Shown here: piece by piece, positions 1 through 64,000 of the stretch
How the letters are laid out: every line of letters begins with the position of its first letter
Position numbering within the stretch: the stretch's first letter is position 1
DNA from: Clavibacter phaseoli
Lineage (GTDB): Bacteria; Actinomycetota; Actinomycetes; Actinomycetales; Microbacteriaceae
Length of the DNA stretch: 64,000 nucleotides
Reading direction: 5' to 3'
Assembly (NCBI RefSeq): GCF_021922925.1
Contig: NZ_CP040786.1
Span: 2,542,001-2,606,000, forward strand
Position numbers and translations under genes: made by a program
The notes under the pieces: model-generated
Told to the model about the DNA's origin: nothing
Databases searched by the model: none
The model's input: the letters and a program-made list of their open reading frames with translations, nothing else

Positions 1-27
1 GCCCGACCCTTGCGACAAGGGCCGGGC
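1..27. terminator. Hairpin at left edge, possible terminator
   Basis: Bases 1-5 pair with 23-27 and bases 7-12 pair with 16-21, with one mismatch (6 against 22) and a 3-base loop. No U-tract follows. It may end transcription of a gene lying left of the window. Confidence 0.4.
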
Positions 28-67
28 GACCGGCGAGACACTCCCCCGAGGTCTCCAGCCGGTGCGC

Positions 68-130
68 GTCGAGCACACCCGAAGTGCTCGACCGCCCTTC
101 GACTTTACGAAGGTTTCCTCACTCGAGGAA
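68..130 (+). promoter_or_regulatory. Three tandem hairpins in a 5' leader
   Basis: Three perfect inverted repeats follow one another: 68-76 with 84-92 (9-bp arms, 7-base loop), 96-101 with 108-113 (6-bp arms) and 115-120 with 125-130 (6-bp arms, 4-base loop). The 3' arm of the last, GAGGAA, is the Shine-Dalgarno of the GTG start at 136, so the ribosome site would be masked when it folds. This could be translational control. The first repeat could also be a protein-binding operator. Confidence 0.45.
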
Positions 131-135
131 GGGAC

Positions 136-330
136 GTGAACACCCCCATGACGAGGGACGGCAGGCACCAAGGCGAGCCACCCGAGAATGGGCTCATCGA
201 CGAGCTGACTCGTCTCGTCGACGTGGTGTGGTCGATCGACCCAGAAGCGAACGATCCAGTCTGGGCGGAGCTCGACGCCCGGCGCGCTAGATCGCGGGCC
301 GGTAAGAAGCACGCGAAGCGCGTTCGGTAG
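136..330 (+). CDS. Small hypothetical protein, 64 aa
   Basis: I do not recognise this protein. The GTG at 136 follows a strong Shine-Dalgarno (GAGGAAGGG, 125-133) by two bases. An in-frame ATG at 148 is the alternative start. The middle is acidic and helical-looking (LIDELTRLVDVVWSIDP) and the C-terminus is very basic (RRARSRAGKKHAKRVR), a charge split seen in some small nucleic-acid-binding or antitoxin-like proteins, though nothing proves that here. The surrounding 600 bases contain no GGATCC, unlike the rest of the window, so the segment may have a different history. The upstream tandem hairpins suggest RNA-level control. Confidence 0.45.
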   Translation: MNTPMTRDGRHQGEPPENGLIDELTRLVDVVWSIDPEANDPVWAELDARRARSRAGKKHAKRVR

Positions 331-616
331 AAGTCAGCCGGGTCACGCCTCATCGCGCGGACGGCGCCCGCCCCGCTCAGCCTGCTGGGCGTACCAGTCC
401 CGGGTCTCGGCGCTGTCGAGCTTGTCGACGAGCACCATGGTGCGCCCCACGGAAGTCGTCCAGCAGCCTGCTGGACTGTTCGGCTCCGGTCGGGCCACGC
501 CGCAGTGAAGGCGCGCACGTGAGAGAAGTTCGCGGGAAAAACCGTTCATCCAGGGGAACCGGCGGGGAGATCCTCGGCAGGCCGCGCCACGACGGCGCTC
601 CCTGCGACTCTCGCAC
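331..616. other. Stretch with weak coding signal
   Basis: No convincing gene is seen here. A 68-codon minus-strand frame (343-549) is open but has no Shine-Dalgarno. Only its C-terminal part (LDSAETRDWYAQQAERGG) looks protein-like, so it could be the remnant of a decayed gene. Confidence 0.3.
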
Positions 617-1075
617 CTAGGCCGGCCCGACGTGCCGCCCCGGGACCGGGCTCGAGTACACGACGTGGGTCGTGATCCCGCCGAGGGCGGCGAGGCGGCC
701 CGTGATGCGCTCGAGGTCGCGCATCGAGCGGGCGTGGACCTTGATGATGAAGCAGTCGGCGCCCGTGACGTGGTGGGCCTCGACGATCTCCGGCAGCTCG
801 GCGACCAGCGCGTGGAACGGCCGGTAGTCGCCCGACGGGTACGCGAGGCGCACGAAGGCGGTGACGGCCCAGCCGAGGGCCTCGGGATCCACCGTGATGG
901 AGTAGCCGGTGATGATGCCGCCCTCCGTGAGGCGACGCACCCGCTCGGCGGTCGCGCTGGCCGAGAGCGAGACGGCCCGTCCGAGCTGCGCGACGCTCAT
1001 GCGGCCGTCGCCCTGCAGCTCGGCGATGATCGCGTGGTCGGTGGCGTCGAGGGTCAGCGGCGGATTCGTCGGCAT
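617..1075 (-). CDS. Lrp/AsnC family transcriptional regulator
   Basis: This 152-aa protein has the normal Lrp/AsnC size and layout: an N-terminal winged helix-turn-helix (residues about 9-58, LDATDHAIIAELQGDGRMS) and a C-terminal RAM ligand-binding domain (about 70-145) with the family signature VTGADCFIIKV. Such proteins sense amino acids and control amino-acid metabolism or export. The reading frame stays open upstream, but the ATG at 1075 is chosen because the Lrp domain begins there and a TAGGTT hexamer lies 7 bases upstream. It is divergent from the rhodanese gene at 1162 across 86 bp, so that gene may be a target. The specific ligand cannot be inferred. Confidence 0.9.
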   Translation of the reverse strand: MPTNPPLTLDATDHAIIAELQGDGRMSVAQLGRAVSLSASATAERVRRLTEGGIITGYSITVDPEALGWAVTAFVRLAYPSGDYRPFHALVAELPEIVEAHHVTGADCFIIKVHARSMRDLERITGRLAALGGITTHVVYSSPVPGRHVGPA

Positions 1076-1082
1076 GCGGCCG

Positions 1083-1088
1083 AACCTA
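1083..1088 (-). promoter_or_regulatory. -10 element (TAGGTT) of the Lrp gene
   Basis: TAGGTT ends 7 bases before the ATG at 1075, so the transcript would be leaderless or nearly so. Confidence 0.45.
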
Positions 1089-1161
1089 CCGGGCGATCCG
1101 CGGCGCGACGGCCCCGATGCCGCGGGACGTCCCTTCCTCGTCCCGGGCCCGGGCCGCTTCG

Positions 1162-1590
1162 ATGGAGCGCATGCAGACGAGCCTCTCCGCGACCGACTTC
1201 TTCGCCGCCAAGCTGACCTTCGAGACCGACCCCGCCGACCTCGCCGCGGACCGCGCGCACGGCGCCGCGCCGCTCGTGGTCGACGTCCGCTCCGATGCGT
1301 CCTGGGCGCAGGGGCGGATCCCGGGAGCCGTCCACATCCCCGGCGCGGAGCTCGCGGCACGCGCGGCCGCCGAGCTGCCCGACCGTGACGCCCGGATCGT
1401 CGTCTACTGCTGGGGCCCCGGCTGCAATGGCAGCACGCGTGCGGCCCTCGCGCTCGCGACGCTCGGCTACACGCGCGTGCAGGAGCTGATCGGCGGGTTC
1501 GAGTACTGGGCGCGCGAGGGGTTCGCGGTGGTCGCGGACGCCGGGCGGACGCGCCGCGAGCCGGATCCGCTGACGGCGCCGGTCGGCTGA
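1162..1590 (+). CDS. Rhodanese-like domain protein
   Basis: A single rhodanese domain of 142 aa. VVDVRSDASWAQGRIPGAVHIP (in part) is the typical CH2A-like region. The active-site loop reads YCWGPGCNGSTR, a longer version of the usual C-x4-R loop with two cysteines (C83 and C88), found in a subgroup of stand-alone rhodaneses. The fold transfers sulfane sulfur through the loop cysteine to an acceptor; the acceptor here is unknown. ATG 1162 was chosen because the conserved region starts just after it, although ATG 1171 is nearly as good. It is cytosolic, with no signal peptide. The divergent Lrp gene is a plausible regulator. Confidence 0.85.
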   Translation: MERMQTSLSATDFFAAKLTFETDPADLAADRAHGAAPLVVDVRSDASWAQGRIPGAVHIPGAELAARAAAELPDRDARIVVYCWGPGCNGSTRAALALATLGYTRVQELIGGFEYWAREGFAVVADAGRTRREPDPLTAPVG

Positions 1591-1599
1591 CGCGGGGGG

Positions 1600-2505
1600 T
1601 CAGCCGGCGACGGGCGCCGCGTCCGCGACGGCCGCCACGGCCTCGACCGCCAGCTCCGCGAGCCGATGGTCGCGCTCCTCCTCGTGGGCCGTGATGGTCA
1701 TGACCGCGTCACGGGATCCGTCGACCAGCACGTACTGGCCGTAGCGGCCGTCGAGGCGCCAGGCGTCGCCGGGTCCGTCCCAGGTGGCGAGGCCGTAGCG
1801 GGCGAAGGGCGCGTGCGGATCGTCGTCGCCGGTCGCGACCCAGGATCCGTGCATCCGGTCGACCCACTCCGCGCTCACGAGCTGCCGGCCCTCCCACGCG
1901 CCCCGGTCGCGGAGCAGCCGACCGATGCGCGCGAGCTCGCCGGTGCGCAGCTCCAGGCCGCTGCCGCCCACGACGAAGCCGAGCGGGCAGCGGTGCCACT
2001 GCGGGTCGTCGATGCCGAGCGGGGTGAACAGGCGCGGGAGGAGCCAGTCGCGCACGTCGCCGACCGCGGCGGCGAGCATCCGCATGGCGACGTAGGGGCT
2101 CGCGTCGCTGTACCGGAAGGCGCGGCCGCGGCTCGGGCGCCCGAGCATCGCCTGCGCGAGGTCGGGGCCGGGCACGGGCTCGTCACCGAACCACGCGAGG
2201 TCGATGCCGCTGGTCATGGTGAGGAGGTGCTCGACGGTGACCTCCTCGACGCCCGGGCCGAGGTCGAGGTCGGGCAGCAGCTCGGGGACGCGGGTGCCGA
2301 GCGAGAGGATCCCCTCGTCCACGGCGATGCCGACGGCGAGCGCGACCACGCCCTTGGACACCGAGTAGAGGTTCTCGCGGTCGTCGCTGCGCCAGCGGTG
2401 CGCGGCCTCGTCGTCGCCGATCCGCACGACCGCGCCGTACGCGCCCAGCCGCTCGCGGTCGATGCCCTCGACGAGGCGGGCGAGGGCGTCGGCGGCGGTG
2501 CTCAT
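1600..2505 (-). CDS. Serine hydrolase, beta-lactamase/class C family
   Basis: This 301-aa protein belongs to the beta-lactamase-related serine hydrolases (PBP-like, EstB/AmpC fold). The catalytic SxxK is SVSK at residues 48-51, and the second motif Y-x-N appears as YSD in FRYSDASPY, about residue 132. LLTMTSGIDL is a further family signature. There is no signal peptide or membrane segment, so it is probably a cytosolic esterase or peptidase rather than a true beta-lactamase. ATG 2505 is preferred over earlier in-frame codons: a CACACT hexamer lies 6 bases upstream, as in other leaderless-type genes here. The substrate is unknown. Confidence 0.82.
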   Translation of the reverse strand: MSTAADALARLVEGIDRERLGAYGAVVRIGDDEAAHRWRSDDRENLYSVSKGVVALAVGIAVDEGILSLGTRVPELLPDLDLGPGVEEVTVEHLLTMTSGIDLAWFGDEPVPGPDLAQAMLGRPSRGRAFRYSDASPYVAMRMLAAAVGDVRDWLLPRLFTPLGIDDPQWHRCPLGFVVGGSGLELRTGELARIGRLLRDRGAWEGRQLVSAEWVDRMHGSWVATGDDDPHAPFARYGLATWDGPGDAWRLDGRYGQYVLVDGSRDAVMTITAHEEERDHRLAELAVEAVAAVADAAPVAG

Positions 2506-2591
2506 GGATCCAGTGTGGCGCGGGGCCAGGGGCTTCCGCAGGCGGGGGAACCGTGCGAGGGTGGCGGCTCGGCACACGGCAGGGGGACGGC

Positions 2592-2861
2592 ATGCGGCTC
2601 GCGACGCGCATCACCATCGGGATCCTGGCGGCCGAGCTCGTCGCCCTCGCGGTGCTGCTGGTGATCGCCGACCGGTCGGAGGACATGGGCTGGCCCGGGC
2701 TCGGCATGGACCACTGGGTCGTCGGCCTCGGCTTCGCCCTGCCCCCGCTCGTCGTGCTGACGGCGGTCGCGCTGGTGCTGCTAGCGGGCACGCGGATCGC
2801 CGTGGCGGAGGTCGGGGCGTGGCGCGGGCGACGTCGCGAGCAGGGCGCCGAGGGCGCCTGA
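2592..2861 (+). CDS. Small two-helix membrane protein
   Basis: An 89-aa protein with two strong hydrophobic segments (about residues 5-24, ITIGILAAELVALAVLLVIA, and about 41-64), separated by a short loop with GMDHW, and a basic C-terminal tail (RGRRREQG). ATG 2592 follows AGGGGGAC, a clear Shine-Dalgarno. I recognise no family. It ends 3 bases before the end of the oppositely oriented SRPBCC gene. Confidence 0.6.
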   Translation: MRLATRITIGILAAELVALAVLLVIADRSEDMGWPGLGMDHWVVGLGFALPPLVVLTAVALVLLAGTRIAVAEVGAWRGRRREQGAEGA

Positions 2862-2863
2862 CC

Positions 2864-3262
2864 TCAGCCGCGGGCGACCAGCGCCGCGAGGCGATCGAGG
2901 TCCTCCGCGACGAGCGCCGCGTCCTCAGCGAAGGCGACGTCTGTCGTGCCCGGTCGGCGGAAGAGGGTGAAGACGACCTCGCTGCCGGCTTCGTTGGGGA
3001 GGACGCGAAGTGGGTTGCGGACCACGGTGCCGTCGGGGAGCGTCACGTCGTGGTCGAGGATCCCGAGCTCGCGCGGGCCCGTGAACGCGATCTCGACGGC
3101 GCCCATCGGCGAGTCCGACAGCCAGCGCCCGCCCTCGAGCCGGATCCCCGAGCTGACGCCCGCCGCCCACTCGGGCAGCCGCGCCGGATCCCCCGCGACG
3201 GCCACCACGGACGCCACGTCGGCGTCGACGGAACGGGTGATGTGCAGCGCGGGCCAGGTCAC
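2864..3262 (-). CDS. SRPBCC / START-like family protein
   Basis: This 132-aa protein has the helix-grip features of the SRPBCC superfamily (polyketide cyclase/START-like): an N-terminal ITRSVDADVASVVAVAGDPARLPEW that sets up the first strand and helices, GAVEIAFTGPRELGILDHDV in the sheet, and a long C-terminal helix (EDAALVAEDLDRLAALV). Members bind hydrophobic ligands or act as cyclases; no catalytic residues can be assigned. The GTG start at 3262 is supported by TAGCGT six bases upstream. The gene stands alone. Confidence 0.7.
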   Translation of the reverse strand: MTWPALHITRSVDADVASVVAVAGDPARLPEWAAGVSSGIRLEGGRWLSDSPMGAVEIAFTGPRELGILDHDVTLPDGTVVRNPLRVLPNEAGSEVVFTLFRRPGTTDVAFAEDAALVAEDLDRLAALVARG

Positions 3263-3268
3263 GATCCG

Positions 3269-3274
3269 ACGCTA
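3269..3274 (-). promoter_or_regulatory. -10 element (TAGCGT) of the SRPBCC gene
   Basis: TAGCGT followed by 6 bases and the GTG at 3262, the leaderless spacing seen repeatedly in this window. Confidence 0.45.
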
Positions 3275-3345
3275 CCGGCCGGCGGTACGACCGCGGGAGG
3301 CGGATCCGCCGCGGGCGCCCACGGCCGCAGCACCGCGTCGCCCAC

Positions 3346-3753
3346 CTACACGGGCCCGTCGGTCGCGTCGTCGAAGCGGTCGCGGGCCGCCTCGATCGCG
3401 GGCATGTGCTGGGACGCCCAGGCGAGGAGCACGTCGACGGGCGCGCGCATCGTCTTGCCGAGCGGCGTGATGCGGTACTCGACCGCCAGCGGCCGGGTGC
3501 CGAGCACGACCCGCTCGACGATGCCGTTCCGCTCGAGCCGGCGGAGCGTCGTCGTGAGGGACTTCTGCGTCACCGCGGGGATCACCCGGCGCAGCTCGGC
3601 GAAGCGGGTCGGCCGTTCGCACAGCCGGTCGAGCACGGCGAGCGACCACCGGTCGAGCACCTGGTCGAGCAGCTCGCGGTGCGGCGCGCTGATCGCGAGC
3701 CGGTCGGCGGGGTCGTGGGGCGGGTGGGCGGCGTGCGTCGCGGTATCCGTCAC
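3346..3753 (-). CDS. HxlR family transcriptional regulator
   Basis: A 135-aa winged-helix protein of the HxlR family. The diagnostic run is LLDQVLDRWSLAVLDRLC followed by RFAELRRVIPAVTQKSL and the wing YRITPLGK. It is somewhat Cys-poor: the N-terminal sensor cysteine found in redox-responsive HxlR members is absent, and the only Cys is in the second helix. The family usually represses the divergent neighbour; here that is the Rid-like gene at 3846, with 92 bp between the starts. The GTG start at 3753 is the only one placing the full domain in frame. Confidence 0.88.
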   Translation of the reverse strand: MTDTATHAAHPPHDPADRLAISAPHRELLDQVLDRWSLAVLDRLCERPTRFAELRRVIPAVTQKSLTTTLRRLERNGIVERVVLGTRPLAVEYRITPLGKTMRAPVDVLLAWASQHMPAIEAARDRFDDATDGPV

Positions 3754-3845
3754 GACACCCAGTCTCGTGGAAGCGACCGCCCGTCACCGGGTATCCAGGA
3801 GATGCCGGTCCGATCCGCGGCCGCGCAGACACCCGAAGGAGCCCC

Positions 3846-4256
3846 GTGCCCGTCGTCCTCTCCTCACCCGCCGGCCTCATGCAGCCGGTCACGTACCACC
3901 ACGTCGCCGTCGCGACCGGCGGCCGCCAGGTGCACGTGGCCGGGCAGATCGCGCGCACGGCCGACGGATCCGCCGTGTCGCCCGACGACCTCGCGGGCCA
4001 GGTCGCGCAGGCCCTCCGCAACGCGCACGCCGGCCTCGCGAGCGCGGGCGCGGGGTTCGGCGACGTCGTGCGGCTCACCTTCTACGTCACGCGCTGGACG
4101 CCCGATCGGATGGGCGCGTTCCTCGCGGGCGTCGAGTCGGTCGCGGAGGAGCTGGGGCTCCCGAGCCCGATGCCGCCCGCGTCGCTCATCGGCGTGGAGA
4201 TCCTGTTCGAGCCGGACGTGCTCGTGGAGGTGGAGGCGACCGCGGTGCTCGACTGA
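3846..4256 (+). CDS. Rid (YjgF/YER057c/UK114) family protein lacking the catalytic Arg
   Basis: A 136-aa protein of the Rid family. GGRQVHVAGQIARTADG is the typical N-terminal strand and GQ motif, and DVVRLTFYVTRWTPDRM the central signature. RidA proper hydrolyses reactive enamines/imines with an Arg in a PAR motif near the C-terminus; here that motif reads PPASLIGVEIL, so Arg is replaced by Ser and imine deaminase activity is doubtful. GTG 3846 follows GAAGGA. It is divergent from the HxlR regulator and ends 9 bases before the convergent ligase gene, so it is not in the nitrilase operon. Confidence 0.82.
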   Translation: MPVVLSSPAGLMQPVTYHHVAVATGGRQVHVAGQIARTADGSAVSPDDLAGQVAQALRNAHAGLASAGAGFGDVVRLTFYVTRWTPDRMGAFLAGVESVAEELGLPSPMPPASLIGVEILFEPDVLVEVEATAVLD

Positions 4257-4265
4257 CGCGGGATC

Positions 4266-5720
4266 TCAGTCGCGCGCGTCGACCGCCGCCCGCGCGTACG
4301 CCCGCCGCCGCGCCTTGCCGGCGTCGTCCCGCACGGGCGTCCGGGTGAGGCGCACGGCGGCCGGGCGGCGCTCCGCGTCGAGCCGGGCGCGGGCCCAGGA
4401 GAGCAGCTCGGCGGCGTCGACCTCCGCGTCCGCGACGTCGACCACGGCCTCGACGCGCTGGCCGAGGTCGTCGTCCGGCACGCCGAACGCGACCGCGCCG
4501 CGCACAGCCGGGTGCTGCTCGAGCACGCGCTCGACCTCGGCGGGGTGCACGTTGACGCCGCCCCGCAGGATCACGTCGTCGGCGCGGTCGAGCACGAACA
4601 CGTACCCCTCGGCGTCCACGCGCCCGAGGTCGCCGAGCGTGTCCCAGCCGTCGGGGGTGCGGGCGGATCCGGCGCCGAGGTACGCGTAGGCCGGCCCGCC
4701 GTCGCGGCGCATCCAGATCCGGCCGACCTCGCCCGCGGGCAGCTCGCGACCCTCGGCCGAGCGGATCGACACGGCCGTGCCCGCCCCGGGCCGCCCGACG
4801 CTGCCCGGGTGCCGTAGCCACTCGTCGCCGCGGATGGTGAGGATCCCGTTCGACTCGCTCCCCGCGTAGACCTCGACGAGCCGCTCGGGCCCGATCCAGT
4901 CCATGGTCGCGCGCTTCACGCCGGGCGGGCACGGGGCGCCCAGGTGCAGCACGGTGCGGAGGCTCGACAGGTCGGCCGCGCGCCGCTCGTCGTCGGGGAG
5001 GCGGAGCAGGCGATGCAGCATCGTCGGCACGAGCAGCGTCCACGTGATCCGATGCTCGGCGATCGCGGCCAGCACCCGTCGCTCGTCGAAGCGCGGCAGG
5101 AGCACGAGCGCGTGGCCCGTCATGAGGCCGCGGAACGCGTAGGTGAACGCGGCCGAGTGGGTGAGCGGCGCCGTGACCAGCTGCACCTGGTCGAGCGGGA
5201 GGTACGGCGCCACGGGGAGCGTCGGATCCAGCAGCGCGGGAGCGGTGGTCGCGACGACCTTGGGGCGGCCGGTGGATCCCGACGAGGTCGGCGCCTTCCA
5301 GCTGCGCGCCCAGGCGTCGGGCAGCGGTCCGTCGTCGAGCCCGGCCGGCGGCACCCAGCCGGCGGGCACGGACGGGACGCCATTCCGGGTGGACTCGGCG
5401 CCGACCACGAGCGCGGGCCGGGCGAGGTCCTCGACGTGCGCGCGCTCCTCGGCGGAGAGCCCGGTCGACATCGGCTGCGGCGTCGCGCCGGCCTTCCACA
5501 CGGCCGCGCACACCACGACCATCTCGCGGGTGTTCGGCAGCGCGATCGCGACCCGGTCGTCCTGGCCCACGCCGAGGTCCGCGTAGGCACGCGCCAGCCG
5601 GTTCGACGCCCGGTCGAGCTCGCGCGCGGTGAGCGCCCCGGCGTCGTCGCGCACGACGACGCGGTCGGGATCCGCGTCAGCGAGACCCGAGATGATCCGC
5701 GAGATCGACTGCCTGGCCAC
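4266..5720 (-). CDS. Adenylate-forming (AMP-dependent) synthetase/ligase
   Basis: A 484-aa member of the ANL superfamily (acyl-CoA synthetases, NRPS adenylation domains). The motifs appear in order: P-loop SSGSTGRPKVV (about 145-155), A5-like VYAGSESNGI, A7-like DTLGDLG, hinge DVILRGGVNVHPAEVERV, and the C-terminal catalytic Lys in RDDAGKARRR. It should activate a carboxylate as an acyl-AMP and probably transfer it to CoA or an amine; the substrate is not readable. It is the last gene of the leftward nitrilase operon and its start lies 44 bases inside the glycosyltransferase gene, which indicates translational coupling. It is not among the seven canonical Nit1C genes as I know them, so it looks like an extension of the pathway. 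Confidence 0.82.
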   Translation of the reverse strand: MARQSISRIISGLADADPDRVVVRDDAGALTARELDRASNRLARAYADLGVGQDDRVAIALPNTREMVVVCAAVWKAGATPQPMSTGLSAEERAHVEDLARPALVVGAESTRNGVPSVPAGWVPPAGLDDGPLPDAWARSWKAPTSSGSTGRPKVVATTAPALLDPTLPVAPYLPLDQVQLVTAPLTHSAAFTYAFRGLMTGHALVLLPRFDERRVLAAIAEHRITWTLLVPTMLHRLLRLPDDERRAADLSSLRTVLHLGAPCPPGVKRATMDWIGPERLVEVYAGSESNGILTIRGDEWLRHPGSVGRPGAGTAVSIRSAEGRELPAGEVGRIWMRRDGGPAYAYLGAGSARTPDGWDTLGDLGRVDAEGYVFVLDRADDVILRGGVNVHPAEVERVLEQHPAVRGAVAFGVPDDDLGQRVEAVVDVADAEVDAAELLSWARARLDAERRPAAVRLTRTPVRDDAGKARRRAYARAAVDARD

Positions 5721-6843
5721 CGTCGCCCTCCGTCCCCGTCGCCCGGTAGAACGCCTCGTGCTGGCGGGCCACGTCGTCCCAGTCGTGGGACGCGGCGAGC
5801 GCGCGGCCCCCCGCCGGGTCGGGCGCGCGCCCGTCGAGCGCCGCGGCGAGGGCGTCGGCCGCGCCCGCCGGATCCGTCGCGAACAGCACGGACGACCCGA
5901 ACACCTCGCGCAGCACGGGCAGGTCGCGCGCGACCACGGGCACCCCCGCGGCGAGCGCCTCCATCGCGGCGAGGCCGAAGCCCTCCTTGGTCGAGAGGAA
6001 CGCGAGCGCGCCGGCCGCGGCGACGAGCGGCGGGACGTCGGGGTCGTCGACGACCCCGAGGATCACCGGCCGGATCCCCAGCTCGGCGGCGCGCGCGTCG
6101 AACGCCTCGCGGTACGCCCGGTAGTCGAACAGCGTCTCGCCGCCGCCGAACACGAGCCGGAGGCCGGGCCGCGACGCACGGAGCAGCGCGAACGCCTCGA
6201 GCAGGTCGACGCTGCCCTTCCGCGGCTCGATGCCGCCGAGCGCGAGCACGTAGTCGCCATCCACGCCGTGCTCGCGCAGCGCGGCGCGCATCCGGTCGCG
6301 GTCCTCGGCGCCCGCGGGACCCGCCGCCGCCCGGAAGCGCGCGCCGTCGACGCCGTTCGGGATCACCGTGGGCACCAGGCCCCAGCCCGCCTCGACCTCC
6401 GCGGCGACGGCGGCGGACACGCACAGCCGCGCGATCGGCTCCCGCACGGCGGCGTCGTGGCAGCGCACGAGCTCCGGCGTCGTGAACTCGTCGAGGTGGT
6501 GGATCGTGCGGATGCAGGGCCCGGCCGCGTTCGCCGAGATGCAGTCCTGCGCGTGCACGACGTCGTAGGCCTCGGCCTGGCGCGCGGCGGCGAAGGCCGC
6601 GCGCATGGTCGCGATCGAGCGGACGATGCGCTCGCCCACCGTCTCGTCGTCGCGCGCGGCGAACGGCACCACGCGGATCCGCACGGCCGGGTCGACCTCG
6701 CGGAAGAATGCGCGGTCGCCGCCGCGCCCCAGCGTCCAGACGACGACGTCGTGCCCGCGCCGGGCGAGCGCCTCCGCGAGGGCGAGCGTGTGCACCACCC
6801 CGCCGCGCGGCTTGGTGGAGTAGGTCAGCAGGGCGATCCGCAC
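5677..6843 (-). CDS. MSMEG_0565-type glycosyltransferase (GT4, GT-B fold)
   Basis: A 388-aa GT-B glycosyltransferase. The N-terminal domain starts MRIALLTYSTKPRGGVVHTL, and the donor-binding C-terminal half holds ALGGIEPRKGSVDLLEAF and the GT4 E-x7-E region FLSTKEGFGLAAMEALAAG. This matches the MSMEG_0565 family that travels with Nit1C-type clusters in actinobacteria. It probably transfers a sugar from a nucleotide-sugar donor to the product of the cluster. It lies 55 bp downstream of the degenerate nitrilase gene and overlaps the ligase by 44 bp. There is no signal peptide or membrane segment. Confidence 0.88.
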   Translation of the reverse strand: MRIALLTYSTKPRGGVVHTLALAEALARRGHDVVVWTLGRGGDRAFFREVDPAVRIRVVPFAARDDETVGERIVRSIATMRAAFAAARQAEAYDVVHAQDCISANAAGPCIRTIHHLDEFTTPELVRCHDAAVREPIARLCVSAAVAAEVEAGWGLVPTVIPNGVDGARFRAAAGPAGAEDRDRMRAALREHGVDGDYVLALGGIEPRKGSVDLLEAFALLRASRPGLRLVFGGGETLFDYRAYREAFDARAAELGIRPVILGVVDDPDVPPLVAAAGALAFLSTKEGFGLAAMEALAAGVPVVARDLPVLREVFGSSVLFATDPAGAADALAAALDGRAPDPAGGRALAASHDWDDVARQHEAFYRATGTEGDGGQAVDLADHLGSR

Positions 6844-6898
6844 GGGGCGCTCCTCGGGTGGGTCGGCGGGCGGCGGGTCGGGGTCGGGGATCGGCGGG

Positions 6899-7759
6899 TC
6901 AGCCGGCGGCGGGCGCGGGCGTCGGCGCGTAGGCCGCCGGCACCCGGTCGCGCAGGTGGTGCATCGTGCGCCGGGCGCGGGCGATGTCCGACGACGCGTC
7001 CGCGGTCGTGACGGCCAGGCCGCCCTTCGCCCACGTCTTCGCGACGATCTCGCCGGCGGGATCCACGACCTTCGCCTGCCCCAGGAACCGCAGGCCCCCG
7101 AGCACGCCGGTCTGGTTCGACGACACGAGGTAGAGCTGGTTCTCGGCCGCGCGCGAGCAGTCGTAGAGGTCGAAGAGGTGCGCCTGCCGGTCGTTGCGGA
7201 GCCGGTCGGAGCGGTCGGTGACGCTGGCCGGCCACGCGCTCAGGCACGCGAGGATCTCGGCACCGTCGAGCGCGAGCGTGCGCGCCGACTCCGGGAAGGT
7301 CTTGTCGAAGTCGATCATCATGCCGACGCGCCCCACGGGGGTGTCGAACGCCGCGAACGCGGATCCGGCCCTGTACGCCTCCGACTCCCCGAGCGGCAGG
7401 TGCACCTTGCGGTGCGTGCCGAGGACCCGACCGCCCTGCACGCAGACGGCGCTGTTGTACCGGATCTCCTCGCCGCCCTCGAGCGCGCGCTCCGCGACCC
7501 CGAAGCACACCGTCATGTCGCCGGCCATCTCGGTCACGGCCCGCACCTCCGGGCCGTCCAGCTCCACGGCGGGCGGGAGCGCATCCGGCCCCGGGTGCTC
7601 CATGTCGAGCAGGTAGCCGCCGATGGTCGCGTCCGGGAGCACCAGCAGATCGACGCCGCGCTCGCGGGCCTGGTCGATCATGCCGGGGAGCTTGGCGAGC
7701 GTCCGCTCGACGTCGCGCCCGAAGTGCGCCGCGACCGCCCCCATCGTGATCTCGGCCAT
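6899..7759 (-). CDS. Nitrilase-superfamily paralog with lost catalytic residues
   Basis: A 286-aa carbon-nitrogen hydrolase fold closely similar to the cluster's nitrilase at 9386 (compare GRVGMMIDFDKTFPESART with GRVGMQICYDKAFPEAARS). The catalytic triad Glu-Lys-Cys is broken. The Glu position is Asp43 (VLPDATIGGY), Lys118 is kept (THRKVHLP), and the nucleophilic Cys is Asp150 (MMIDFDK). I read both codons directly as GAC. It is therefore unlikely to hydrolyse nitriles or amides by the normal thioimidate/thioester route and may be a scaffold or regulatory partner of NitC. It lies between nitH (9-bp gap) and the glycosyltransferase. The frame is intact and conservation is high, which argues against a decaying pseudogene. 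Confidence 0.88.
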   Translation of the reverse strand: MAEITMGAVAAHFGRDVERTLAKLPGMIDQARERGVDLLVLPDATIGGYLLDMEHPGPDALPPAVELDGPEVRAVTEMAGDMTVCFGVAERALEGGEEIRYNSAVCVQGGRVLGTHRKVHLPLGESEAYRAGSAFAAFDTPVGRVGMMIDFDKTFPESARTLALDGAEILACLSAWPASVTDRSDRLRNDRQAHLFDLYDCSRAAENQLYLVSSNQTGVLGGLRFLGQAKVVDPAGEIVAKTWAKGGLAVTTADASSDIARARRTMHHLRDRVPAAYAPTPAPAAG

Positions 7760-7765
7760 GGCGAC

Positions 7766-7771
7766 AGGCTA
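7766..7771 (-). promoter_or_regulatory. Possible internal -10 (TAGCCT) before the degenerate nitrilase gene
   Basis: TAGCCT plus 6 bases precedes the ATG at 7759, and its first three bases are the TAG stop of nitH. It may give extra transcription of the last three genes, or be chance. Confidence 0.25.
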
Positions 7772-9061
7772 GCCGGACCAGGCCGCCCCCACCCCGGCGG
7801 GCGTCCGGTCCGCCGCGCCCTCCTCGATCCGGTCCGCGAGGTGCTCGGCGTCGCGCGCGATCGCGGCGAAGCGCCCCGATCCCCACGTGTGCAGCCACGG
7901 CAGGCCGAGGAAGTGCAGGCCGGCCACGGCGCTGGATCCGCGCTGGTGCATCGGGTGCCCGGATCCGTCGAACGCGCCCACCTGCACCCACGAGTAGTCG
8001 GACCGGTAGCCGGCCGCCCACACGATGCTCGTGATCCCGGCCTCGGCCAGGTCGAGCCCGGTCTCCTCGCGCTCCGGCCGCCAGACGGGCACGTACCGCG
8101 GCTCGGTCGGCGCGTCGATGCCGGAGCGCGCGATGTGCCGGTCGATGTCGTCCTTGATCGACTCCATCACCGAGTCGGCGTGGTCGAGCGACGCCTCGAC
8201 GGTGGGCGTGAAGGCGAGCCGCGTGCCCTCCGCGCCGGCGAGGCGCCCGTGCAGGCGCATGCCGTCCCGGGCGAAGGCGCGCAGGTCGATGTCGCGGCCG
8301 CCGCCGCGCCCGGTCATGTAGTGGTTGGTCGACTCGCGCTTGGTGAGGCCGCCGACGTGCGCGGTGACGGGGATGTCGTACACGCCCATGTCCTCGAGCC
8401 AGGCGATGCAGTCGCGGCCGCGGTACCGGCGGGCGCAGCGGGGCGCGGATCCGAGGGCGAGGTGCACCTGGCGGCCCGCGAGGTGGAGGTCCTCGGCGAT
8501 CTGCGCGCCGGACTGGCCGGATCCCACCACGAGCACGGCCCCCTCGGGGAGCGCCTCGGGCGAGCGGTAGTCGGCGGAGTGCACCTGCCGGATGCCGTCG
8601 GGGATCCGCGCGGCCGCCGCCGGGAGCACGGGCCGGTGGTAGCCGCCCGTCGCGATGACGACCTGCTCCGCGACGATCGTGCCCTGGTCGGTGACGACCT
8701 CGAAGCCGCCCGCGGCCGCCTCGCGCAGCCGGGTGACCAGCACGCCCTCGACCACGGGCGCGTCGAAGGAGTCGGCGTAGCCGCGGATCCACGCGAGCAC
8801 CTCGTCGCGCGTCATGAAGCCGTCGGGGTCGTCCCCCGCGTACGGGTACCCGGGGAGCCGGCACTGCCAGTTCGGCGTGACGAGCGTGAAGGCGTCCCAG
8901 CGGCGGTCCGCCCAGTCGTGGCCGACGCGGTCGCGCTCGAGCACCACGTGGTCGACGCCGCGGCGCGTGAGGTGCCAGCTGATCGAGAGCCCGGCCTGGC
9001 CGCCGCCCACCACGGCGACGGGCACGCGCGCGCCGTCGACGACGCGGGTCGCGCGGCTCAC
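7769..9061 (-). CDS. nitH: NitH: MSMEG_0569-type flavin-dependent oxidoreductase
   Basis: A 430-aa two-dinucleotide-binding flavoprotein. The FAD Rossmann motif is VAVVGGGQAGLS (about 14-25), the NADPH-binding motif VLVVGSGQSGAQI (about 165-177), and VVIATGGYHRP is the FMO-like ATG motif. It matches the MSMEG_0569 family, the NitH oxidoreductase of Nit1C clusters, and presumably oxygenates or oxidises a cluster intermediate with NADPH and O2. GTG 9061 is chosen because it overlaps the stop of nitG as GTGA and the Rossmann fold begins just after it; the frame remains open upstream but reads like out-of-frame sequence. No signal peptide is present. Confidence 0.92.
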   Translation of the reverse strand: MSRATRVVDGARVPVAVVGGGQAGLSISWHLTRRGVDHVVLERDRVGHDWADRRWDAFTLVTPNWQCRLPGYPYAGDDPDGFMTRDEVLAWIRGYADSFDAPVVEGVLVTRLREAAAGGFEVVTDQGTIVAEQVVIATGGYHRPVLPAAAARIPDGIRQVHSADYRSPEALPEGAVLVVGSGQSGAQIAEDLHLAGRQVHLALGSAPRCARRYRGRDCIAWLEDMGVYDIPVTAHVGGLTKRESTNHYMTGRGGGRDIDLRAFARDGMRLHGRLAGAEGTRLAFTPTVEASLDHADSVMESIKDDIDRHIARSGIDAPTEPRYVPVWRPEREETGLDLAEAGITSIVWAAGYRSDYSWVQVGAFDGSGHPMHQRGSSAVAGLHFLGLPWLHTWGSGRFAAIARDAEHLADRIEEGAADRTPAGVGAAWSG

Positions 9062-9393
9062 GCGCCGGCCCCCGTCGCGGTCGCGCTCGCGGTCGCGGTC
9101 GCATCGGCCGGCAGCGGCGGCTCCATGCGCAGCACCGCCACGGTCCCGCCGTCGAAGCCCGCGGCCGCCCGGAGGATCTCCTCCTCCTGCTGCATCGCGG
9201 ACGTGCACGCGAATCCGTACCTCGCCCGCACCCGCTCGCTCGCGACGCGCAGCGCCGCGGTGGACCGGCGCACGAAGTCGTCGAGCGGGTACTCGGATCC
9301 GGCGGCGAGGTGGTCGTGCATCACGAGGCTCGGCGAGTAGCAGTCGGCCTCGGATCCGTCGGGCCAGCGCACGCGGAAGGTCATCTCAGGCAC
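9058..9393 (-). CDS. nitG: NitG: MSMEG_0570-type nitrogen starvation response protein
   Basis: A small protein of 111 aa (108 from the second Met) of the MSMEG_0570 family, named for induction under nitrogen starvation in mycobacteria; its biochemical function is unknown. The conserved core is MTFRVRWPDGSEADCYSPS with ARYGFACTSAMQQEEEI further on. The C-terminus is an Ala/Thr-rich tail (PADATATASATATGAGA) encoded by a hexanucleotide tandem repeat. It overlaps nitC by 8 bases and nitH by 4, so the three are translationally coupled. ATG 9393 and ATG 9384 are both possible starts. Confidence 0.9.
   Translation of the reverse strand: MPEMTFRVRWPDGSEADCYSPSLVMHDHLAAGSEYPLDDFVRRSTAALRVASERVRARYGFACTSAMQQEEEILRAAAGFDGGTVAVLRMEPPLPADATATASATATGAGA
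9074..9102. repeat. Hexanucleotide tandem repeat in the 3' end of nitG
   Basis: Nearly five copies of a 6-base unit (GTCGCG, with one CTCGCG) encode the Ala-Thr tail. Such repeats change length by slippage without shifting the frame. Confidence 0.75.
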
Positions 9394-10303
9394 GGGCCAG
9401 CGCCTCTTCCGCGGGGAGGCCGGCGGCGGGGAGGCCGGCGGCGGGGACGCCCTCGCCGGTCCGGTACGCGTCGGGCCGGCGGTCGCGCAGGTGGAACATG
9501 CCGCCGCGCATCGCCCGGAACGTGCCCTCCACGTCGATCTCGGCGATGGCCAGCCCCGCGTCGAGCAGCGTCGTCGCGAGCACGTTGCCGCCGGGATCCA
9601 CGACCTTGGCGTTGCCGACGTAGCGCAGCGAGCCGAACGACCCGGCCTGGTTCGAGGCGATCCAGAACACCTGGTTGTCGAGCGCCCGCGCGGAGTCGAA
9701 GAGGTTGAACCGGTAGGTCCACCGATCCTGCTGCAGGTCCTCGGCGGTCGCCGTGCGCGCGACCGGCCAGGCCGACATGCTCACGATGATCTCGGCGCCG
9801 TCCATCGCCAGCGAGCGGGCCGCCTCGGGGAACGCCTTGTCGTAGCAGATCTGCATCCCGACGCGGCCGACCGGGGTGCCGAACGCCGCAAAGACGTCGC
9901 CCGCGGAGTACGACATGGCCTCGCCGAGCGGCTGGTGCACCTTGCGGTACGAGCCGTGGATGCGGGATCCGTCGAGGCAGACGGCCGCGTTGTACCGCGT
10001 CTCGCCGTCGTCGTCGAGCTCGCAGAAGCCGATGCACACGACCATGTCGCCCGCCATCTCCTGCACGCGCCGGATCTCCGGGCCGTCGAGGCGGATCGCC
10101 GGAGGGAGCGAACGACTCGTGGTCTTGAGGGTGTCGCCGTGGTTGCCGAGCGAGGAGAGGTAGCCGCCGATCGCGGCCTCCGGGAACGCGATGAGCTCCA
10201 CGCCGCTCTCCCGGGCCTCGGCGATCAGGCTCGCGATGAGCGCGTAGTTCTGCTCGAGATCCCGGGTGAAGTTCGCCGAGACGGCGGCGACGGTCGTCGA
10301 CAT
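9386..10303 (-). CDS. nitC: NitC: Nit6803-type nitrilase
   Basis: A 305-aa aliphatic nitrilase of the Nit6803/Nit1C type with an intact triad: Glu42 (FPEAAIGGY), Lys121 (SYRKVHQPLG) and Cys153 (MQICYDKAFPE). It should hydrolyse a nitrile to the carboxylic acid and ammonia; in cyanide-assimilating pseudomonads the homologous cluster is needed for growth on cyanide. It is cytosolic and probably oligomeric. ATG 10303 is preceded by a strong Shine-Dalgarno (AGGAGG). It is the first gene of the leftward operon nitC-nitG-nitH-paralog-glycosyltransferase-ligase. The extreme C-terminus carries a repeated PAAGL unit encoded by a 15-base duplication. Confidence 0.95.
   Translation of the reverse strand: MSTTVAAVSANFTRDLEQNYALIASLIAEARESGVELIAFPEAAIGGYLSSLGNHGDTLKTTSRSLPPAIRLDGPEIRRVQEMAGDMVVCIGFCELDDDGETRYNAAVCLDGSRIHGSYRKVHQPLGEAMSYSAGDVFAAFGTPVGRVGMQICYDKAFPEAARSLAMDGAEIIVSMSAWPVARTATAEDLQQDRWTYRFNLFDSARALDNQVFWIASNQAGSFGSLRYVGNAKVVDPGGNVLATTLLDAGLAIAEIDVEGTFRAMRGGMFHLRDRRPDAYRTGEGVPAAGLPAAGLPAEEALARA
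9411..9447. repeat. 15-base tandem repeat in the 3' end of nitC
   Basis: About 2.5 copies of a 15-base unit (9411-9425, 9426-9440, partial to 9447) add in-frame AAGLP units to the C-terminus of the nitrilase. Confidence 0.8.
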
Positions 10304-10332
10304 CGTGCCTCCTGAGGGGGTCGATCCGGTCG

Positions 10333-10348
10333 GCGCAGGATCCTGCGC
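10333..10348. promoter_or_regulatory. 16-bp perfect palindrome in the nitC leader
   Basis: GCGCAGGATCCTGCGC lies 30 bases upstream of the nitC start. It could be a repressor operator or an 8-bp RNA stem. Its core is GGATCC, which is over-represented throughout the window, so chance is not excluded. Confidence 0.4.
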
Positions 10349-10357
10349 GTGGGGCCC

Positions 10358-10363
10358 AGTCAA
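10358..10363 (-). promoter_or_regulatory. Candidate -35 (TTGACT) of the nitC operon
   Basis: TTGACT on the minus strand, 55 bases before the nitC ATG. No strong -10 is visible, as expected for an activator-dependent promoter. The GTTTC grid lies just upstream. Confidence 0.3.
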
Positions 10364-10374
10364 GGCCACGGTGT

Positions 10375-10412
10375 GTTTCCGCTTGGTTTCGCTCGGAACA
10401 AGATCTCGTTTC
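10375..10412 (-). promoter_or_regulatory. GlnR-box-like repeat array
   Basis: On the minus strand GAAAC occurs at 10412-10408, 10390-10386 and 10379-10375, all on one 11-base grid (22 and 11 apart). GAAAC-N6-GAAAC fits the actinobacterial GlnR arrangement of 5-base sites spaced by 6 bases. The array sits between the divergent nit operons, whose families are named for nitrogen-starvation response, so GlnR control is a reasonable inference. Confidence 0.5.
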
Positions 10413-10580
10413 GCGCGCGCCATCCGTAGGACCCGAATCCACAGACGACCGGGCATTCCCGCTCCGACCGCCGACATGGGGTAGCAGATCGAATTCTCGC
10501 TGTAATCCGCCCGCAACAGCACGACCGAAGACTCGAGCCAGACCCCGACCTCCGCTCCATCGACCGCCAAGGAGAGCACC

Positions 10581-11111
10581 ATGAGCGACGCCGACATCGA
10601 CCAGCAGATCCTCGACAACATCGAGAGGTCGCGCGAGGAGATCGCGCACCCCTCGCTGCCGAAGGGCAGCAGCATCTACGGGTCGACGAAGATCTTCCCC
10701 GACTACACCGCCACCAAGGACGACTACTACTTCCAGCTCGTGCACGGCATCGCGCACGAGTCGTCGGTGAGCTTCGTCGCCGTGCTGCAGGCCACCCGGG
10801 CGCTGCGCAAGGGATTCACGAGCGTCCTGTACTTCTACGGACCCGGATCCCTGAACGCCATCGCCAACCGCGGCTTCCCCACGACGGGCGCCGACGGGTT
10901 CCCCGGCGAGAACAACATCAACAACGCGCTCGAGACGTTCATCGCCGAGGGCGGCACCGTCTTCTGCTGCCGCTTCGGCCTCGCGCTGCACGGCGCGCGC
11001 GAGGAGGACCTCATCGCGGGCGTGATCCCGTGCCACCCGCTCGACGTGCAGGACGCGGTGATCCACTACGCCCGCAAGGGAGCCATCATCAACAGCACGT
11101 ACATGGTCTGA
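10581..11111 (+). CDS. nitB: NitB: MSMEG_0572-type nitrogen starvation response protein
   Basis: A 176-aa protein matching the MSMEG_0572 family (NitB of Nit1C clusters), which is highly conserved but has no known reaction. Notable stretches are YGSTKIFPDYTATKDDYY, LYFYGPGSLNAIANRGFPTT and the Cys pair VFCCRFGLALHG. It has no signal peptide or membrane segment. ATG 10581 follows AAGGAGAG. It heads the rightward operon; nitD starts 11 bases after its stop. A weak -10 (TGTAAT, 10501-10506) would give a leader of about 70 bases. Confidence 0.92.
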   Translation: MSDADIDQQILDNIERSREEIAHPSLPKGSSIYGSTKIFPDYTATKDDYYFQLVHGIAHESSVSFVAVLQATRALRKGFTSVLYFYGPGSLNAIANRGFPTTGADGFPGENNINNALETFIAEGGTVFCCRFGLALHGAREEDLIAGVIPCHPLDVQDAVIHYARKGAIINSTYMV

Positions 11112-11122
11112 CCGGTGCGCCC

Positions 11123-12244
11123 ATGACCATCACGAGAGGGACCGCGACGCCGAGCCGCGCCCGGCAGGCAGACGCGGATGCGGACGCCGCCGCGCTCACC
11201 ACGCGCGTCGACATCGCCATCCGCGGGATCCGCGTCGCCGCGCCCGTTCACCGTGAGGGTGGCGCCGGGCCGAGCGACGACGGGCACGTGATGTTCCGCG
11301 GGCTGCAGTCCGCGGTGCCGGCGAACCCGGACAGCCCCTACCTCGTCGACGACGGCAAGCTGCTGCTCGACGGCGAGGACACGGGCTACGAGGTCGACGC
11401 GGTCGACCGGCCCCGGTTCTACGACCTCGAGACCGCGGACGGCGTCTCCTACGAGAAGATCGCGCGCCTGCACGGCGCCAAGGTGCTGGCCACCACGGTG
11501 GTGCAGACCTGCGTGCGGTACGACGAGTCGGAGCGCTGCCGGTTCTGCTCCATCGAGGAGAGCCTCGCCTCCGGCAGCACCATCGCGGTCAAGACGCCGG
11601 CCATGCTCGCGGAGGTCGCGGAGGCGGCCTGGCGGCTCGACGGCGTCGAGCAGATGGTCATGACCACGGGCACGAGCAACGGTCGCGACCGCGGGGCCAC
11701 CCACCTCGCGCGCTGCGTCCGGGCGATCAAGGAGGCCGTGCCCGACCTCATGATCCAGGTGCAGTGCGAGCCGCCCGCGCAGCTGTCGACCATCACCGAC
11801 CTGTACGAGGCCGGCGCGCGCTCCATCGGGATCCACGTGGAGTCGATGGACGACGACGTGCGCCGCCGCTGGATGCCGGGCAAGTCCCGCGTCTCGATGG
11901 ACGAGTACCGCGCCGCGTGGCGCGAGGCGGTGCGCGTCTTCGGCCGCAACCAGGTCTCCACCTACCTGCTGGTGGGGCTCGGCGAGGATCCGGACGAGAT
12001 GGTCGCCGGGGCCCAGGAGCTCATCGAGATGGGCGTCTACCCCTTCATCGTGCCGTTCCGGCCGCTGCGCGGGACGCTCGCGACGGACGTCGACCACGTC
12101 CCCGCGCCCGAGGGATCCGTGCTCCGCGACGTGACGTTCCGCGTCTCGCGCGCGCTCCAGGCCGCCGGGATGCGCGGCGCCGACCAGAAGGCGGGCTGCG
12201 CGGCCTGCGGCGCCTGCTCCGCCCTGCAGACCGCCGGAGGCTGA
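11123..12244 (+). CDS. nitD: NitD: MSMEG_0568-type radical SAM protein
   Basis: A 373-aa radical SAM enzyme. The [4Fe-4S] cluster motif is not the usual C-x3-C-x2-C but C-x8-C-x2-C (Cys130, Cys139, Cys142; TCVRYDESERCRFC), a spacing I associate with this family. VMTTGTSNGRDRG follows in the SAM-binding region, and IGIHVESMDDDVRRRW and STYLLVGLGEDPDEM are later barrel elements. The C-terminus has a second Cys triad, C359-x2-C362-x2-C365, that could hold an auxiliary cluster. It presumably performs a radical rearrangement or C-C/C-N chemistry on the cluster substrate. ATG 11123 lies 11 bases after nitB. Confidence 0.93.
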   Translation: MTITRGTATPSRARQADADADAAALTTRVDIAIRGIRVAAPVHREGGAGPSDDGHVMFRGLQSAVPANPDSPYLVDDGKLLLDGEDTGYEVDAVDRPRFYDLETADGVSYEKIARLHGAKVLATTVVQTCVRYDESERCRFCSIEESLASGSTIAVKTPAMLAEVAEAAWRLDGVEQMVMTTGTSNGRDRGATHLARCVRAIKEAVPDLMIQVQCEPPAQLSTITDLYEAGARSIGIHVESMDDDVRRRWMPGKSRVSMDEYRAAWREAVRVFGRNQVSTYLLVGLGEDPDEMVAGAQELIEMGVYPFIVPFRPLRGTLATDVDHVPAPEGSVLRDVTFRVSRALQAAGMRGADQKAGCAACGACSALQTAGG

Positions 12245-12247
12245 TCC

Positions 12248-13666
12248 GTGCTCCTCGACGTCCCCGCCCTCATGGGCCCGCCGGTCGTCCGGTCGGCGCC
12301 GGCGTTCCTCGTGTCCGAGGCCGAGGGGCGCGACCTCGACGCGTACCGGCGCCTCCGGCACGACGCGTTCGTCGAGGAGCAGGGGATCTTCGCGGGCACC
12401 GACCTCGACGCGCTCGACGAGGACCCGCGCACGGTCGTGCTGGTGGCGCGCACCGCGGGCGAGGTCGTCGGCGGCGTGCGGCTCGCGCCCGTCGGCGCGC
12501 GGGACATCGGCTGGTGGACGGGGTCGCGGCTGGTCGTGGCGCCGGGCGCGCGCGAGATCCGCGGCGTCGGCTCGGCGCTCGTGCGGGCCGCCGCGGTGCA
12601 CGCGGAGCAGGCCGGCGTGCTGCGCTTCGACGCGACCGTGCAGGCGCGCAGCGCGGTGCTCTTCCGGCGGCTGGGCTGGATCCCCACCGGCACCGCGGTC
12701 GTCGGCGGCGTCGAGCACGTGACCATGCGCTGGCCCATCGGCCGGATCCAGCGGCTCGTCGACCAGACCAAGACGCACCTCGCCGCGGTGCTCGAGCCCG
12801 GTGCGCCCGGCGACCCCGACGCCCTCGGCGCCGCGCTCGGCGGGCCCGGCTGGGTGGGCGACGACGGCGCCCCCGTGCCCGGCACCGACGTGATCGCCGC
12901 CTGCGACGCGATCCTCCCCTCCATGGTGGAGCGGGATCCGGAGTGGGCCGGCTGGTGCGGCGTGCTCGTCAACGTCAACGACCTCAGCGCGATGGGCGCG
13001 ACCCCCGTGGGCCTCCTCGACTCCGTGGCGGGACGCGACGCCGCGTCCGTCCGCCGCGTGATGGCCGGCGTCCGCCGCGGCGCCGCGGCCTGGGGCGTCC
13101 CGATCCTCGGCGGGCACACGCAGCTCGGCGTGCCCGCCGCCCTCAGCGTCACCGCCCTCGGCAGGACCGCCGATCCGGTCCCCGGGGGCGGTGGCTCCGC
13201 CGGCCAGGCCCTGAGCCTCACGGTCGACGTGTCCGGATCCTGGCGGTCCGGCCACCGCGGAGCGCAGTGGAACTCGACCGAGGGGCGCTCCCCCGCGGAG
13301 CTCCGCGACCTCGCCGCGACCGTCGCGCGCGCCCGCCCGGCCGCCGCGAAGGACGTGAGCATGGCCGGGATCGTCGGCACCGCCGGCATGCTCGCGGAGG
13401 CCAGCGGCACGGGCGCGGTGGTCGACGTCGCGGACGTGCCCGTACCCGGATCCGCCGACGTCGCGATGGGCGACTGGCTCACCTGCTTCCCCGGCTTCGG
13501 GATGCTGACCGCGGACGCCCCGGGCGCCTCGCGCATGGCGTCGCCGCACGCGACGACCGCGCGCATCGGCTGGCTGACCGCCGAGCCCGGGGTGGGCCTC
13601 CGCTGGCCGGACGGCGTCGTGACGCCCGCGGTCGCCGCGGGCGTCACGGGCCTCGGCGCGGCCTGA
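12248..13666 (+). CDS. NitE-NitF fusion: GNAT domain plus AIRS/ThiL-like domain
   Basis: A 472-aa two-domain protein. Residues about 20-160 form a GNAT-like domain (YRRLRHDAFVEEQGIF, VVAPGAREIRGVGSALV, FRRLGWIPTG), matching the MSMEG_0567 N-terminal family. Residues about 170-465 form an AIR-synthase (PurM/ThiL/SelD-like) ATP-binding domain (VNVNDLSAMGATPVG, PILGGHTQLG), matching the sll0787 family. In Pseudomonas Nit1C clusters these are two separate proteins, NitE and NitF; here they are one chain. The likely role is ATP-dependent activation plus acyl transfer on a shared intermediate. GTG 12248 starts 3 bases after nitD ends; ATG 12272 is an alternative. Confidence 0.9.
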   Translation: MLLDVPALMGPPVVRSAPAFLVSEAEGRDLDAYRRLRHDAFVEEQGIFAGTDLDALDEDPRTVVLVARTAGEVVGGVRLAPVGARDIGWWTGSRLVVAPGAREIRGVGSALVRAAAVHAEQAGVLRFDATVQARSAVLFRRLGWIPTGTAVVGGVEHVTMRWPIGRIQRLVDQTKTHLAAVLEPGAPGDPDALGAALGGPGWVGDDGAPVPGTDVIAACDAILPSMVERDPEWAGWCGVLVNVNDLSAMGATPVGLLDSVAGRDAASVRRVMAGVRRGAAAWGVPILGGHTQLGVPAALSVTALGRTADPVPGGGGSAGQALSLTVDVSGSWRSGHRGAQWNSTEGRSPAELRDLAATVARARPAAAKDVSMAGIVGTAGMLAEASGTGAVVDVADVPVPGSADVAMGDWLTCFPGFGMLTADAPGASRMASPHATTARIGWLTAEPGVGLRWPDGVVTPAVAAGVTGLGAA

Positions 13667-13683
13667 ACCGGGGGCGGCGGGCG

Positions 13684-14364
13684 TCAGTACTCGATGCGCC
13701 CGTGCCGGCTGTGGAACTCGCCGGTCGGCCCATCGGGCCCGACGAGCGCCATCGCGACGGTCGCGTCGGTGCCCTCGGTCACGGTCTGGTGCCCGCTGTT
13801 GCCGTTGAAGTCGGTCGCCGTGTATCCGGGGTCGGTGGCGTTGACCCGGAAGCCCGGCAGGTTCTTCGCGTACTGGACGGTGGCGGTGACCACGGCGGCC
13901 TTCGACGCCGCGTACGGGATCGCGAGCACGTGGCTCTCGTCCGTGCCCTCGCCGCGGAGGGCGCGCGGCCAGCCGACGCCCGAGGAGACGTTCACGATGA
14001 CGGGCGCGGCGGAGGCGCGCAGCAGCGGCAGCGCCGCCTGCGTCACCCGGACGATGCCGACGACGTTGGTCTGCAGCACCGCGGACATCGCCTCCGGGCT
14101 GAGGTCGTCGACGCCGAACGACGTCCCGAGGATGCCGGCGTTGTTGACGAGCACGTCGAGCTCGGGCAGCTCGGACATCGCGCGGTCGACGCTCGCCTGG
14201 TCGTCGACGTCGAGCTGCACGGGGTGGGCGCCGAGGGCGCGGGCGGCGTCGCCGTCGGCGGTGTCGCGCATGCCGGCGTAGACGGTGTGGCCGGCCTCGA
14301 TGAGGCGGCGGGCGGTCTCGAGGCCGAGGCTGCGGTTGGATCCGGTGATCAGTGTGGTGGTCAT
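13684..14364 (-). CDS. Short-chain dehydrogenase/reductase (SDR)
   Basis: A 226-aa classical SDR. The NAD(P)-binding motif is TGSNRSLG (residues 7-14), NNAG and NVSSGVGW follow, and the catalytic pair YxxxK is YAASK. The C-terminus (DPGYTATDFNGNSG) is the usual substrate-loop region. It should oxidise an alcohol or reduce a carbonyl with NAD(P)(H). It is divergent from the XRE regulator at 14466 and convergent with the nit operon, with 17 bp between the stops. A CAGGCT hexamer 6 bases before ATG 14364 supports the start. Confidence 0.92.
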   Translation of the reverse strand: MTTTLITGSNRSLGLETARRLIEAGHTVYAGMRDTADGDAARALGAHPVQLDVDDQASVDRAMSELPELDVLVNNAGILGTSFGVDDLSPEAMSAVLQTNVVGIVRVTQAALPLLRASAAPVIVNVSSGVGWPRALRGEGTDESHVLAIPYAASKAAVVTATVQYAKNLPGFRVNATDPGYTATDFNGNSGHQTVTEGTDATVAMALVGPDGPTGEFHSRHGRIEY

Positions 14365-14370
14365 GCATCG

Positions 14371-14376
14371 AGCCTG
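14371..14376 (-). promoter_or_regulatory. -10 element (CAGGCT) of the SDR gene
   Basis: CAGGCT followed by 6 bases and ATG 14364; same spacing as the other leaderless-type starts. Confidence 0.35.
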
Positions 14377-14465
14377 CGCCCCGCCCGCCGCGTCGCCCAG
14401 GCACCGGTCGACGGGAGGACCGGCGGTACCAGGCTGATGCGCCCGCCAGCGCGGAGGATGGGGGC

Positions 14466-15323
14466 ATGACCGAATTCGCGAGCGTCCTCCGCTCCTGGCG
14501 CGAGCGCGTGCAGCCGGCCGACGTGGGCCTGCCCGCGGGATCCCACCGCCGCACCGCGGGCCTCCGCCGCGAGGAGCTCGCCGCGCTGGCCGGAGTGAGC
14601 GTCGACTACGTCGTGCGGCTCGAGCAGGGCCGGTCGGTGAACCCGTCGCCGCAGATGCTCGGCGCGCTCGCCCGCGCGCTCCGGCTCACCGAGGACGAGC
14701 GCGACCACCTGCACCGGGTCGCGGGCGTCGCCCCGCCCGGCCGCGGCGAGGTGCCGCGGCACATCACCCCGGGCGTGCACCGGATCGTCGACCGGCTCGG
14801 CGACGTCCCGATCGCGGTGTTCACGGCGACGCACGACATGCTGCTCTGGAACCCGCTGTGGGCGGCGCTCAACGGGGATCCGTCGACGCGCACCGGCTGG
14901 GACCGCAACCTCGTCTGGACCTACTTCACGCAGGGGCACACGGGCACCGACTTCGACCCCGTGCACGAGGAGGAGTTCGCGCGCGACCTCACGGCCGACC
15001 TCCGCGCCGCCGTCGGCCGCTACCCCGACGACCACGCGCTCGCCCGCCTCGTGGCCCGCCTTCGTGCCGAGGTCCCGGAGTTCGCGCGCCGCTGGAGCGA
15101 GGCGCGCGTCGCCGAGCACCGGTCGAGCCGCAAGACCGTCACGCGCACCGCGGTCGGCCCCATCACGATCGACTGCGACACCCTTTCGGTGCCGGGCAGT
15201 GACCTCCGCATCGTCGTCTACACGGCCGAGCCCGGCAGCACCGACGAGGCGCGGCTGGACCTCCTCCGCGTCACCGGCCTGCAGACGCTGACGACGGCGC
15301 CCGTGGAGGTGGCGGGGGCCTGA
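14466..15323 (+). CDS. XRE family regulator with MmyB-like ligand domain
   Basis: A 285-aa protein with an N-terminal helix-turn-helix (about 25-80; GLRREELAALAGVSVDYVVR then LEQGRSVNPS) and a C-terminal MmyB-like PAS-type domain (VFTATHDMLLWNPLWAAL). This architecture is common in actinobacteria, where such regulators sit beside and control a divergent SDR, as here (SDR at 13684-14364). The C-terminal domain probably binds a small lipid-like ligand. ATG 14466 follows a GGAGG-rich Shine-Dalgarno. Confidence 0.9.
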   Translation: MTEFASVLRSWRERVQPADVGLPAGSHRRTAGLRREELAALAGVSVDYVVRLEQGRSVNPSPQMLGALARALRLTEDERDHLHRVAGVAPPGRGEVPRHITPGVHRIVDRLGDVPIAVFTATHDMLLWNPLWAALNGDPSTRTGWDRNLVWTYFTQGHTGTDFDPVHEEEFARDLTADLRAAVGRYPDDHALARLVARLRAEVPEFARRWSEARVAEHRSSRKTVTRTAVGPITIDCDTLSVPGSDLRIVVYTAEPGSTDEARLDLLRVTGLQTLTTAPVEVAGA

Positions 15324-15347
15324 CGGCGCCGGCCGGACGGATCCGGG

Positions 15348-16085
15348 TCAGCGCGCCGCGGCGATCCGGTCGAGCCACTCCGCGAGGAGCGCCCGCTCGC
15401 CGGCGCTGAGACGGTCCGCGTCGGCCACGTGCGCACGGAGGGCGACGGCGCGCTCGACGAGGCCGGGCTCGCGCCGGGCGCGGGTGCGCTCCAGGGGCGT
15501 GAGGATCCTGTCGAGCACCGCGTCGCGCATGGCGTCGACGAGCCCGCGGTCGCGCTGCGCGGCCGGGCGGCGGATCGTGGAGAGGAGCGCGCCCGTGGCG
15601 GCCGCGTGGATCAGCTCGACCGCGAGCGGCTCGGCGACGCGCAGGCGCCCGGCGAGGGCGACGCGGTGCACGCGCTCCTCCAGCAGCGCGACGCCGGCGC
15701 GCACGGCGGGCGAGCCCTCCCCGCGGGCGGGGTCGCTCATGAGCGCGTACAGCTCGGGGTTGTCGAGCGCGAAGGCGATGGTCGCGTCCCAGCCCGCGCG
15801 GAGGTCGTCGACCGCGTCGACGGCGCCCTCGGCGGCCGCGCAGATCACGACGGCCTTGGTCGCGGCGAACCGCGTCATCTCGGTCTCGGCGACGGCGTCG
15901 AGGAGGCCCTCCTTGTCGCCGAAGAGCCGGTAGATCGTGGGCGCCTGCACGCCGGCGGCCTCGGCGACCGCGCGCGTCGTGACGGCGGCGCGGCCCTCGG
16001 CGCGCAGCAGGTCGGCGGCGACGCCGACGATGCGATCGCGGGTCCCGGCGCGCGCGTCGGCCGGGGCGGAGGTCTCGACGGTCAT
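15348..16085 (-). CDS. TetR family transcriptional regulator
   Basis: A 245-aa TetR regulator. The DNA-binding domain covers about residues 14-60 (TRAVAEAAGVQAPTIYRLFG), and the rest is a helical ligand-binding domain with no assignable ligand. It is divergent from the NmrA-type reductase at 16172 and probably represses it and itself. ATG 16085 is chosen because a TATCGT hexamer lies 6 bases upstream and the HTH starts soon after. A 16-bp imperfect palindrome overlaps that -10. Confidence 0.9.
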   Translation of the reverse strand: MTVETSAPADARAGTRDRIVGVAADLLRAEGRAAVTTRAVAEAAGVQAPTIYRLFGDKEGLLDAVAETEMTRFAATKAVVICAAAEGAVDAVDDLRAGWDATIAFALDNPELYALMSDPARGEGSPAVRAGVALLEERVHRVALAGRLRVAEPLAVELIHAAATGALLSTIRRPAAQRDRGLVDAMRDAVLDRILTPLERTRARREPGLVERAVALRAHVADADRLSAGERALLAEWLDRIAAAR

Positions 16086-16091
16086 GGAACG

Positions 16092-16111
16092 ACGATAACG
16101 CACGCGTGTTA
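16092..16111 (-). promoter_or_regulatory. TetR gene -10 and overlapping operator
   Basis: TATCGT (16092-16097, minus strand) lies 6 bases before ATG 16085. The imperfect palindrome TAACGCACGCGTGTTA (16096-16111, 12 of 16 positions symmetric) overlaps it and is the likely TetR operator. Confidence 0.45.
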
Positions 16112-16171
16112 GCGCGCTGCTTCCCGTGCTACCGTGCATCTGTTATCACCGCTACCACGAGAGGCAGATCC

Positions 16172-17020
16172 ATGATCACCATCACCGGAGCCACCGGCGC
16201 GCTCAACGGCGCCACCGCCGAGCACCTGCTCGCGCGCATCCCCGCCACGGAGCTCGTCGTCGTCACCCGGGATCCCGCGGGGGCGCGCTCCTTCGCCGAC
16301 CGCGGCGTCGAGGTTCGCCGCGGCGACTACGCCGACCCCGCCTCGCTGCCCGCCGCCTTCGCGGGCGCCGACCAGCTCCTGCTGGTGTCCTCCAACGACC
16401 CGCACGCCGACGCCGTGGCGCTGCACCGCACCGCCGTCGAGGCGGCGTCCGCGGCCGGCGTCGGCCGGATCCTCTACACGAGCCACCAGGGCGCCGCCGA
16501 GGACTCGCCCTTCGGCCCCGCGCGGGACCACATCGCGACCGAGCGGATCCTCGCGGACTCCGGCGTCCCGTGGACCGCGCTCCGCAACGGCTTCTACCTG
16601 CACAGCGTCGACCTGCTGCTCGGGGCGTGGCGCGAGACCGGCGTGATCCGCGTGCCCGCCGACGGCCCGGTCTCCTGGACCTCGCGCGCCGACGCGGCCG
16701 AGGGCGCCGCCCGCATCCTCCTCGGCGACGCGCCGCTCGACGGACCCGTGACCCTCACGGCGAGCGCGGCGCCGACCATGGCCGAGGTCGCGGAGCAGGC
16801 ATCGGAGGTCCTGGGCCGCGAGGTGCGCCTCGAGCTCGTGGACCCCGAGGACTGGATCGCCGGGCTCGTCGCGGCGGGCACGCCCGAGGCCGTCGCGCGC
16901 TTCCTGATCACCCTGCCGCTGGCGGCGGCCGGCGGCTTCTTCGCGGGCACGGATCCGCTGCTCGCCGAGCTGCTCGGCCGCGAGCCGGAGACCGTGCGCG
17001 ACCACCTCGCGCGCGCCTGA
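16172..17020 (+). CDS. NmrA-like NAD(P)-binding reductase (QorB-like)
   Basis: A 282-aa atypical SDR of the NmrA/QorB type. MITITGATGALNGATAEHLL is the nucleotide-binding N-terminus, followed by LLVSSNDPHADAVALHR and ILYTSHQGA. It probably acts as an NAD(P)H:quinone oxidoreductase or a redox sensor. ATG 16172 is preceded by GAGAGG. Divergence from the TetR gene, with a palindrome between, suggests induction by an electrophile or quinone, as is common for such pairs. It is convergent with the beta-glucosidase gene, with a terminator between. Confidence 0.87.
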   Translation: MITITGATGALNGATAEHLLARIPATELVVVTRDPAGARSFADRGVEVRRGDYADPASLPAAFAGADQLLLVSSNDPHADAVALHRTAVEAASAAGVGRILYTSHQGAAEDSPFGPARDHIATERILADSGVPWTALRNGFYLHSVDLLLGAWRETGVIRVPADGPVSWTSRADAAEGAARILLGDAPLDGPVTLTASAAPTMAEVAEQASEVLGREVRLELVDPEDWIAGLVAAGTPEAVARFLITLPLAAAGGFFAGTDPLLAELLGREPETVRDHLARA

Positions 17021-17035
17021 CCCGCGGGTGCTGCC

Positions 17036-17091
17036 CACGACGGAGCCCCGGCCACCGCGTCTCGAGGACGCGGCGCCGGGGCTCCGTCGTG
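17036..17091. terminator. Bidirectional terminator with nested hairpin
   Basis: A perfect 17-bp inverted repeat (17036-17052 with 17075-17091) encloses a second 7-bp hairpin (17055-17061 with 17067-17073). It lies between convergent genes ending at 17020 and 17101. Confidence 0.8.
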
Positions 17092-17100
17092 CGGTCGGGA

Positions 17101-19461
17101 TCAGCTCGGCTCGAGCACCCGCTCGGCGACGCCGACGCGCTCGACGGACGTGCCGACGTACCGCTCGTCCGCGATGGTGACGTGGTGCGCGGATCCGGTG
17201 ATCGCGATCGCGGCCTCCGTCTCCTTCACGGCGCTCGACGGCCCGACCCACAGCTCGACCGCGCCCGGCTCGACCACGCGGCGGTACCGCAGGTCCGTGA
17301 GGGCGAGGCGGGTGGTGGGCACCCGGAACGTGACGCGCGCGGACTCGCCGGCAGCGAGGTCCAGCCGCAGGTAGCCGAGCAGCTGGGCGACGGGCCGGGT
17401 GACGCTGCCCTGCACGTCGCGCGCGTAGAGCTGCACGACGTCGGTGCCGTCGCGGTCGCCCGTGTTGCGGACCTCGACGGTCGCGGTGAACGCCTCCCCC
17501 GCCTGGACCTCGTCCGTCTCGACCCGGAGGTCGGTGCGCGCGAAGGTCGTGTACGCGAGGCCGTGCCCGAACGGGAGGACGGGCGTGGGATCCGCGCTCG
17601 TCACCTCCGAGGGGCCCCCGAGGATCGGGTGCAGGTACGAGAACGGCTGCGCGCCCGCGGACCGCGGGAGCGACACCGGCAGGCGGCCCGACGGCGACAC
17701 CCGGCCGGAGAGGACGCCCGCGATCGCGGATCCGCCCTCCTCGCCCGGGAAGAACGCCTGGAGCACGGCCGCCGGAGCGGACGCGCCCTCCAGGGCCCAC
17801 GCCACCGCGTACGGCCGGCCGGTGAGCAGCACCACGACCACGGGGGTCCCGGTGGCGCGCACGGCCTCGACCAGCTCGCGCTGCACGCCGGGCAGCTCGA
17901 GGCTCTCGACGTCGTTGCCCTCGCCGACCGTGCCGCGGCCGAACAGGCCCGCCCGGTCGCCGACGACCACGACCGCGAGGTCGGATCCGCGCGCGGCCTC
18001 CACCGCGGCGTCGAAGCCCGAGCGGTCGTCGCCCTCGACGTCGGCGCCGTGCGCGAGCACGACCTCCGCGTCGGGCAGCTCCACGCGGAGCGCCTCGGCG
18101 ACGGTCGGGATCGCGAACCCGAGCGGCGTGCCCGGGTGGTGCGCGAGCACGTGGTTCGCGAACGAGTAGCAGCCCATGAGCGCCTCGGCGCTGTCGGCGT
18201 TGGGGCCGATGAGCGCGATGCGTCCGGGAGCCGTTCGTCCGCCGCCCGCGAGCGGCAGCGTGCCGTCGTTGGCGAGCAGCACCACGGACTCCTCCGCGAG
18301 CCGGCGCGCGACGTCCCGGTGGGCCGGGGTGTCGAGGTCGATCTCGGTGGGCGGCGCGTCGAAGGTCGCGTCGAGGAGCCCCAGCTCCTCCTTCTCGTCG
18401 AGCACGCGGAGCACCGCGCGGTCGACGAGCGACTCGTCGGTAAGCCCGGCGCGGATCCGCTCCGCCAGCGGCGCGAGGTACGCGTCGCCGGTGGGCAGCT
18501 CCACGTCGATACCGGCGGCGAGCGCGAGCTCGGCCGCCTCGCCGCGGTCGCCCGCGACGGCGTGCATCACCTGGAGGAAGGCGACGGAGAAGTAGTCGGA
18601 GACCACGACGCCGTCGAAGCCCCAGCGCCCGCGGAGCACGTCGGTGAGGTACTCGGGCGTCGCGCCGACGGGCGCGCCGTCGATCTCCGCGTACGAGTTC
18701 ATGACCGAGCGCACGCCGCCGTCGAGCACCGCCATCTCGAAGGGCGGCAGCAGCACGTCCTCCACGAAGCGCGGGCCCACGTGCGCGGGCGCGTGGTTGC
18801 GACCGGACTGCGAGACCGAGTAGCCGACGAAGTGCTTGAGCGTGGCGTGGATCCCGGCCGACTGCAGGCCCTTCACGTACGCGGTGCCGATGGTGCCGAC
18901 GACGTACGGGTCCTCGGCGATGCACTCGTCGACGCGGCCCCAGCGGGCGTCGCGGATCACATCGAGCACGGGAGCGAGGCCCTGGTGCACGCCGAGCTCC
19001 CGCATCGATCCGCCGATGAGCGCGGCCATCTCCTCCACGAGGCCCGGGTCGAAGGACGCGCCCCACGCGAGCGGCGTGGGGAAGGTCGCGGCCTGCCACG
19101 CGGCGAGGCCGGTGAGGCACTCCTCGTGCACGAGCGCGGGGATCCCGAGCCGCGTCTCCGTCTGGAGCCGCCTCTGCTCGGCCCACAGCCAGGACGCGCG
19201 CTCGACCGGATCCACGGGTCGCGTGCCGTACACGCGGGTGAGGTGCCCGAGGCCGTGCTCGGTCGCCTCCTCGTACCTGCCGGTCGTGGCCATCTCGCCC
19301 TGCATGGGCGCGACGACCTCGCCGCCCTGGTCGACCCAGTAGCCGACGATCTGCGCGAGCTTCTCCTCGAGGGTCATGCGCGCGTGCAGCTCGCGCACGC
19401 GCTCCGACACCTCGGGGAGCACGACCGCGCCGGGCGCCGGGGTCGTCTCCGCCCCGGTCAC
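17101..19461 (-). CDS. Glycoside hydrolase family 3 beta-glucosidase
   Basis: A 786-aa GH3 enzyme: the TIM-barrel domain (about 20-330) with the aspartate nucleophile in GVVVSDYFS, the alpha/beta sandwich domain (about 380-590), and a C-terminal fibronectin-III-like domain (about 640-760; VEVRNTGDRDGTDVVQLY). It should release terminal beta-linked sugars from oligosaccharides. No signal peptide is present, so it works on imported sugars. GTG 19461 overlaps the stop of the upstream permease by 4 bases, making it the last gene of the binding protein-permease-permease operon and implying the importer brings in its substrates (cello-oligosaccharide or another beta-glucoside). Confidence 0.93.
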   Translation of the reverse strand: MTGAETTPAPGAVVLPEVSERVRELHARMTLEEKLAQIVGYWVDQGGEVVAPMQGEMATTGRYEEATEHGLGHLTRVYGTRPVDPVERASWLWAEQRRLQTETRLGIPALVHEECLTGLAAWQAATFPTPLAWGASFDPGLVEEMAALIGGSMRELGVHQGLAPVLDVIRDARWGRVDECIAEDPYVVGTIGTAYVKGLQSAGIHATLKHFVGYSVSQSGRNHAPAHVGPRFVEDVLLPPFEMAVLDGGVRSVMNSYAEIDGAPVGATPEYLTDVLRGRWGFDGVVVSDYFSVAFLQVMHAVAGDRGEAAELALAAGIDVELPTGDAYLAPLAERIRAGLTDESLVDRAVLRVLDEKEELGLLDATFDAPPTEIDLDTPAHRDVARRLAEESVVLLANDGTLPLAGGGRTAPGRIALIGPNADSAEALMGCYSFANHVLAHHPGTPLGFAIPTVAEALRVELPDAEVVLAHGADVEGDDRSGFDAAVEAARGSDLAVVVVGDRAGLFGRGTVGEGNDVESLELPGVQRELVEAVRATGTPVVVVLLTGRPYAVAWALEGASAPAAVLQAFFPGEEGGSAIAGVLSGRVSPSGRLPVSLPRSAGAQPFSYLHPILGGPSEVTSADPTPVLPFGHGLAYTTFARTDLRVETDEVQAGEAFTATVEVRNTGDRDGTDVVQLYARDVQGSVTRPVAQLLGYLRLDLAAGESARVTFRVPTTRLALTDLRYRRVVEPGAVELWVGPSSAVKETEAAIAITGSAHHVTIADERYVGTSVERVGVAERVLEPS

Positions 19462-20363
19462 CCCTTCACCGCGCCGGTGAGACCGCCGACGATCCGGCGC
19501 TCGAAGATCGAGAAGAAGATCAGTGCCGGGATCATCGACAGCGACGTGAACGCGAGCACCTTGGCCGTGTCCACCGAGTACTGCGACGAGAACGACTGCA
19601 CGCCGAGCGGAAGCGTGTAGATCGACGCGTCGCTCAGGAGGAACAGCGGCAGGAGGTAGCTGTTCCAGCTGCCGATGAACGCGAGGATGCCGACCGTGAT
19701 GACGCCCGGCATCGACAGCCGCACGACCATGCGGAAGAAGAACCCGATGCGGCTGCACCCGTCGATGAACGCGGCCTCCTGGATCTCGTCCGGGATGGCC
19801 CGGAGGAACGGCACCAGGATGATGATCGTCGTCGGGAGCGCGAACGCGATCTGCGGGAGGATGATCCCCGGCAGCGAGTTCGTGAGCCCGAGCGAGCGGA
19901 TCACGATGTACAGCGGCGTGATGGCCACCGTGATGGGGAACATGAGCCCCGACGCGAACAGCGCGTAGAGCGCTCCCCGGCCGAAGAACGTGTAGCGCGC
20001 CAGCACGTAGCTCGCCATGAGGCCGAGCACGACCGCGCCGACCGTGGTGCCGATGGCCGCGATGAGCGAGTTGCCCACCTGCCGCCAGAACATCGAGCCG
20101 CCGAGCACGTCGAGGTAGTTCTGGATCTGGAACGGCGACGGGAAGCCGGCCGGGTCGGTCGTGATCTGCGCGTTCGTGCGGAACCCGCCCAGGATGATGT
20201 ACGCCACGGGCGTCAGCATCAGGGCGATCAGCACGACCGCGACGAGGTACGGGATGGGGTTGTTGCCCTGGCCGGGGGTCTTCGCCCGCTTGGGCCTCGG
20301 CGCCTTCGCCGAGTAGGTGGGATCCAGGTCCGCGTTGCGCGGAGCCGCGGTGACGGCGGTCAC
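19458..20363 (-). CDS. ABC sugar transporter permease, MalG type (CUT1)
   Basis: A 301-aa inner-membrane permease with six predicted helices. The cytoplasmic EAA loop reads IPDEIQEAAFIDGCSRIGFF, which contacts the ATPase. GTG 20363 overlaps the stop of the MalF-type gene by 4 bases and gives the expected N-terminal cytosolic extension (about 40 aa, rich in Lys/Pro). It forms the channel with the gene at 20360. No ATPase gene is nearby, so a shared MsiK-type ATPase encoded elsewhere is likely. Confidence 0.92.
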   Translation of the reverse strand: MTAVTAAPRNADLDPTYSAKAPRPKRAKTPGQGNNPIPYLVAVVLIALMLTPVAYIILGGFRTNAQITTDPAGFPSPFQIQNYLDVLGGSMFWRQVGNSLIAAIGTTVGAVVLGLMASYVLARYTFFGRGALYALFASGLMFPITVAITPLYIVIRSLGLTNSLPGIILPQIAFALPTTIIILVPFLRAIPDEIQEAAFIDGCSRIGFFFRMVVRLSMPGVITVGILAFIGSWNSYLLPLFLLSDASIYTLPLGVQSFSSQYSVDTAKVLAFTSLSMIPALIFFSIFERRIVGGLTGAVKG

Positions 20364-21385
20364 TTCTTCTTCCTTCCCGCGCCTGTGAGGGCGCCGGCGG
20401 TGTCGCGGTTGAGCACGAACCGCTGGTAGACGAGCGCGACGACCAGGGAGATGAGGAACAGCACGACGGCGACGGCGTTGCCGTACCCGTAGTTGCCGGA
20501 TCCGCGCCCGTTGGCCACGAGGTACGTGGCCATGGTCGAGGTGCCCGCGGTGGCGGAGATGTACTGGCCCCAGATGATGTAGACGAGGTCGAACAGCTGC
20601 AGCGAGCCGATGATCGACAGGAACGCCCAGATGCGCAGCGTCGGCGCGAGCAGCGGCAGCGTGATGCGCCGCTGGATCTGCCAGTACGACGCGCCGTCGA
20701 TGGCGGCCGCCTCGGACAGCTCCTCGGGGATGCCCTGGAGCCCGGCGAGGAAGAGGATCACCGCGAAGCCGATGTACTTCCACGTGATGATCGTCATGAG
20801 CGACCAGATCGCGATGTCGGGGTTGGCGAGCCAGTCCTGGCGGAGGTCTCCCAGGCCGACGTTCTCGAGGAAGCCGTTCAGCGCGCCGGAGCCCTGGAGC
20901 ATGAGGCTCCAGCCGGTGCCGACGACGACCTCGGAGATCACGTACGGCACGAAGATCAGCACGCGGATGATCGACTGGCCGCGCAGCTTCCGGTTGAGCA
21001 GGAGCGCCACGAGGATCGCGACCGGGCCCTGGAGCACGAGCGACAGGATCACGATCACGGCGTTGTGCATCAGCGCCTCGTGGAACGTGGGGTCCTGGAG
21101 GATCGTGATGTAGTTCCGGAAGCCCACGAACACCGTGGGCGGGCCGAAGCCCTGCCAGCTGAAGAAGCCGTAGTAGGCCGCCATCACCACGGGGTAGATG
21201 ACGAAGCCCAGGAAGAAGAGGAGGGCCGGGCCGACGAGGATCAGGACCTCGAGGCGACCGGACCAGCCGAGGCCGCGGCGTCGCGCACGAACCGCCGAGG
21301 GCGGCGTCGTCGCGACGCCGCCCTCGGGGTGTGCAGGATCAGCCGCGGGACGCTGCTCGTCGAGCGAGCTCTCGCGGATAGCCAT
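20360..21385 (-). CDS. ABC sugar transporter permease, MalF type (CUT1)
   Basis: A 341-aa permease with a long Pro/Ala-rich N-terminal cytosolic segment (about 45 aa) and six membrane helices; the first is VLILVGPALLFFLGFVIYPV. The EAA loop is IPEELSEAAAIDGASYWQIQ. It pairs with the MalG-type permease that overlaps its stop. It lies 10 bases downstream of the binding-protein gene. Confidence 0.92.
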   Translation of the reverse strand: MAIRESSLDEQRPAADPAHPEGGVATTPPSAVRARRRGLGWSGRLEVLILVGPALLFFLGFVIYPVVMAAYYGFFSWQGFGPPTVFVGFRNYITILQDPTFHEALMHNAVIVILSLVLQGPVAILVALLLNRKLRGQSIIRVLIFVPYVISEVVVGTGWSLMLQGSGALNGFLENVGLGDLRQDWLANPDIAIWSLMTIITWKYIGFAVILFLAGLQGIPEELSEAAAIDGASYWQIQRRITLPLLAPTLRIWAFLSIIGSLQLFDLVYIIWGQYISATAGTSTMATYLVANGRGSGNYGYGNAVAVVLFLISLVVALVYQRFVLNRDTAGALTGAGRKKK

Positions 21386-21395
21386 GTCGGTGCGC

Positions 21396-22685
21396 CTAGG
21401 CCTTCTTGGCCGCGTCGGAGACGGTCTGGATGAGCTTCTCCGGGCTGCCGTCGCCCGCCATGAGGTCGACCACGCCGACGTTCATCGCGTTGCCGACGTT
21501 CAGGCCGTAGACCGTGTCGAGCCACTGGGAGACGTAGGGCGCGTCGTTGTACGCCTTGATGATCTCCTGCAGGTACGGCTCGGTGACCGCGGTCTGCGCC
21601 TCGGTGTTCACGGGCGGGGCGTTGAAGGCCGCGTAGTACTCCTTCTGCACGTCGGCGGTGCCGATGTAGTTGAGGAAGTCGACGCACTCCTTCGGGGCCT
21701 GCGCGGAGCAGGAGTACCCGTCGATGCCGCCCATGATGGAGCCGGGCTCGCCCTTGCCGCCGGAGATCTCCGGGAAGGGGAACCAGGACAGGTCGGCCAG
21801 CGGCTTCGTGTCCGGGGTCAGGCCCGCGATGACTCCCGGGTCCCAGGCGCCCATGAGCTCCATGCCCGCCTGGTGGTTGGCGATGAGGCCGGCGGAGCTG
21901 CCCGCGCCCTGCTGCGCGGCGGTGGTGAGGAAGCCGTCGTTGAAGGGGTTGGTGCCGACGAGGTCCTCGACGTCCTGGCCCGCCTTGATCCAGCAGTCGT
22001 CGCTGAAGTCCTTGTCCTTGGCGGCCTGCTCGAGGGTGTCGGAGCCGCACTCGCGGAGCGCGAAGTTGAAGTACCAGTGCGCGGCGGGCCACGCGTCCTT
22101 CGCGCCGAGCGCGATGGGGGCGACGCCCGTGGCCTTGAGCTTCTCGACGTCGGCGTTCAGCTCGTCCATGGTCTTCGGCGTCTCCGTGATGCCGGCCGCC
22201 GTGAAGAGGTCCTGGCTGTAGAAGATGCCGCTGGGGAGCACGGCGACGGGCATGGCGTAGGCCTTGCCGTCGATCGAGTTCGCGTCGAACGCGCTCTGCG
22301 CGATGCCGGCCTTCGCGTCGGCGGAGATGCCGTCCGTGATGTCCATGACCTGTCCCGCGGCGACCGTGGCGGCGAGCTTGCCGCCACCGCGCTGCAGGAA
22401 GATGTCGGGCGCGTCGCCCGAGTTGAGGGCCGTCTGGAGCTTGCCGTCGAGGTCCTCGTTCTGGACCGACGTGGGCGTGACCGTGACGCCGGGGTGGGCG
22501 GCGTTGAAGTCGGCCGTGGTCTTGTCCCAGAACGCCTTGCCCGGGCCGGTGGTGGAGTTGTGCCACAGCGTCATCTCGACGGGGCCGCCGTCTCCGCTGT
22601 CCGAGCCGCCGCCGCTGCAACCGGTGAGGGCGAGCGCCCCCACGATCAGGGCCGCGGATCCCGTGAGGATCTTCCGTGCCTTCAT
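21396..22685 (-). CDS. ABC sugar transporter substrate-binding lipoprotein
   Basis: A 429-aa extracellular binding protein. A type II signal peptide ends in the lipobox ALTGC (Cys at about 23), followed by a Gly/Ser linker. The mature part is a CUT1 cluster-1 binding protein (MTLWHNSTTGPGKAFWDK; GLIANHQAGMELMGAWDPG). It delivers an oligosaccharide, probably a beta-glucoside given the GH3 gene in the operon, to the two permeases. It is the first gene of the operon, with a promoter at 22841-22869 overlapped by a LacI-type operator. Confidence 0.93.
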   Translation of the reverse strand: MKARKILTGSAALIVGALALTGCSGGGSDSGDGGPVEMTLWHNSTTGPGKAFWDKTTADFNAAHPGVTVTPTSVQNEDLDGKLQTALNSGDAPDIFLQRGGGKLAATVAAGQVMDITDGISADAKAGIAQSAFDANSIDGKAYAMPVAVLPSGIFYSQDLFTAAGITETPKTMDELNADVEKLKATGVAPIALGAKDAWPAAHWYFNFALRECGSDTLEQAAKDKDFSDDCWIKAGQDVEDLVGTNPFNDGFLTTAAQQGAGSSAGLIANHQAGMELMGAWDPGVIAGLTPDTKPLADLSWFPFPEISGGKGEPGSIMGGIDGYSCSAQAPKECVDFLNYIGTADVQKEYYAAFNAPPVNTEAQTAVTEPYLQEIIKAYNDAPYVSQWLDTVYGLNVGNAMNVGVVDLMAGDGSPEKLIQTVSDAAKKA

Positions 22686-22792
22686 GTCGTACTACCTGTC
22701 TCTTCGTTGAGCGCACCCTGGCGGGTGTCGGGGGTGGACGTGCACAAGCCGCGGTCCTGGTGCTGTGGGGGTGCGGCTCGAACCGGTCCCGT

Positions 22793-22820
22793 GTCGCGTC
22801 GTCGCGTCGTCGCTTCGTCG
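22793..22820. repeat. 8-base tandem repeat in the binding-protein leader
   Basis: Three and a half copies of GTCGCGTC (third copy GTCGCTTC) lie downstream of the candidate minus-strand -10, so they would be in the 5' untranslated region of the importer operon. Confidence 0.7.
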
Positions 22821-22840
22821 TGACGGGGGCCGGTCGGGCC

Positions 22841-22903
22841 AGTCTCGGTCGCGCTCGAATCTTCGTCAAACGTTTTCGAAATCCTTTTCCCCGGGCGTAG
22901 GGT
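22841..22903. promoter_or_regulatory. Divergent promoters with LacI-type operator
   Basis: Minus strand: TTGACG (22864-22869), 17-base spacer, GAGACT (22841-22846), for the importer operon. Plus strand: TAGGGT (22898-22903), 7 bases before the lacI-type start. Between them AAACGTTT (22868-22875) and TTTCGAAA (22874-22881) are overlapping CG-centred palindromes resembling a cre/LacI-family operator. A repressor bound here would cover the -35 regions of both promoters. Confidence 0.6.
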
Positions 22904-22910
22904 GCGGTCC

Positions 22911-23921
22911 ATGTCCCGCCGTCCGACCATCCACGACGTCGCCGCTGCCGCCGGCGTCTCGGTGTCCACCGTGTCCAAGGCCGTGAACGGGCGGTACGGG
23001 ATCTCGGCCGAGACGTCGAGCCGCGTGATGGAGGTCGTCGAGCGCCTGGGCTACGAGTCGAGCCTCGTCGCGAGCAGCATGCGCTCCCACCGCACCGGCG
23101 TGATCGGCGTGCTCGTGGCGGGCTTCGAGCCGTTCAGCGCCGAGATCCTCAAGGGCGTCGGCGCCGCGCTCCGCAACTCCCGCTACGACCTCCTGGCCTA
23201 CAGCGGCTCCCGCCAGGTGGACAACACGGGATGGGAGCGCCGGTCGCTCAGCCGCCTGAGCGGCACCCTCATCGACGGCGCGATCATGGTGACGCCCACG
23301 GTCGTGACCGCCCAGACGGAGATCCCCGTCGTCTCCATCGACCCGCACACGGGTCCCGCCGACCTGCCGAGCGTCGAGTCCGACAGCCTCGGCGGCGCGC
23401 TCCAGGCGACGCGGCACCTCCTCGAGCTCGGGCACCGGCGCATCGGGTTCCTGGCCGGCCGCCCGGACCTCCGCTCCGCGAGCCTGCGCGAGGCCGGCTA
23501 CCGGCGCGCGCTGCAGGACGCCGGCATCGCGTTCGACCCGGCGCTCGTGCGCGCGGGCCTGTTCCTCACCGCGGCCGCGCGGGAGCCGGCGCGCGCTCTG
23601 CTCTCGATGCCGGACCGGCCGACCGCGATCTTCGCCGCCAACGACCTGTCGGGCATCGCCATCCTGCAGGTGGCGGCCGAGCTCGGGATCCGCGTGCCCG
23701 AGGACCTATCCGTCATCGGCTTCGACGACATCCCGGAGGCCTCGCAGATGACGCCGCCGCTCACCACGATCCGCCAGCCCATGCAGCGCCTCGGGACGAC
23801 CGCGGTGGACCTCCTCATGTCGCTCATGGACGGCGGGCAGCCGGAGGCGATGCGCGTGCAGCTGCCGACCCGGCTCGTGCGCCGCGCGACGACGGGGCCG
23901 CCGCCGGCACGCCGCCGCTGA
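22911..23921 (+). CDS. LacI family transcriptional repressor
   Basis: A 336-aa LacI/GalR regulator. The helix-turn-helix is at residues 6-25 (TIHDVAAAAGVSVSTVSKAV), the hinge helix ends near LVASSMRSHRTG, and a periplasmic-binding-protein-like effector domain follows (VIGFDDIPEASQMTPPLTTI near the C-terminus). It is divergent from the beta-glucoside importer/GH3 operon and probably represses it until the sugar binds. ATG 22911 is preferred over GTG 22902 because the HTH normally starts within five residues and TAGGGT sits 7 bases upstream. Confidence 0.93.
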   Translation: MSRRPTIHDVAAAAGVSVSTVSKAVNGRYGISAETSSRVMEVVERLGYESSLVASSMRSHRTGVIGVLVAGFEPFSAEILKGVGAALRNSRYDLLAYSGSRQVDNTGWERRSLSRLSGTLIDGAIMVTPTVVTAQTEIPVVSIDPHTGPADLPSVESDSLGGALQATRHLLELGHRRIGFLAGRPDLRSASLREAGYRRALQDAGIAFDPALVRAGLFLTAAAREPARALLSMPDRPTAIFAANDLSGIAILQVAAELGIRVPEDLSVIGFDDIPEASQMTPPLTTIRQPMQRLGTTAVDLLMSLMDGGQPEAMRVQLPTRLVRRATTGPPPARRR

Positions 23922-23934
23922 CCGGCGCGCCTGA

Positions 23935-23940
23935 CAGGCT
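23935..23940 (+). promoter_or_regulatory. -10 element (CAGGCT) of the TPR gene
   Basis: CAGGCT followed by 6 bases and ATG 23947. Confidence 0.35.
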
Positions 23941-23946
23941 GGGCGC

Positions 23947-24450
23947 ATGGATCACGACGACTGGGACGACCGGGTCGCCGCCTTCTGGGCGCGCGCCGAC
24001 GACGAGCGGGCGGACGAGACCGTCGCCGCGATGCGGGCGCTGGTCGCCGAGCGGCTGGCCGACGATCCGCGGGCGCTCTTCGAGCTGGCCTGCGCGCACG
24101 ACTTCGTGGGCCGCGAGGCGGAGGCCGTGCCGCTCTACCGGGCGGCCCTCGCGGGCGGGCTGGGTCCGGAGCACGAGCCGCTCGCGGTGATCCAGCTCGC
24201 GAGCTCCCTGCGCAACGTCGGTGAGCCCGAGCAGGCGGTCGCGCTCCTGGAGGCGATGCCGGACGACGCGCACGCACCCGGCCGCGATGCGTTCCTCGCG
24301 CTCGCCCTGCACGACGCCGGCCGCCCGACGGAGGCGCTGGCCCTCGCGCTGCGCCAGCTCGCGCCCGCCCTGCCGGAGTACGGCCGGGCCGTCGCCGCGT
24401 ACGCGGAGGAGCTGTCCGAGCGCGGCCGGACGGATCCCGCCGCGGGCTAG
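23947..24450 (+). CDS. Tetratricopeptide-repeat-like protein
   Basis: A 167-aa all-helical protein with TPR-like pairs: FELACAHDFVGREAEAVPLY, QLASSLRNVGEPEQAVALLE and LALALHDAGRPTEALALAL. The size and pattern match a common small actinobacterial tetratricopeptide protein, probably a protein-protein adaptor of unknown partner. It is acidic at the N-terminus and cytosolic. Its last 4 bases overlap the 3' end of the convergent MFS gene, so there is no room for a terminator between them. Confidence 0.75.
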   Translation: MDHDDWDDRVAAFWARADDERADETVAAMRALVAERLADDPRALFELACAHDFVGREAEAVPLYRAALAGGLGPEHEPLAVIQLASSLRNVGEPEQAVALLEAMPDDAHAPGRDAFLALALHDAGRPTEALALALRQLAPALPEYGRAVAAYAEELSERGRTDPAAG

Positions 24451-25814
24451 GAGCCGGGCGTCGCGCGGGCCGCGTCCGCGGTCGTCGGGTCGGATCCGGC
24501 GTCGTGCCCGGGATCCGCGTCCGCCGCGTCCGCCTCCGCCTTCTTCGCGCGGGCGATGCGGATCGCGGCGCGGCCCGAGGGCAGGGAGATGGCGACCGTG
24601 ATCACGACGACCGTGATGATCCCCGCCGCCACCAGCAGCGCCTGCACGCTGAACACGTCGGCGAGCGGCCCGAACGCGACCGCGCCGATCGGGGTCGCGA
24701 GCGCCATGACGATCCCGACGTAGCTGAAGACGCGGCCGTGCATCTCGGGCGCGACCGTCTCCTGCACGAGCGTCATGAACGGCGCCGAGAACAGCGGCAC
24801 GAACAGGCCGATCGCGAACATGAACCCGTAGAAGACCCAGAGGTTCGGGCTCAGGCCGAGGCCCGCGGTGAAGACCGCGAAGCCGAAGCAGCTGACGAGG
24901 ATCAGCGTCATGCGGTCGGACTTCGCGAACAGCGTCGACACGAGGGCGCCGCCGCCGAGCATCCCGACGCTGAAGGCGATCTCGAGCACGGTCACCATCC
25001 ACACCTCGGTGCCGTAGGTGCGGGCCACCAGCAGCGGCGTGATGAACGACGGCGCCACCGTGAGCAGGAAGATGATCGCGAAGACCACGAGCAGCCAGCG
25101 CACGACGGGGTTGCCGCCGATGTAGCGGATCCCCTCGACGAGGTCCTCCCGGTACGTCGAGGTCTTGTCGGCGATGGATGCGAGCGTCGGCACGGCGACC
25201 GAGACGAGGAACGCGATGCCGATCGCGGCCGTGATCGCGTCGACGAAGAACAGGGGCACGAGGCCGTAGGCCGCGAAGATGGCGCCCGCGGCGGCCGGCG
25301 CGAGCAGGGCCATGGCCGACTGGATGGTGCCGAAGATCCCGTTGATCCGCAGCAGCTGCTCGGGCGGCACGATCTGCGGGATCATCGCCTGCACCGCGGG
25401 CGTCTGGAACCCGGCGCCGACGGAGCGCACGGCGACCGCGAGCAGGATGATCCAGAGGTCGGTGACCCCGTTCATCATGAGCAGGGCGAGCGCGAGGGTG
25501 ACGATCGCGATGCTGCTGTCGGACACGATGACGAGCACGCGGCGGTTCATGCGGTCGGCGAGGGTGCCGCCGAAGATCGAGACGATGCCCTGCGGCAGGA
25601 ACGCGGCGACCGCGTAGAGCGCGACCGCGAGGCCCGACCGGGTCTCGAACGTGACGTACCACATGACCGCGTACTGGACGAGCATCGAGCCGAACAGCGA
25701 GACGGTCTGGCCGCTGAGGAAGAGGGTCGCGTTGCGCTTCCAGCGGGCGGCGACGACGGCCTGGTCGGCCGCGCTCATCTCGGGCACGTCGGCAGGGGCT
25801 GCCGGGTCGCTCAT
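24447..25814 (-). CDS. MFS transporter (DHA3-like drug/metabolite exporter)
   Basis: A 455-aa major facilitator with about 12 membrane helices. The start (WKRNATLFLSGQTVSLFGSM) and the loop after helix 2-3 (LADRMNRRVLVIVSD) are typical of the DHA3 group, which includes macrolide and multidrug exporters. It has a charged, acidic C-terminal tail of about 40 aa. The substrate is not inferable. It stands alone: upstream is the anti-sigma/sigma pair, across 88 bp. Confidence 0.88.
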   Translation of the reverse strand: MSDPAAPADVPEMSAADQAVVAARWKRNATLFLSGQTVSLFGSMLVQYAVMWYVTFETRSGLAVALYAVAAFLPQGIVSIFGGTLADRMNRRVLVIVSDSSIAIVTLALALLMMNGVTDLWIILLAVAVRSVGAGFQTPAVQAMIPQIVPPEQLLRINGIFGTIQSAMALLAPAAAGAIFAAYGLVPLFFVDAITAAIGIAFLVSVAVPTLASIADKTSTYREDLVEGIRYIGGNPVVRWLLVVFAIIFLLTVAPSFITPLLVARTYGTEVWMVTVLEIAFSVGMLGGGALVSTLFAKSDRMTLILVSCFGFAVFTAGLGLSPNLWVFYGFMFAIGLFVPLFSAPFMTLVQETVAPEMHGRVFSYVGIVMALATPIGAVAFGPLADVFSVQALLVAAGIITVVVITVAISLPSGRAAIRIARAKKAEADAADADPGHDAGSDPTTADAARATPGS

Positions 25815-25902
25815 CGGGTCCTCGCCTGCTCGCGTTTCCTCGGGTGTGGGACGCCAGGCTACGGCGCGGCGGGGGCGGCGCGCCAGGGTGGGGCGACGTT
25901 GA

Positions 25903-26688
25903 TCAGAGATCCCGGCTGGCCAGCACCACGTCGGAGTCGGATGGCGTGATCTGCACCGTGCGGATGCTCTCGATCGGGAGGCTCGAGGTGGCCGCGAGCT
26001 GGGTCGCCTCGGCCTGGCCCGCGCCCCACGTGGCGACGATCGTGCGGGTGCCGTCGTCGGCGATCGCGACGAGGTCGTAGGCGCCCTTGCCCGCGCCGCC
26101 GCCCGCGTAGGCGCAGCTCCAGTCGAAGCGCGTGCCCCACGGCTTGGCGGTCACGGCGAGCTGGGCGGTGACGGCGTCGTCGAGCTCGGAGCGCATGCTG
26201 ACGGCGTCGGCGGGCAGGCCCTCGCCGAGGGTCGGATCCGCGGCGGGCGACGAGACGGCGGGGGTCGGATCGGCGACGGGCGCGCTCACGCCGGCCCGCA
26301 GCGCCGAGCCGAGGGCGGCGCCGCCCGCGAGGAGCGCGACGGCGGCGGCCGCGAGGATCCACCGGCCGGTGCGGCGGGTCAGCGGCGGCCGGGCGGCACC
26401 CGCGGCGGGGCGACGGCGGCGGCGCGGCACCCGGTGGGCGGACGCGTCCGGCGCGGGCGCGGCGGGCTGCGGCACGGCGGGGGCCTCGGGCTCGTCCATG
26501 AGCGCGATCGCCTCCTCGACGGGCAGCATCCGCAGCACGCCGGGCAGCCCGGAGAGCTCGGCGAGGGAGCGCACGCACGCGTCGCACCCCTCGAGGTGGG
26601 CCTCGAAGAGCGCGCGGTCGGTGGCGCTCAGGCTGCCGAGCACGTACGCGGCATCCCACTCGTGGATGTCGTCGGCGCGGTCGTTCAT
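25903..26688 (-). CDS. Membrane-bound anti-sigma factor (RskA-like)
   Basis: A 261-aa anti-sigma factor. The N-terminal zinc-finger-type domain has H-x3-C-x2-C (HLEGCDACV, about residues 31-38). A Pro/Ala/Arg-rich linker and one membrane helix (WILAAAAVALLAGGAAL, about 105-125) follow, then an extracytoplasmic RskA-like domain. It should hold the neighbouring ECF sigma factor inactive until a signal outside triggers proteolysis. ATG 26688 overlaps the sigma gene stop as ATGA, so the two are co-translated. YceI at 27382, divergent from the sigma gene, is a candidate target. Confidence 0.88.
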   Translation of the reverse strand: MNDRADDIHEWDAAYVLGSLSATDRALFEAHLEGCDACVRSLAELSGLPGVLRMLPVEEAIALMDEPEAPAVPQPAAPAPDASAHRVPRRRRRPAAGAARPPLTRRTGRWILAAAAVALLAGGAALGSALRAGVSAPVADPTPAVSSPAADPTLGEGLPADAVSMRSELDDAVTAQLAVTAKPWGTRFDWSCAYAGGGAGKGAYDLVAIADDGTRTIVATWGAGQAEATQLAATSSLPIESIRTVQITPSDSDVVLASRDL

Positions 26689-27191
26689 CGGGTGACTCCT
26701 CGTTCCTGCAGGGCGAGCCGGAGCGCCTTGAGCGCGTAGTGGAGGCGGGACTTGATGGTGCCGGGCGGGACGCCCTCGCGTTCGGCCGTCTCCACGACCG
26801 TCCGGCCCAGGTGGTAGCAGCTGACGACGGCGCGGCGGTGCTCGGCGGACAGCGACGCGAGCGCCTCGGCGACGAGCAGGCGGTCGATGATCGCGTCGGA
26901 GGCGTCGGCGACCGGATCCTCCGGCAGCACGTCGGTCGGCGTCTCGCGGCCGCGCCAGGCGCTGCGCCGGTCGTCGATCACGAGGTTCCGCACCACGGTG
27001 AAGAGCCAGCGGCGGGCCGACTCGTCGTCCTCGGCGAGGATCGCGGGCGAGCGCCAGGCCCGCAGCAGCGCCTCCTGCACGACGTCCTCGGCGAGCGCGG
27101 GATCCCCCGTGAGCCGCAGCGCGTACCGCTGGAGCGCGGGTGCGTGCGCATCGTGCAGCGCCCGCATGCGGGCCGTGCTCTCCGTGGTCAT
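26685..27191 (-). CDS. ECF RNA polymerase sigma factor (SigK/SigL-like)
   Basis: A 168-aa group 4 sigma factor. Region 2 covers about residues 8-75 (LAEDVVQEALLRAWRSP) and region 4 about 108-160 (LSAEHRRAVVSCYHLGRT, GVPPGTIKSRLHYALK). It is followed directly by its anti-sigma factor, the layout of the SigK-RskA type. Such pairs autoregulate; the intergenic region (27192-27381) should hold their own promoter, but I cannot define one with confidence. The start at 27191 fits the family N-terminus. Confidence 0.92.
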   Translation of the reverse strand: MTTESTARMRALHDAHAPALQRYALRLTGDPALAEDVVQEALLRAWRSPAILAEDDESARRWLFTVVRNLVIDDRRSAWRGRETPTDVLPEDPVADASDAIIDRLLVAEALASLSAEHRRAVVSCYHLGRTVVETAEREGVPPGTIKSRLHYALKALRLALQERGVTR

Positions 27192-27284
27192 CCGTGCCTC
27201 CTCCCTCCACGACGAGATGGACGGCCGGAAGGTTCACCGCTCCGGGGAATCATCGCAGGCGGATCCTGAACCTGGCAGCACCCT

Positions 27285-27300
27285 GAACGCGTGAACGTTC
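27285..27300. promoter_or_regulatory. Inverted repeat between sigma and yceI genes
   Basis: GAACG-N6-CGTTC, perfect 5-bp arms, in the divergent sigma/YceI intergenic region. It could be an operator or part of an ECF-type promoter; weak evidence. Confidence 0.25.
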
Positions 27301-27381
27301 CTCCGCGCTGGCCCGTCGTCCCTGATGTCGGCGCAGCATCCAGCGCCGGCGGACGAGCACCATCCGGATCAGGAGACCTCC

Positions 27382-28074
27382 ATGCAGAAGAAGACCAAGA
27401 TCATCCTCGGCACGAGCGCGGCCGTGGTCGTCGTGCTCGGTGTCAGCGCCGCCGCGTTCGGCCCCGCCTTCTACCGCGACGTGATCGTCGGCGCCCCCGA
27501 GGCCGCCCCGTCCGTCTCGGCCGCGCCCGCCGACTCCACGCTCGACACGAGCGACCTGTCCGGCGAGTGGCAGATCGGCACCGGCAGCACGGCCGGGTAC
27601 CGCGTCGACGAGGTGCTCAACGGCACCGACGTGACCGTCGTCGGCAAGACCGAGGACGTGACCGGCAGCATCACGGTCGACGGATCCACCCTCTCGGCCG
27701 CGACCGTGACGGTCGACGTCGCGAGCATCGCCACCGACGCGGCGCCCCGCGACGAGTACTTCCGCACCCAGGCCATGCAGGTCGACCAGTACCCCGACGC
27801 GACGTTCACGCTCACGCAGCCGGTCGACGCGGCCGTGCCTGCCGACGGCCAGGTCGCGACCGTCCAGGCGACCGGCGAGCTCACCATGCACGGCGTGACG
27901 CAGACCGTCACGGTGCCGCTGCAGGCCGCGCTCTCGGGCGACGGCGTGCAGGTGAGCGGATCCATCCCCGTCACGTTCTCCGACTACGGCGTCCAGGCCC
28001 CGAGCCTCGGCTTCGTCAGCGTCGAGGACCAGGGCACGGTCGAGTTCCTGGTGTCGGCCACGCCGACGAACTAG
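27382..28074 (+). CDS. YceI family lipid-binding protein, membrane-anchored
   Basis: A 230-aa YceI-domain protein. An N-terminal membrane anchor/signal (IILGTSAAVVVVLGVSAAAF, about 6-25) is followed by a Ser/Ala/Pro linker and the YceI lipocalin-like barrel (about 55-225; SITVDGSTLSAATVTVDV, MHGVTQTVTVPLQ, FSDYGVQAPSLGFVSVED). YceI proteins bind isoprenoid-type lipids. ATG 27382 follows AGGAG. It is divergent from the ECF sigma operon, as in other actinobacteria where the sigma factor controls it, so it is a probable regulon member. Confidence 0.88.
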   Translation: MQKKTKIILGTSAAVVVVLGVSAAAFGPAFYRDVIVGAPEAAPSVSAAPADSTLDTSDLSGEWQIGTGSTAGYRVDEVLNGTDVTVVGKTEDVTGSITVDGSTLSAATVTVDVASIATDAAPRDEYFRTQAMQVDQYPDATFTLTQPVDAAVPADGQVATVQATGELTMHGVTQTVTVPLQAALSGDGVQVSGSIPVTFSDYGVQAPSLGFVSVEDQGTVEFLVSATPTN

Positions 28075-28101
28075 TCCCGACCCGCCCTTCGGGGCCGCGA
28101 G

Positions 28102-28149
28102 GACGAGGGGAGGAGGAGCGCATCCGGGTCGCTCCCCCTCCCCTTCGTC
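28102..28149. terminator. Bidirectional terminator hairpin
   Basis: A long inverted repeat, about 19 bp with one bulged base and one mismatch, pairs 28102-28120 with 28130-28149. It lies between convergent genes ending at 28074 and 28158. Confidence 0.65.
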
Positions 28150-28157
28150 GTGCGCTC

Positions 28158-28826
28158 CTACTCGTCGTCCATGTCGGCGGCGAAGCGGCGGAAGTCGCCG
28201 CGCTCCTCGTGCATCGCCCAGAGGGTGTCCGCGAGGGCCTTCGGGTCCTTCGTCGGGTGGCCCGGCGTGATGGCGCCGGGGATGATCAGCTGGCCCACGT
28301 GGATCCCGTCGCCCGCGAGCGCCTCGTGGATCATCTGCCCGTAGGCGCTCTCGCCCGCGAATGCGATGGAGGTGCCGGCGTACTTCGGCAGCGGCTGCAC
28401 GGCGGTGCCGCCGTTGATGAACAGGACCGTCCCGCGTCCGAGCACGCGCATGCCCTGCAGCACCTGGTGCACGGCGGCGACGGGCGCCTGGATGGAGAAC
28501 TCGAACGCGCCGACGAGGTCGCCGGGCGTGGTCTCGAGGACCGGCCGCAGGAACTCCTTCTGCGGCAGCGGGCTGTACTGGAGGACCTCGACGGGCCCGA
28601 GGTCCTGCGCCGCCCGGTCGAGCGCGGCGGCGAGCGCCACGTGGTCGCGGACGTTCGCGGCGTACCCGCGGGCGGTGATCCCCTCGTCGGCGAGGGTGCG
28701 CGCGAGCTCGTCGACGTGCTCCTGGCTGCGCGAGACGAGCGCGACGGCGAGGCCCTCGGCTCCGAAGCGGCGGGCGACGGCGGCGCCGAGGCCGGCGCCG
28801 GCCCCCACGATGGCGATGGTGGTCAT
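28158..28826 (-). CDS. Divergent SDR-like protein lacking the catalytic Lys
   Basis: A 222-aa Rossmann protein of the SDR superfamily. The nucleotide motif is GAGAGLG (residues 8-14), with VSRS at the adenine-binding position. The catalytic YxxxK is replaced: after INGGTAVQPLP the sequence is KYAGTSIAF, so the Lys position is Ser. The NNAG motif is also changed (LQYSPLPQKEF). It may bind NAD(P) without normal dehydrogenase chemistry, or belong to an SDR subgroup with other residues. It stands alone, and the start at 28826 has a strong Shine-Dalgarno (AGGAGG). Confidence 0.78.
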   Translation of the reverse strand: MTTIAIVGAGAGLGAAVARRFGAEGLAVALVSRSQEHVDELARTLADEGITARGYAANVRDHVALAAALDRAAQDLGPVEVLQYSPLPQKEFLRPVLETTPGDLVGAFEFSIQAPVAAVHQVLQGMRVLGRGTVLFINGGTAVQPLPKYAGTSIAFAGESAYGQMIHEALAGDGIHVGQLIIPGAITPGHPTKDPKALADTLWAMHEERGDFRRFAADMDDE

Positions 28827-28979
28827 GGTTCTCCTCCTGCGGATCGGACGGATGGGCGGCCGGGCGTCGGGTGCGCGCGCGGCTCGCGGGTTCGACGCTA
28901 GGCCCGTCGGGCAGCGGCGTCCGGGTCACGGCGGCGGCCCGTCGACCAGCGGACACGGACCCGGGCGCGCGCCGGCCGC

Positions 28980-28985
28980 TAGCGT
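28980..28985 (+). promoter_or_regulatory. -10 element (TAGCGT) of the gene at 28992
   Basis: TAGCGT followed by 6 bases and ATG 28992. Confidence 0.45.
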
Positions 28986-28991
28986 GGCGGG

Positions 28992-29468
28992 ATGCAGCTG
29001 ACGCCCGAGCTCGCCGCGCAGCTCGCGCGGGTGCCGCGGACGCACGGCGGGCTGCTGGCGCCGTGCCGGATCACGCTGCGATCGGGGCACGTGCGCGATC
29101 GGGTGCGCGTGGCCGAGCGCTCGGAGCTCGCGCGGGCCGGGATCCGGCCGGGGCCCGCCTTCGAGGTGGAGGACGTCGCGCGCATCGAGGACAGCCCGTT
29201 GCGACTGGCGGCGGAGCTGGCCGAGCGGATCCACGCGGCCGGCGAGTCCGGCATGGGGTACCTGCGGTTCCTGGTGCGGATGCGCGACGGATCCGTCCTG
29301 CCGTTCGTCACCGGCGGGAGCGCCGACTTCCCCGACTGGCCGCCGGGGGTGGATCCGCGCGACGCCGTCGACGTGCTCCCGCACGGCGGCCGCGAGGTGT
29401 TCCTGCACCGCCCGCCGACTCCGCACGAGAGCGGCGCGCCCGCGGGCTGGCTGCTCTACGACGCGTAG
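28992..29468 (+). CDS. Hypothetical protein, 158 aa
   Basis: I do not recognise this protein. It is 158 aa, soluble and Arg-rich in the first third (TLRSGHVRDRVRVAERSEL), with one Cys (LLAPCRITLRSG). The middle has a helix LRLAAELAERIHAAGES followed by GMGYLRFLVRMRDGSVLPFV, which looks like an alpha-beta domain. No signal peptide is seen. ATG 28992 has TAGCGT 6 bases upstream. It is convergent with the TetR gene, 9 bp apart. Confidence 0.6.
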   Translation: MQLTPELAAQLARVPRTHGGLLAPCRITLRSGHVRDRVRVAERSELARAGIRPGPAFEVEDVARIEDSPLRLAAELAERIHAAGESGMGYLRFLVRMRDGSVLPFVTGGSADFPDWPPGVDPRDAVDVLPHGGREVFLHRPPTPHESGAPAGWLLYDA

Positions 29469-29477
29469 GCCGCGGGG

Positions 29478-30092
29478 TCAGGGCCGCGCGGCCGCCGCGA
29501 GCAGCGCCCGGGCCGCGTCGCGCGCGACCTGCAGCGGACGGCCGAAGGTGCCCATGCCGATCGTCACGAGGCCGCCCTCGTAGATCAGCATCAGCGTGCG
29601 GGCGGTGGCCGCCGCGTCGGGCACCCCCGCCTCGTGGCACAGGTCCCGGATCAGCTCGTGCAGCCACGCCTTCTGCCGCATGACCTCGGGGAGGACGTCG
29701 TGGCCGTCGTCGTCGGCGCCCAGGTCGCCGGCGCCGAGCTCCGCGCGCGCGTTGATCGCGCTGCAGCCCTTGGGCGTGTTGACGTCGGCCCACGAGACGG
29801 CCGCGTCGAACACGGCCAGCACCCGGTCGATCCCGGGCTCGGGCGTGCGCGCGAGCCGCGCCGCGAGGTGCTCGCGCCAGCGCGCGTCGCGGTGCTGCAG
29901 GTACGCCACCACGAGCTGCTCCTTGGAGCCGAAGCGGTCGTAGATCGTCTTCTTGGTGACGCCGGCGGCCGCGGCGATCGCGTCGACGCCGACCACGTGG
30001 ATCCCCCGCGCGTAGAAGAGCTCGGACGCCGCGTCGAGCACGCGGCGGGCCCCGGGGGTGAGCGGGGCGAGGTCGGGCACGGCGGTGGGCAT
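29478..30092 (-). CDS. TetR family regulator of the adjacent exporter
   Basis: A 204-aa TetR regulator with the HTH at about residues 28-62 (VDAIAAAAGVTKKTIYDRFG, then SKEQLVVAYL). GCSAINARAEL and the C-terminal helices form the ligand domain. It is divergent from the EamA exporter with only 33 bp between the start codons, which contains a palindrome overlapping both -10 elements, so mutual repression is very likely. ATG 30092 has TATATT six bases upstream. Confidence 0.92.
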   Translation of the reverse strand: MPTAVPDLAPLTPGARRVLDAASELFYARGIHVVGVDAIAAAAGVTKKTIYDRFGSKEQLVVAYLQHRDARWREHLAARLARTPEPGIDRVLAVFDAAVSWADVNTPKGCSAINARAELGAGDLGADDDGHDVLPEVMRQKAWLHELIRDLCHEAGVPDAAATARTLMLIYEGGLVTIGMGTFGRPLQVARDAARALLAAAARP

Positions 30093-30098
30093 GCATCC

Positions 30099-30149
30099 AA
30101 TATACCGGTCTGTATAGTCGAGCCCATGACGAGTAGACAGATCGGTGTA
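30099..30149. promoter_or_regulatory. TetR operators and divergent leaderless promoters
   Basis: Minus -10 TATATT (30099-30104), 6 bases before ATG 30092; plus -10 TATAGT (30113-30118), 7 bases before ATG 30126. TATACCGGTCTGTATA (30101-30116, perfect 5-bp arms, 6-base centre) overlaps both. A second site, TAGACAGATCGGTGTA (30134-30149), matches the reverse complement of the first at 13 of 16 positions and lies inside the exporter gene. Confidence 0.65.
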
Positions 30150-31115
30150 CCTCGACCGCTGGTGACCATCGCCGCCGCCGCCGGCTTCGTGCTCGCCTGG
30201 AGCTCGGGCTTCCTCATCGCGGCCGTCGGCACGGTCGAGGTGCCGGCGACGACGCTGCTCGTCTGGCGGTTCGCGCCGCTCGCCGTGGCGCTCGTGGCGC
30301 TGGTCGTCGTGACCGGCGCGGCCCGCGGGATCGCGCCGCGGACGCTCGCGCGGCAGGCGCTCATCGGCGCGTTCGCGCAGCTCGGCTACTGCGCGTTCGT
30401 GTACGCGTCGATCGGCGCCGGCATCGCGACCGGGACGACCGCGCTCATCGACGCGGTGCAGCCGCTCGTCGTCGCGACGCTCGTCGGTCCGCTTCTCGGG
30501 CTGCGCGTGCGCGGCGCGCAGTGGGCCGGGCTCGCGTTCGGCGCCGTCGGCGTGGTGCTCGTGGTGCGGTCGCAGGCGGGGGCGGCGGACGCGGATCCGG
30601 TCGCCTACCTGCTGCCCGCGGCGGCGATGGCGTGCCTGGTCGCGGGGACGTTCCTCGAGCGCCGGTCGTCCGGCCGGCCGCCGGTGCTCGTGACGCTGAC
30701 CGTGCACGTCGTCGTCACGACGGTGGCGCTCGTGGTCGCCGCGGTCGCGAGCGGGATGCTGGCGCCGCCCGCGGATCCTGCGTTCTGGATCACCACGGTG
30801 GTCGCCGCCCTCGTGCCGACCCTCGCGGCCTACGGGCTGTACTGGTGGCTGCTCGAGCGGGTGGGGATCACGGCGCTCAACGCCCTGCTGTTCCTCGTCG
30901 CGCCGACCACCGCGGCGGCGGGCGCGCTCCTGCTCGGGGAGCGGATCACGGCGGTGACGCTCGCCGGGTTCGTGCTGTGCGGCGCGGGCGTGGCGGTGGT
31001 GCTGGCGACCGAGGCGCGGCGTGCGGCCTCGGTACCCGGCCGTGACGCGGCGACCGCCGAGGACCACCCCAGTCCGGGTGCGGATCCCCGCGCGCCGGCC
31101 ACCCGGGCCGCGTGA
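30126..31115 (+). CDS. EamA/DMT family metabolite exporter
   Basis: A 329-aa drug/metabolite transporter with ten predicted helices in two EamA repeats (first FVLAWSSGFLIAAVGTVEVP, second VGITALNALLFLVAPTTAA with LLLGERIT). It has a polar C-terminal tail of about 40 aa. The substrate is unknown; amino acids and other metabolites are usual for the family. It is controlled by the divergent TetR gene. A TATAGT -10 ends 7 bases before the ATG, so the mRNA is probably leaderless. Confidence 0.9.
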   Translation: MTSRQIGVPRPLVTIAAAAGFVLAWSSGFLIAAVGTVEVPATTLLVWRFAPLAVALVALVVVTGAARGIAPRTLARQALIGAFAQLGYCAFVYASIGAGIATGTTALIDAVQPLVVATLVGPLLGLRVRGAQWAGLAFGAVGVVLVVRSQAGAADADPVAYLLPAAAMACLVAGTFLERRSSGRPPVLVTLTVHVVVTTVALVVAAVASGMLAPPADPAFWITTVVAALVPTLAAYGLYWWLLERVGITALNALLFLVAPTTAAAGALLLGERITAVTLAGFVLCGAGVAVVLATEARRAASVPGRDAATAEDHPSPGADPRAPATRAA

Positions 31116-31120
31116 CGCCC

Positions 31121-31126
31121 TAGGGT
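31121..31126 (+). promoter_or_regulatory. -10 element (TAGGGT) of the lipoprotein gene
   Basis: TAGGGT followed by 6 bases and ATG 31133, five bases after the exporter stop. Confidence 0.45.
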
Positions 31127-31132
31127 CCCGAC

Positions 31133-31723
31133 ATGAGCGCTCCGCGGATGCCCGTCCCCTGGGCCGGCCTGTGCGCCGCCGCCATCCTCACGCTGAGCGG
31201 GTGCGCGGCGTCCGGCGAGGAGGCCGGCGGGCTCGCGGCGGAGGATCCGCCCGTCGTCCTGCCGACGGCCGACGCGGCTCCGACGCCCACCCCCACGACC
31301 GACGACACGGCCGTGGGCGGCTACGCCGAGTGCGACGACGCCTCCCCCGCCGCGCTCGCGGCCGTGAACGCCAGCATCGCCGCGCACGACGGGCCCTTCC
31401 CCGGGTTGCAGCTCGACGGGCTCGAGACCCGGTGGGATGACGAGCAGCGGGTCTGGACCCTCGCCGGGACGATCGGACCCGTGGGCGACGACCCCGAGGC
31501 CGAGCCGGCGTCCGACGATCGGGTGGCGCTGTGGGCCACGGACCAGGATCCGACGCGCGAGGACTTCGCGGGCACGCTGTGGTCGGCGGTGAACGGCGCC
31601 GACATGGTGTCCGACGCGCCGCAGCTCGGCTCGTTCCCGCAGCTGTCGATGGACGGCCCGGGCCCGGCCGGCATGTGGTGCAGCGACCTCTACCCTGCGT
31701 GGGCCGGCGGCACCGGCGGCTGA
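31133..31723 (+). CDS. Putative secreted lipoprotein of unknown function
   Basis: A 196-aa protein with a type II signal peptide: a hydrophobic stretch (LCAAAILTLSGC) ends in lipobox LSGC with Cys at about residue 24. A Thr/Pro-rich linker (PTPTPTTDD) and an acidic globular part with two further cysteines (YAECDD, MWCSDLY), which may form a disulfide, follow. It should be anchored on the outer face of the membrane. I recognise no family. Its 3' end overlaps the convergent kinase gene by 34 bases. Confidence 0.7.
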   Translation: MSAPRMPVPWAGLCAAAILTLSGCAASGEEAGGLAAEDPPVVLPTADAAPTPTPTTDDTAVGGYAECDDASPAALAAVNASIAAHDGPFPGLQLDGLETRWDDEQRVWTLAGTIGPVGDDPEAEPASDDRVALWATDQDPTREDFAGTLWSAVNGADMVSDAPQLGSFPQLSMDGPGPAGMWCSDLYPAWAGGTGG

Positions 31724-32280
31724 CCCGCGGCCGGCAGCCCGCGCAGCCACACGTCCACCTCGCGGGTCGACCGCAGCCGCACGATCCGGAGGTGCGGGTG
31801 CGCGACGGCCGCGCGCGCCATGCGCGTCCGCACCTTCGCGCGACCCCGCCAGCCCCAGCGGACGATGTGGTCCGGGTCGGTGAGGATCGTCCGCATCGGC
31901 GGCTCGACGTTGCCGTGCCAGAGCGGCTCGCGGCGCCAGCGGCGGACGACCGTGCGGCGGATCAGGCGACCCATCTGCACCGCCACGGGCAGGTCGAGCC
32001 AGACGAGGGTGTCGGCGCGCGACGGCAGCAGATCCCCGAGCTGGGTCGTGTACTGCCACTCGGTGACCCAGGCGTCGCGCGAGGAGAGGGCCTCGACGTC
32101 GTCGCGGAAGGTGGGCAGCTCGCTCCAGGCGGGGCCGTGGAAGAGGGCGTCCACCTCGGTGTGGGGCAGGCCCGTGCGCTCCTGGATGCGCCGCGCCAGC
32201 GTGGTCTTCCCGGCGCCCGACGGCGCGCCGATGAGGATGCGCCGGGCAGGTGGATCGAGGCGGTCGACGGGTCCGAGCAT
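31690..32280 (-). CDS. P-loop nucleotide kinase-like protein (adenylate kinase/FlaR-like)
   Basis: A 196-aa P-loop NTPase with Walker A GAPSGAGKTT (residues 18-27), the short HTEVDALFHG region, a DTLVWLDLPV Walker B-like strand and a basic lid (RLIRRTVVRRWRRE). This fits the small topology-modulation/adenylate-kinase-related proteins common in actinobacteria; the substrate is unknown. ATG 32280 has TAGGCT six bases upstream. The C-terminal 34 bases overlap the lipoprotein gene on the other strand. Confidence 0.8.
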   Translation of the reverse strand: MLGPVDRLDPPARRILIGAPSGAGKTTLARRIQERTGLPHTEVDALFHGPAWSELPTFRDDVEALSSRDAWVTEWQYTTQLGDLLPSRADTLVWLDLPVAVQMGRLIRRTVVRRWRREPLWHGNVEPPMRTILTDPDHIVRWGWRGRAKVRTRMARAAVAHPHLRIVRLRSTREVDVWLRGLPAAGQPPVPPAHAG

Positions 32281-32286
32281 CCCGCG

Positions 32287-32292
32287 AGCCTA
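32287..32292 (-). promoter_or_regulatory. -10 element (TAGGCT) of the kinase-like gene
   Basis: TAGGCT followed by 6 bases and ATG 32280. Confidence 0.45.
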
Positions 32293-32366
32293 GGGCGGCA
32301 GCCGCGACCGCGTCGGGGTCGCGCCCCCGGTCCTGCGTCCGCTCGCCCGGGCCGGCCCGCATGCGG

Positions 32367-32372
32367 CAGGCT
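32367..32372 (+). promoter_or_regulatory. -10 element (CAGGCT) of the GNAT gene
   Basis: CAGGCT followed by 6 bases and GTG 32379; this decides the start against the upstream ATG at 32361. Confidence 0.4.
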
Positions 32373-32378
32373 CGCCTC

Positions 32379-33176
32379 GTGACCCCCTCCCCTGGATCCG
32401 CCCGCCTCCTCGCCGCCTACGACGCCCAGCTCCGCACCGACGCCGAGACGCCGAGCGCGCTCGACGTGCGGGTGCTCGGCCCGCTGCGGCTCGTCGTCCT
32501 CCCCGGCGCGCGCGGCTTCATCACGTACGCCGACCTCGGCGGCCTCGACGAGGCCGGCCTCCGCGAACTCGTCCCCGCGGCGCTGGCCCGCTTCCGCGAC
32601 GACCCCGTGATCGCGACCGTGGAGTGGAAGACCCGTGGACACGACCACGCGCCCGGGCTCGACGGGATCCTCCGCGCGAACGGCTTCGTGCCCGAGGAGC
32701 GCGAGTCGATCATGCTGGGCGAGGCCCGGGCGCTCGCGGTCGACGTGCCGCTGCCCGCGGGCGTCACCCTGCGGCGCATCACCGCGGAGGCCGACGTGCG
32801 GGCGATGAGCGCCATGCAGGACGAGGTCTTCGGCGACGCGGTGTCCGCGGATCACGCCGACGCGATCCTCCACCGCCTCCGCCTCGACGACGGCATGGAG
32901 CTGTGGGTCGCCGGGGCCGAGGGCCGGATCGTCTCCGCGGGCCGGCTCGAGCCCGTCGCGGGATCCGACTTCGCCGGCCTCTGGGGCGGCTCGACCGTGC
33001 CGGAGTGGCGCGGCCGCGGCATCTACCGCGCCCTCACCGCGGCCCGCGCGCGCTCGGCCCTCGCCGCCGGCCGCACCCTCATCCACAGCGACTCGACCGA
33101 CCTCTCCCGCCCGATCCTCGAGCGCTCCGGCCTCGTCGCCTGCTCGACCACGACGCCGTACGCCTGGTCGCGCTGA
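32379..33176 (+). CDS. GNAT family N-acetyltransferase
   Basis: A 265-aa protein with a C-terminal GNAT domain (about 130-260). VTLRRITAEADVRAMSAMQ starts the fold, GGSTVPEWRGRGIYRALTAA is the acetyl-CoA binding motif A (R-G-R-G-I-Y), and LIHSDSTDLSRPILERSGL is motif B. The N-terminal 120 residues are an additional conserved extension of unknown role. The acceptor is unknown. GTG 32379 is chosen over ATG 32361 because of the CAGGCT -10 at the leaderless spacing. Confidence 0.86.
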   Translation: MTPSPGSARLLAAYDAQLRTDAETPSALDVRVLGPLRLVVLPGARGFITYADLGGLDEAGLRELVPAALARFRDDPVIATVEWKTRGHDHAPGLDGILRANGFVPEERESIMLGEARALAVDVPLPAGVTLRRITAEADVRAMSAMQDEVFGDAVSADHADAILHRLRLDDGMELWVAGAEGRIVSAGRLEPVAGSDFAGLWGGSTVPEWRGRGIYRALTAARARSALAAGRTLIHSDSTDLSRPILERSGLVACSTTTPYAWSR

Positions 33177-33225
33177 CGCCCTCGCGGCCCGGACCGCCCC
33201 GCTCCCGCCGGAGTTGACTGGCCGG

Positions 33226-33675
33226 ATGCAGACGTTCCTCCCCTACCCGGACCTCGCGGAGAGCATGGCCGTGCTCGACGACAAGCGGCTCGGGAAGCAG
33301 CGCGTCGAGACGCTCCAGGTGATGAAGGCCGTGACCGTCGCCGGCTACGGCTGGCAGAGCCACCCCGTCACGCGCATGTGGCGCGGCTACCGGCCGGCGC
33401 TCATGGAGTACCAGGAGGCGACGTGCGCCGAGTGGACCCGCCGCGGCTTCGCGGACACGTGCTTCGAGAAGACGCTCGCGATCATCGCCGAGGTGCCCGA
33501 GGACCTCGCCGCCTACACCGAGGGCCGCATCGAGCTCCCGCCGTGGTGGGGCCGCGCGGAGCTGCACCTCTCGCACCGCTCGAAGCTGCTGGCGAAGGCG
33601 CCGGAGCTGTACCGGACGTCGTTCCCGGGGGATCCCGACGACCTCGACTACGTGTGGCCGGGTGCCGGCGCGTGA
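33226..33675 (+). CDS. MSMEG_6728-type protein, pyrimidine-dimer glycosylase-like
   Basis: A 149-aa protein opening MQTFLPYPDLAESMAVLDDK with RLGKQRVETLQVM, the hallmark of the MSMEG_6728 family, which I believe is related to the T4 endonuclease V-type pyrimidine-dimer DNA glycosylases. SHPVTRMWRGYRPALMEYQ and the Trp-rich ELPPWWGRAELHLSHRS are further conserved. It would act in repair of UV damage if the relationship holds. ATG 33226 has TTGACT six bases before it, so it may also be leaderless. It stands alone. Confidence 0.78.
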   Translation: MQTFLPYPDLAESMAVLDDKRLGKQRVETLQVMKAVTVAGYGWQSHPVTRMWRGYRPALMEYQEATCAEWTRRGFADTCFEKTLAIIAEVPEDLAAYTEGRIELPPWWGRAELHLSHRSKLLAKAPELYRTSFPGDPDDLDYVWPGAGA

Positions 33676-33695
33676 TCGATTCCCTCACGCGGGGG

Positions 33696-33701
33696 TACTG
33701 T
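33696..33701 (+). promoter_or_regulatory. -10 element (TACTGT) before the 24-codon ORF
   Basis: TACTGT followed by 6 bases and GTG 33708, the spacing of the window's leaderless genes. Confidence 0.35.
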
Positions 33702-33707
33702 GGCCGC

Positions 33708-33782
33708 GTGAGCATCACGAGCAGCACGGCGCCCTCGGGGCGTGGGGAGGTCGTCGGCGGCACGTCCGTCGGCACCAGGTAG
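33708..33782 (+). CDS. Possible 24-aa leader peptide upstream of FBP gene
   Basis: GTG at 33708 opens a 24-codon frame (VSITSSTAPSGRGEV and on, ending in TR then TAG). It has a -10-like TACTGT at the leaderless spacing and lies 129 bases before the FBP/FusB-like gene. The peptide resembles nothing I know. Its position suggests a regulatory leader, since staphylococcal fusB is reported to be controlled by translational attenuation through a leader ORF; here that is inference from layout only. Confidence 0.35.
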   Translation: MSITSSTAPSGRGEVVGGTSVGTR

Positions 33783-33875
33783 TCACCGGATCCGTCGCCG
33801 TGCCCCGCGAGGTCCGGCCACCACCGGCGCTCCGTCGATCCCCGAGGATCCGGCCGCCGTCCCGACACCCGTCCC

Positions 33876-33890
33876 CGCGGCACCGCCGCG
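33876..33890 (+). promoter_or_regulatory. Hairpin just upstream of the FBP gene
   Basis: Perfect 6-bp stem (33876-33881 with 33885-33890) and a 3-base loop, 21 bases before the ATG and close to the Shine-Dalgarno GAAGGG. It could be part of an attenuator. Confidence 0.3.
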
Positions 33891-33911
33891 ACCCCGCACG
33901 AAGGGCACCAC

Positions 33912-34403
33912 ATGCTCCCCCTGACCGAATCCGCCATCCGCGCCTCCCTCGTCAACGCCTCGCAGCGCGAGGCCCGCGACCTCCACCTCCCCGAGGGCTT
34001 CGCCGACCTCGCCTGGGACCGCCTCGACTTCCTCGGCTGGCGCGACCCGAAGGCCCCGCAGCGCGGCATCGTCGTCACCCCCGTGGGCGACGAGCTGATC
34101 GGCGTGCTGCTGCAGCAGTCCTCCACGGCACCGCGGTCCCGCGCCCAGTGCACGTGGTGCCAGGACGTGCGCCTGCCGAACCCCGTCGTGTTCTACGGCG
34201 CACGGCGGGCGGGCGCGGCCGGCCGCAACGGCAACACCGTCGGCACGCTCGTCTGCACCGACTTCGAGTGCAACGCGAACGTGCGGAAGCCACGGCCGAT
34301 CCCCTACCTCGGCTTCGACCCCGCGGCGGCGACCGCCCAGCTCATCGACGACCTGCGGACCCGGGTGGCGTCGTTCGCGGCGGACATCGCGTCGACGGCG
34401 TGA
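33912..34403 (+). CDS. FBP/FusB-like EF-G-binding zinc-finger protein
   Basis: A 163-aa protein with the C-terminal treble-clef zinc finger of the FBP/FusB family: C-x2-C (CTWC) and C-x4-C (CTDFEC) flank VVFYGARRAGAAGRNGNTVG. The N-terminal half is helical (ESAIRASLVNASQREARDL). FusB-type proteins bind elongation factor G and rescue ribosomes stalled by fusidic acid; actinobacterial homologues probably act on EF-G but resistance is not proven. ATG 33912 follows GAAGGG. An upstream 24-codon ORF and hairpin may regulate it. Confidence 0.85.
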   Translation: MLPLTESAIRASLVNASQREARDLHLPEGFADLAWDRLDFLGWRDPKAPQRGIVVTPVGDELIGVLLQQSSTAPRSRAQCTWCQDVRLPNPVVFYGARRAGAAGRNGNTVGTLVCTDFECNANVRKPRPIPYLGFDPAAATAQLIDDLRTRVASFAADIASTA

Positions 34404-34468
34404 GGCGGGGCACGGCGGGCTGACGCGCTGACCCGGACGGCCGCCTCCGCGTCCGCCATGCTCGGAGC

Positions 34469-34807
34469 ATGCTGCTGCGCACCGTGATCCTGTTCGCCCT
34501 CGCCGCGGTCGCCGAGATCGGCGGCGCGTGGCTCGTCTGGCAGGCGGTGCGCGAGGGCAGGCCGTGGTGGTGGGCCGGGCTCGGGGTCATGGCGCTCGGC
34601 GCGTACGGCTTCATCGCCTCGCTGCAGCCGGACGCGTCGTTCGGGCGGATCCTCGCGGCGTACGGCGGCGTGTTCGTCGCGGGATCCCTCGCGTGGGGCG
34701 CCCTCGTGGACGGCTACCGACCCGACCGGTGGGACGTGATCGGCGCGGTGATCTGCCTGCTCGGCGTCGCCGTGATCATGGCCGGGCCGCGCGGGCAGGG
34801 CGCCTGA
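34469..34807 (+). CDS. YnfA/UPF0060 family membrane protein
   Basis: A 112-aa protein with four predicted helices, closely following the YnfA (UPF0060) pattern: [57 protein letters not shown] and [18 protein letters not shown]. The family is related to small multidrug-resistance transporters. ATG 34469 has CATGCT six bases upstream. A terminator hairpin follows. Confidence 0.93.
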
Positions 34808-34825
34808 CGCGGATCCCGCACAGCG

Positions 34826-34857
34826 GCGCGCGCCCGTCCCTGAGGACGGACGCGCGC
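34826..34857. terminator. Bidirectional terminator hairpin
   Basis: Fourteen-position stem with one mismatch (34826-34839 with 34844-34857, 4-base loop), very GC-rich. It lies between convergent genes ending at 34807 and 34918. Confidence 0.7.
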
Positions 34858-34917
34858 GCGGTGGGTCGGCCGGGCCAGCGCATCGGGGCAGCTGACCCGA
34901 CCGGGTCGGGGGGCGGC

Positions 34918-35508
34918 TCAGGAATCCGGCGTGCAGACGGTCGCGAGGGCCGTGCGGAAGGCCTTGCGGTGCGCGTCGTCGAGGCCCTGGCCGAGCTCGC
35001 CGCGCGCGTCCTTCACGAGGTGGCCGCACTGCTGGTCGTCGAGCGCGGCGGACGCGGCGCCGATGGCCGGGACGAGCCGGGCGTCGACCGCGTTGATGCG
35101 CGGGCGGACGCTCGTGGTGAGGTCGGGCGCGGTGGTGGGCGCCTCGTCGGGGTGCGCGTGCCAGCGCGCGATGAGCGCGTGCTGCACCTGCTTGCTCGCC
35201 GTGATCTGCGCGCGGATGATGCGCTCGGCAGCGACCGGATCGACCCCGTCGGCCTTCGCCGCGGCGATGGTGGCGTCGACGACGGCCTGCTCGCGCGCGG
35301 GATCCGCCACGGCCTTGCCCGAGAGCCACTTCGAGGCGGCGACGTCGTCGGCGATCTCGAGGCGGTCGAGCGCGGCGGAGGCGACGGCGGTGACCGCCTG
35401 CTGCTCCGCCGGGTCGCGCGGGCACGCCTGGGCGGGCGCGGCGGCGCCGAGGACGGCGGCGAGGGTGACGGCGAACGCGGACGTGGCGAGCAGGGCACGG
35501 CGGGGCAT
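34918..35508 (-). CDS. Secreted chorismate mutase (AroQ-gamma type)
   Basis: A 196-aa protein with a Sec signal peptide (AFAVTLAAVLGAAAPAQA, cleavage near residue 28). The mature all-helical domain is of the exported AroQ-gamma type, as in Mycobacterium tuberculosis Rv1885c: VASAALDRLEIADDVAASKW, AERIIRAQITASKQVQHAL. Two cysteines in the mature part (QQCGHL and ATVCTPD) plus one at the mature N-terminus may form disulfides. It converts chorismate to prephenate outside the cell; secreted chorismate mutases of plant pathogens are suspected of diverting host chorismate from salicylate. ATG 35508 has only a weak Shine-Dalgarno, and the leader holds a pentamer repeat. Confidence 0.9.
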   Translation of the reverse strand: MPRRALLATSAFAVTLAAVLGAAAPAQACPRDPAEQQAVTAVASAALDRLEIADDVAASKWLSGKAVADPAREQAVVDATIAAAKADGVDPVAAERIIRAQITASKQVQHALIARWHAHPDEAPTTAPDLTTSVRPRINAVDARLVPAIGAASAALDDQQCGHLVKDARGELGQGLDDAHRKAFRTALATVCTPDS

Positions 35509-35538
35509 GGCGGATCCGTTCTGGGCGGCGGGCGGAGA

Positions 35539-35577
35539 GGGGGTCGGGCTCGGGTGGTCGGGTCGGGTCGGGTCGGG
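35539..35577 (+). repeat. G-tract array / GGGTC pentamer repeat in the chorismate mutase leader
   Basis: Seven runs of three or more G lie within 39 bases on the plus strand, the last four spaced as a perfect GGGTC tandem repeat. It is a good G-quadruplex candidate and a slippage-prone repeat. A minus-strand TATGCT (35585-35590) just upstream would make the repeat the start of the chorismate mutase 5' untranslated region. Confidence 0.7.
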
Positions 35578-35670
35578 TGCGGCGAGCATAGGCAGACGAC
35601 GCGCCCGGGCGACCGCCGGAGTCCACAGGCCGGCCCGATCGGGGGCGGGCGCCCGCGGCGGGCCCGTCGC

Positions 35671-35676
35671 TAGCGT
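35671..35676 (+). promoter_or_regulatory. -10 element (TAGCGT) of the gene at 35683
   Basis: TAGCGT followed by 6 bases and ATG 35683. Confidence 0.45.
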
Positions 35677-35682
35677 GGGCGG

Positions 35683-36681
35683 ATGACGACGCCCGACACC
35701 GCCCCCGCCGCCATCTCCGACCCGCGGGCGGTCCGCGCGATCCCCGGGATCCGCGGCGCGCTCGTCGCCCTGGCCGTGGGCGTCGCGGCCGCGGTGCTCG
35801 GGCTGCTGCCGTGGATCATCGCGGGCGCCCGCCTGCCGCTGCAGGCCATGTGGGCGGAGGAGGTCGCCTCCCCCGCGGACATGCCGGTCGCGCTCCTGCC
35901 GATCCACCCGTACACGGCGTCGCTGCTCGCCGCGGTGATCGTGGTGGGCGGCGGCGCGGCGGGGCTGGCCGCGCGGATCCTCCGCCCGCGCCTGCCCCGC
36001 GGCGCCGCGTGGCTCGTGGTCGCCGGCTCGGTGCTCGCGCAGGCGGCCGCGCTCGTGCAGGCCTCGACCGCGATGGCCGCCGGGCTCGGCATGGACGACC
36101 CGCAGCCCGCCGGCGTCGACCGCACGGGCGCCGCCATCAGCGAGTCGCAGGTGTACCTCGTGGCCGTCGTCGCGGGCACGATCGCCGCGATCGCGCTCTC
36201 CGCGATCGTCGCGCTCGTGCTGGCGCTCGCGCCGGCCGGGATCGCGGTCATCGCGGCCGCGTTCCCCGCGGTGCTCCTCGGCACGTGGCTCACGGGCGCC
36301 GCTCCCTTCGCGGGCGGGACGGGGTGGACGCAGCCCGTCGCCCCGGCCCCCCTCGCGGTCGCGCGCTGGCTGCCGGCCGTGTCCCTGGGCCTCGCGATCG
36401 CGGCGACCGGCCTGCGCGGCGCCGGCCGGATCGTCGGCGCGGTCATCGCGACCGGCCTGCTCTGGGTCGGCACCGCGGCCGTGACCGCGATCTCGTCGGC
36501 GCTCGGATCCCGCTCCCTCCTCCGCTACCCGCTCGAGCTGGCCGACTTCGCGCGCGCCGTGTTCGTCGCGGCCCTCGGGCATCCCGCGTTCGTGCTCCCG
36601 CAGCTGGCGGTGCTCGCCGTGGTGGCGGTCGTCGGCGCGGTGGTGGTGCGGCGGCGGAGGCGGCGCGCGCCCGCGGCCTGA
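35683..36681 (+). CDS. Multispanning membrane protein, unknown
   Basis: A 332-aa protein with about seven hydrophobic segments, for example ALVALAVGVAAAVLGLLPWI near residue 26 and LAVLAVVAVVGAVVV at the end, then a basic tail RRRRRRAP. The loop between helices 1 and 2 (MWAEEVASPADMPVALLPIH) and one with MAAGLGMDDPQPAGVDRTG are polar. I recognise no family. ATG 35683 has a TAGCGT six bases upstream. It stands alone, between the divergent chorismate mutase and a terminator. Confidence 0.65.
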   Translation: MTTPDTAPAAISDPRAVRAIPGIRGALVALAVGVAAAVLGLLPWIIAGARLPLQAMWAEEVASPADMPVALLPIHPYTASLLAAVIVVGGGAAGLAARILRPRLPRGAAWLVVAGSVLAQAAALVQASTAMAAGLGMDDPQPAGVDRTGAAISESQVYLVAVVAGTIAAIALSAIVALVLALAPAGIAVIAAAFPAVLLGTWLTGAAPFAGGTGWTQPVAPAPLAVARWLPAVSLGLAIAATGLRGAGRIVGAVIATGLLWVGTAAVTAISSALGSRSLLRYPLELADFARAVFVAALGHPAFVLPQLAVLAVVAVVGAVVVRRRRRRAPAA

Positions 36682-36718
36682 CGTCCGGAGCCGCGCGGTC
36701 CGGCCCCCGGACGCACGG

Positions 36719-36745
36719 CGGCCCCCGCGGGATCCGCGAGGGCCG
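36719..36745. terminator. Bidirectional terminator hairpin
   Basis: Twelve-position stem with one mismatch (36719-36730 with 36734-36745, 3-base loop) between convergent genes ending at 36681 and 36760. Confidence 0.65.
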
Positions 36746-36759
36746 ACGTCACCGAACCG

Positions 36760-37164
36760 CTACGCCACGCAGGCCTTGAGGCCGTAGACCGACGCGGCCA
36801 GCCCGACGTACGCGACGCCGGCTCCGGTCCCGGCCGTCTGGACGATCCCGTAGGCCGAGGCGCCGGTGCCGACGATGGCGACCAGGCAGTCCAGGGACAG
36901 GGCGTCCGGGTCGGCGATGGCACCGCTCGTCGTCAGGGCGATGGTGTCGACCTGCGCGCCGTTGATGTACTTCTGCAGGTACGAGCCCTTGCAGCTGCCG
37001 AGCTCGGCACCCGACGCCATCGTGTACGACGAGCCGTCGGTGCCGACGCAGACGTACACGTACTGACCGGCCGGGTCGGCCTGCGCGGCTCCGGCTGCGC
37101 CGAGCGTCAGCCCGAACGCCGCCACCGCGGTGACCATGATCTTGGAGAGCATCGTTCGCATCAT
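36760..37164 (-). CDS. Small secreted four-cysteine protein
   Basis: A 134-aa protein with a clear Sec signal peptide (VTAVAAFGLTLGAAGAAQA, cleaved near residue 29). The mature part of about 105 aa has four cysteines (YVCVG, GSCKG, LDCLV, KACVA), consistent with two disulfides, and a Gly/Ala-rich hydrophobic C-terminal half (ASAYGIVQTAGTGAG). No family is recognised. AAGGAG lies upstream of ATG 37164 (ATG 37161 is the next). It has its own promoter at 37204-37234. Its secretion and compactness make it a candidate surface-active or interaction factor. Confidence 0.7.
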   Translation of the reverse strand: MMRTMLSKIMVTAVAAFGLTLGAAGAAQADPAGQYVYVCVGTDGSSYTMASGAELGSCKGSYLQKYINGAQVDTIALTTSGAIADPDALSLDCLVAIVGTGASAYGIVQTAGTGAGVAYVGLAASVYGLKACVA

Positions 37165-37203
37165 CGTGAACTCCTTCGTTCCGCATCGTGTTTCCGTGCC
37201 TCG

Positions 37204-37234
37204 ACGGTACGTCCTGCTCCCCGCTTGAAGTCAA
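37204..37234 (-). promoter_or_regulatory. Promoter of the small secreted protein
   Basis: Minus strand TTGACT (37229-37234) and TACCGT (37204-37209) are 19 bases apart, giving a leader of about 35 bases with an AAGGAG ribosome site. Confidence 0.45.
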
Positions 37235-37255
37235 CGGGAAGCAGGGTGTAGGGGC

Positions 37256-37912
37256 TCACGCCGTGACGTCGCGCAGCAACCGCGGCAGGTCGCGCATGTC
37301 GTCGAAGACGGTGGCGCCCGCGTCGCGCAGGCGGGCGGCCGGCGTCAGCCCACCCGCGTAGCCCAGCGCGCGCATGCCCGCGGCTCGCGCGCCCCGCACG
37401 CCGTACGGGCTGTCCTCCACGACCACGCAGCGCGCGGGATCCACGCCCATGCGCGACGCCGCGAGGAGGAAGAGGTCGGGCGCGGGCTTGCCGTGCTCGA
37501 CCTCGGTCGCGCTCGAGATCCGGCCGTCGAAGCGCCGGAGCAGGCCCGTGCGCGCGAGGTTCGCGCGGATCTTCGGGTGCCCGCCGCTGGACGCCACGCA
37601 CGTCGGCAGGGCGATGGCGTCGAGCGCCTCCGCGATCCCGTCGACCGGCCGCAGGTGCGCCGCGAAGGCGTCCGCGTACCAGTGCGCGTAGGGCGCGTCC
37701 CAGTCCTCGTCGAGGTCGCGGCCGAGGTGCGCGGCGACCTCCTCGGTGAAGGTCGCGTGCGACTTCCCGACGAAGCGCTCGACGATCTCCTCCGTCGTGA
37801 GGTGCCAGCCGAGCTCGGCGAGCACGCGCCGGTCGACCTCGACGGCGAGCACCTCGCTGTCGACGAGAACGCCGTCGCAGTCGAGGATGACGAGATCGAC
37901 GGGCGCGGTCAC
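37256..37912 (-). CDS. HAD hydrolase, beta-phosphoglucomutase-like
   Basis: A 218-aa HAD subfamily IA protein: motif I LVILDCDGVLVDS (Asp nucleophile at about 11), motif II VASSGG, motif III HGKPAPD and motif IV VVVEDSPYGV. The order and cap size match beta-phosphoglucomutase or sugar-phosphate phosphatases. GTG 37912 overlaps the ROK gene stop by 4 bases, so it is the last gene of the seven-gene sugar operon and probably acts on a phosphorylated product of that pathway. Confidence 0.88.
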   Translation of the reverse strand: MTAPVDLVILDCDGVLVDSEVLAVEVDRRVLAELGWHLTTEEIVERFVGKSHATFTEEVAAHLGRDLDEDWDAPYAHWYADAFAAHLRPVDGIAEALDAIALPTCVASSGGHPKIRANLARTGLLRRFDGRISSATEVEHGKPAPDLFLLAASRMGVDPARCVVVEDSPYGVRGARAAGMRALGYAGGLTPAARLRDAGATVFDDMRDLPRLLRDVTA

Positions 37913-39318
37913 GCCGTGGTGCGCTCCGCGGCGACGGCCTCGCGGGCCACGCCCGACGGATCCACGAGGACGCGGGCGAAGGCCAGCTCGGCCGCGCCGA
38001 TCATGAGGCGGTCGGGGCCGAGGGCCGCGCGGCGGATCCGCAGGGCCTCGCGCGCGCCGGGGAGCGCCTGGGCGGTGGCGCGGGCGAGGATCCGGTCGGG
38101 ATCCGCCGCGTGCAGCGACCCGAGGAACCCGCCGAGCACCACGAGCGACGGGTTGAAGATGTTGACGACGTTGCGCAGCGCGACCGCGAGGTTGTCGATC
38201 TGCCGCTCCACCTCCGCCGTGACCGCCGGATCGCCCGCCTCGAGCGCCGCCGCGAGCACGTCCCCCAGCTCGTCGGCGCGGGCGCGCGGCAGGCCCGTGA
38301 CCTCGAGCAGCGCGTCCTGGCCGACCGTGGTCTCGAGGCAGCCGACCGCGCCGCAGTGGCAGAGCTCGCCGCCGGAGTCGACGAGCGTGTGGCCGAGCTC
38401 GCCGCCGTAGCCCTCCGCGCCGCCGAACGGGCGCCGGCCGATGAGCACGCCGCCGCCGACGCCCGACGCGCCGCCGTTGAGGTACACGAGGTCGTCGACG
38501 TCGCGACCGGATCCGAAGCGCCCCTCGGCGACGGCCGCCAGGCTCGCGTCGTTGGCCGCGAGCGCCGGCAGGCCGGTGGCCTCGGCGAGGAGCGCCGCGA
38601 ACGGCTCGTCGACCCAGCCGAGGTGCGGCGCGAGGCGCACGAGGCCGCCGTCGAACCGGACGAGGCCGGGGACCGCGACGCCGATGCCGAGCACGCGCGC
38701 GTCGGGGCGGCTCGCGCGGAGGTCGGCGCGCAGCTCGGCGATGATCGCGCCGGCGAGGTCGGCGGCCTGGGCGGCCGTGGGGATCCCGTCGGTGTCGCGG
38801 CGGATGCGCTCCTGCACCACGCCGTCGAGGCCGACGAGCCCGACGGTCACGGCGTCGATCTCGGGGTTGACCGCGAAGACGACCACTCGCGGGTCGGCCG
38901 AGACGATGGGGCTCGGCCGGCCGACGCGGTTGGTGCCGGGCGGCTCCGACTCCACGACGAGCCCGAGCTCCTGCAGCTCGCCCACGAGCGCGGCGATGGT
39001 GGAGCGGTTGAGGCCGGTCTCGCGCGTCAGCTCGGAGCGCGAGGCCGGTCCGGTCTCGTGCACGATCTGGAGGACGGTCGCGAGGTTGGAGCGGCGGACG
39101 TGGTCGGGGGTGGTGCCGCGGGAGCGGGCGTCGCCGGCGGGCGGGATCTCGCGGGAGCGCGGATCCGGCGCGAGCGGCACGGCGCGCGCGGGGCGGGCGT
39201 CGGCGGGGACAGCAGCGGCGGCAGCATCCGCGTCGGCGGGCGCCGGCCGGGCGGGATCCGCGACCGACGAGGACGGCTCGGGCGCGCGCGCGGCGTCGCC
39301 CGTCTCGTGCCCGGTCAC
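37909..39318 (-). CDS. ROK family transcriptional regulator/sugar kinase-like
   Basis: A 469-aa ROK protein with an unusual 85-residue Ala/Pro/Asp-rich N-terminal extension before the winged helix (LATVLQIVHETGPASRSELT, about 90-140). The ROK domain follows (about 160-460) with VYLNGGASGVGGGVLIG and the zinc motif CHCGAVGCLE. An HTH plus the ROK zinc site marks an NagC/XylR-type repressor rather than a kinase. GTG 39318 lies 20 bases after the Gfo/Idh/MocA stop; the long extension makes a later start possible. It probably regulates the sugar operon it belongs to. Confidence 0.87.
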   Translation of the reverse strand: MTGHETGDAARAPEPSSSVADPARPAPADADAAAAAVPADARPARAVPLAPDPRSREIPPAGDARSRGTTPDHVRRSNLATVLQIVHETGPASRSELTRETGLNRSTIAALVGELQELGLVVESEPPGTNRVGRPSPIVSADPRVVVFAVNPEIDAVTVGLVGLDGVVQERIRRDTDGIPTAAQAADLAGAIIAELRADLRASRPDARVLGIGVAVPGLVRFDGGLVRLAPHLGWVDEPFAALLAEATGLPALAANDASLAAVAEGRFGSGRDVDDLVYLNGGASGVGGGVLIGRRPFGGAEGYGGELGHTLVDSGGELCHCGAVGCLETTVGQDALLEVTGLPRARADELGDVLAAALEAGDPAVTAEVERQIDNLAVALRNVVNIFNPSLVVLGGFLGSLHAADPDRILARATAQALPGAREALRIRRAALGPDRLMIGAAELAFARVLVDPSGVAREAVAAERTTA

Positions 39319-39338
39319 TGGATCCCCACCCGACGAGG

Positions 39339-40559
39339 CTACCCGGCGGCGGCCGGGCGGGCGACGGCCGCGGCGCCCGCGCGACCCTCGGACGCCGGCG
39401 ATCCCTGGAGCGCCTCCCGCACGCCCCGCTCGCGCCACGCCTCGAGCCGCGCGCGCACGTCGTCGCGCCGCTCGTCGGAGAGCGCGGTCGCGTAGGCGCG
39501 CTCGAGCACGTCGTCGATCGCGAGCCGACGGCCCGTGCCCTTCGACTCGATCGCGGCCTCGACCATCGCGAGGCTCATCACGTTGCCGTGCACCTCGCCG
39601 TGCGGCCGCTCGCCCGTGCGGAGCGCCTGGACGAACGCGCGCAGGGATCCGGCGATCTCGACGCCCACCGACTCGGCGGCCGCGGGCTCCGCGGGCGGGC
39701 CGTCGGGCGCGTCCGTGATGTCGCTCGTCGGATCGTGGTCGCCGTCCCAGAGCGCGGTGCCGTGCGCGCCGCTCACCCGCCAAGACCCGTTCCACGACGT
39801 CTCCGCGCCCGGGCTGCACCAGCTGCCCGTGTAGACGTACCGCACGCCGCCCTCGAACGCGAAGACCGCGGTGGCGCCCGCGTCGCCGCGGTACCAGCTC
39901 CACGCGGGGTTGTACGACTCGCAGTAGACGCTCACGGGATCCGCGTCGAGCAGGTACCGCACGGCGTCGAACTGGTGCACGGCCATGTCGAGCAGCAGCA
40001 CGTCGTCCATCTCCTCGCGGAACCCGCCGAAGTGCGGGGCCTTGAAGAACTCGGTGGTGACGATGCCGACGCCGCCGAGGTCGGCCGCCCGCCGCTTGAG
40101 CGCGACGAGGTGGTCGTTGTAGCGGCGCGACTGGCTGACCATGAACAGCTCACCCGTGATCTCCGCGGCCGCCGCGAGCGACAGCCCCTCGGCGACCGTG
40201 AGCGCGACGGGCTTCTCGCCGAGCACCGGGATCCCCGCGAAAAGCGCCTGCGTGGTGACGGGGTGGTGCGCGCGCGGGATCGTGACGTCGATCACGGCGT
40301 CCGGCCGCACGCGCGCGATCAGCTCGCCGAGGTCGGTGGACGCCTCCGCCGTCGCCCCGTGCGCGGACGCGCCCGCCCGCGCCGCCTCCTCGTCGAGGTC
40401 GACGACGCCCACGAGCTCGACGTCGGGATCCTCCGCGATGGTCCGGAGCCACGCCTGGCCCATGCCGCCCGCGCCCACCTGCACGACGCGCAGCGGCGCG
40501 CCGTCGGCGGGCGCGACGATCCGGTGGGCGGCGCCCGTGCGCTCCTCGACGTCCGTCAT
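39339..40559 (-). CDS. Gfo/Idh/MocA family oxidoreductase (ThuB-like)
   Basis: A 406-aa NAD(P)-dependent dehydrogenase. The Rossmann motif is [13 protein letters not shown] (about 24-36), the catalytic-Lys motif is GEKPVALT (about 120), and the C-terminal domain contains [20 protein letters not shown] and [13 protein letters not shown]. With the ThuA-like partner overlapping by 4 bases (ATGA), it resembles the ThuA-ThuB pair of rhizobial trehalose/maltitol use, in which ThuB-type enzymes oxidise the sugar at C3. It has a disordered Ala-rich C-terminus. Confidence 0.88.
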
Positions 40560-41326
40560 CGCTCGAGCGCCCCGGCGTAGTCCGTGCCGTCGTAGTACTC
40601 GCCGAGCTCGTAGCGCAGCAGCGTCGGCGTCTCGCGGCGGTCGGGCCGCGCCCACTCGCAGGCGTTCGCGATCACGCGGCGGACGTCGCGGTGGTGGTAC
40701 ACGGGGAAGTCCTGGTCGCCGGGCGAGAAGAAGAAGATCCGGCCGAAGCCGCGGCGGTAGGTCATGCCGCTGCGGAACACCTCGCCGCCCGTGAAGCCCG
40801 AGATGAAGACGAGCTCGTCGGGCGTGGGCACGTCGAAGTACTCGCCGTACATCTCCTGCTCGTCGATGACGATCGGGTTCGGCACGCCGCGGGTGATGGG
40901 GTGCTGCGGGTTCACGGTCCACACCAGCTCGCGGTCGTGCTCGCTGCGCCAGCGGAGGGTGCACGTGGTGCCCATCAGCTTCGTGAAGATCTTCGACCAG
41001 TGCCCGGAGTGCAGCACGATGAGGCCCATCCCGTCGAGCACGTGGCGGTGCACGCGCTCGACGATCGCGTCGTCCACCTCGGCGTGGGCCGCGTGGCCCC
41101 ACCAGGTGAGGACGTCGGTGCGGGCGAGCAGCTCCTCGGTGAGGCCGTGCTCGGGCTGGTCCATGGTCGCGACCTCGACGTGCGCCTCGGGCAGGTTCTC
41201 CTGCACGCCCTCGGCGACGGCGCCGTGCATCCCGGTCGGGTAGCGGTCGCGGACGTGCTGCTCGATCTGCTCGTGGCGGTTCTCGCCCCAGACGGTGACG
41301 CGGAGCGGGGATGCGGTGTCGGTCAT
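40556..41326 (-). CDS. ThuA-like protein (trehalose utilization family)
   Basis: A 256-aa ThuA-domain protein (class I glutamine-amidotransferase-like fold). [20 protein letters not shown] and [19 protein letters not shown] are family signatures, followed by [20 protein letters not shown] and [19 protein letters not shown]. ThuA proteins act on 3-keto-sugars made by ThuB-like dehydrogenases, probably as isomerase or hydratase. It lies in the sugar operon between the MalG-type permease (82-bp gap) and the dehydrogenase. Confidence 0.92.
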
Positions 41327-41408
41327 GGTGTCTCTCTCTCGGAGGGGTCGTGCGGGATGTCGGAGGGGACGCGGGCGGCGTCCGGGGCGCGGGCGCGCGG
41401 GGGCCGGA

Positions 41409-42290
41409 TCACTTGACCGCGCCGCCCGTCGCGCCCGCCGCGATGAAGCGCTGCGCCGCGAGGAGCAGCACGATCGCCGGCAGCGACGCCAGCACGGCCG
41501 TCGCCATCACCGTGCTCCAGTCGGCGGTGTACGTGCCGATGTACTGGTAGATCCCGAGCGTGATGGGGCGCACGTCGTCGGTCGTCGTGAGCGTCAGCGC
41601 GAACAGGAAGTCGCTCCAGGTGAAGAGGAACGTGAAGAGCCCGGCCGTGATCACGGCGTTGAGGCTCACGGGCAGGACGATCGACCGGAAGGCGCGGAAG
41701 TTCCCCGCGCCGTCCACCTTCGCGGCCTCGATGATCGACGGCGGGATGCCCGCCATGAACGCCCGCATGATGAGGATCGCGAACGGGATGCCGGCCGTGG
41801 AGTCCGCGAGGATCAGGCCCGGGATCGAGTTGAGCAGCCCCACGTCGTTGTACGCGGCGTAGAGCGCGTTCGCGACGACGATGCCCGGGATCATCTGCGA
41901 GATGAGGATCCCGAACAGCACCAGGTTGATCCACCGGAACCTGAACTGCGCGAGCGCGTACGCCGCCGGGGTCGCGATGGCGAGGCTGAGCACGACGCTG
42001 CCGAGCGCGATCACGAGGCTCGTGCCGAGCGCCTGCCCCTGCTCGCCGAGCGCGGTCGCGTAGCCCTGGAACTGCGCCTCGAACGGGAACCACGCCGCCT
42101 CGATGGCCGGACCCGCGGGCTGCAGCGAGATGTTGACCATCCAGTAGACGGGGAACAGCATCACGGCGAGGATCGCGATCCCGACGACCGTGCCGATCCA
42201 GCTGCGGTCGGCGCGCGGGCGCCGGGATCCGACCGGGTGCGGCAGACGGCGCGGCGCGGATGGCGCGAGGCGCTCGGCGGTGTCAGTCAT
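41409..42290 (-). CDS. ABC sugar transporter permease, MalG type (CUT1)
   Basis: A 293-aa permease with six predicted helices (first [20 protein letters not shown]). The EAA loop is [20 protein letters not shown]. Its start overlaps the MalF-type gene by 8 bases. It pairs with the gene at 42283 to import the sugar handled by the ThuA-like and Gfo/Idh/MocA enzymes downstream. Confidence 0.92.
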
Positions 42291-43272
42291 CGACGGCCTT
42301 CCTGTTCGCGCGGAGGTAGACCACCGCGAACACCGCCGAGATGGCGATGAGGATGTTGCTGAGGGCGGCGCCCGACCCGAAGTCGAACTGCTGGAACGAG
42401 AGCGTGTACGACTGCGTCGCGATGGTCTGCGTCGAGTTCGCGGGCCCGCCGTTCGTGAGGCCGAGGATGATGTCGAGCACCTTGATCGTGTAGACGACGC
42501 CGAGCACGAGCACGACGCCCACCACGGGTCGCAGCAGCGGCCACGTGATGTGCCGGAAGCCGCGCCAGCCGGTGGCCCCGTCGAGGGATCCGGCCTCGTA
42601 CAGCTCCGGCGGGATGTCCTGCAGGCCGCCGTAGAGGATCGTCGTGTTGAACGGGATGCCGATCCACACGTTCACGGCGATCACCGTGATGAGCGCGAAC
42701 GCCGGGCTCGTGAGCCACGGCACCGGATCCTGCACCACGCCTGAGCCGAGCAGGAACTGGTTGAGCACGCCGGAGTCCTGGTCGAGGATCCACTTCCACA
42801 CCGCGCTCGAGACGATGAGCGGCAGCAGCCACGGCAGGAGCAGCAGCGCCCGCAGCAGGCCGTTGAGCGGGAAGGACCGGCGGAAGAACAGCGCCAGCGC
42901 GAGCCCGATGACGAACTGGCCGAGGATCGACCCGATCGTGAACAGGAACGTGTTGAGGAGCGCCGTCGAGAAGATCCCCGACGAGAGCACCGAGGCGTAG
43001 TTCGCGAAGCCGACCCACGGCGCCTCGCCCGTGTAGAAGGTGGTCGTCGTGTACTCCTGGAAGCTCATGACGATGTTCTTCACCACGGGATAGCCGAAGA
43101 AGAGCACGAGGTACACGACCGCCGGCACCAGGAACATCACCTGGAAGAAGCGCTCCCACCGGAAGCGGGGACGGCGGCGCACGGGACCCCGCGCGACGGC
43201 GGCGTCCCCGGCACCCCGGGCCCGCCCGGCCGCCTGCGCGGTCGGGCGGGCGGGGACGGCGGTCGTCGCCAT
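42283..43272 (-). CDS. ABC sugar transporter permease, MalF type (CUT1)
   Basis: A 329-aa permease with an Ala/Arg-rich cytosolic N-terminus (about 38 aa) and six helices. The EAA loop reads IPPELYEAGSLDGATGWRGF. ATG 43272 overlaps the stop of the binding-protein gene by one base (TGATG). The reading frame stays open far upstream because of high GC, but the binding-protein gene occupies that region in another frame, and the overlap and domain start fix the beginning. Confidence 0.92.
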   Translation of the reverse strand: MATTAVPARPTAQAAGRARGAGDAAVARGPVRRRPRFRWERFFQVMFLVPAVVYLVLFFGYPVVKNIVMSFQEYTTTTFYTGEAPWVGFANYASVLSSGIFSTALLNTFLFTIGSILGQFVIGLALALFFRRSFPLNGLLRALLLLPWLLPLIVSSAVWKWILDQDSGVLNQFLLGSGVVQDPVPWLTSPAFALITVIAVNVWIGIPFNTTILYGGLQDIPPELYEAGSLDGATGWRGFRHITWPLLRPVVGVVLVLGVVYTIKVLDIILGLTNGGPANSTQTIATQSYTLSFQQFDFGSGAALSNILIAISAVFAVVYLRANRKAVDD

Positions 43273-44513
43273 CAGCCCTGCTCGGCGTTCTTCAGCGCGT
43301 CCTCCGGCGAGGACTGGCCGGTGAGCGCCGACTGGACGGCCGTGTAGATCTTCGTGGCGGCCTTCGGCCAGTCGGCCCCGAGCTCGCCGGTGCGGGCGCG
43401 GGCGTCGGCGACGAGGTCGACGAACACCTGCTCGGCGGGCACCTGCTGGCCGAACTCGGTGGCGACGGCGGTCTTCGACGGGATCGTGAAGCGCTTGGTG
43501 GCCATGTCGAGCTGGTTCTCGTCGGAGTTGAGGCACTCGACGACCTTCGCGGCCGTCTGCTGCTTCTCCTTGTCGCCCGTCTGCGGCACGGTCCAGACCT
43601 CGCCGCCGAGCGGGGCCACGGCGGTGCCGCCGGCCTCGGGCGCGGGGAGCTTCGCGATGCCGTAGTCGACGCCCGACTCGGTGAGCGCGGGGATCTGCCA
43701 CGGGCCGTTGATCATCATCGCCGTCTTGCCGGCCATGAACTGGTCGTTGACGTCGGACTGGGTCCAGTTGACGACGCTCTGCGATGCCGAGCCGTCCTTC
43801 ACGAGGTCGGTCCAGAGCTGCAGCGCCTCCGCGGTCTCGGGGGTGGCGATGTCCTTCTCGTCGCCGCCGTTCGACCACATGAAGGGCAGGAACTGCCAGG
43901 TGCCCTCGTAGGTGGCGTTGGCGTCCATCGCGATGCCGTAGCGGTCGCCGTCCTTGAGCGCGGCGGCCGCGGTCTTCAGCTCGTCCCACGTGGTGGGCGG
44001 CTGGATCCCGGCGTCGGCGAGCATGGCCTTGTTGTAGAACAGCGCGATCGTGTTCACGGTGGGCGCGAGGCCGTAGGTCTTGCCCTCGTAGGTGCCCGCG
44101 TCGACCACGCCCTTCGCGTAGCCGTCGGTGGAGATGCCGAAGTCCTCGAGCGGGGCGAGCGCGCCGGTCGCGGCGATCTGCTGCAGGTCGGGGTTGTCGA
44201 GCATGAGCACGTCGGGCAGCGTCCTCGACGACGCCTGCTGCAGCACCTTCTGGATGAGGCTCGAGCCCGGGATCGACGTGCGCTCGATGGTGACGCCGAG
44301 GGACTCGCCGCACTTGGTCAGGGTGTCGCCGATGACCGTGTCGTCGTTGCCCTCGTTGTAGTAGTCGGTGACGGTGATCGTCTTCGGATCCCCGCCGGAC
44401 GAGGATCCGCCTCCCCCGCCGCCGGAGCAGCCGGCGAGCACGAGCGGGACGGTGGCCGCGAAGGCGGCGGCGCCGATGAGTCGGCGGCGGCGGGCGGTGG
44501 ATCGAGGGGACAT
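43272..44513 (-). CDS. ABC sugar transporter substrate-binding lipoprotein
   Basis: A 413-aa binding protein with a type II signal peptide (LIGAAAFAATVPLVLAGC; lipobox LAGC), a Gly/Ser linker and a CUT1 binding-protein fold (NTIALFYNKAMLADAGIQPP, FMAGKTAMMINGPWQIPAL). It heads the seven-gene operon. Homology to ThuE-type proteins suggests a disaccharide or polyol glycoside substrate, by inference from the ThuA-like gene only. ATG 44513 is chosen because RRRR plus the hydrophobic core follow immediately. Confidence 0.92.
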   Translation of the reverse strand: MSPRSTARRRRLIGAAAFAATVPLVLAGCSGGGGGGSSSGGDPKTITVTDYYNEGNDDTVIGDTLTKCGESLGVTIERTSIPGSSLIQKVLQQASSRTLPDVLMLDNPDLQQIAATGALAPLEDFGISTDGYAKGVVDAGTYEGKTYGLAPTVNTIALFYNKAMLADAGIQPPTTWDELKTAAAALKDGDRYGIAMDANATYEGTWQFLPFMWSNGGDEKDIATPETAEALQLWTDLVKDGSASQSVVNWTQSDVNDQFMAGKTAMMINGPWQIPALTESGVDYGIAKLPAPEAGGTAVAPLGGEVWTVPQTGDKEKQQTAAKVVECLNSDENQLDMATKRFTIPSKTAVATEFGQQVPAEQVFVDLVADARARTGELGADWPKAATKIYTAVQSALTGQSSPEDALKNAEQG

Positions 44514-44620
44514 CGCGGGGTCTCTTCCTTGAGGTGGCGGTCGGTCCGGGCCGCGACGACACCGTGATCCGCCGGCTCCGCGGCGATCCGGGAGGCGTCG
44601 TCGCGCACCCGATGGCGGCG

Positions 44621-44659
44621 ACGCTAACACCGGATCGGGGGTCGTGTAAAGCGGTTAAC
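44621..44659 (-). promoter_or_regulatory. Promoter and CG-centred operator of the sugar operon
   Basis: Minus strand TTTACA (44645-44650), 18-base spacer, TAGCGT (44621-44626); leader about 107 bases. The site GTAAAGCGGTTAAC (44646-44659) is symmetric as GTnAAnC-GnTTnAC and overlaps the -35, as expected for a repressor operator of LacI or ROK type. The area is markedly AT-richer than its surroundings. Confidence 0.55.
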
Positions 44660-44729
44660 CAGAAAGGTTTCGCATCCCGCGCCGCCTGTCCCCTCGGGCA
44701 GGCTGCGCGGGATCGCGCGCGACCCCGCG

Positions 44730-46310
44730 CTAGCCGAGCATCGACGGGAACGGCGCGGGCGGCGGCGTGGTCGGCACCCACACGGCCTTCTGCTGCGTGT
44801 ACTCGTCGAGCGCTCCCGGGCCGGACGAGCGGCCGTGGCCGGACTCGCCGAAGCCGCCGAACGGCACGGCGACGTGGATCGTCTTGTACGCGTTGATCCA
44901 GAAGGTGCCGGCGTCGACGGCCGCGGCCACGCGGTGCGCGCGGGAGACGTCCGAGGTCCAGACGGCGCCCGCGAGGCCGAAGCCCGTGGCGTTGGCGCGC
45001 GCGACCACCTCCTCCTCGCTGTCGAAGACGGAGACCCCGAGGACGGGGCCGAACACCTCGGTGGTCTCGAGGCGGTGGCCGGGCTCGACGCCGTCGAGGA
45101 TCGTCGGCATGATCCAGCTGCCGTCGGCGAGCGCCCCGTCGGCGAGCGCGGCCGGGCGGGTCGCGCCGGAGAGGCGGCGCGCGCCGTCCTCCTGCCCCGC
45201 CTGGATGAGCGCGCGGATCGTCGCGACCTGGCGGCGGGAGATGATCGGGCCGATCTCGGTGGCGGGATCCAGCGGGTCGCCGAGCCGGAGCGCGTCGACG
45301 TGGGCGACGATGCGCGCCACGAGCTCGTCGTGCACGCCCCGCTCGACGAGCAGGCGGGATCCGGCGACGCACGACTGGCCGGCGCCCGAGAAGACGGCGC
45401 TCACGGCGCCGCGCGCGGCCTGGTCGAGGTCCGCGTCGGCGAACACGATGTTGGCGCTCTTGCCGCCGAGCTCGAGCACGACGGGGATCCCGGCGCGGGC
45501 CGCCGCCTGCGCGACCGTGCGGCCGACGGGCACGGATCCGATGAAGCTCAGCTTCCCCACGCGCCGGTCCGCGCTGAGCGCGGCGCCGACCGTGGTGCCC
45601 GCTCCGACCGCGACCGACAGCACGCCCGCGGGCAGGCCCGCCTCCTCCGCGAGCTGCGCCAGGCGGATCGTGCTCAGCGGGGTGAACTCGCTGGGCTTGA
45701 GGACCACGGCGTTGCCGGCGGCGAGCGGCGCGGACGAGTTCCAGCCGGCCGTGAACAGCGGCGAGTTCCACGGCGTGACCGCCACCACCACGCCCCACGG
45801 CACGCGCGTCGTGTACGTGAGCCAGTCGCCGGGGACGGGGATCGTCTGCCCGGTCACCTTGTCGGCCCAGCCCGCGTAGTAGCCGAACATCTGCGCCACG
45901 CGGCCGGCCTCCACGCGGGCGTCGCGGAGCGGCTTGCCGGTGGTCACCGTCTCGAGCACGGCGAGCTCCTCCTGGTGCTCGCCGATGACGCGGGAGACCT
46001 CGCGGAGGATCGCGGCGCGGTCGTAGGGATCCATCGCGCCCCACGTGCGCGCCCCGCGGACGGCGGCGGCGAGGGCGGTGTCGGCACCCGCGGCGCCGGG
46101 ATCCGCGTAGCTCGTGACGAGCTCGCCGGTCGCGGCGTCGACGAGGTCGATCGCGGGCCCGGATCCCGGGTGCACGCGGCCGTCGGCCCACGTGCCGATG
46201 CCGTCGGGGAACGCGTGGGCGATGAGGGCGCGGGCGCGCTCGGCGGGGTGCGCCGTGCGGTCGACCGCGGCGAGGAGCGGGGTGCGGGAGGTCGGGGCGG
46301 TGGTCGTCAT
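44730..46310 (-). CDS. Aldehyde dehydrogenase (NAD-dependent)
   Basis: A 526-aa ALDH superfamily enzyme. The general base Glu is in VLELGGKSANIV, the catalytic Cys in GAGQSCVAGSRLL, NAD-binding VAVTPWNSPLF and VVLKPSEFTPLS lie upstream, and PFGGFGESGHGRSSG is the C-terminal signature. It oxidises an aldehyde to the acid. ATG 46310 overlaps the stop of the 3-hydroxyisobutyrate-dehydrogenase-like gene (ATGA), implying that one enzyme makes the aldehyde the other oxidises. It is the last gene of the RpiR/DUF3100 operon. Confidence 0.93.
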   Translation of the reverse strand: MTTTAPTSRTPLLAAVDRTAHPAERARALIAHAFPDGIGTWADGRVHPGSGPAIDLVDAATGELVTSYADPGAAGADTALAAAVRGARTWGAMDPYDRAAILREVSRVIGEHQEELAVLETVTTGKPLRDARVEAGRVAQMFGYYAGWADKVTGQTIPVPGDWLTYTTRVPWGVVVAVTPWNSPLFTAGWNSSAPLAAGNAVVLKPSEFTPLSTIRLAQLAEEAGLPAGVLSVAVGAGTTVGAALSADRRVGKLSFIGSVPVGRTVAQAAARAGIPVVLELGGKSANIVFADADLDQAARGAVSAVFSGAGQSCVAGSRLLVERGVHDELVARIVAHVDALRLGDPLDPATEIGPIISRRQVATIRALIQAGQEDGARRLSGATRPAALADGALADGSWIMPTILDGVEPGHRLETTEVFGPVLGVSVFDSEEEVVARANATGFGLAGAVWTSDVSRAHRVAAAVDAGTFWINAYKTIHVAVPFGGFGESGHGRSSGPGALDEYTQQKAVWVPTTPPPAPFPSMLG

Positions 46311-47251
46311 GATGCGGTGTCGTCCTTCCGGGCGGGGAGCTGCGCGGGATCCAGGGCGGTGGTCGCCGTGGTGAAGGTGGAGGTGGCGGCGACGAAGTCG
46401 GCCCGCGGGCCGAGGGCCGCGAGCGCGCGCTGCCAGCGCTCGTCGGTCTCGGCGAAGAGCCCCGGGGTCGCGCCGGTGGCGCGGGCCACATCGTGCGCGA
46501 GCGCCACGTCCCGGGCCATGAGGCCGAGCGCGAAGCCGGAGCCGAATCGCCCGCTGAGGATCTGGTCGGGGAACATCCGCTGGCTGACGGTGCTCGCGCC
46601 CGTGGCGGTGTTGAGCGCCGCGACCGCGGTGTCGAGGTCGATCCCGTGGGCCGCCGCGACGTCCATCGCCTCGGCGACCGCGAGCAGGTTGACCGAGACG
46701 AGCATGTTGTTGAGGAGCTTCACGACGTTCCCGGATCCGGCGGGGCCGACGTGGCGCCAGCCGCCGGAGGTGAGGGCCTCGAGGACGGGACGGGCGGCGT
46801 CGACGGCCCCCGCGGATCCGCCGACGAAGGACGCGAGCGTGCCCGCGGCCGCGCCCGTGTTGCCGCCGGAGACCGGGGCGTCGACGAAGGCGGTGCCGTG
46901 CGCGGCGGCGAGCTCGGCCATCGCGGCGCTCGTGCCGGGCTCGGAGGTGGTCGTGTCGACGACGGCCACGGTGCCGGGCACGGCGAGGAGCGCGGGGACG
47001 GTCGCCTCGACGACGCGCGCGGAGGGCAGCGACAGCACGACGTACGGGATCCCGGCGAGCGCCGACACGTCGGCGACCGCCCGGAGGCCACGCGCCTCGG
47101 CCGCCTCGCGGGCCGCCGCGGACGGGTCGCAGCCGACGACGTCCCAGCCGCGGCCGGCGAGGGACGCCGCCATGGCGCCGCCCATGGATCCGAGCCCGAC
47201 GACGCCGATGCGCCGCGGGGTGGTGGGGTCGAGCGGGTCGGTGGAGGTCAT
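46307..47251 (-). CDS. 3-hydroxyisobutyrate dehydrogenase-like oxidoreductase
   Basis: A 314-aa beta-hydroxyacid dehydrogenase. The Rossmann motif is IGVVGLGSMGGAMA (about 15-28), the substrate-binding signature DAPVSGGNTGAAAGTLASFV, and the catalytic Lys lies in GSGNVVKLLNNML. It should oxidise a beta-hydroxy acid to a semialdehyde, which the overlapping ALDH could take further. It starts 53 bases after the RpiR regulator. Confidence 0.92.
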   Translation of the reverse strand: MTSTDPLDPTTPRRIGVVGLGSMGGAMAASLAGRGWDVVGCDPSAAAREAAEARGLRAVADVSALAGIPYVVLSLPSARVVEATVPALLAVPGTVAVVDTTTSEPGTSAAMAELAAAHGTAFVDAPVSGGNTGAAAGTLASFVGGSAGAVDAARPVLEALTSGGWRHVGPAGSGNVVKLLNNMLVSVNLLAVAEAMDVAAAHGIDLDTAVAALNTATGASTVSQRMFPDQILSGRFGSGFALGLMARDVALAHDVARATGATPGLFAETDERWQRALAALGPRADFVAATSTFTTATTALDPAQLPARKDDTAS

Positions 47252-47304
47252 GGGTCCTTCCGGTGCCGCGCGGGGCGGCGGGTCGAGGTCGGGGAGGGCG
47301 GGCG

Positions 47305-48162
47305 TCAGCCGCTGAAGGTGCCGAGCTGCTGCCACAGCTCCTGCGTGCGGCGGAGCGCGGCGCGGCTGCGCTCGGGGTGCGCGGCCTCCATCCCGCTGAG
47401 CAGGCCGTAGACGACCGACGTGGTCGCGGTCGTGGACTGCAGGAACGAGACGCCCTCGCTGGGCACGACGAGCACGTGGTCGGCGCTGGCGGCGAGGCGG
47501 CCCCGGCGCATGTCGGTGATGGCGACGACGGTCGTGCCCGCCGCGTGGGCCGCGGCCGCCGCCGCGAGCACGTCGCGCATCGGCCGCCACAGGCTCACGA
47601 CGACGAGCACGTCGTCCGCGCCGAGCGTGGTCATCGCGGCCGCGAGGTGGGCGCCGCCGCGGCCCTCGAAGGAGATCGGGTACCCCATCACGGATCCGAG
47701 GTGCGCCAGGATCGACGCCGGCGCGCCGAACGAGCCCATGCCGACCACGAGGATCCGCCCGGCCGACGCGAGCGCCGCGATGGCCGCGTCGCCGTCGGAC
47801 GGGTCGATGGACTCGAGCGCCCGGCCGAGGTTCGCGACGTCGCGCTGGATGGACGAGTGCACCGCGCCCGACGCAGGGGCCGGGTGCTCGCGCAGGGTCT
47901 CCTCGGACGTGAGCGTCGCGAGGTACCGCATCCGCAGCTCCTGCTGCAGCTCCGGCCAGCCGCGGAACCCGAGCGCCTGCGCGAACCGCACCACGGTGCT
48001 GGCGTTCACCTCGGCGCGCTGCGCGATCTCGGCGATCTCCGAGTACGACGCGAGCTGCTGGTGCTCGAGGAGCACGCGGGCGACGCGGCGGTGCGAGGGC
48101 GTGTGCCCCTTCGTCGGCTCGAGCTCGTCGAGCCAGTCCGCGAGCGGATCCGCGACGCTCAC
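47305..48162 (-). CDS. MurR/RpiR family regulator with SIS domain
   Basis: A 285-aa regulator. The N-terminal HTH of the RpiR type covers about residues 15-85 (EIAEIAQRAEVNASTVVRFA), and a SIS sugar-isomerase-like domain covers about 125-260 (RILVVGMGSFGAPASILA, VVVSLWRPMRDVL). RpiR proteins sense sugar phosphates or related acids. GTG 48162 overlaps the DUF3100 gene stop by 4 bases. TGCAA repeats upstream of the operon (49556-49601) are its probable binding sites. Confidence 0.9.
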   Translation of the reverse strand: MSVADPLADWLDELEPTKGHTPSHRRVARVLLEHQQLASYSEIAEIAQRAEVNASTVVRFAQALGFRGWPELQQELRMRYLATLTSEETLREHPAPASGAVHSSIQRDVANLGRALESIDPSDGDAAIAALASAGRILVVGMGSFGAPASILAHLGSVMGYPISFEGRGGAHLAAAMTTLGADDVLVVVSLWRPMRDVLAAAAAAHAAGTTVVAITDMRRGRLAASADHVLVVPSEGVSFLQSTTATTSVVYGLLSGMEAAHPERSRAALRRTQELWQQLGTFSG

Positions 48163-49502
48163 GACCAGAACCCGAGCGCGAACTCCGCGATGACGGCCGA
48201 GAGCAGGAACGACGCCGTGATGGCGACGAGCCCGACCGGCACGATGCGCCAGCCGACCGTCTTGAGCAGCGCCGCGTCCTTGCCGAGGCTGAGGCCCGCG
48301 AACGTGAGGGTGGCGCACGCGATCGAGAGGAAGTCGATGGAGGTGACGACGGCGGTCAGCTCGGTCCCGATCGGCGAGTACGGGCTCGAGGCGAGCGCCC
48401 CGATCGTGGTGACGAAGACGATCGCGGAGACCTTGCGCGTGATCCGGGCGAGCAGCTGGCTCACCAGGAGGAGCGCGATGAGGATCGCGTAGCCGCCGAC
48501 GATGGACCAGCTCACGCCGCCCGCGAAGATCGACGCGGTGCCGATGCCGACGACCGCGAGGACCGCGATCGCGACCCACGGCCGGATGTCCACGGGCGCC
48601 GCCGCCTCCGCGACGCGCTCGCGGAAGACGCGGTTCGACTCCTCGGTCGCGGCGGAGACCGGGGCGGGACCGGACGCGGCCTCCGCGGCCGCCTGCTTCC
48701 GCGTGAGGAACCGGTAGAACCGGTCGGCGAGCGGCAGCGCCACGTAGATGCCGACGTACACGCCGAGGACCGTGGTGATGAGGTTCGAGACCGCGGCGAT
48801 GCCGAGGATCGCGTCCTCCTGGCCCGGGTACGCGGCGATGATGCTGGCGGTCGACGCGGCCATCATCGACCCGGATCCGACGCCCGCGCCCATCGCGAGC
48901 GCCAGCGGGTCGAAGACGTCGGCCGATGCCACGAGCGAGGTCAGCAGGGTGATGTAGACGGCGCCGAAGAGCGTGCCGAACACGTACATCGCGAGCACGC
49001 CGCGGTACTGGTCGGAGTCCGGCCCGTACTTCTCGCTCACCATCGCGAAGGCGGGCTCGCGGTCGAGCGAGAAGGTCGCGCCGATCGTGGCCTTGCCCAT
49101 CCGCAGCAGCACGGCGAGCGGCAGCGCGAGCGCGACCGTGCCGAGCAGGTGCCCGATCTCCTGCAGCAGCAGCGCGGGTCCGGCCTTCAGCAGCGTCGGG
49201 ATGTTCGGCCCGATGTTGAAGGCGAGCCGCGCGACGAGGAACAGCACGGCGACGCCCACGAACGCGTTGGCGATCCGCTGGAAGTCGAGGCCGACCGGTC
49301 GAATGCGTTGGAACGACAGCGCGGCGGCGATGAGGAGGCCCCACACCATCGGGAAGAACACGATGGAGGCGGATCCGATCGGCAGGGTGCGCGAGCCGAT
49401 GACCTGCGCGACGAGCGCGATCACGAGGGCCGCCGCCGCCACGGGCGCGACCCCCCGGAGGCCGACGACGGACCTCGTCCTCTCTCCGACGGTCGTGGTC
49501 AT
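48159..49502 (-). CDS. DUF3100 family membrane protein, probable transporter
   Basis: A 447-aa protein with about 11-12 hydrophobic segments in two halves separated by a charged cytosolic loop (about residues 255-300, RKQAAAEAASGPAPVSAA). GAGVGSGSMMAASTASIIAA is the most conserved-looking segment and resembles a substrate-binding helix break. I identify it as DUF3100, which has no assigned function. Being first in an operon with an RpiR regulator, a beta-hydroxyacid dehydrogenase and an aldehyde dehydrogenase, it probably imports their substrate. Confidence 0.8.
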   Translation of the reverse strand: MTTTVGERTRSVVGLRGVAPVAAAALVIALVAQVIGSRTLPIGSASIVFFPMVWGLLIAAALSFQRIRPVGLDFQRIANAFVGVAVLFLVARLAFNIGPNIPTLLKAGPALLLQEIGHLLGTVALALPLAVLLRMGKATIGATFSLDREPAFAMVSEKYGPDSDQYRGVLAMYVFGTLFGAVYITLLTSLVASADVFDPLALAMGAGVGSGSMMAASTASIIAAYPGQEDAILGIAAVSNLITTVLGVYVGIYVALPLADRFYRFLTRKQAAAEAASGPAPVSAATEESNRVFRERVAEAAAPVDIRPWVAIAVLAVVGIGTASIFAGGVSWSIVGGYAILIALLLVSQLLARITRKVSAIVFVTTIGALASSPYSPIGTELTAVVTSIDFLSIACATLTFAGLSLGKDAALLKTVGWRIVPVGLVAITASFLLSAVIAEFALGFWS

Positions 49503-49555
49503 GGGCGGTCCCTTCGCGAGGTGCTGAGCGGATGGTCGAGCGGTGCGGAGCGGTG

Positions 49556-49601
49556 CCTGCAATCCTCGTCGCGGGGGACGGATCCTGCAATGCCTGTTGC
49601 A
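49556..49601 (-). promoter_or_regulatory. TGCAA repeats, candidate RpiR operators
   Basis: TGCAA-N6-TTGCA (49586-49601) is a perfect 5-bp-arm inverted repeat, and CCTGCAAT is repeated at 49556-49563 and 49584-49591. They lie 54-99 bases upstream of the DUF3100 start. Confidence 0.5.
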
Positions 49602-49753
49602 AACGACACTAGGGAGCCCGCGTTTCCGCGGCGATGCGCGCGTGTTGCCGCCGTGTGAACGCGACCCGCAGGCGGCCGGGCGCTGGTCGGGTCTGGACGC
49701 GCGGCCGTGCGGCGCGGATCATGGCGTCCACACCCGAGCTCGAGGAGGAGCGC

Positions 49754-50305
49754 GTGCGACGACTCACCGCAGGCCTGTTCACGTCCGTCGACGGCGTCGT
49801 GGAGTCGCCGCACCTGTTCCAGTTCGACTCGTTCGACCCCGAGCTCGGCGCGGGCCTCGGCCGCATGATCTCGTCGGTCACGACCGCCGTTATGGGCCGC
49901 CGCGGCTACGAGGACTGGTCGGCGCACTGGCCGGCCGCGCCCGCCGACGACCCGTTCGCCGCGTTCGTCAACCCGCTGGAGAAGCTCGTCGCCACGCGCA
50001 CCCTCACGGGCGACCTGGGCTGGAACGCCACGCGCATCGAGGGCGACGCGCTCGCGGCGATCGCCCGACTGAAGGAGACGGAGGGCGGCGAGATCGCCGT
50101 GCTGTCGAGCATCTCGCTCACGCGCGCGCTGCTGTTCGCGGGGCTGCTCGACGAGCTGACCCTGATGATCCACCCGGTCGTCGCGGGCGCCGGCCGCCGC
50201 CTGTTCGAGCCCGACGACCCGACCACGCGGCTGGAGCTGCGCCGCTCCGAGATCACGAGCGCGGGCAACGCGGTGCTCACGTACGCCCGGCGCGACGGCG
50301 GCTGA
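49754..50305 (+). CDS. Dihydrofolate reductase/RibD C-terminal-like protein
   Basis: A 183-aa member of the RibD C-terminal/DHFR-like family. The N-terminus RRLTAGLFTSVDGVVESP is diagnostic, GRRGYEDWSAHWP and LDELTLMIHPVVAGAGRRLF follow. It is an NADPH-dependent reductase-like protein of unknown substrate. GTG 49754 is chosen over ATG 49721 because AGGAGG lies at ideal distance (49743-49748) and homologues start at this point. Confidence 0.88.
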   Translation: MRRLTAGLFTSVDGVVESPHLFQFDSFDPELGAGLGRMISSVTTAVMGRRGYEDWSAHWPAAPADDPFAAFVNPLEKLVATRTLTGDLGWNATRIEGDALAAIARLKETEGGEIAVLSSISLTRALLFAGLLDELTLMIHPVVAGAGRRLFEPDDPTTRLELRRSEITSAGNAVLTYARRDGG

Positions 50306-50345
50306 TCCCCTCGCGGTCGCGACGCTCCGCCGCGCGGAGCGCCGA

Positions 50346-50351
50346 TAGGGT
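50346..50351 (+). promoter_or_regulatory. -10 element (TAGGGT) of the ddl gene
   Basis: TAGGGT followed by 6 bases and ATG 50358. Confidence 0.45.
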
Positions 50352-50357
50352 CGCGGC

Positions 50358-51365
50358 ATGCGGATCTCTGTGCTCTTCGGCGGCGAGAGCGAGGAGCGCG
50401 ACGTCTCCATCGCGAGCGCCGCGCAGGTCGTGCCGGCCCTCCGGGCCCTCGGGCACGAGGTGGTCGCCGTCGACACCGCGCGCGGCGCGCTCGACGCCGC
50501 GGGCGAGGCGCGGATCCTCACCCCCGACGTCGGCGTGCGCCCGCCGACCTCCGCGGAGCTCGCGACGGCGGGCGCGGGCGGGTCCGCCGCGGTGCTGCGC
50601 CTGCCGGCGGACCTCCGCGACAGCGACCTGGTGTTCCTCGCGCTGCACGGCGGATCCGGCGAGGACGGCCGACTGCAGGCGCTCCTCGAGCTCGCGGGCA
50701 TCCCGTTCACGGGATCCGGCTCGCTCGGCAGCGCGCTCGCGATGGACAAGGACGTCGCCAAGACCCTGCTGCGCGCCGGCGGCGTGCGGACGCCCGACTG
50801 GCTCATCGACCCGGAGCCCGACGCGGTGGAGCCCGCCCTCGGGTTCCCGGTGGTCGTGAAGCCGACCGGGCAGGGATCCACCGTCGGGCTCTCCGTGGTG
50901 CGCGCCGCCGAGGACCTGCCCGCCGCGCTCGAGCTCGCCCGGCGGCACGGCACCGTGATGGTCGAGCGGTTCGTGCGCGGCCGCGAGCTGACGGTCGGCG
51001 TGCTCGACGGGGAGGCGCTCGCGGTCGGCGAGATCGGCGTGCCCGTGGACGAGGCGTTCACCTACGCCGCGAAGTACCAGGCCGGCGCGATCGCGGAGAC
51101 GTTCCCGGCCGACCTCCCCGACGAGGTGGCGGACGAGGCGCGGGCCGCGGCGCTGGCGGCGCACCGGATCCTCCGGCTCGCCGGGTACAGCCGCTCCGAC
51201 TTCCGCCTCGACGACGCGGGCGTCCTCTGGATCATCGAGGCCAACAGCCTGCCCGGCCTCACCGCGACGAGCCTGCTCCCGCAGTCGGCGGCGGCCGTCG
51301 GCATCGGGTACCAGGAGCTGTGCGAGCGGATCGCGCGGGTCGCGCTGCGCGGGCGCGCGGGCTGA
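50358..51365 (+). CDS. ddl: D-alanine--D-alanine ligase
   Basis: A 335-aa ATP-grasp ligase. It opens with MRISVLFGGESEERDVSIAS, has the ATP-grasp loop VVKPTGQGSTVGLSVV, and TYAAKYQAG carries the Tyr-Lys pair typical of D-Ala-D-Ala rather than D-Ala-D-Lac ligases. IIEANSLPGLT is the metal-binding end. It makes the D-Ala-D-Ala dipeptide of peptidoglycan. At 335 aa it is the short form, so the genome may carry another. TAGGGT six bases before the ATG suggests a leaderless mRNA. It is convergent with the NUDIX gene. Confidence 0.93.
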   Translation: MRISVLFGGESEERDVSIASAAQVVPALRALGHEVVAVDTARGALDAAGEARILTPDVGVRPPTSAELATAGAGGSAAVLRLPADLRDSDLVFLALHGGSGEDGRLQALLELAGIPFTGSGSLGSALAMDKDVAKTLLRAGGVRTPDWLIDPEPDAVEPALGFPVVVKPTGQGSTVGLSVVRAAEDLPAALELARRHGTVMVERFVRGRELTVGVLDGEALAVGEIGVPVDEAFTYAAKYQAGAIAETFPADLPDEVADEARAAALAAHRILRLAGYSRSDFRLDDAGVLWIIEANSLPGLTATSLLPQSAAAVGIGYQELCERIARVALRGRAG

Positions 51366-51374
51366 CGCGTCGCG

Positions 51375-51962
51375 CTACCGCCGCGGCCCGACCGGCGGCA
51401 GCAGCCCCTGCTCGGCGGCGGCCGCGCGGGCGATCAGCAGGGTCGGGTCCTCGACGCCGCCCGCGGCGATGAGCGCGTCGAGCTCCGCGACGGGCATGCG
51501 GACCAGGTGCACCTGCTCGGACGGGTCGGAGCGGTCGGCCGTGCCCTCGGCGGTCGGGGCCGTGCAGGCGAAGACGTGCACGAGCCAGGAGGCCCGGCCG
51601 GGGTTCACGGCGTAGGTGCGCAGGGGGCGGATCTCGGGCGCGACGAGGCCGAGCTCCTCCTCGAGCTCGCGACGGGCGGCGTCGGCGGGCTGCTCGGAGG
51701 CGTCGCCCGCGCCGCCGGGGAGGTCGAGGATCCACCGCCCGAGGGGGTGCCGGTACTGGCGCGACAGCAGCACGTGGTCGCCGTCGATCACGAGGGTCGC
51801 GACCGCGAACGGCACGCTCTCGTCGACCTCGTAGCGCGACGCGGACCCGTCGGGCAGCAGCACGTCGTGCTCGACGAGCACGACGCGGCCGCGGTGGAGG
51901 TCCCGGCGGCCGGTCGTCGACCACACGAGCTCGGGGTCGGGCTGCATCTCCGCGCCGCTCAT
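51375..51962 (-). CDS. NUDIX hydrolase (ADP-ribose pyrophosphatase-like)
   Basis: A 195-aa NUDIX protein. The Nudix box is complete: G-x5-E-x7-RELEEELGL, starting GGAGDASEQPADAARRELEE. Preceding strands VLLSRQYRHPLGRWILDLPG match ADP-ribose pyrophosphatases. It hydrolyses a nucleoside diphosphate derivative. ATG 51962 overlaps the GNAT gene stop (ATGA); ATG 51947 is an alternative. It is the last gene of the crcB-crcB-GNAT-NUDIX operon. Confidence 0.9.
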   Translation of the reverse strand: MSGAEMQPDPELVWSTTGRRDLHRGRVVLVEHDVLLPDGSASRYEVDESVPFAVATLVIDGDHVLLSRQYRHPLGRWILDLPGGAGDASEQPADAARRELEEELGLVAPEIRPLRTYAVNPGRASWLVHVFACTAPTAEGTADRSDPSEQVHLVRMPVAELDALIAAGGVEDPTLLIARAAAAEQGLLPPVGPRR

Positions 51963-52447
51963 CCCGCGAGCCCAGGCGCGTCGTCCCCCGCCGCCCCCAG
52001 CGCCCGCGACCACGCGACCTCGCGCGCCAGCTGGCCGCTCGCGCGGAAGGCGACGACCTGGCGGGCGTCGGGCAGGGCGGCGGCGAGCGCGTCGCGGTCG
52101 GCCTCCGCGAAGCCGAGGCCGTGCCAGAAGGGACCCGACCGCCGCGAGAACAGCCACGCGCGCCGGGCGCCGGCGGCGGTCGCCTCGGCGAGCGCGTGCC
52201 GGGCGAGCGTCGACCCGAGGCCGGCGGACCGGAGGGCGGGATCCACCGCGACGCTGCGGATCAGCGCGTGCCGCCCGTCCGCGCTGAGCTCGAACCCCGT
52301 GCTGCCGGTGATGCGGCTGTCGGCGTCGCGGCGGATCCAGAGCCGCACGCCCGGATCGTCGAGCCCGGTGACCGTGAGGTCGGCCGCCGCGAGGAACGCG
52401 TGCAGCGCCGTGACGTCCGCGGCGCCCATCGGCGAGAGCCCGCTCAC
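51959..52447 (-). CDS. GNAT family N-acetyltransferase
   Basis: A 162-aa single-domain GNAT. SVAVDPALRSAGLGSTLARH is the acetyl-CoA motif A, and AWLFSRRSGPFWHGLGF the following strand and motif B. It resembles the ArsN-like small acetyltransferases in layout, although no arsenic gene is nearby. GTG 52447 overlaps the second crcB gene by 4 bases. The acceptor is unknown. Confidence 0.87.
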   Translation of the reverse strand: MSGLSPMGAADVTALHAFLAAADLTVTGLDDPGVRLWIRRDADSRITGSTGFELSADGRHALIRSVAVDPALRSAGLGSTLARHALAEATAAGARRAWLFSRRSGPFWHGLGFAEADRDALAAALPDARQVVAFRASGQLAREVAWSRALGAAGDDAPGLAG

Positions 52448-52824
52448 AGCGCCTGACCCACCACGATCCCGAGCCCGGCCGCCGCGACGCAGACCACGAG
52501 CATGCCGACGCCGTTCGCGAGCGCGGCACCCACCCGGCCGGCCTGCGCGAGCCGCACGGTCTCGAGGCTCGCGGTGCTGAAGGTCGTGTAGCCGCCCATG
52601 AGGCCGCCGCCGAGGATCAGGAGGAGGTCGTGCGGGAGCCCCGCTTGCGCGGCCGCTCCCGTGAGGAGGCCGAGGCCGAGCGATCCGGTGACGTTGATGA
52701 CGGTCGTGCCCCACGGGTAGGCGGCGCCGAGGCGTCCGCGGATGACGCCGTCGAGGAGCAGGCGGAGGGCGGATCCGACGCCGCCGGCCACGCAGATCAG
52801 CGCGAACACGAGGGGCCCGGTCAC
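52444..52824 (-). CDS. crcB: Fluoride exporter CrcB/Fluc, second subunit
   Basis: A 126-aa four-helix Fluc channel subunit. Conserved elements: GGVGSALRLLLDGV in helix 1, GTTVINVTGSLGLGLL with the pore Asn, and GGLMGGYTTFSTAS, the central Na+-site and Phe-box region. It exports fluoride as an antiparallel dimer. The gene overlaps the other crcB by 4 bases, so the working channel is probably a heterodimer. GTG 52824 gives the full first helix. Confidence 0.94.
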   Translation of the reverse strand: MTGPLVFALICVAGGVGSALRLLLDGVIRGRLGAAYPWGTTVINVTGSLGLGLLTGAAAQAGLPHDLLLILGGGLMGGYTTFSTASLETVRLAQAGRVGAALANGVGMLVVCVAAAGLGIVVGQAL

Positions 52825-53360
52825 GATGCCGCTCCCGTCGCGCGTCCGGCCGCCGTGCGGCGGTGGATCGCGGCACCCGTGGCGATCCCGGCGACCGACG
52901 CCGCGGCGCCCACCACCAGCGAGAGCGCGGCGTAGGCGAGCGCGAGGCCGAGCGCGGATCCGGTGAGCGACGCCGTGTCGACGGCGAGCGCGCTGTAGGT
53001 CGTGAAGCCGCCGAGGACGCCCGTGCCGACCAGCAGGCGGATCGCGCGGCGGCGTCCCTCGTCGGGCCCCCGGCGGGCGAGCCCCTCGAGCAGGGCGCCG
53101 AGGACGAAGGCGCCGACCACGTTGATCAGGAGGATGGTCACCGGGATGCCCCCGGCGGGCGCGGGCCAGGTGAGCGCGAGCGCCTCGCGGATCCCCGTGC
53201 CCACCGTGCCGCCGAGCGCCACGAGGCCGAGGGACGACCAGCGGAGGTGGACCGGGCGGCCCGGGTCGTCCTGCACCTCGACGTCGCCGTCGAGGGCCGC
53301 GCCGTCGCGGGGCGCGGCGTCGAGGGGCGCGCCGTCGTCGGGCTGTCGGTGGTCGGTCAT
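52821..53360 (-). CDS. crcB: Fluoride exporter CrcB/Fluc, first subunit
   Basis: A 179-aa CrcB protein with four helices and a polar Asp-rich N-terminal extension of about 45 aa (DHRQPDDGAPLDAAPRDG). Core motifs: GGTVGTGIREAL, NVVGAFVLGALLEGLARRG with the pore Asn, and GVLGGFTTYSALAVD. It heads the crcB-crcB-GNAT-NUDIX operon. The extension is unusual for the family. No fluoride riboswitch consensus is visible upstream. Confidence 0.92.
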   Translation of the reverse strand: MTDHRQPDDGAPLDAAPRDGAALDGDVEVQDDPGRPVHLRWSSLGLVALGGTVGTGIREALALTWPAPAGGIPVTILLINVVGAFVLGALLEGLARRGPDEGRRRAIRLLVGTGVLGGFTTYSALAVDTASLTGSALGLALAYAALSLVVGAAASVAGIATGAAIHRRTAAGRATGAAS

Positions 53361-53456
53361 GGGGTCTCCCATCTCGGATGGCATGGCGGTGCCGTGAGAC
53401 AGGGACTGTCGTCGACGAGGATGTCGAGGTTCGGGTACGGCGAGCCCCACCGCCGT

Positions 53457-53487
53457 GCCTCCCGGAGGAGGCCCCTCCCGCAGGAGG
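53457..53487. promoter_or_regulatory. Two adjacent hairpins upstream of crcB
   Basis: 53457-53462 pairs with 53467-53472, and 53474-53478 with 53483-53487, both with 4-base loops. They lie about 100 bases upstream of the first crcB start on the minus strand; role unknown. Confidence 0.35.
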
Positions 53488-53536
53488 CCGGACCATTGAA
53501 CCACGGCCGGGCCTCGCCACGGCCGTGCGCCGCCGG

Positions 53537-53542
53537 TACCGT
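53537..53542 (+). promoter_or_regulatory. -10 element (TACCGT) of the DUF4287 gene
   Basis: TACCGT followed by 6 bases and ATG 53549. Confidence 0.45.
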
Positions 53543-53548
53543 CGCAGC

Positions 53549-53800
53549 ATGAACGCGCACGGCATCGTCGCCCCGCCCCCGCCGCCCGAGGGGCAGAAGG
53601 CCAAGGGGCCGGCCTCCTACTTCCCGAGCATCGAGTCGACCTACGGGCAGCCGGTGCAGCACTGGATCGACCTGGCCGACGCCCGCCTCGACGTCGAGCC
53701 GCACATGCAGGCCGTCGCCTGGCTGAAGTCCGAGCACGGCCTCGGGCACGGGCACGCCAACGCCGTCGTCGCGTTCGTCAAGGCGGCGCGCTCCGCCTGA
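53549..53800 (+). CDS. DUF4287 domain protein, 83 aa
   Basis: A short protein matching the DUF4287 pattern: ASYFPSIESTYGQPVQHWID and the highly conserved VAWLKSEHGLGHGHANAVVA with a Gly-His-Gly-His run. The domain is widespread in actinobacteria and of unknown function. The N-terminus is Pro-rich (APPPPPEGQKAKG). ATG 53549 has TACCGT six bases upstream. Confidence 0.88.
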   Translation: MNAHGIVAPPPPPEGQKAKGPASYFPSIESTYGQPVQHWIDLADARLDVEPHMQAVAWLKSEHGLGHGHANAVVAFVKAARSA

Positions 53801-53848
53801 GGCCCGGCGAGGCCCGGCCCGACCGACCCGTCCCGCATCGCACGCCCG

Positions 53849-53854
53849 TAGCCT
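53849..53854 (+). promoter_or_regulatory. -10 element (TAGCCT) of the YdcF-like gene
   Basis: TAGCCT followed by 6 bases and ATG 53861. Confidence 0.45.
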
Positions 53855-53860
53855 GGGCGC

Positions 53861-54469
53861 ATGCGCATCCGCCGGACCCTCGCCGTCGCCGGGGTCGCGC
53901 TCCTCGCGTCGGTCGGCGGCGTGCTCCTCGCGAGCGAGGGGATCCACCGGCTCGCGAGCACGCGCGGGCTCGGCGCCTCCCCCGGCCAGCCCGACGGCGC
54001 CGTGGGCCGCGAGGCCGTCGTCGTGCTCGGCTTCGGCAACGCGGGACCGCGCGCCAACCGGATCAACCGGTTCCGCGTCCGCGCCGCCCTCCGCTCGATC
54101 GACCCGCAGGCGGACGCGACCGCGCTCGTGCTGTGCGGCGGATCCGTCATGGGCGACGACTCCGAGGCCCGGATCCTCGCCCGGTACGCCCGCGAGCTCG
54201 GCTACGCCGGCCCCGTCGTGCTCGAGGAGGCGAGCCGGAGCACGCGCGAGAACGTGGCGAACGCGATCCCGCTCGTCGAGGACGCCGACACGATCCGCAT
54301 CGTCTCCGACCCCGTGCACGCGGAGGAGGCGCGCGGCTACCTGCGCGCCGCGCGCCCCGACCTCGCCGACCGGCTGGCGCGCGCCGACGACTACCGCTTC
54401 GGCGAGATGACGTGGATGAAGCCGCTCGCCATCGCCGTCGCGCTGCTGCGGCGGGCGCGACCGGCCTGA
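53861..54469 (+). CDS. YdcF/DUF218 family protein
   Basis: A 202-aa DUF218 (YdcF/ElyC-like) protein. An N-terminal hydrophobic segment (LAVAGVALLASVGGVLLAS) anchors or exports it. The domain has AVVVLGFGNAGPRANRI at the nucleotide-like site, LVLCGGSVMGDDSEARIL and LEEASRSTRENVANA, the classic E-x-S-x-N-T/S-x-E-N run. The family is linked to envelope metabolism in enteric bacteria. It lies between ddl-linked and vanZ-like genes, each with its own -10. Confidence 0.87.
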   Translation: MRIRRTLAVAGVALLASVGGVLLASEGIHRLASTRGLGASPGQPDGAVGREAVVVLGFGNAGPRANRINRFRVRAALRSIDPQADATALVLCGGSVMGDDSEARILARYARELGYAGPVVLEEASRSTRENVANAIPLVEDADTIRIVSDPVHAEEARGYLRAARPDLADRLARADDYRFGEMTWMKPLAIAVALLRRARPA

Positions 54470-54516
54470 CGCGGCAGGGGGGCGCCCGGCCGTGCGGCAC
54501 GACCCGACCGCCCGCA

Positions 54517-54522
54517 TAGCCT
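54517..54522 (+). promoter_or_regulatory. -10 element (TAGCCT) of the VanZ-like gene
   Basis: TAGCCT followed by 6 bases and ATG 54529. Confidence 0.45.
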
Positions 54523-54528
54523 GGTCGG

Positions 54529-55026
54529 ATGCTCTCCACGCTGCTCGTCGCGGTGCCCTGGCTCGCCGCCCTCGCGCTCCTCGGCGTCGTGGTCGTCGGG
54601 CCCGTCGCGGGCGCGCTCCTCGCCCGGCACCGCCGTGCGCTCGGGATCCTGCTGGCGGTCGCGCTCCTCGCCGTCGCCGCGGCGACCATGTACCCCGACG
54701 GCGCCCCCGGGACCGCCGTCCGTTGCGCCGCGACGCTCCCGCGCTGGAGCCCGACGGCGGTCGAGACGGTCGCCAACGTGCTCCTGTTCGTGCCGCCCGC
54801 GCTGCTCGCGGGGGTCCTGACTAGGCGCCCCGTCCGCATGGCCATCGCCGGGTGCGGCCTGTCTGCGCTCGTCGAGGCGACCCAGGCGCTCGTGCCGGCC
54901 ATCGGCCGCGCGTGCGACACGAGCGACCTCGTCACGAACTCGGTCGGCGCGCTCCTGGGCGGGATCCTCGCTATGGCTGCCCTGGGGATCGCCCGCCGCC
55001 GAGGTCGACGGACGACCACCCGCTGA
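54529..55026 (+). CDS. VanZ-like family membrane protein
   Basis: A 165-aa protein with four to five helices. The VanZ-like signatures are present: ETVANVLLFVPPALLAGVL, ALVEATQALVPAIGRACDTS and DLVTNSVGALLGGILA. In enterococci VanZ raises teicoplanin resistance; most actinobacterial homologues have no proven role. A D-Ala-D-Ala ligase lies 3 kb upstream but not in an operon. Confidence 0.9.
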   Translation: MLSTLLVAVPWLAALALLGVVVVGPVAGALLARHRRALGILLAVALLAVAAATMYPDGAPGTAVRCAATLPRWSPTAVETVANVLLFVPPALLAGVLTRRPVRMAIAGCGLSALVEATQALVPAIGRACDTSDLVTNSVGALLGGILAMAALGIARRRGRRTTTR

Positions 55027-55114
55027 CCGTCCGCGATCTGGTCGCGCACCCGGTCCTCGCGAGCGGCCGGGGACAGCCGGCGCCGGAGGGCCCGCGATCG
55101 TGGGACCCTCTCCC

Positions 55115-55822
55115 GTGCGCATCCTCCTCTCCGTCGTCCGCATCGCCACCGCGGTCGCCGCCGTCGTCGGCGTCATCGCCCAGTACCACGTGAACCTCGC
55201 CTACTGGCAGGGGCTCGGCGTCACCGGCATCGCCGGCAAGTCGCTCGACTTCGCCCTGTTCTTCACCGTCGACGCGAACGTGCTCGGCGCGGTCGTGCTG
55301 GTCGTCGGCGGCGTGCGGCTCGCGCGGGGCCGCACGGCGGATCCGGGGGTCGGCTGGGTCACGCTGCGCCTCGCGTCCACGGTGTACCTCGTCATCACCG
55401 GCCTCGTGTGGAACGCGCTGCTCCGCGGCCTCCCGCAGCCCGCGCCCCTGCAGCTCGACTGGGCCGACCAGATCGTGCACGTCGCCGTGCCGCTGATCGT
55501 GCTGCTCGACTGGATCATCGCGCCCGACCGCCGGCCGCTCCGCGCGGGCGCCATCGGCCGCGTCATCGCGTTCCCGCTCGCCTGGATCCTCGTCACGCTC
55601 CTGCGCGGTCCGTCCACGGGGAACCAGGTGGACGGATCCGCCACCTACTACCCGTACGGGTTCCTCGACCCGGGATCGTCGCCCGCCGGGTACGTCACCG
55701 TCGCCGAGTACGTCGTCGGGCTCACGATCGCCGTCTGCACGATCACGGCCGCGCTCATCGCGATCTCGCGGTTCCGCGCCCCGGCCGACCCGCACCGCGC
55801 CGCGACGCCCGCTATACGCTGA
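55115..55822 (+). CDS. Pr6Pr family membrane protein
   Basis: A 235-aa protein with six predicted helices that fits the Pr6Pr (FAR-17a/AIG1-like) family: LDFALFFTVDANVLGAVVL, IVHVAVPLIVLLDWIIAPDR and TYYPYGFLDPG are typical, with the conserved His and Trp-rich turns. Its function is unknown. GTG 55115 is chosen since a helix begins immediately; GTG 55100 would add five residues. Confidence 0.83.
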   Translation: MRILLSVVRIATAVAAVVGVIAQYHVNLAYWQGLGVTGIAGKSLDFALFFTVDANVLGAVVLVVGGVRLARGRTADPGVGWVTLRLASTVYLVITGLVWNALLRGLPQPAPLQLDWADQIVHVAVPLIVLLDWIIAPDRRPLRAGAIGRVIAFPLAWILVTLLRGPSTGNQVDGSATYYPYGFLDPGSSPAGYVTVAEYVVGLTIAVCTITAALIAISRFRAPADPHRAATPAIR

Positions 55823-55883
55823 GCACGCGCCCGGCGGACGCCCGCCCGACGCCGCCCGACCCCGAGGAGCTGCCATCCCGACC

Positions 55884-56897
55884 ATGCGAGAGGTCGCCGC
55901 GCGCGCGGGGGTCTCGATCGCCACGGTCTCCTTCGTCGTCAACGGCACGAAGGCCGTCTCCGAGCCCACGCGGCGGGCCGTCACCGAGGCGATGCAGGAG
56001 CTCGGCTACCGCAACAACGTCGTGGCCCGCGCGCTCGCCAGCAAGCGCACCCGGATCGTCGCGCTGCTGTTCCCCGCCGACGTGCAGCGGCTCAGCCGCA
56101 TCGCCCTCGAGATCTTCATGAGCGCCGCCACGCGCGCGTCCGAGCTCGGCTATCACCTCGTGCTCTGGCCCACCGGCACGTCGCCGGACGACGTGTCCGA
56201 CCTCGTGAGCGGCCGCCTCGTCGACGGCGTGATCGTGATGGAGGTGCGCATGGACGACTCGCGCATCCGCGAGCTCGCCGCGCTCGACGTGCCGTTCGTC
56301 TCCATCGGGCGCACGGCGGAGACGCGCGACCTGCCGTTCGTCGACATGGACTTCGAGCGCACGGTCGCCGACGGGATCGACCACCTGCAGGCCCTCGGCC
56401 ACCGCCGGTTCGGGCTCATGGTGGAGGACCTCGAGCGAGGGCCGCTGCGCGGGTACGGCCCGACGACGCGCACCGAGCGCGCGTTCCTCCAGGAGACGGC
56501 GGCGCGCGGCCTCGGCGGCGCGGTGGCCCGATGCGCGCCGACGCCCGTGGGCGGACGCGCGGCGGCGGGCGAGCTGCTGGCGGCGGATCCGGGGATCACG
56601 GCGGTCATGCTCCTCAACGACCAGGCGGCGCGCGGCCTCATCTCGGGGTTCGACGCGGCCGGGCGGCGGGTGCCGGAGGACGTCTCGATCCTGTCGCTCG
56701 CGTCGTCGACCGAGGTGGGCGCGCTCGTCGAGCCCGCCCTCAGCACCATGGACGCGCCGGGTCCCGAGCTCGGTCGGCTCGCCGTCGAGATGCTCCTCGC
56801 GCGGCTCGACGGCACGGCGACGGAGCTGCCGCACGCGCTCCTGCCGTGCCGGCTGCACGTGGCCGCGTCGACCGGGCCGGCGCCGGCCGTCCGCTGA
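55884..56897 (+). CDS. LacI family transcriptional regulator
   Basis: A 337-aa LacI/GalR regulator with the HTH at residues 1-20 (MREVAARAGVSIATVSFVVN), a hinge near ALASKRTRIVAL and an effector domain (GHRRFGLMVEDLERGPLRG, DVSILSLASSTEVG). ATG 55884 lies a long 15 bases from the GAGGAG ribosome site; a start 9 bases earlier would need a rare codon. A TATACG -10 near 55812 is likely. No operon is divergent or adjacent, so the target is elsewhere, perhaps a sugar operon in this window. Confidence 0.9.
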   Translation: MREVAARAGVSIATVSFVVNGTKAVSEPTRRAVTEAMQELGYRNNVVARALASKRTRIVALLFPADVQRLSRIALEIFMSAATRASELGYHLVLWPTGTSPDDVSDLVSGRLVDGVIVMEVRMDDSRIRELAALDVPFVSIGRTAETRDLPFVDMDFERTVADGIDHLQALGHRRFGLMVEDLERGPLRGYGPTTRTERAFLQETAARGLGGAVARCAPTPVGGRAAAGELLAADPGITAVMLLNDQAARGLISGFDAAGRRVPEDVSILSLASSTEVGALVEPALSTMDAPGPELGRLAVEMLLARLDGTATELPHALLPCRLHVAASTGPAPAVR

Positions 56898-56924
56898 GCC
56901 GCGGGCGACCGGCACGGGGTTCGA

Positions 56925-58397
56925 TCAGGCGCTGGCGCCCGCCCGGTGCACGCGCGCCGCGGTGATCAGCGCGTCGAGCAGCACGAAGCCGACCAGCGGG
57001 ATCCCGACGAGCGGCAGGAACAACCCCACGCCGACGCCCACCGCGACCACCGCGGCGATCCCCCACCACGGCGCCCGCGCGAGCGCGCCCGCGGGGGCCG
57101 GACGGCCGGGGCGCGCGACGCCCGGCCGGCGCCTCCACCACATCAGGTACCCGAACACGACCATCGCGGCGATGCCGAGCGCGGTCACCGCGAGGAGCAG
57201 CTGGTTCGGCAGCCCGAACATCGATCCCTGGTGCGTGTCGATCCCCCAGCGCGCGAGCTTCGCGGGGAACGGGTGGTCCGCGAAGTCGGTGCGGCCCACC
57301 ACCTGGAGGGTGCTGCCGTCGACGGCCACCTGGTCGACCTCGGTCGGGAAGCTGCGCTGGATCTCGCTCACGGTCCACGCCTGGCCGGCATCCGCGGCGG
57401 GCTTGATCTCCACGAGCCCCGTGTCGACGTTGACGCCCCGCGCGACCCGGAGGACCTCGTCGAAGGTCGCGGGATCCGCGCGTCCCGTCGAGCTGGGCGC
57501 GGCGGACGCGTGGTGGCCCGCGTGCGGATCCGCAGCAGAGGCCGACCCCGCGCCGGCGCCCGGCAGCGCGGTCGTGAGCGTCGGCGCCTGCCAGCTGAGC
57601 GCCGCCCGCAGGTCGGTCACGTTCTGCCCGCCGAACTGCGACCACGTGATGCCCGTCGCCGATAGGAACAGCGCGCCCGCGACGAGCCAGACGCCCGTCG
57701 AGGCGTGCCAGGAGAGGATCCGCCGGTAGCCGGTCGCCCGCGCGTCCGGCCGCACGAGGTCGCGCTTCCGCGGCGACCGGCGCCAGCGCGCGACCCACAG
57801 GCCGAGGCCCGCGACGGTCACGATGCCGAGCCAGCTGGCGGCGAGCTCGCTGTAGAGCCGGCCGGGGTCGCCGAGCCCGAGCGTGCGGTGGAAGTGGCTG
57901 ATCGCCGTGCGCAGCGGGAGGGCGCCGCTCGTGCCGTAGACGGGCAGGTCGCCGCGGATGGACGCGTCGGCCGGGTCGACGAAGATCGCCCGCGTCTGGC
58001 TCGGGATGAGGCCGTCGCCCGTGAACATCACGCGCGTCGTGTCGCCGGGCGCGGGGGCCGGGCGGACCGCGACGAGCGTGCCGGTTCCGCCGACCACGGC
58101 CTCCGCCGCCTCGACCTGCTGGGCGAGCGGCACGGTGGATCCCGTCGCGGGCGCGTGCAGCTCGCGGTCGTAGACGACCTGCTCGGCGGTCGGCGCGAGC
58201 GCGTAGGCCGCGCCGCTGAGCGCCGCGACGAGGATGAACGGGCCCACGAGGATCCCCGCGAGGAAGTGCAGGCGCAGCAGCAGGGGCAGGAACCAGCCGC
58301 GCTGGGGGCGCGTGATCGCGGGGGTCGCGACGGGCGGGGCGGACTCGGGCGCTGAGGCGGGACCGGCGGCGTCCGCGCGGTCGTCCACGGCGGTCAC
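56925..58397 (-). CDS. PepSY-associated TM domain protein
   Basis: A 490-aa PepSY-TM protein (DUF4857/PiuB-like). Helix 1 is LHFLAGILVGPFILVAALSG, two PepSY-type extracytoplasmic regions flank a second helix pair (LGIVTVAGLGLWVARW and SWHASTGVWLVAGALFLSAT, with the conserved His), a His-rich loop (DPHAGHHASA) may bind metal, and three C-terminal helices follow. Such proteins accompany iron or copper acquisition systems. GTG 58397 overlaps the ycnI-like gene stop by 4 bases. Confidence 0.87.
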   Translation of the reverse strand: MTAVDDRADAAGPASAPESAPPVATPAITRPQRGWFLPLLLRLHFLAGILVGPFILVAALSGAAYALAPTAEQVVYDRELHAPATGSTVPLAQQVEAAEAVVGGTGTLVAVRPAPAPGDTTRVMFTGDGLIPSQTRAIFVDPADASIRGDLPVYGTSGALPLRTAISHFHRTLGLGDPGRLYSELAASWLGIVTVAGLGLWVARWRRSPRKRDLVRPDARATGYRRILSWHASTGVWLVAGALFLSATGITWSQFGGQNVTDLRAALSWQAPTLTTALPGAGAGSASAADPHAGHHASAAPSSTGRADPATFDEVLRVARGVNVDTGLVEIKPAADAGQAWTVSEIQRSFPTEVDQVAVDGSTLQVVGRTDFADHPFPAKLARWGIDTHQGSMFGLPNQLLLAVTALGIAAMVVFGYLMWWRRRPGVARPGRPAPAGALARAPWWGIAAVVAVGVGVGLFLPLVGIPLVGFVLLDALITAARVHRAGASA

Positions 58398-59131
58398 CGG
58401 CGGCCGCCCTGCTGCGGGCGGCGCATGCCGATGGTGAGGAGCATGACGGCGACGACGCCCACGACGAGGGCGCCGAGGCCCAGGAGGCGGGCGACGGGGT
58501 CGACCGGCGCGACGGCGGTCGCGGTGGCCGCGGCCTCCGAGCCCACCTCCGCGCCCGTCGCCGAACCCGTGCCGGCCGCGGCCGCGCCGCTGCCGGTCGC
58601 GGCGTCGGTCAGCGTGATGGCCGGCGCCGGGAGGTCGGGCTCGGTGCCCGCGGCGGGCGTCTCGGCCCAGTCGGTGGATCCCTCGACGCAGGTCTGCAGC
58701 GTCGGGAACGCCACGACGTCCCCGGCCGCGCCGTCGACGGGCAGCAGCGCCTCGACCTGGACGGTCGCGCGGAGGGCGTCGGGCAGCGGGGCGTCGGCCG
58801 TGTAGGTGACGGTCGTGCCGTCGGCCGCCTCCTGCTCGGCGACCGACCAGCCGGGCGCGAGCGTGGGCTTCACGGCCTGCACGTCCGTCGGGAAGCGGAT
58901 CGCGAGGGCCGTGGTGGCGGATCCCTCGCAGCCGTGCCCGACCGCGAAGGTCAGGACGCTGGGCGAGGCGGGCGCGGTGGCGGACGCGTCGAGCTCGATG
59001 TGCGCGGAGGCGGCGAGCGGCGCCGACAGGGCGAGCGCGAGGCCGGCCGCGGCGCCGAGGGCGACGGGGATCCGGCGGGCGCCGGTGCGACGGCCGGGTC
59101 GAGGGGCGGGGTGGATGGTGCGGGAGGGCAT
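58394..59131 (-). CDS. YcnI-like copper-binding protein (DUF1775)
   Basis: A 245-aa secreted, C-terminally anchored YcnI family protein. The signal peptide ends ALSAPLAASA, leaving His44 as the mature N-terminus (HIELDAS), the residue that binds copper in YcnI together with a Trp. The domain contains VLTFAVGHGCEGSATTALAI and FPTDVQAVKPTLAPGWSV; an Ala/Gly/Thr linker and one C-terminal helix (LLGLGALVVGVVAVMLL) with basic stop follow. It is co-translated with the PepSY-TM gene and downstream of a His/Met-rich membrane protein, pointing to copper handling. Confidence 0.9.
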   Translation of the reverse strand: MPSRTIHPAPRPGRRTGARRIPVALGAAAGLALALSAPLAASAHIELDASATAPASPSVLTFAVGHGCEGSATTALAIRFPTDVQAVKPTLAPGWSVAEQEAADGTTVTYTADAPLPDALRATVQVEALLPVDGAAGDVVAFPTLQTCVEGSTDWAETPAAGTEPDLPAPAITLTDAATGSGAAAAGTGSATGAEVGSEAAATATAVAPVDPVARLLGLGALVVGVVAVMLLTIGMRRPQQGGRR

Positions 59132-59306
59132 GGCTGTCCTTCGGTGGGTGCACGGCGTGGCCGTGCGGATCCGGGTGTGCGGGAGGCGCGCGGCGGCGCG
59201 ACGACGACCGCCCGGATCCCACGGAGCGCGCGGGAGGCGGGACGGACGGGTCGGCGCGGACGCGCGGGACCGCGCCCGGGTCCTCGGAGGACGCGGCGGG
59301 CGCGGA

Positions 59307-60011
59307 TCAGGCGGCGAGCGCCCCGAGCGGCGGGCCGCGGCGGCCCCGGATGCGCGCGGCGAGGAGCGCGACGAGGCGGCGCGGTCGGGCATCCGCGCGG
59401 AGCCGGCGGGGCCGCGGCGCGACGAGGGGCTCGGCGAGCGCAGCGGCGACGGCGATCGCGGCCGCCACGAGCGCGCCGACGGCACCGGAGATCGCGCCGC
59501 CGACGCGGAGGGCCAGGGATCGCGCGACGCGGCGCACGGCGTCGGCGCCGACCCGGAGCGAGCAGACGCTGACGAGGCCGGCGACCACGTGCGCGAGCAG
59601 CATGTCGCCGTCGTGCCCCGCGGGCATGGCCATCGCGGCGGGGTCGGCGAGGGCGCGCGCGGCGTCGGCGGCCGCGTGGCCGTGGGCGTGCCCGGTGGAT
59701 CCGGCGGAGCCCGCTCCCGACGCGCCGCCGGACGGCATCGCCATGCCGGAGGCCCCGATCGCGGATCCCCCGAACGTGAAGGCCGCGTGCAGCACGCCCT
59801 GCGTCGCGCCGATCGCGAGCACGAGGTGCGCGAGCGTCACCCGGCGTCCGCCGAGCCCGAAGCAGAGCGCGACGCCGAGCACGAGGGCGAGCGCCAGGAC
59901 GAGCGGGTGCGGGATCCCGCCGCCGGCCGCCGCGTGCAGCGTCGCCGTGACGAGCGTGCAGACGACGGCGGACAGCGCGGCGCGCAGCGTCCGCTCCTGC
60001 CGTGCCTGCAC
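59307..60011 (-). CDS. His/Met-rich membrane protein, possible metal handling
   Basis: A 234-aa protein with about five hydrophobic segments. Between helices 3 and 4 lies a loop rich in Met, His and Asp: SGMAMPSGG, then GHAHGHAAADAA, then MAMPAGHDGDM, the kind of motif that binds copper. The C-terminus is very basic (RPRRLRADARPRRL). No family is assigned with confidence. It lies 175 bases upstream of the ycnI-like gene on the same strand, so the three genes probably form a copper-related unit. GTG 60011 is the likely start. Confidence 0.7.
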   Translation of the reverse strand: MQARQERTLRAALSAVVCTLVTATLHAAAGGGIPHPLVLALALVLGVALCFGLGGRRVTLAHLVLAIGATQGVLHAAFTFGGSAIGASGMAMPSGGASGAGSAGSTGHAHGHAAADAARALADPAAMAMPAGHDGDMLLAHVVAGLVSVCSLRVGADAVRRVARSLALRVGGAISGAVGALVAAAIAVAAALAEPLVAPRPRRLRADARPRRLVALLAARIRGRRGPPLGALAA

Positions 60012-60061
60012 CCGTCCGCCTCCCGGTCTTCACGTCCAGCGTACGGGAGCGCCCGCGGGCC

Positions 60062-61276
60062 TCAGCTCGCGGCGGGATCCACCGTCTTCCACGCGCTGCC
60101 GTCGGCCGAGCTGCGCTCCACGGCGTCGAGCACGCGCTGCACGCGGAGGCCGTCGGCGAACGACGGCTGCGGCTCCTGGCCCGCGGCGATGTCGTGCACG
60201 AGGTCGCGCACCTGGTGCGTGAACGCGTGCTCGTAGCCGAGGCCGTGGCCGGTGGGCCACCACGCGGCCGTGTAGGGGTGCTCGGGCTCGGTGACGAGGA
60301 TCCGCCGGAAGCCCAGCCGGTCGGCGGGCGCGGTCGCGTCGTACAGCTCGATCTCGTTGAGGCGTTCGAGGTCGAAGGAGATGGCGCCGTCGGATCCGCT
60401 GAACTCCAGGCGCAGCGCGTTCTTGCGGCCGGTGGCCATGCGGGTCGCCTCGAAGCTGGCGAGCGCGCCGCCGGCGAGCTTCCCGGTGAAGTAGGCCGCG
60501 TCGTCGACCGTGACCTGGCCGCGCTCGCTGGAGGCGACGCCGCCGAGGCCGCGCGTCTCGGCGAGCAGCGGGCGCTCCTCGACGAACGTGCGGAGCAGGC
60601 CGCTGACCGCGTCGAGCTGCTCGCCCGTGATGAACTGCACCGCGTCGACGATGTGCGCGCCGATGTCGCCGAGCGCGCCGGATCCCGCCGCCTCCTTGTC
60701 GAGGCGCCACGTCATCGGGCCCTCGGCGTCGGTCAGCCAGTCCTGCAGGTACAGCGCGCGCACCTGGCGGAGCTCGCCGATCGCACCCTGGGCGACGAGG
60801 TCGCGGGCGAACGTGATGGCGGGCACGCGGCGGTAGCTGAAGCCGACCATCGCGCGGATCCCCTTCGCGGCGGCCCTCTCGGCGGCGGCCGCCATGACCT
60901 CGGCCTCCTCGACCGTGTTCGCGAGCGGCTTCTCGCACAGCACGTGCTTGCCCGCCTCGAGCGCGGCCACGGCGATCTCGACGTGCGTGCTGCCGGGCGA
61001 GCAGATGTCGACGACGTCGATGTCGTCGCGCTCGATGGCGGCGCGCCAGTCGGTCTCGGCGCGATCCCAGCCCCAGCGGTCCGCGGACTCCTGCGTGCGC
61101 GCCTGGTCGCGGCCGACGACGGAGACCATGCGCGGCGCGAGCGGCAGGTCGAAGAACGCAGGGGCGACGCGCCAGGCCTGCGAGTGGGCGGCGCCCATGA
61201 AGCCGTGGCCGATCATCGCGACGCCGAGGGCGCCTCCGGTCTCCGTGGCGGGAACTGCGGGCTGCGTGTCGGACAT
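60062..61276 (-). CDS. Gfo/Idh/MocA family oxidoreductase
   Basis: A 404-aa dehydrogenase with Rossmann motif VAMIGHGFMGAAHSQAW (about 20-36), GDIGAHIVDAVQFITGE, and the catalytic-Lys motif VLCEKPLANTVEEAE. GFSYRRVPAITFARDLV is the start of the C-terminal domain. Family members oxidise sugars or inositols with NAD(P). It is a single gene with a strong Shine-Dalgarno (AAGGAG) before ATG 61276. The substrate is unknown. Confidence 0.9.
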   Translation of the reverse strand: MSDTQPAVPATETGGALGVAMIGHGFMGAAHSQAWRVAPAFFDLPLAPRMVSVVGRDQARTQESADRWGWDRAETDWRAAIERDDIDVVDICSPGSTHVEIAVAALEAGKHVLCEKPLANTVEEAEVMAAAAERAAAKGIRAMVGFSYRRVPAITFARDLVAQGAIGELRQVRALYLQDWLTDAEGPMTWRLDKEAAGSGALGDIGAHIVDAVQFITGEQLDAVSGLLRTFVEERPLLAETRGLGGVASSERGQVTVDDAAYFTGKLAGGALASFEATRMATGRKNALRLEFSGSDGAISFDLERLNEIELYDATAPADRLGFRRILVTEPEHPYTAAWWPTGHGLGYEHAFTHQVRDLVHDIAAGQEPQPSFADGLRVQRVLDAVERSSADGSAWKTVDPAAS

Positions 61277-61381
61277 GGGACTCCTTCGTCTCATACGGGT
61301 GCGGATCCGCGCGCGGGTGATTCGTTGCGGGTCCCGTCAAATCTACGGGGGCGCCGCGGGGCGTGACAAGGCGGCGGGAGC

Positions 61382-61876
61382 TCAGGCCTTCCGGCGCCGG
61401 GCCGCGGAGCGCGGCGGCGCGGCGCGGAGGTGCGTGGTCACGCTCCCGAGGATCCGCGCGAGGTGGCCGGCGTCCGCGTCCGACAGCGGCGCGAACAGGA
61501 GCCCGTGCACGGTCTGGATGTGCCCGGGGAAGACGGCCGCGAGCACCTCGCGGCCCGCGTCGGTGAGGGCGACCACGGTGCTGCGCTCGTCGTCCGGGGA
61601 CGGCGAGCGGGTGATCAGGCCCCGCTGCTCGAGGAGCTGCGCCTGGTAGGTGAGGCCGCTGCGGCTGTAGACGACGCCGTCGGCGAGGTCGGTCATGCAC
61701 AGGTGGCCGTCCGGGGTGCCGCCGAGCCGCGCCAGGAGCTGGAACTGCACGTAGCTCAGGCCGCCAGCATCGCGGAGCTGCGCCTCGACCGCGGGGCGCA
61801 GCAGGCTGCCGACCTCGGTGAAGGCGAGGTAGGCGTCGAGCTGGGTCGGGGTCAGGGATCGGGGCGTCTCCGTCAT
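61382..61876 (-). CDS. MarR family transcriptional regulator
   Basis: A 164-aa MarR protein. The winged helix covers about 55-120 (LCMTDLADGVVYSRSGLTYQ, RSPSPDDERSTVVALTDAG). The N-terminal and C-terminal helices form the dimer. It is divergent from the quinone-oxidoreductase-like gene at 61967, and two perfect copies of an 18-bp palindrome fill the space between, so it represses both. It contains no cysteine, so redox sensing by thiols is unlikely. ATG 61876 has TAGGAT six bases upstream. Confidence 0.92.
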   Translation of the reverse strand: MTETPRSLTPTQLDAYLAFTEVGSLLRPAVEAQLRDAGGLSYVQFQLLARLGGTPDGHLCMTDLADGVVYSRSGLTYQAQLLEQRGLITRSPSPDDERSTVVALTDAGREVLAAVFPGHIQTVHGLLFAPLSDADAGHLARILGSVTTHLRAAPPRSAARRRKA

Positions 61877-61882
61877 GGATCC

Positions 61883-61947
61883 ATCCTAGGTGTTGCTTCG
61901 CATTCGAAGCAGTGTTAGCGTCGTGCCATTGCTTCGGATTCGAAGCA
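61883..61947. promoter_or_regulatory. Twin MarR operators and divergent promoters
   Basis: TGCTTCG-N4-CGAAGCA occurs at 61894-61911 and 61930-61947, 36 bases apart. Minus -10 TAGGAT is 61883-61888 (leaderless spacing to ATG 61876). Plus -10 TAGCGT is 61915-61920, lying between the two operators. Confidence 0.8.
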
Positions 61948-61966
61948 CTTGACGAAGGGGAAGATC

Positions 61967-62896
61967 ATGGAGGCAGTGCGGTTCCGGGAGATCGGCGGAC
62001 CCGAGGTCCTGGAGGTCGTGGACATCGAGGTGCCCGAGCCGGGCGCCGGGCAGGTGCGGATCCGCGTGGCCGCGTCCGCGTACAACGCGGCGGACGGGGG
62101 CATGCGGGGCGGGTTCCTGCCGATCCCCATCCGGCTGCCGCACGTCCCCGGCTACGACGTGTCCGGGACCGTGGACGCGGTCGGCGCCGAGGTGACGGGC
62201 GTCGCGGTCGGCGACGAGGTGATCGCGTTCCTGCCGATGGAGAGCGACGGCGGGGCGGCCGAGCAGGTCATCGCGCCGGCCGGATCCGTGGTGGCGGCGC
62301 CGACGAGCATCCCCCTGGCGGACGCCGCCGCCCTGCCGTCCGTCGCGCTCACCGCGTGGCAGGCGCTGTTCGACGACGGCCGCCTCGAGCGCGGCCAGCG
62401 GGTGCTGATCGTCGGCGCCGGCGGCGTGGTGGGCAAGTACGCGATCCAGCTCGCGACGCGGGCCGGCGTGCACGTCATCGCGACGGCGAGCCCGCGCAGC
62501 CTCGACGCCGTGCGCGCCGCCGGGGCGGACGAGATCGTCGACCGCACCACGACCGACCTGCTGGGCGCGCTCGACGGGCAGGTGGATGTGCTCCTCAACC
62601 TCGCGCCGATCGAGCCGGAGGCGTTCGCCGCCTACATGGCCGCGGTGCGCGACGGCGGCGCGGTCGTCAGCACCACCGCCTTCATGGCCACCCCCGGCGA
62701 CGAGGGGCGCGGCGTGCGCGCCGCCACGGTGTTCGTGCGGCCGGACCGCGATCGCCTCGCGGAGCTGGTGGCGCTCGTCGACGCGGGCGCGCTCACGGTG
62801 GAGGTGACCCGGCGGATCCCGCTGGCGGAGCTCCCCGCGCTGCACGCGGAGGCCGAGGCGGGACGCGTCGCCGGGAAGGTGATCGTCCTCCCCTGA
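61967..62896 (+). CDS. NADPH:quinone oxidoreductase-like zinc-independent MDR
   Basis: A 309-aa medium-chain reductase of the quinone oxidoreductase group. The GroES-like domain (VRFREIGGPEVLEVVDIEVP; VPGYDVSGTVDAVGAEVTG) lacks the catalytic-zinc ligands of alcohol dehydrogenases, and the cofactor domain has VLIVGAGGVVGKYAIQLA. It reduces quinones or enones with NADPH. It is under the divergent MarR repressor with twin operators, which fits induction by an aromatic or electrophile. ATG 61967 follows GAAGGGGAAG. Confidence 0.92.
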   Translation: MEAVRFREIGGPEVLEVVDIEVPEPGAGQVRIRVAASAYNAADGGMRGGFLPIPIRLPHVPGYDVSGTVDAVGAEVTGVAVGDEVIAFLPMESDGGAAEQVIAPAGSVVAAPTSIPLADAAALPSVALTAWQALFDDGRLERGQRVLIVGAGGVVGKYAIQLATRAGVHVIATASPRSLDAVRAAGADEIVDRTTTDLLGALDGQVDVLLNLAPIEPEAFAAYMAAVRDGGAVVSTTAFMATPGDEGRGVRAATVFVRPDRDRLAELVALVDAGALTVEVTRRIPLAELPALHAEAEAGRVAGKVIVLP

Positions 62897-62920
62897 TCCC
62901 GCGTCGGCGCCCGGACGCGA

Positions 62921-62954
62921 CGACGGCCGGATCCCCGAGGGGATCCGGCCGTCG
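62921..62954. terminator. Bidirectional terminator, perfect 16-bp stem
   Basis: 62921-62936 pairs perfectly with 62939-62954. It lies between convergent genes ending at 62896 and 62984. Each arm contains GGATCC. Confidence 0.85.
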
Positions 62955-62983
62955 ACGCGCGTGGTGAGTGTGGTGCGGTGCCG

Positions 62984-64000
62984 CTACTCCGCGGAGCGCA
63001 TGCGGCGGCGGGCGACGAGCGTGCCCGCGCCGGCCAGGGCCATCAGCGCGCCGAGGCCGCCGAGGCCGAGGGCCGCGGCGCCGTCCGTGCCCGTGACGGG
63101 CAGGGTGTCGTCGTGGTGCGCGGCCGGCTTCGCGATCGGCTTCGGGGCGGTGCCCGCGGGGTCGATCGACGGCGTGGTCGGCGTCGGGGTGGGGAGGCCC
63201 GGGATGACCGGTCCGCCTGCGTCCTCGCCGGTCAGCTCGACGGTGCCGCCCTGCGTGAGGCCCGACTCGAGGCCCGCGACGGACACCTGGTAGGTGCCCG
63301 GCTGGATGTCGCCGAACAGGATGATCGGCTGCGCGAAGGTGCCGTCCACGTCGGCGCGCACGAGGTCCTTCAGCGAGCGGGTGCCGACGCCGACGCCGCC
63401 GTTCTCGTCGCTGAGCTGGATCACGCGGCCGTCGGGCGCGGTGACCGTGACCTCGACGGCCTCGTAGCGGAGGTAGCCGGTCGCGGAGACCTTGAGGCCG
63501 CCGAGGATGCTGGTCGCCTCGGTGACGGAGATCGGGGAGATGGTCGAGAACGACGCCTCGGCGCGCACGAACGGGCCGACGGGCGCCTCGGCGAAGCGCA
63601 CCAGGCCGCGGATCTCGCCCTTGACGGTGAGGTCGAGGCCGACCTGCGTGAGCGTGACGCTCGCGGTCTTGGAGTCCTGCAGCAGCTCGGTGAAGCTCGC
63701 GGGGAACGCGTACGTGCCGTCCGCGCCGACGATGCCGATGCCCGCGATGGACTTCACGCCCACGGCGTTGAAGTAGCTGGCGGTGACGATGCTGCCCGCG
63801 GTGCCGGTGCCGGCGAACGGCACCGCCTCGTTGATCGGGAGGGCGACGCCGCGGTCGGGCGTGGTCCAGGTGAAGGGGAGCTCGACGACGGGGACGGTCG
63901 GCTCGAGCGTCGGCAGGCCGGTCGAGGGCGCGGGCGTCGGGACGGCCGGGGTCGGCGTGGTCTCGACGGGGGCGTCGGCGACGGGGGCCGTCTCGTCGGC
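62984..64000 (-). CDS. LPXTG-anchored surface protein, 5' end outside window
   Basis: The frame is open from the window edge (64000) to 62984, 338 codons, with no convincing start inside, so only the C-terminal part is seen. It ends in a sortase signal: DTLPVTGTDG, a hydrophobic helix (LGLGGLGALMALAGAG) and a basic tail RRRMRS. Upstream are a Pro/Thr spacer (LPTPTPTTPSIDPAG), beta-rich segments (GTYQVSVAGLESGLTQGG, VTVTAPDGRVIQLSDENGG) and, near the edge, another Pro/Thr-rich stretch (TTPTPAVPTPAPSTG). The apparent GTG at 63823 is internal. It would be covalently attached to peptidoglycan; the ligand is unknown. Confidence 0.85.
   Translation of the reverse strand, partial: ADETAPVADAPVETTPTPAVPTPAPSTGLPTLEPTVPVVELPFTWTTPDRGVALPINEAVPFAGTGTAGSIVTASYFNAVGVKSIAGIGIVGADGTYAFPASFTELLQDSKTASVTLTQVGLDLTVKGEIRGLVRFAEAPVGPFVRAEASFSTISPISVTEATSILGGLKVSATGYLRYEAVEVTVTAPDGRVIQLSDENGGVGVGTRSLKDLVRADVDGTFAQPIILFGDIQPGTYQVSVAGLESGLTQGGTVELTGEDAGGPVIPGLPTPTPTTPSIDPAGTAPKPIAKPAAHHDDTLPVTGTDGAAALGLGGLGALMALAGAGTLVARRRMRSAE

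Follow-up and report, generated by a model that had tools for sequence, protein, structure and literature searches.

A gpr-type Nit1C gene cluster in Clavibacter phaseoli with a paralogous pair of CN-hydrolase proteins, one of which lacks the catalytic cysteine

We analysed a window of 64,000 nucleotides from Clavibacter phaseoli, a probably plant-associated bacterium (contig NZ_CP040786.1, positions 2,542,001 to 2,606,000; coordinates below are counted from the first letter of the window). A gene cluster was confirmed at 4266-13666, comprising ten genes which are arranged, as the initial annotation had proposed, in two divergent operons, with a gap of 277 bp between them:

4266..5720, minus strand: LIG, AMP-binding (adenylate-forming) ligase, 484 aa (PF00501, 201.7 bits; PF13193, 35.5 bits)
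5677..6843, minus strand: GT, glycosyltransferase of the MSMEG_0565 family (TIGR04047, 430.3 bits, cut-off 259.85)
6899..7759, minus strand: N2, nitrilase-fold protein with D43-K118-E125-D150 replacing E-K-E-C (PF00795, 125.6 bits)
7769..9061, minus strand: FMO, flavin oxidoreductase of the MSMEG_0569 family, NitH type (TIGR04046, 647.7 bits, cut-off 498.35; longer ORF at 7769-9208)
9058..9393, minus strand: S570, small protein of the MSMEG_0570 family, NitG type (TIGR04042, 126.2 bits, cut-off 79.85)
9386..10303, minus strand: N1, nitrilase-fold hydrolase with intact Glu-Lys-Glu-Cys (PF00795, 155.1 bits)
10374..10401, minus strand: conserved operator-like element, predicted by pattern match (TTGTTCC-n4-GAAACC-n5-GAAACA)
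10581..11111, plus strand: B572, protein of the MSMEG_0572/Sll0783 family, NitB type (TIGR04044, 230.1 bits, cut-off 109.85)
11123..12244, plus strand: radical SAM protein of the MSMEG_0568 family, NitD type (TIGR04043, 510.1 bits, cut-off 303.7; longer ORF at 11030-12244)
12248..13666, plus strand: GNAT-AIRS fusion, NitE-NitF type (TIGR04045, 86.1 bits, cut-off 68.45; TIGR04050, 448.1 bits, cut-off 312.2)

In profile searches, the curated cut-offs were passed by all six MSMEG-named families that had been recognised at the outset (0572, 0568, 0567 as the GNAT-AIRS fusion, 0570, 0569 and 0565), so that the assignment of NitB, NitD, NitG and NitH types and of a fused NitE-NitF stands; the glycosyltransferase, the ligase and the second nitrilase-fold protein are likewise genuine neighbours, the loss of the cysteine from the latter (N2) having gone unmentioned. 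The radical SAM protein displayed, in the alignment, a CX8CX2C motif and a C-terminal CX2CX2C. The sll0787 AIRS model (TIGR04049) remained under its own cut-off for the fusion (173.6 vs 321.3), whose AIRS part is nearest to HypE and ThiL in the PDB; for B572 and S570, PDB sequence searches gave no match below E 0.4.

The Nit1C cluster, reportedly described in 2005, is spread over several phyla. Its form in pseudomonads and cyanobacteria (nitBCDEFGH) has the NitB, D, E, F, G and H families in common with our locus, which differs by an N1-N2 pair in place of Nit6803, by the fusion of NitE with NitF, by the addition of GT and LIG, and by the absence of a regulator gene within the unit. The NitC-type nitrilase that had also been claimed was not found in the cluster: against the cut-off of 502.6 bits of the Nit6803 profile (TIGR04048), N1 scored 43.6 and N2 21.4, and no protein reached it in any of 49 marker-bearing actinobacterial genomes (control set: 1 of 14 over the cut-off). 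Podar 2005 (PMC1199592) confines Nit1C to a group of subfamily 1 nitrilases, and neither a Nit6803 nor a subfamily 1 nitrilase is present here. The best NCBIfam models, an amidase for N1 (TIGR03381, 101.9/410.25) and a nitrilase for N2 (98.4/500), are far under their cut-offs, and the best PDB relatives, which include 1j31 and 5h8i, place 3ivz, a named nitrilase, beside N-carbamoyl amidohydrolases. The N-carbamoylputrescine amidase and archaeal-type nitrilase branches share the fold with both proteins, and the catalytic residues with N1, but N1 and N2 lie far under the cut-offs of these branches and N2 is devoid of the nucleophile. Compared with a Nit1C cluster of Pantoea, the radical SAM protein is 46% and the flavoprotein 54% identical, whereas N1 and N2 are only 27% and 28% identical, over partial length, to its annotated Nit6803 nitrilase, which suggests that the nitrilase was exchanged and did not plainly diverge; N1 may stand in for NitC, though outside the Nit6803 family. 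The Pantoea cluster likewise ends in an AMP-binding gene, which was rejected as an orthologue of LIG because the best match was just 30% over 100 residues.

N1 and N2 are paralogues (52% identical); the catalytic Glu-Lys-Cys triad is present in N1 and reads Asp-Lys-Asp in N2. Among 92 distinct loci with both paralogues, N1 retained E-K-E-C in every case (92/92), and the cysteine of N2 was missing in every case (Asp in 89, Ser in 3), with the Lys kept in 92, the second Glu in 91 and Asp43 in 91; the cysteine was also replaced in 80 of 80 named loci and, always by Asp, in the 120 closest homologues listed. The changes that N2 tolerates, namely Ser for Asp150 in three loci of one genus, Tyr for Asp43 in an Aeromicrobium (L171), and an Asn in 1 of the 120 listed homologues, favour binding or structure over a new catalysis. 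Mean pocket conservation over the 92 loci is 0.911 in N2 (0.764 elsewhere) and 0.873 in N1 (0.778 elsewhere), although N2 is slightly looser by the count of fully invariant pocket sites (17/42 vs 20/42 in N1); mean pairwise identity is 0.687 for N2 and 0.681 for N1, and N2 is 98-100% identical in three near relatives. A cysteine lost in 92 of 92 loci, together with a pocket conserved about as well as that of N1, points to a long-kept and probably non-hydrolytic protein. Eight sites are fixed differently between the two paralogues, and of these Q192, L195 and A205 of N2 fall, in the model (pLDDT <50 near the pocket, at residues 122-125 and 179-184), in helix 191-207, which we take to be the pairing surface of the nitrilase-fold dimer. 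Pairing across an A-surface is described for members of the CN-hydrolase superfamily in PMC4700190, and N2 is most likely a partner of N1. In the tree, whose base is weakened by long branches and midpoint rooting, N2 formed one clade (99/96) and N1 without L063 another (96/90), both inside a single group of 66 rows (100/98). Two genomes of one family (L063 and L111) carry an E-K-C enzyme that belongs to neither group, which suggests that the N1-N2 pair is dispensable in some actinobacteria.

The distribution was surveyed in two overlapping sets, 49 loci picked by the marker TIGR04044 and 80 picked by N2, and the nine core genes were found together, beyond chance, in 29 of the former and 65 of the latter. 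Thirteen of the 20 marker-picked loci without the full set carry only a distant marker; four others (L067, L073, L083 and L102) are incomplete where their contig or stretch ends. N1 and N2 were both absent from the stretches read of the 13 distant-marker loci (five of these stretches are <15 kb), suggesting that the hydrolase step is not universal. N2 is present in 31 of 36 near-marker loci; the other five are L063 with its single E-K-C enzyme, the border-ended L067, L073 and L102, and L083, for which a loss of N2 was rejected, as in that genome an N2 gene follows the end of a LIG on a different contig. Across eight gene orders N1 and N2 remain together. LIG is a lineage-limited extension, occurring in 28/29 and 43/65 complete loci of the two overlapping sets and not found in the four loci with the mycobacterial-type order.

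The gpr cluster of Mycobacterium smegmatis (MSMEG_0565-0572) consists of the same eight gene families, including two CN-hydrolases (0566 and 0571), and its gene order is matched by L055 and three Gordonia loci; the locus of C. phaseoli differs from it in the two divergent operons and the added AMP-ligase. Judged by the gene order of L055, N1 would be the counterpart of MSMEG_0571 and N2 that of MSMEG_0566 (an 'aliphatic amidase'), and MSMEG_0566 would then be of the cysteine-less kind. For gpr, PMC6039565, PMC3662644 and PMC4222082 report that GlnR binds the promoter and that nitrogen starvation strongly induces the cluster; according to the first of these, M. smegmatis that lacks the cluster also shows a lower NADPH/NADP ratio when starved of nitrogen, and in PMC3901256 a NitB mutant of Synechocystis did not raise this ratio. 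The literature search yielded nothing useful on this cluster as a natural-product pathway or on its occurrence in Clavibacter. At our locus, the last 17 nt of the operator-like element (10374-10390) fit exactly the GlnR consensus Gn2AC-n6-GnAACA of PMC3662644, and are by this match a candidate GlnR site; the element sits in the promoter region common to both operons and, with ≤2 mismatches allowed, occurs once in the 3.2 Mb genome, and GlnR is encoded in this genome (144.2 bits). In overlapping sets, 42 of 115 loci have a like pattern upstream of N1 or B572, a count that is not independent because the tighter pattern was derived from those same loci. A four-element GlnR scan with 20 shuffles each gave ≤0.05 in 45 of 106 upstream regions, and was positive in just 1/13 distant-marker loci and 1/8 Nocardioides.

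For the N1 homologue MSMEG_0571, a published proposal (PMC6039565) holds that its TGA is read through, making it a selenoprotein. In the window, the start of S570 overlaps the stop of N1 by 8 nt (GTGCCTGA); all 85 of 85 colinear loci have the junction [AG]TGCCTGA, in which the S570 start holds the TGA of N1, and TGA as the stop of N1, and in 73 of the 85 the FMO start precedes the S570 stop by 1 nt. Both the frame phase and the TGA follow from these two gene overlaps (N1/S570 and S570/FMO). Between the TGA of N1 and the stop of FMO, the frame is open in 62 of 85 colinear loci, this window included, and closed in 23; codon-shuffled S570 left it open in 58% of cases, fewer than the 62 of 82 in-phase loci, related loci not being independent in this comparison. 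SelA was not found in this genome. We reject a selenocysteine read-through of N1 into FMO for this genome and the 85 colinear loci; overlapping genes would explain the pattern better.

The explanation that we prefer, giving it about an even chance, is that of a gpr-type Nit1C cluster, switched by GlnR, in which the N1-N2 pair replaces Nit6803 and N2 acts as a non-hydrolytic partner in a metabolite pathway. Nitrogen shortage would turn on this actinobacterial set through GlnR, as published for relatives, and two CN-hydrolases arisen by duplication would have taken the place of the Nit6803 nitrilase. N1 (Glu-Lys-Cys) would perform the cleavage of a C-N bond, and N2, with Asp at the place of the nucleophile, would be no hydrolase and would pair with N1 across the usual nitrilase dimer surface, keeping a pocket that may still bind a ligand. 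The pair might act with the radical SAM protein, flavoprotein, GNAT, AIRS and glycosyltransferase to make or remodel a small metabolite that is acylated or glycosylated; the pathway would, by analogy with the phenotypes published for relatives, result in a more reduced NADPH pool under nitrogen starvation.

N2 could also be active with a new chemistry, its D-K-E-D pocket binding a metal or its Asp serving as base or nucleophile on a pathway intermediate, a possibility to which we incline much less. Both swapped residues are acidic and nearly fixed, mean conservation of the pocket exceeds that of the rest of N2 and of the N1 pocket, and Asp takes the place of Cys in all of the closest homologues listed; against this speak the Ser for Asp150 and the Tyr for Asp43, and the literature of one open library, in which a report of a working nitrilase-fold enzyme without Cys was not found. 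It is doubtful that N2 is the first of a new class of Cys-free nitrilase-fold enzymes, with an Asp-Lys-Glu-Asp pocket, for a step in a widespread nitrogen-starvation pathway. We regard it as unlikely that, as the initial annotation read it, the cluster serves to make or modify a metabolite with a nitrile group, N1 acting as its nitrilase: 3ivz among the PDB relatives of N1 and the nearness of the AIRS part to HypE, an enzyme that converts a carboxamide to a nitrile, would fit, but both N1 and N2 miss the Nit6803 cut-off, the best NCBIfam model of N1 is an amidase, and the AIRS part is without the C-terminal Cys motif of HypE. The nitrile part of that reading is weakened for this version of the cluster because the nitrile-cleaving enzyme is the very part exchanged, and its other part, a role beyond detoxification, is supported by the published NADPH and starvation phenotypes. 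Assimilation of cyanide or nitriles as in cyanotrophic pseudomonads is very unlikely here, for although the gene set is common with the nit1C reported essential for cyanide assimilation (PMC11049912), NitC, the enzyme made responsible there, is what is missing, and the phenotypes published for Synechocystis and M. smegmatis have to do with nitrogen starvation and NADPH. Finally, the view of N2 as a functionless duplicate in decay, which its lost cysteine might suggest, is already disfavoured and hardly credible, given its presence in most near-marker loci, the other five being mostly explained by borders or another contig, and a constraint equal to that of N1.

If the nitrilase is exchangeable while its partners stay about 50% identical, and if the starvation and NADPH phenotypes of Synechocystis and M. 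smegmatis are alike, the hydrolysis of cyanide by NitC is probably not the general purpose of the Nit1C cluster. The fixed, Cys-free twin N2 offers a clean handle on cluster function that is separable from N1. The reading of MSMEG_0566 as an amidase would be corrected, if MSMEG_0566 corresponds to N2 as gene order says, and so would the selenoprotein proposal for gpr. The same odd N1-N2 pair recurs across many actinobacteria, inside a known nitrogen-starvation gene cluster.

Ten genes occupy positions 4266-13666 of the window, in a genome of 3.2 Mb in two contigs. The initial annotation had recognised a Nit1C-type cluster, to be compared with Mycobacterium smegmatis MSMEG_0565-0572 (the gpr cluster), and seven models bear out the family placement above their curated NCBIfam cut-offs: TIGR04042 (the small protein S570), TIGR04043, TIGR04044 (the NitB-type protein B572), TIGR04045, TIGR04046 (the flavoprotein FMO), TIGR04047 (a glycosyltransferase) and TIGR04050. 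It had also named a NitC, but placement in the Nit6803 family (TIGR04048) failed for both CN-hydrolases, N1 and its paralogue N2, with 43.6 and 21.4 bits against a cut-off of 502.6; judged by its sequence, the nitrilase here is not NitC.

6899-7759, minus, N2, a Cys-less paralogue of N1
9386-10303, minus, N1, a nitrilase-fold protein; ATG start at 10303 preceded by AGGAGG, refined from sequence
10374-10401, minus, operator-like element with a candidate GlnR site at its end
11123-12244, radical SAM protein; start at 11123 refined from sequence
13684-14364, minus, short-chain dehydrogenase gene, next after the cluster
14352-15323, plus, beyond that gene, open reading frame with a helix-turn-helix-like N-terminus, judged by eye

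TIGR04044 was found in 19/396 genomes of the phylum and 31/398 of the family, these including 3 of the 10 listed genomes of the genus, and none of the 49 different genomes with a match reached the TIGR04048 cut-off; six had 161-248 bits, none within the cluster stretches read, and four of these six matches sit on other contigs of fragmented assemblies. The cut-off was exceeded by one of 14 control genomes; Synechococcus elongatus is among the six controls with a match, not necessarily that one. NitB matched 515 plasmid records at E 1e-5, and N2, at the stricter 1e-40, only four, all Rhodococcus. Among four annotated plasmid records opened, that of Rhodococcus lists two genes as 'carbon-nitrogen hydrolase family', and those of Pantoea, Acinetobacter and Rhizobium each have a single 'Nit6803' gene adjoining NitB. 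Identity between the window and Pantoea is 54% for the flavoprotein and 46% for the radical SAM protein but 27-28% for the hydrolases. The window's radical SAM protein carries CX8CX2C, the usual motif being CX3CX2C, and a C-terminal CX2CX2C, which the Pantoea protein also has.

N1 shares 95% identity with a protein of Clavibacter michiganensis, which places the source in Clavibacter or close to it, and 52% with N2. In the tree, N2 forms one clade (99/96) and N1 without locus L063 another (96/90; only 45/0 with L063 included), both inside a 66-row group (100/98); L063 and L111, two E-K-C enzymes from genomes of one family, fall beside the two clades without a resolved position. The 120 closest listed N1 homologues all retain the catalytic Glu-Lys-Glu-Cys, whereas in the 120 closest listed N2 homologues (of 3500 found) the Cys is always replaced by Asp, and the Glu by Asp in 119 and by Asn in one. 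A similar picture emerged from 80 named loci, the top 80 of at least 583 retrieved by N2-derived patterns that omit the Cys and Glu places (one contains the Lys): Asp for Cys in 80/80, Asp for Glu in 79 and Tyr in one, with N1-type rows intact in 75/75, one being a distant extra copy; the loci of this set that entered the tree include ten named actinobacterial families. Across 92 pooled, de-duplicated loci with both proteins, the Cys place of N2 is Asp in 89 and Ser in three. The nucleophile place is Ser (TSYDK) in one genus (L085, L092, L093). Mean conservation is 0.911 in the N2 pocket windows versus 0.764 in the remainder and 0.873 in the N1 pocket, with fewer fully invariant pocket sites in N2 (17/42) than in N1 (20/42). 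Mean pairwise identities are 0.687 (N2) and 0.681 (N1), with a correlation of 0.83, and on these alignments N1 and N2 evolve at an equal pace. The predicted structure of N2 reaches pLDDT 83.6 and pTM 0.86; some loops close to the pocket are weakly predicted. Among the open-licence papers listed in literature searches we found no report of the cysteine loss, which is no proof of absence.

Nine core genes remain together in eight gene orders, and the ligase is present in 28/29 and 43/65 complete clusters of two overlapping sets. Locus L123 (C. michiganensis CASJ009, 20.9 kb) has only 4291-13670 in common with the window, at 80% identity, its flanks of 4.2 and 7.4 kb containing nothing above 250 bp in common. 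Because L123 shares the cluster without flanks, unlike three near relatives (L098, L100, identical to L119, and L120) in which flanking DNA is common too, the ten genes behave as one transferable unit, and the L123 cluster suggests a separate acquisition within the same genus. The dehydrogenase gene and the helix-turn-helix-like frame (13684-15323) both lie outside the unit common to L123. In the stretches read, neither N1 nor N2 is seen in thirteen loci with a distant marker (L058-L062, L064-L066, L068-L071, L101; TIGR04044 protein identity 38-46%), which have the radical SAM gene in 11/13 and the glycosyltransferase in 8/13. In L058, one neighbouring gene resembles those for CoA-disulfide reductase and another encodes a carbamate kinase (NF009007, 314 against 266 bits).

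The N1 stop and S570 start overlap at 9386-9393 in GTGCCTGA, and the S570 stop and FMO start at 9058-9061 in GTGA, so that N1 and FMO share a reading frame; these overlaps offer a simple explanation for the published claim of selenocysteine read-through in the M. smegmatis homologue.

Within the 277 bp separating the operons lies TTGTTCC-n4-GAAACC-n5-GAAACA, the end of which fits the consensus Gn2AC-n6-GnAACA reported for GlnR of M. smegmatis (PMC3662644). With up to 2 mismatches allowed, the genome contains the longer pattern a single time; a slightly looser one, derived from the very loci counted, stands upstream of N1 or B572 in 42/115 loci of overlapping sets, with 3 more matches in 2.18 Mb. 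A GlnR gene is present in the genome (144.2 bits, cut-off 27). GlnR is reported to bind upstream of MSMEG_0572, with large induction (PMC4222082, PMC3662644, PMC6039565).

The pseudomonad cluster is reportedly tied to cyanide assimilation via NitC (PMC11049912), and this NitC is absent from the window cluster. Nitrogen-starved M. smegmatis lacking gpr is described as having a reduced NADPH/NADP ratio (PMC6039565, whose main text names neither Synechocystis nor sll0783), and a Synechocystis sll0783 (NitB) mutant as showing no rise in this ratio (PMC3901256). Since the starvation and redox effects are alike despite different hydrolases, this argues that the general function resides in the shared enzymes rather than in NitC. 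The cluster may encode a biosynthetic or remodelling pathway, which would employ N1 and N2 as a putative hydrolase pair.
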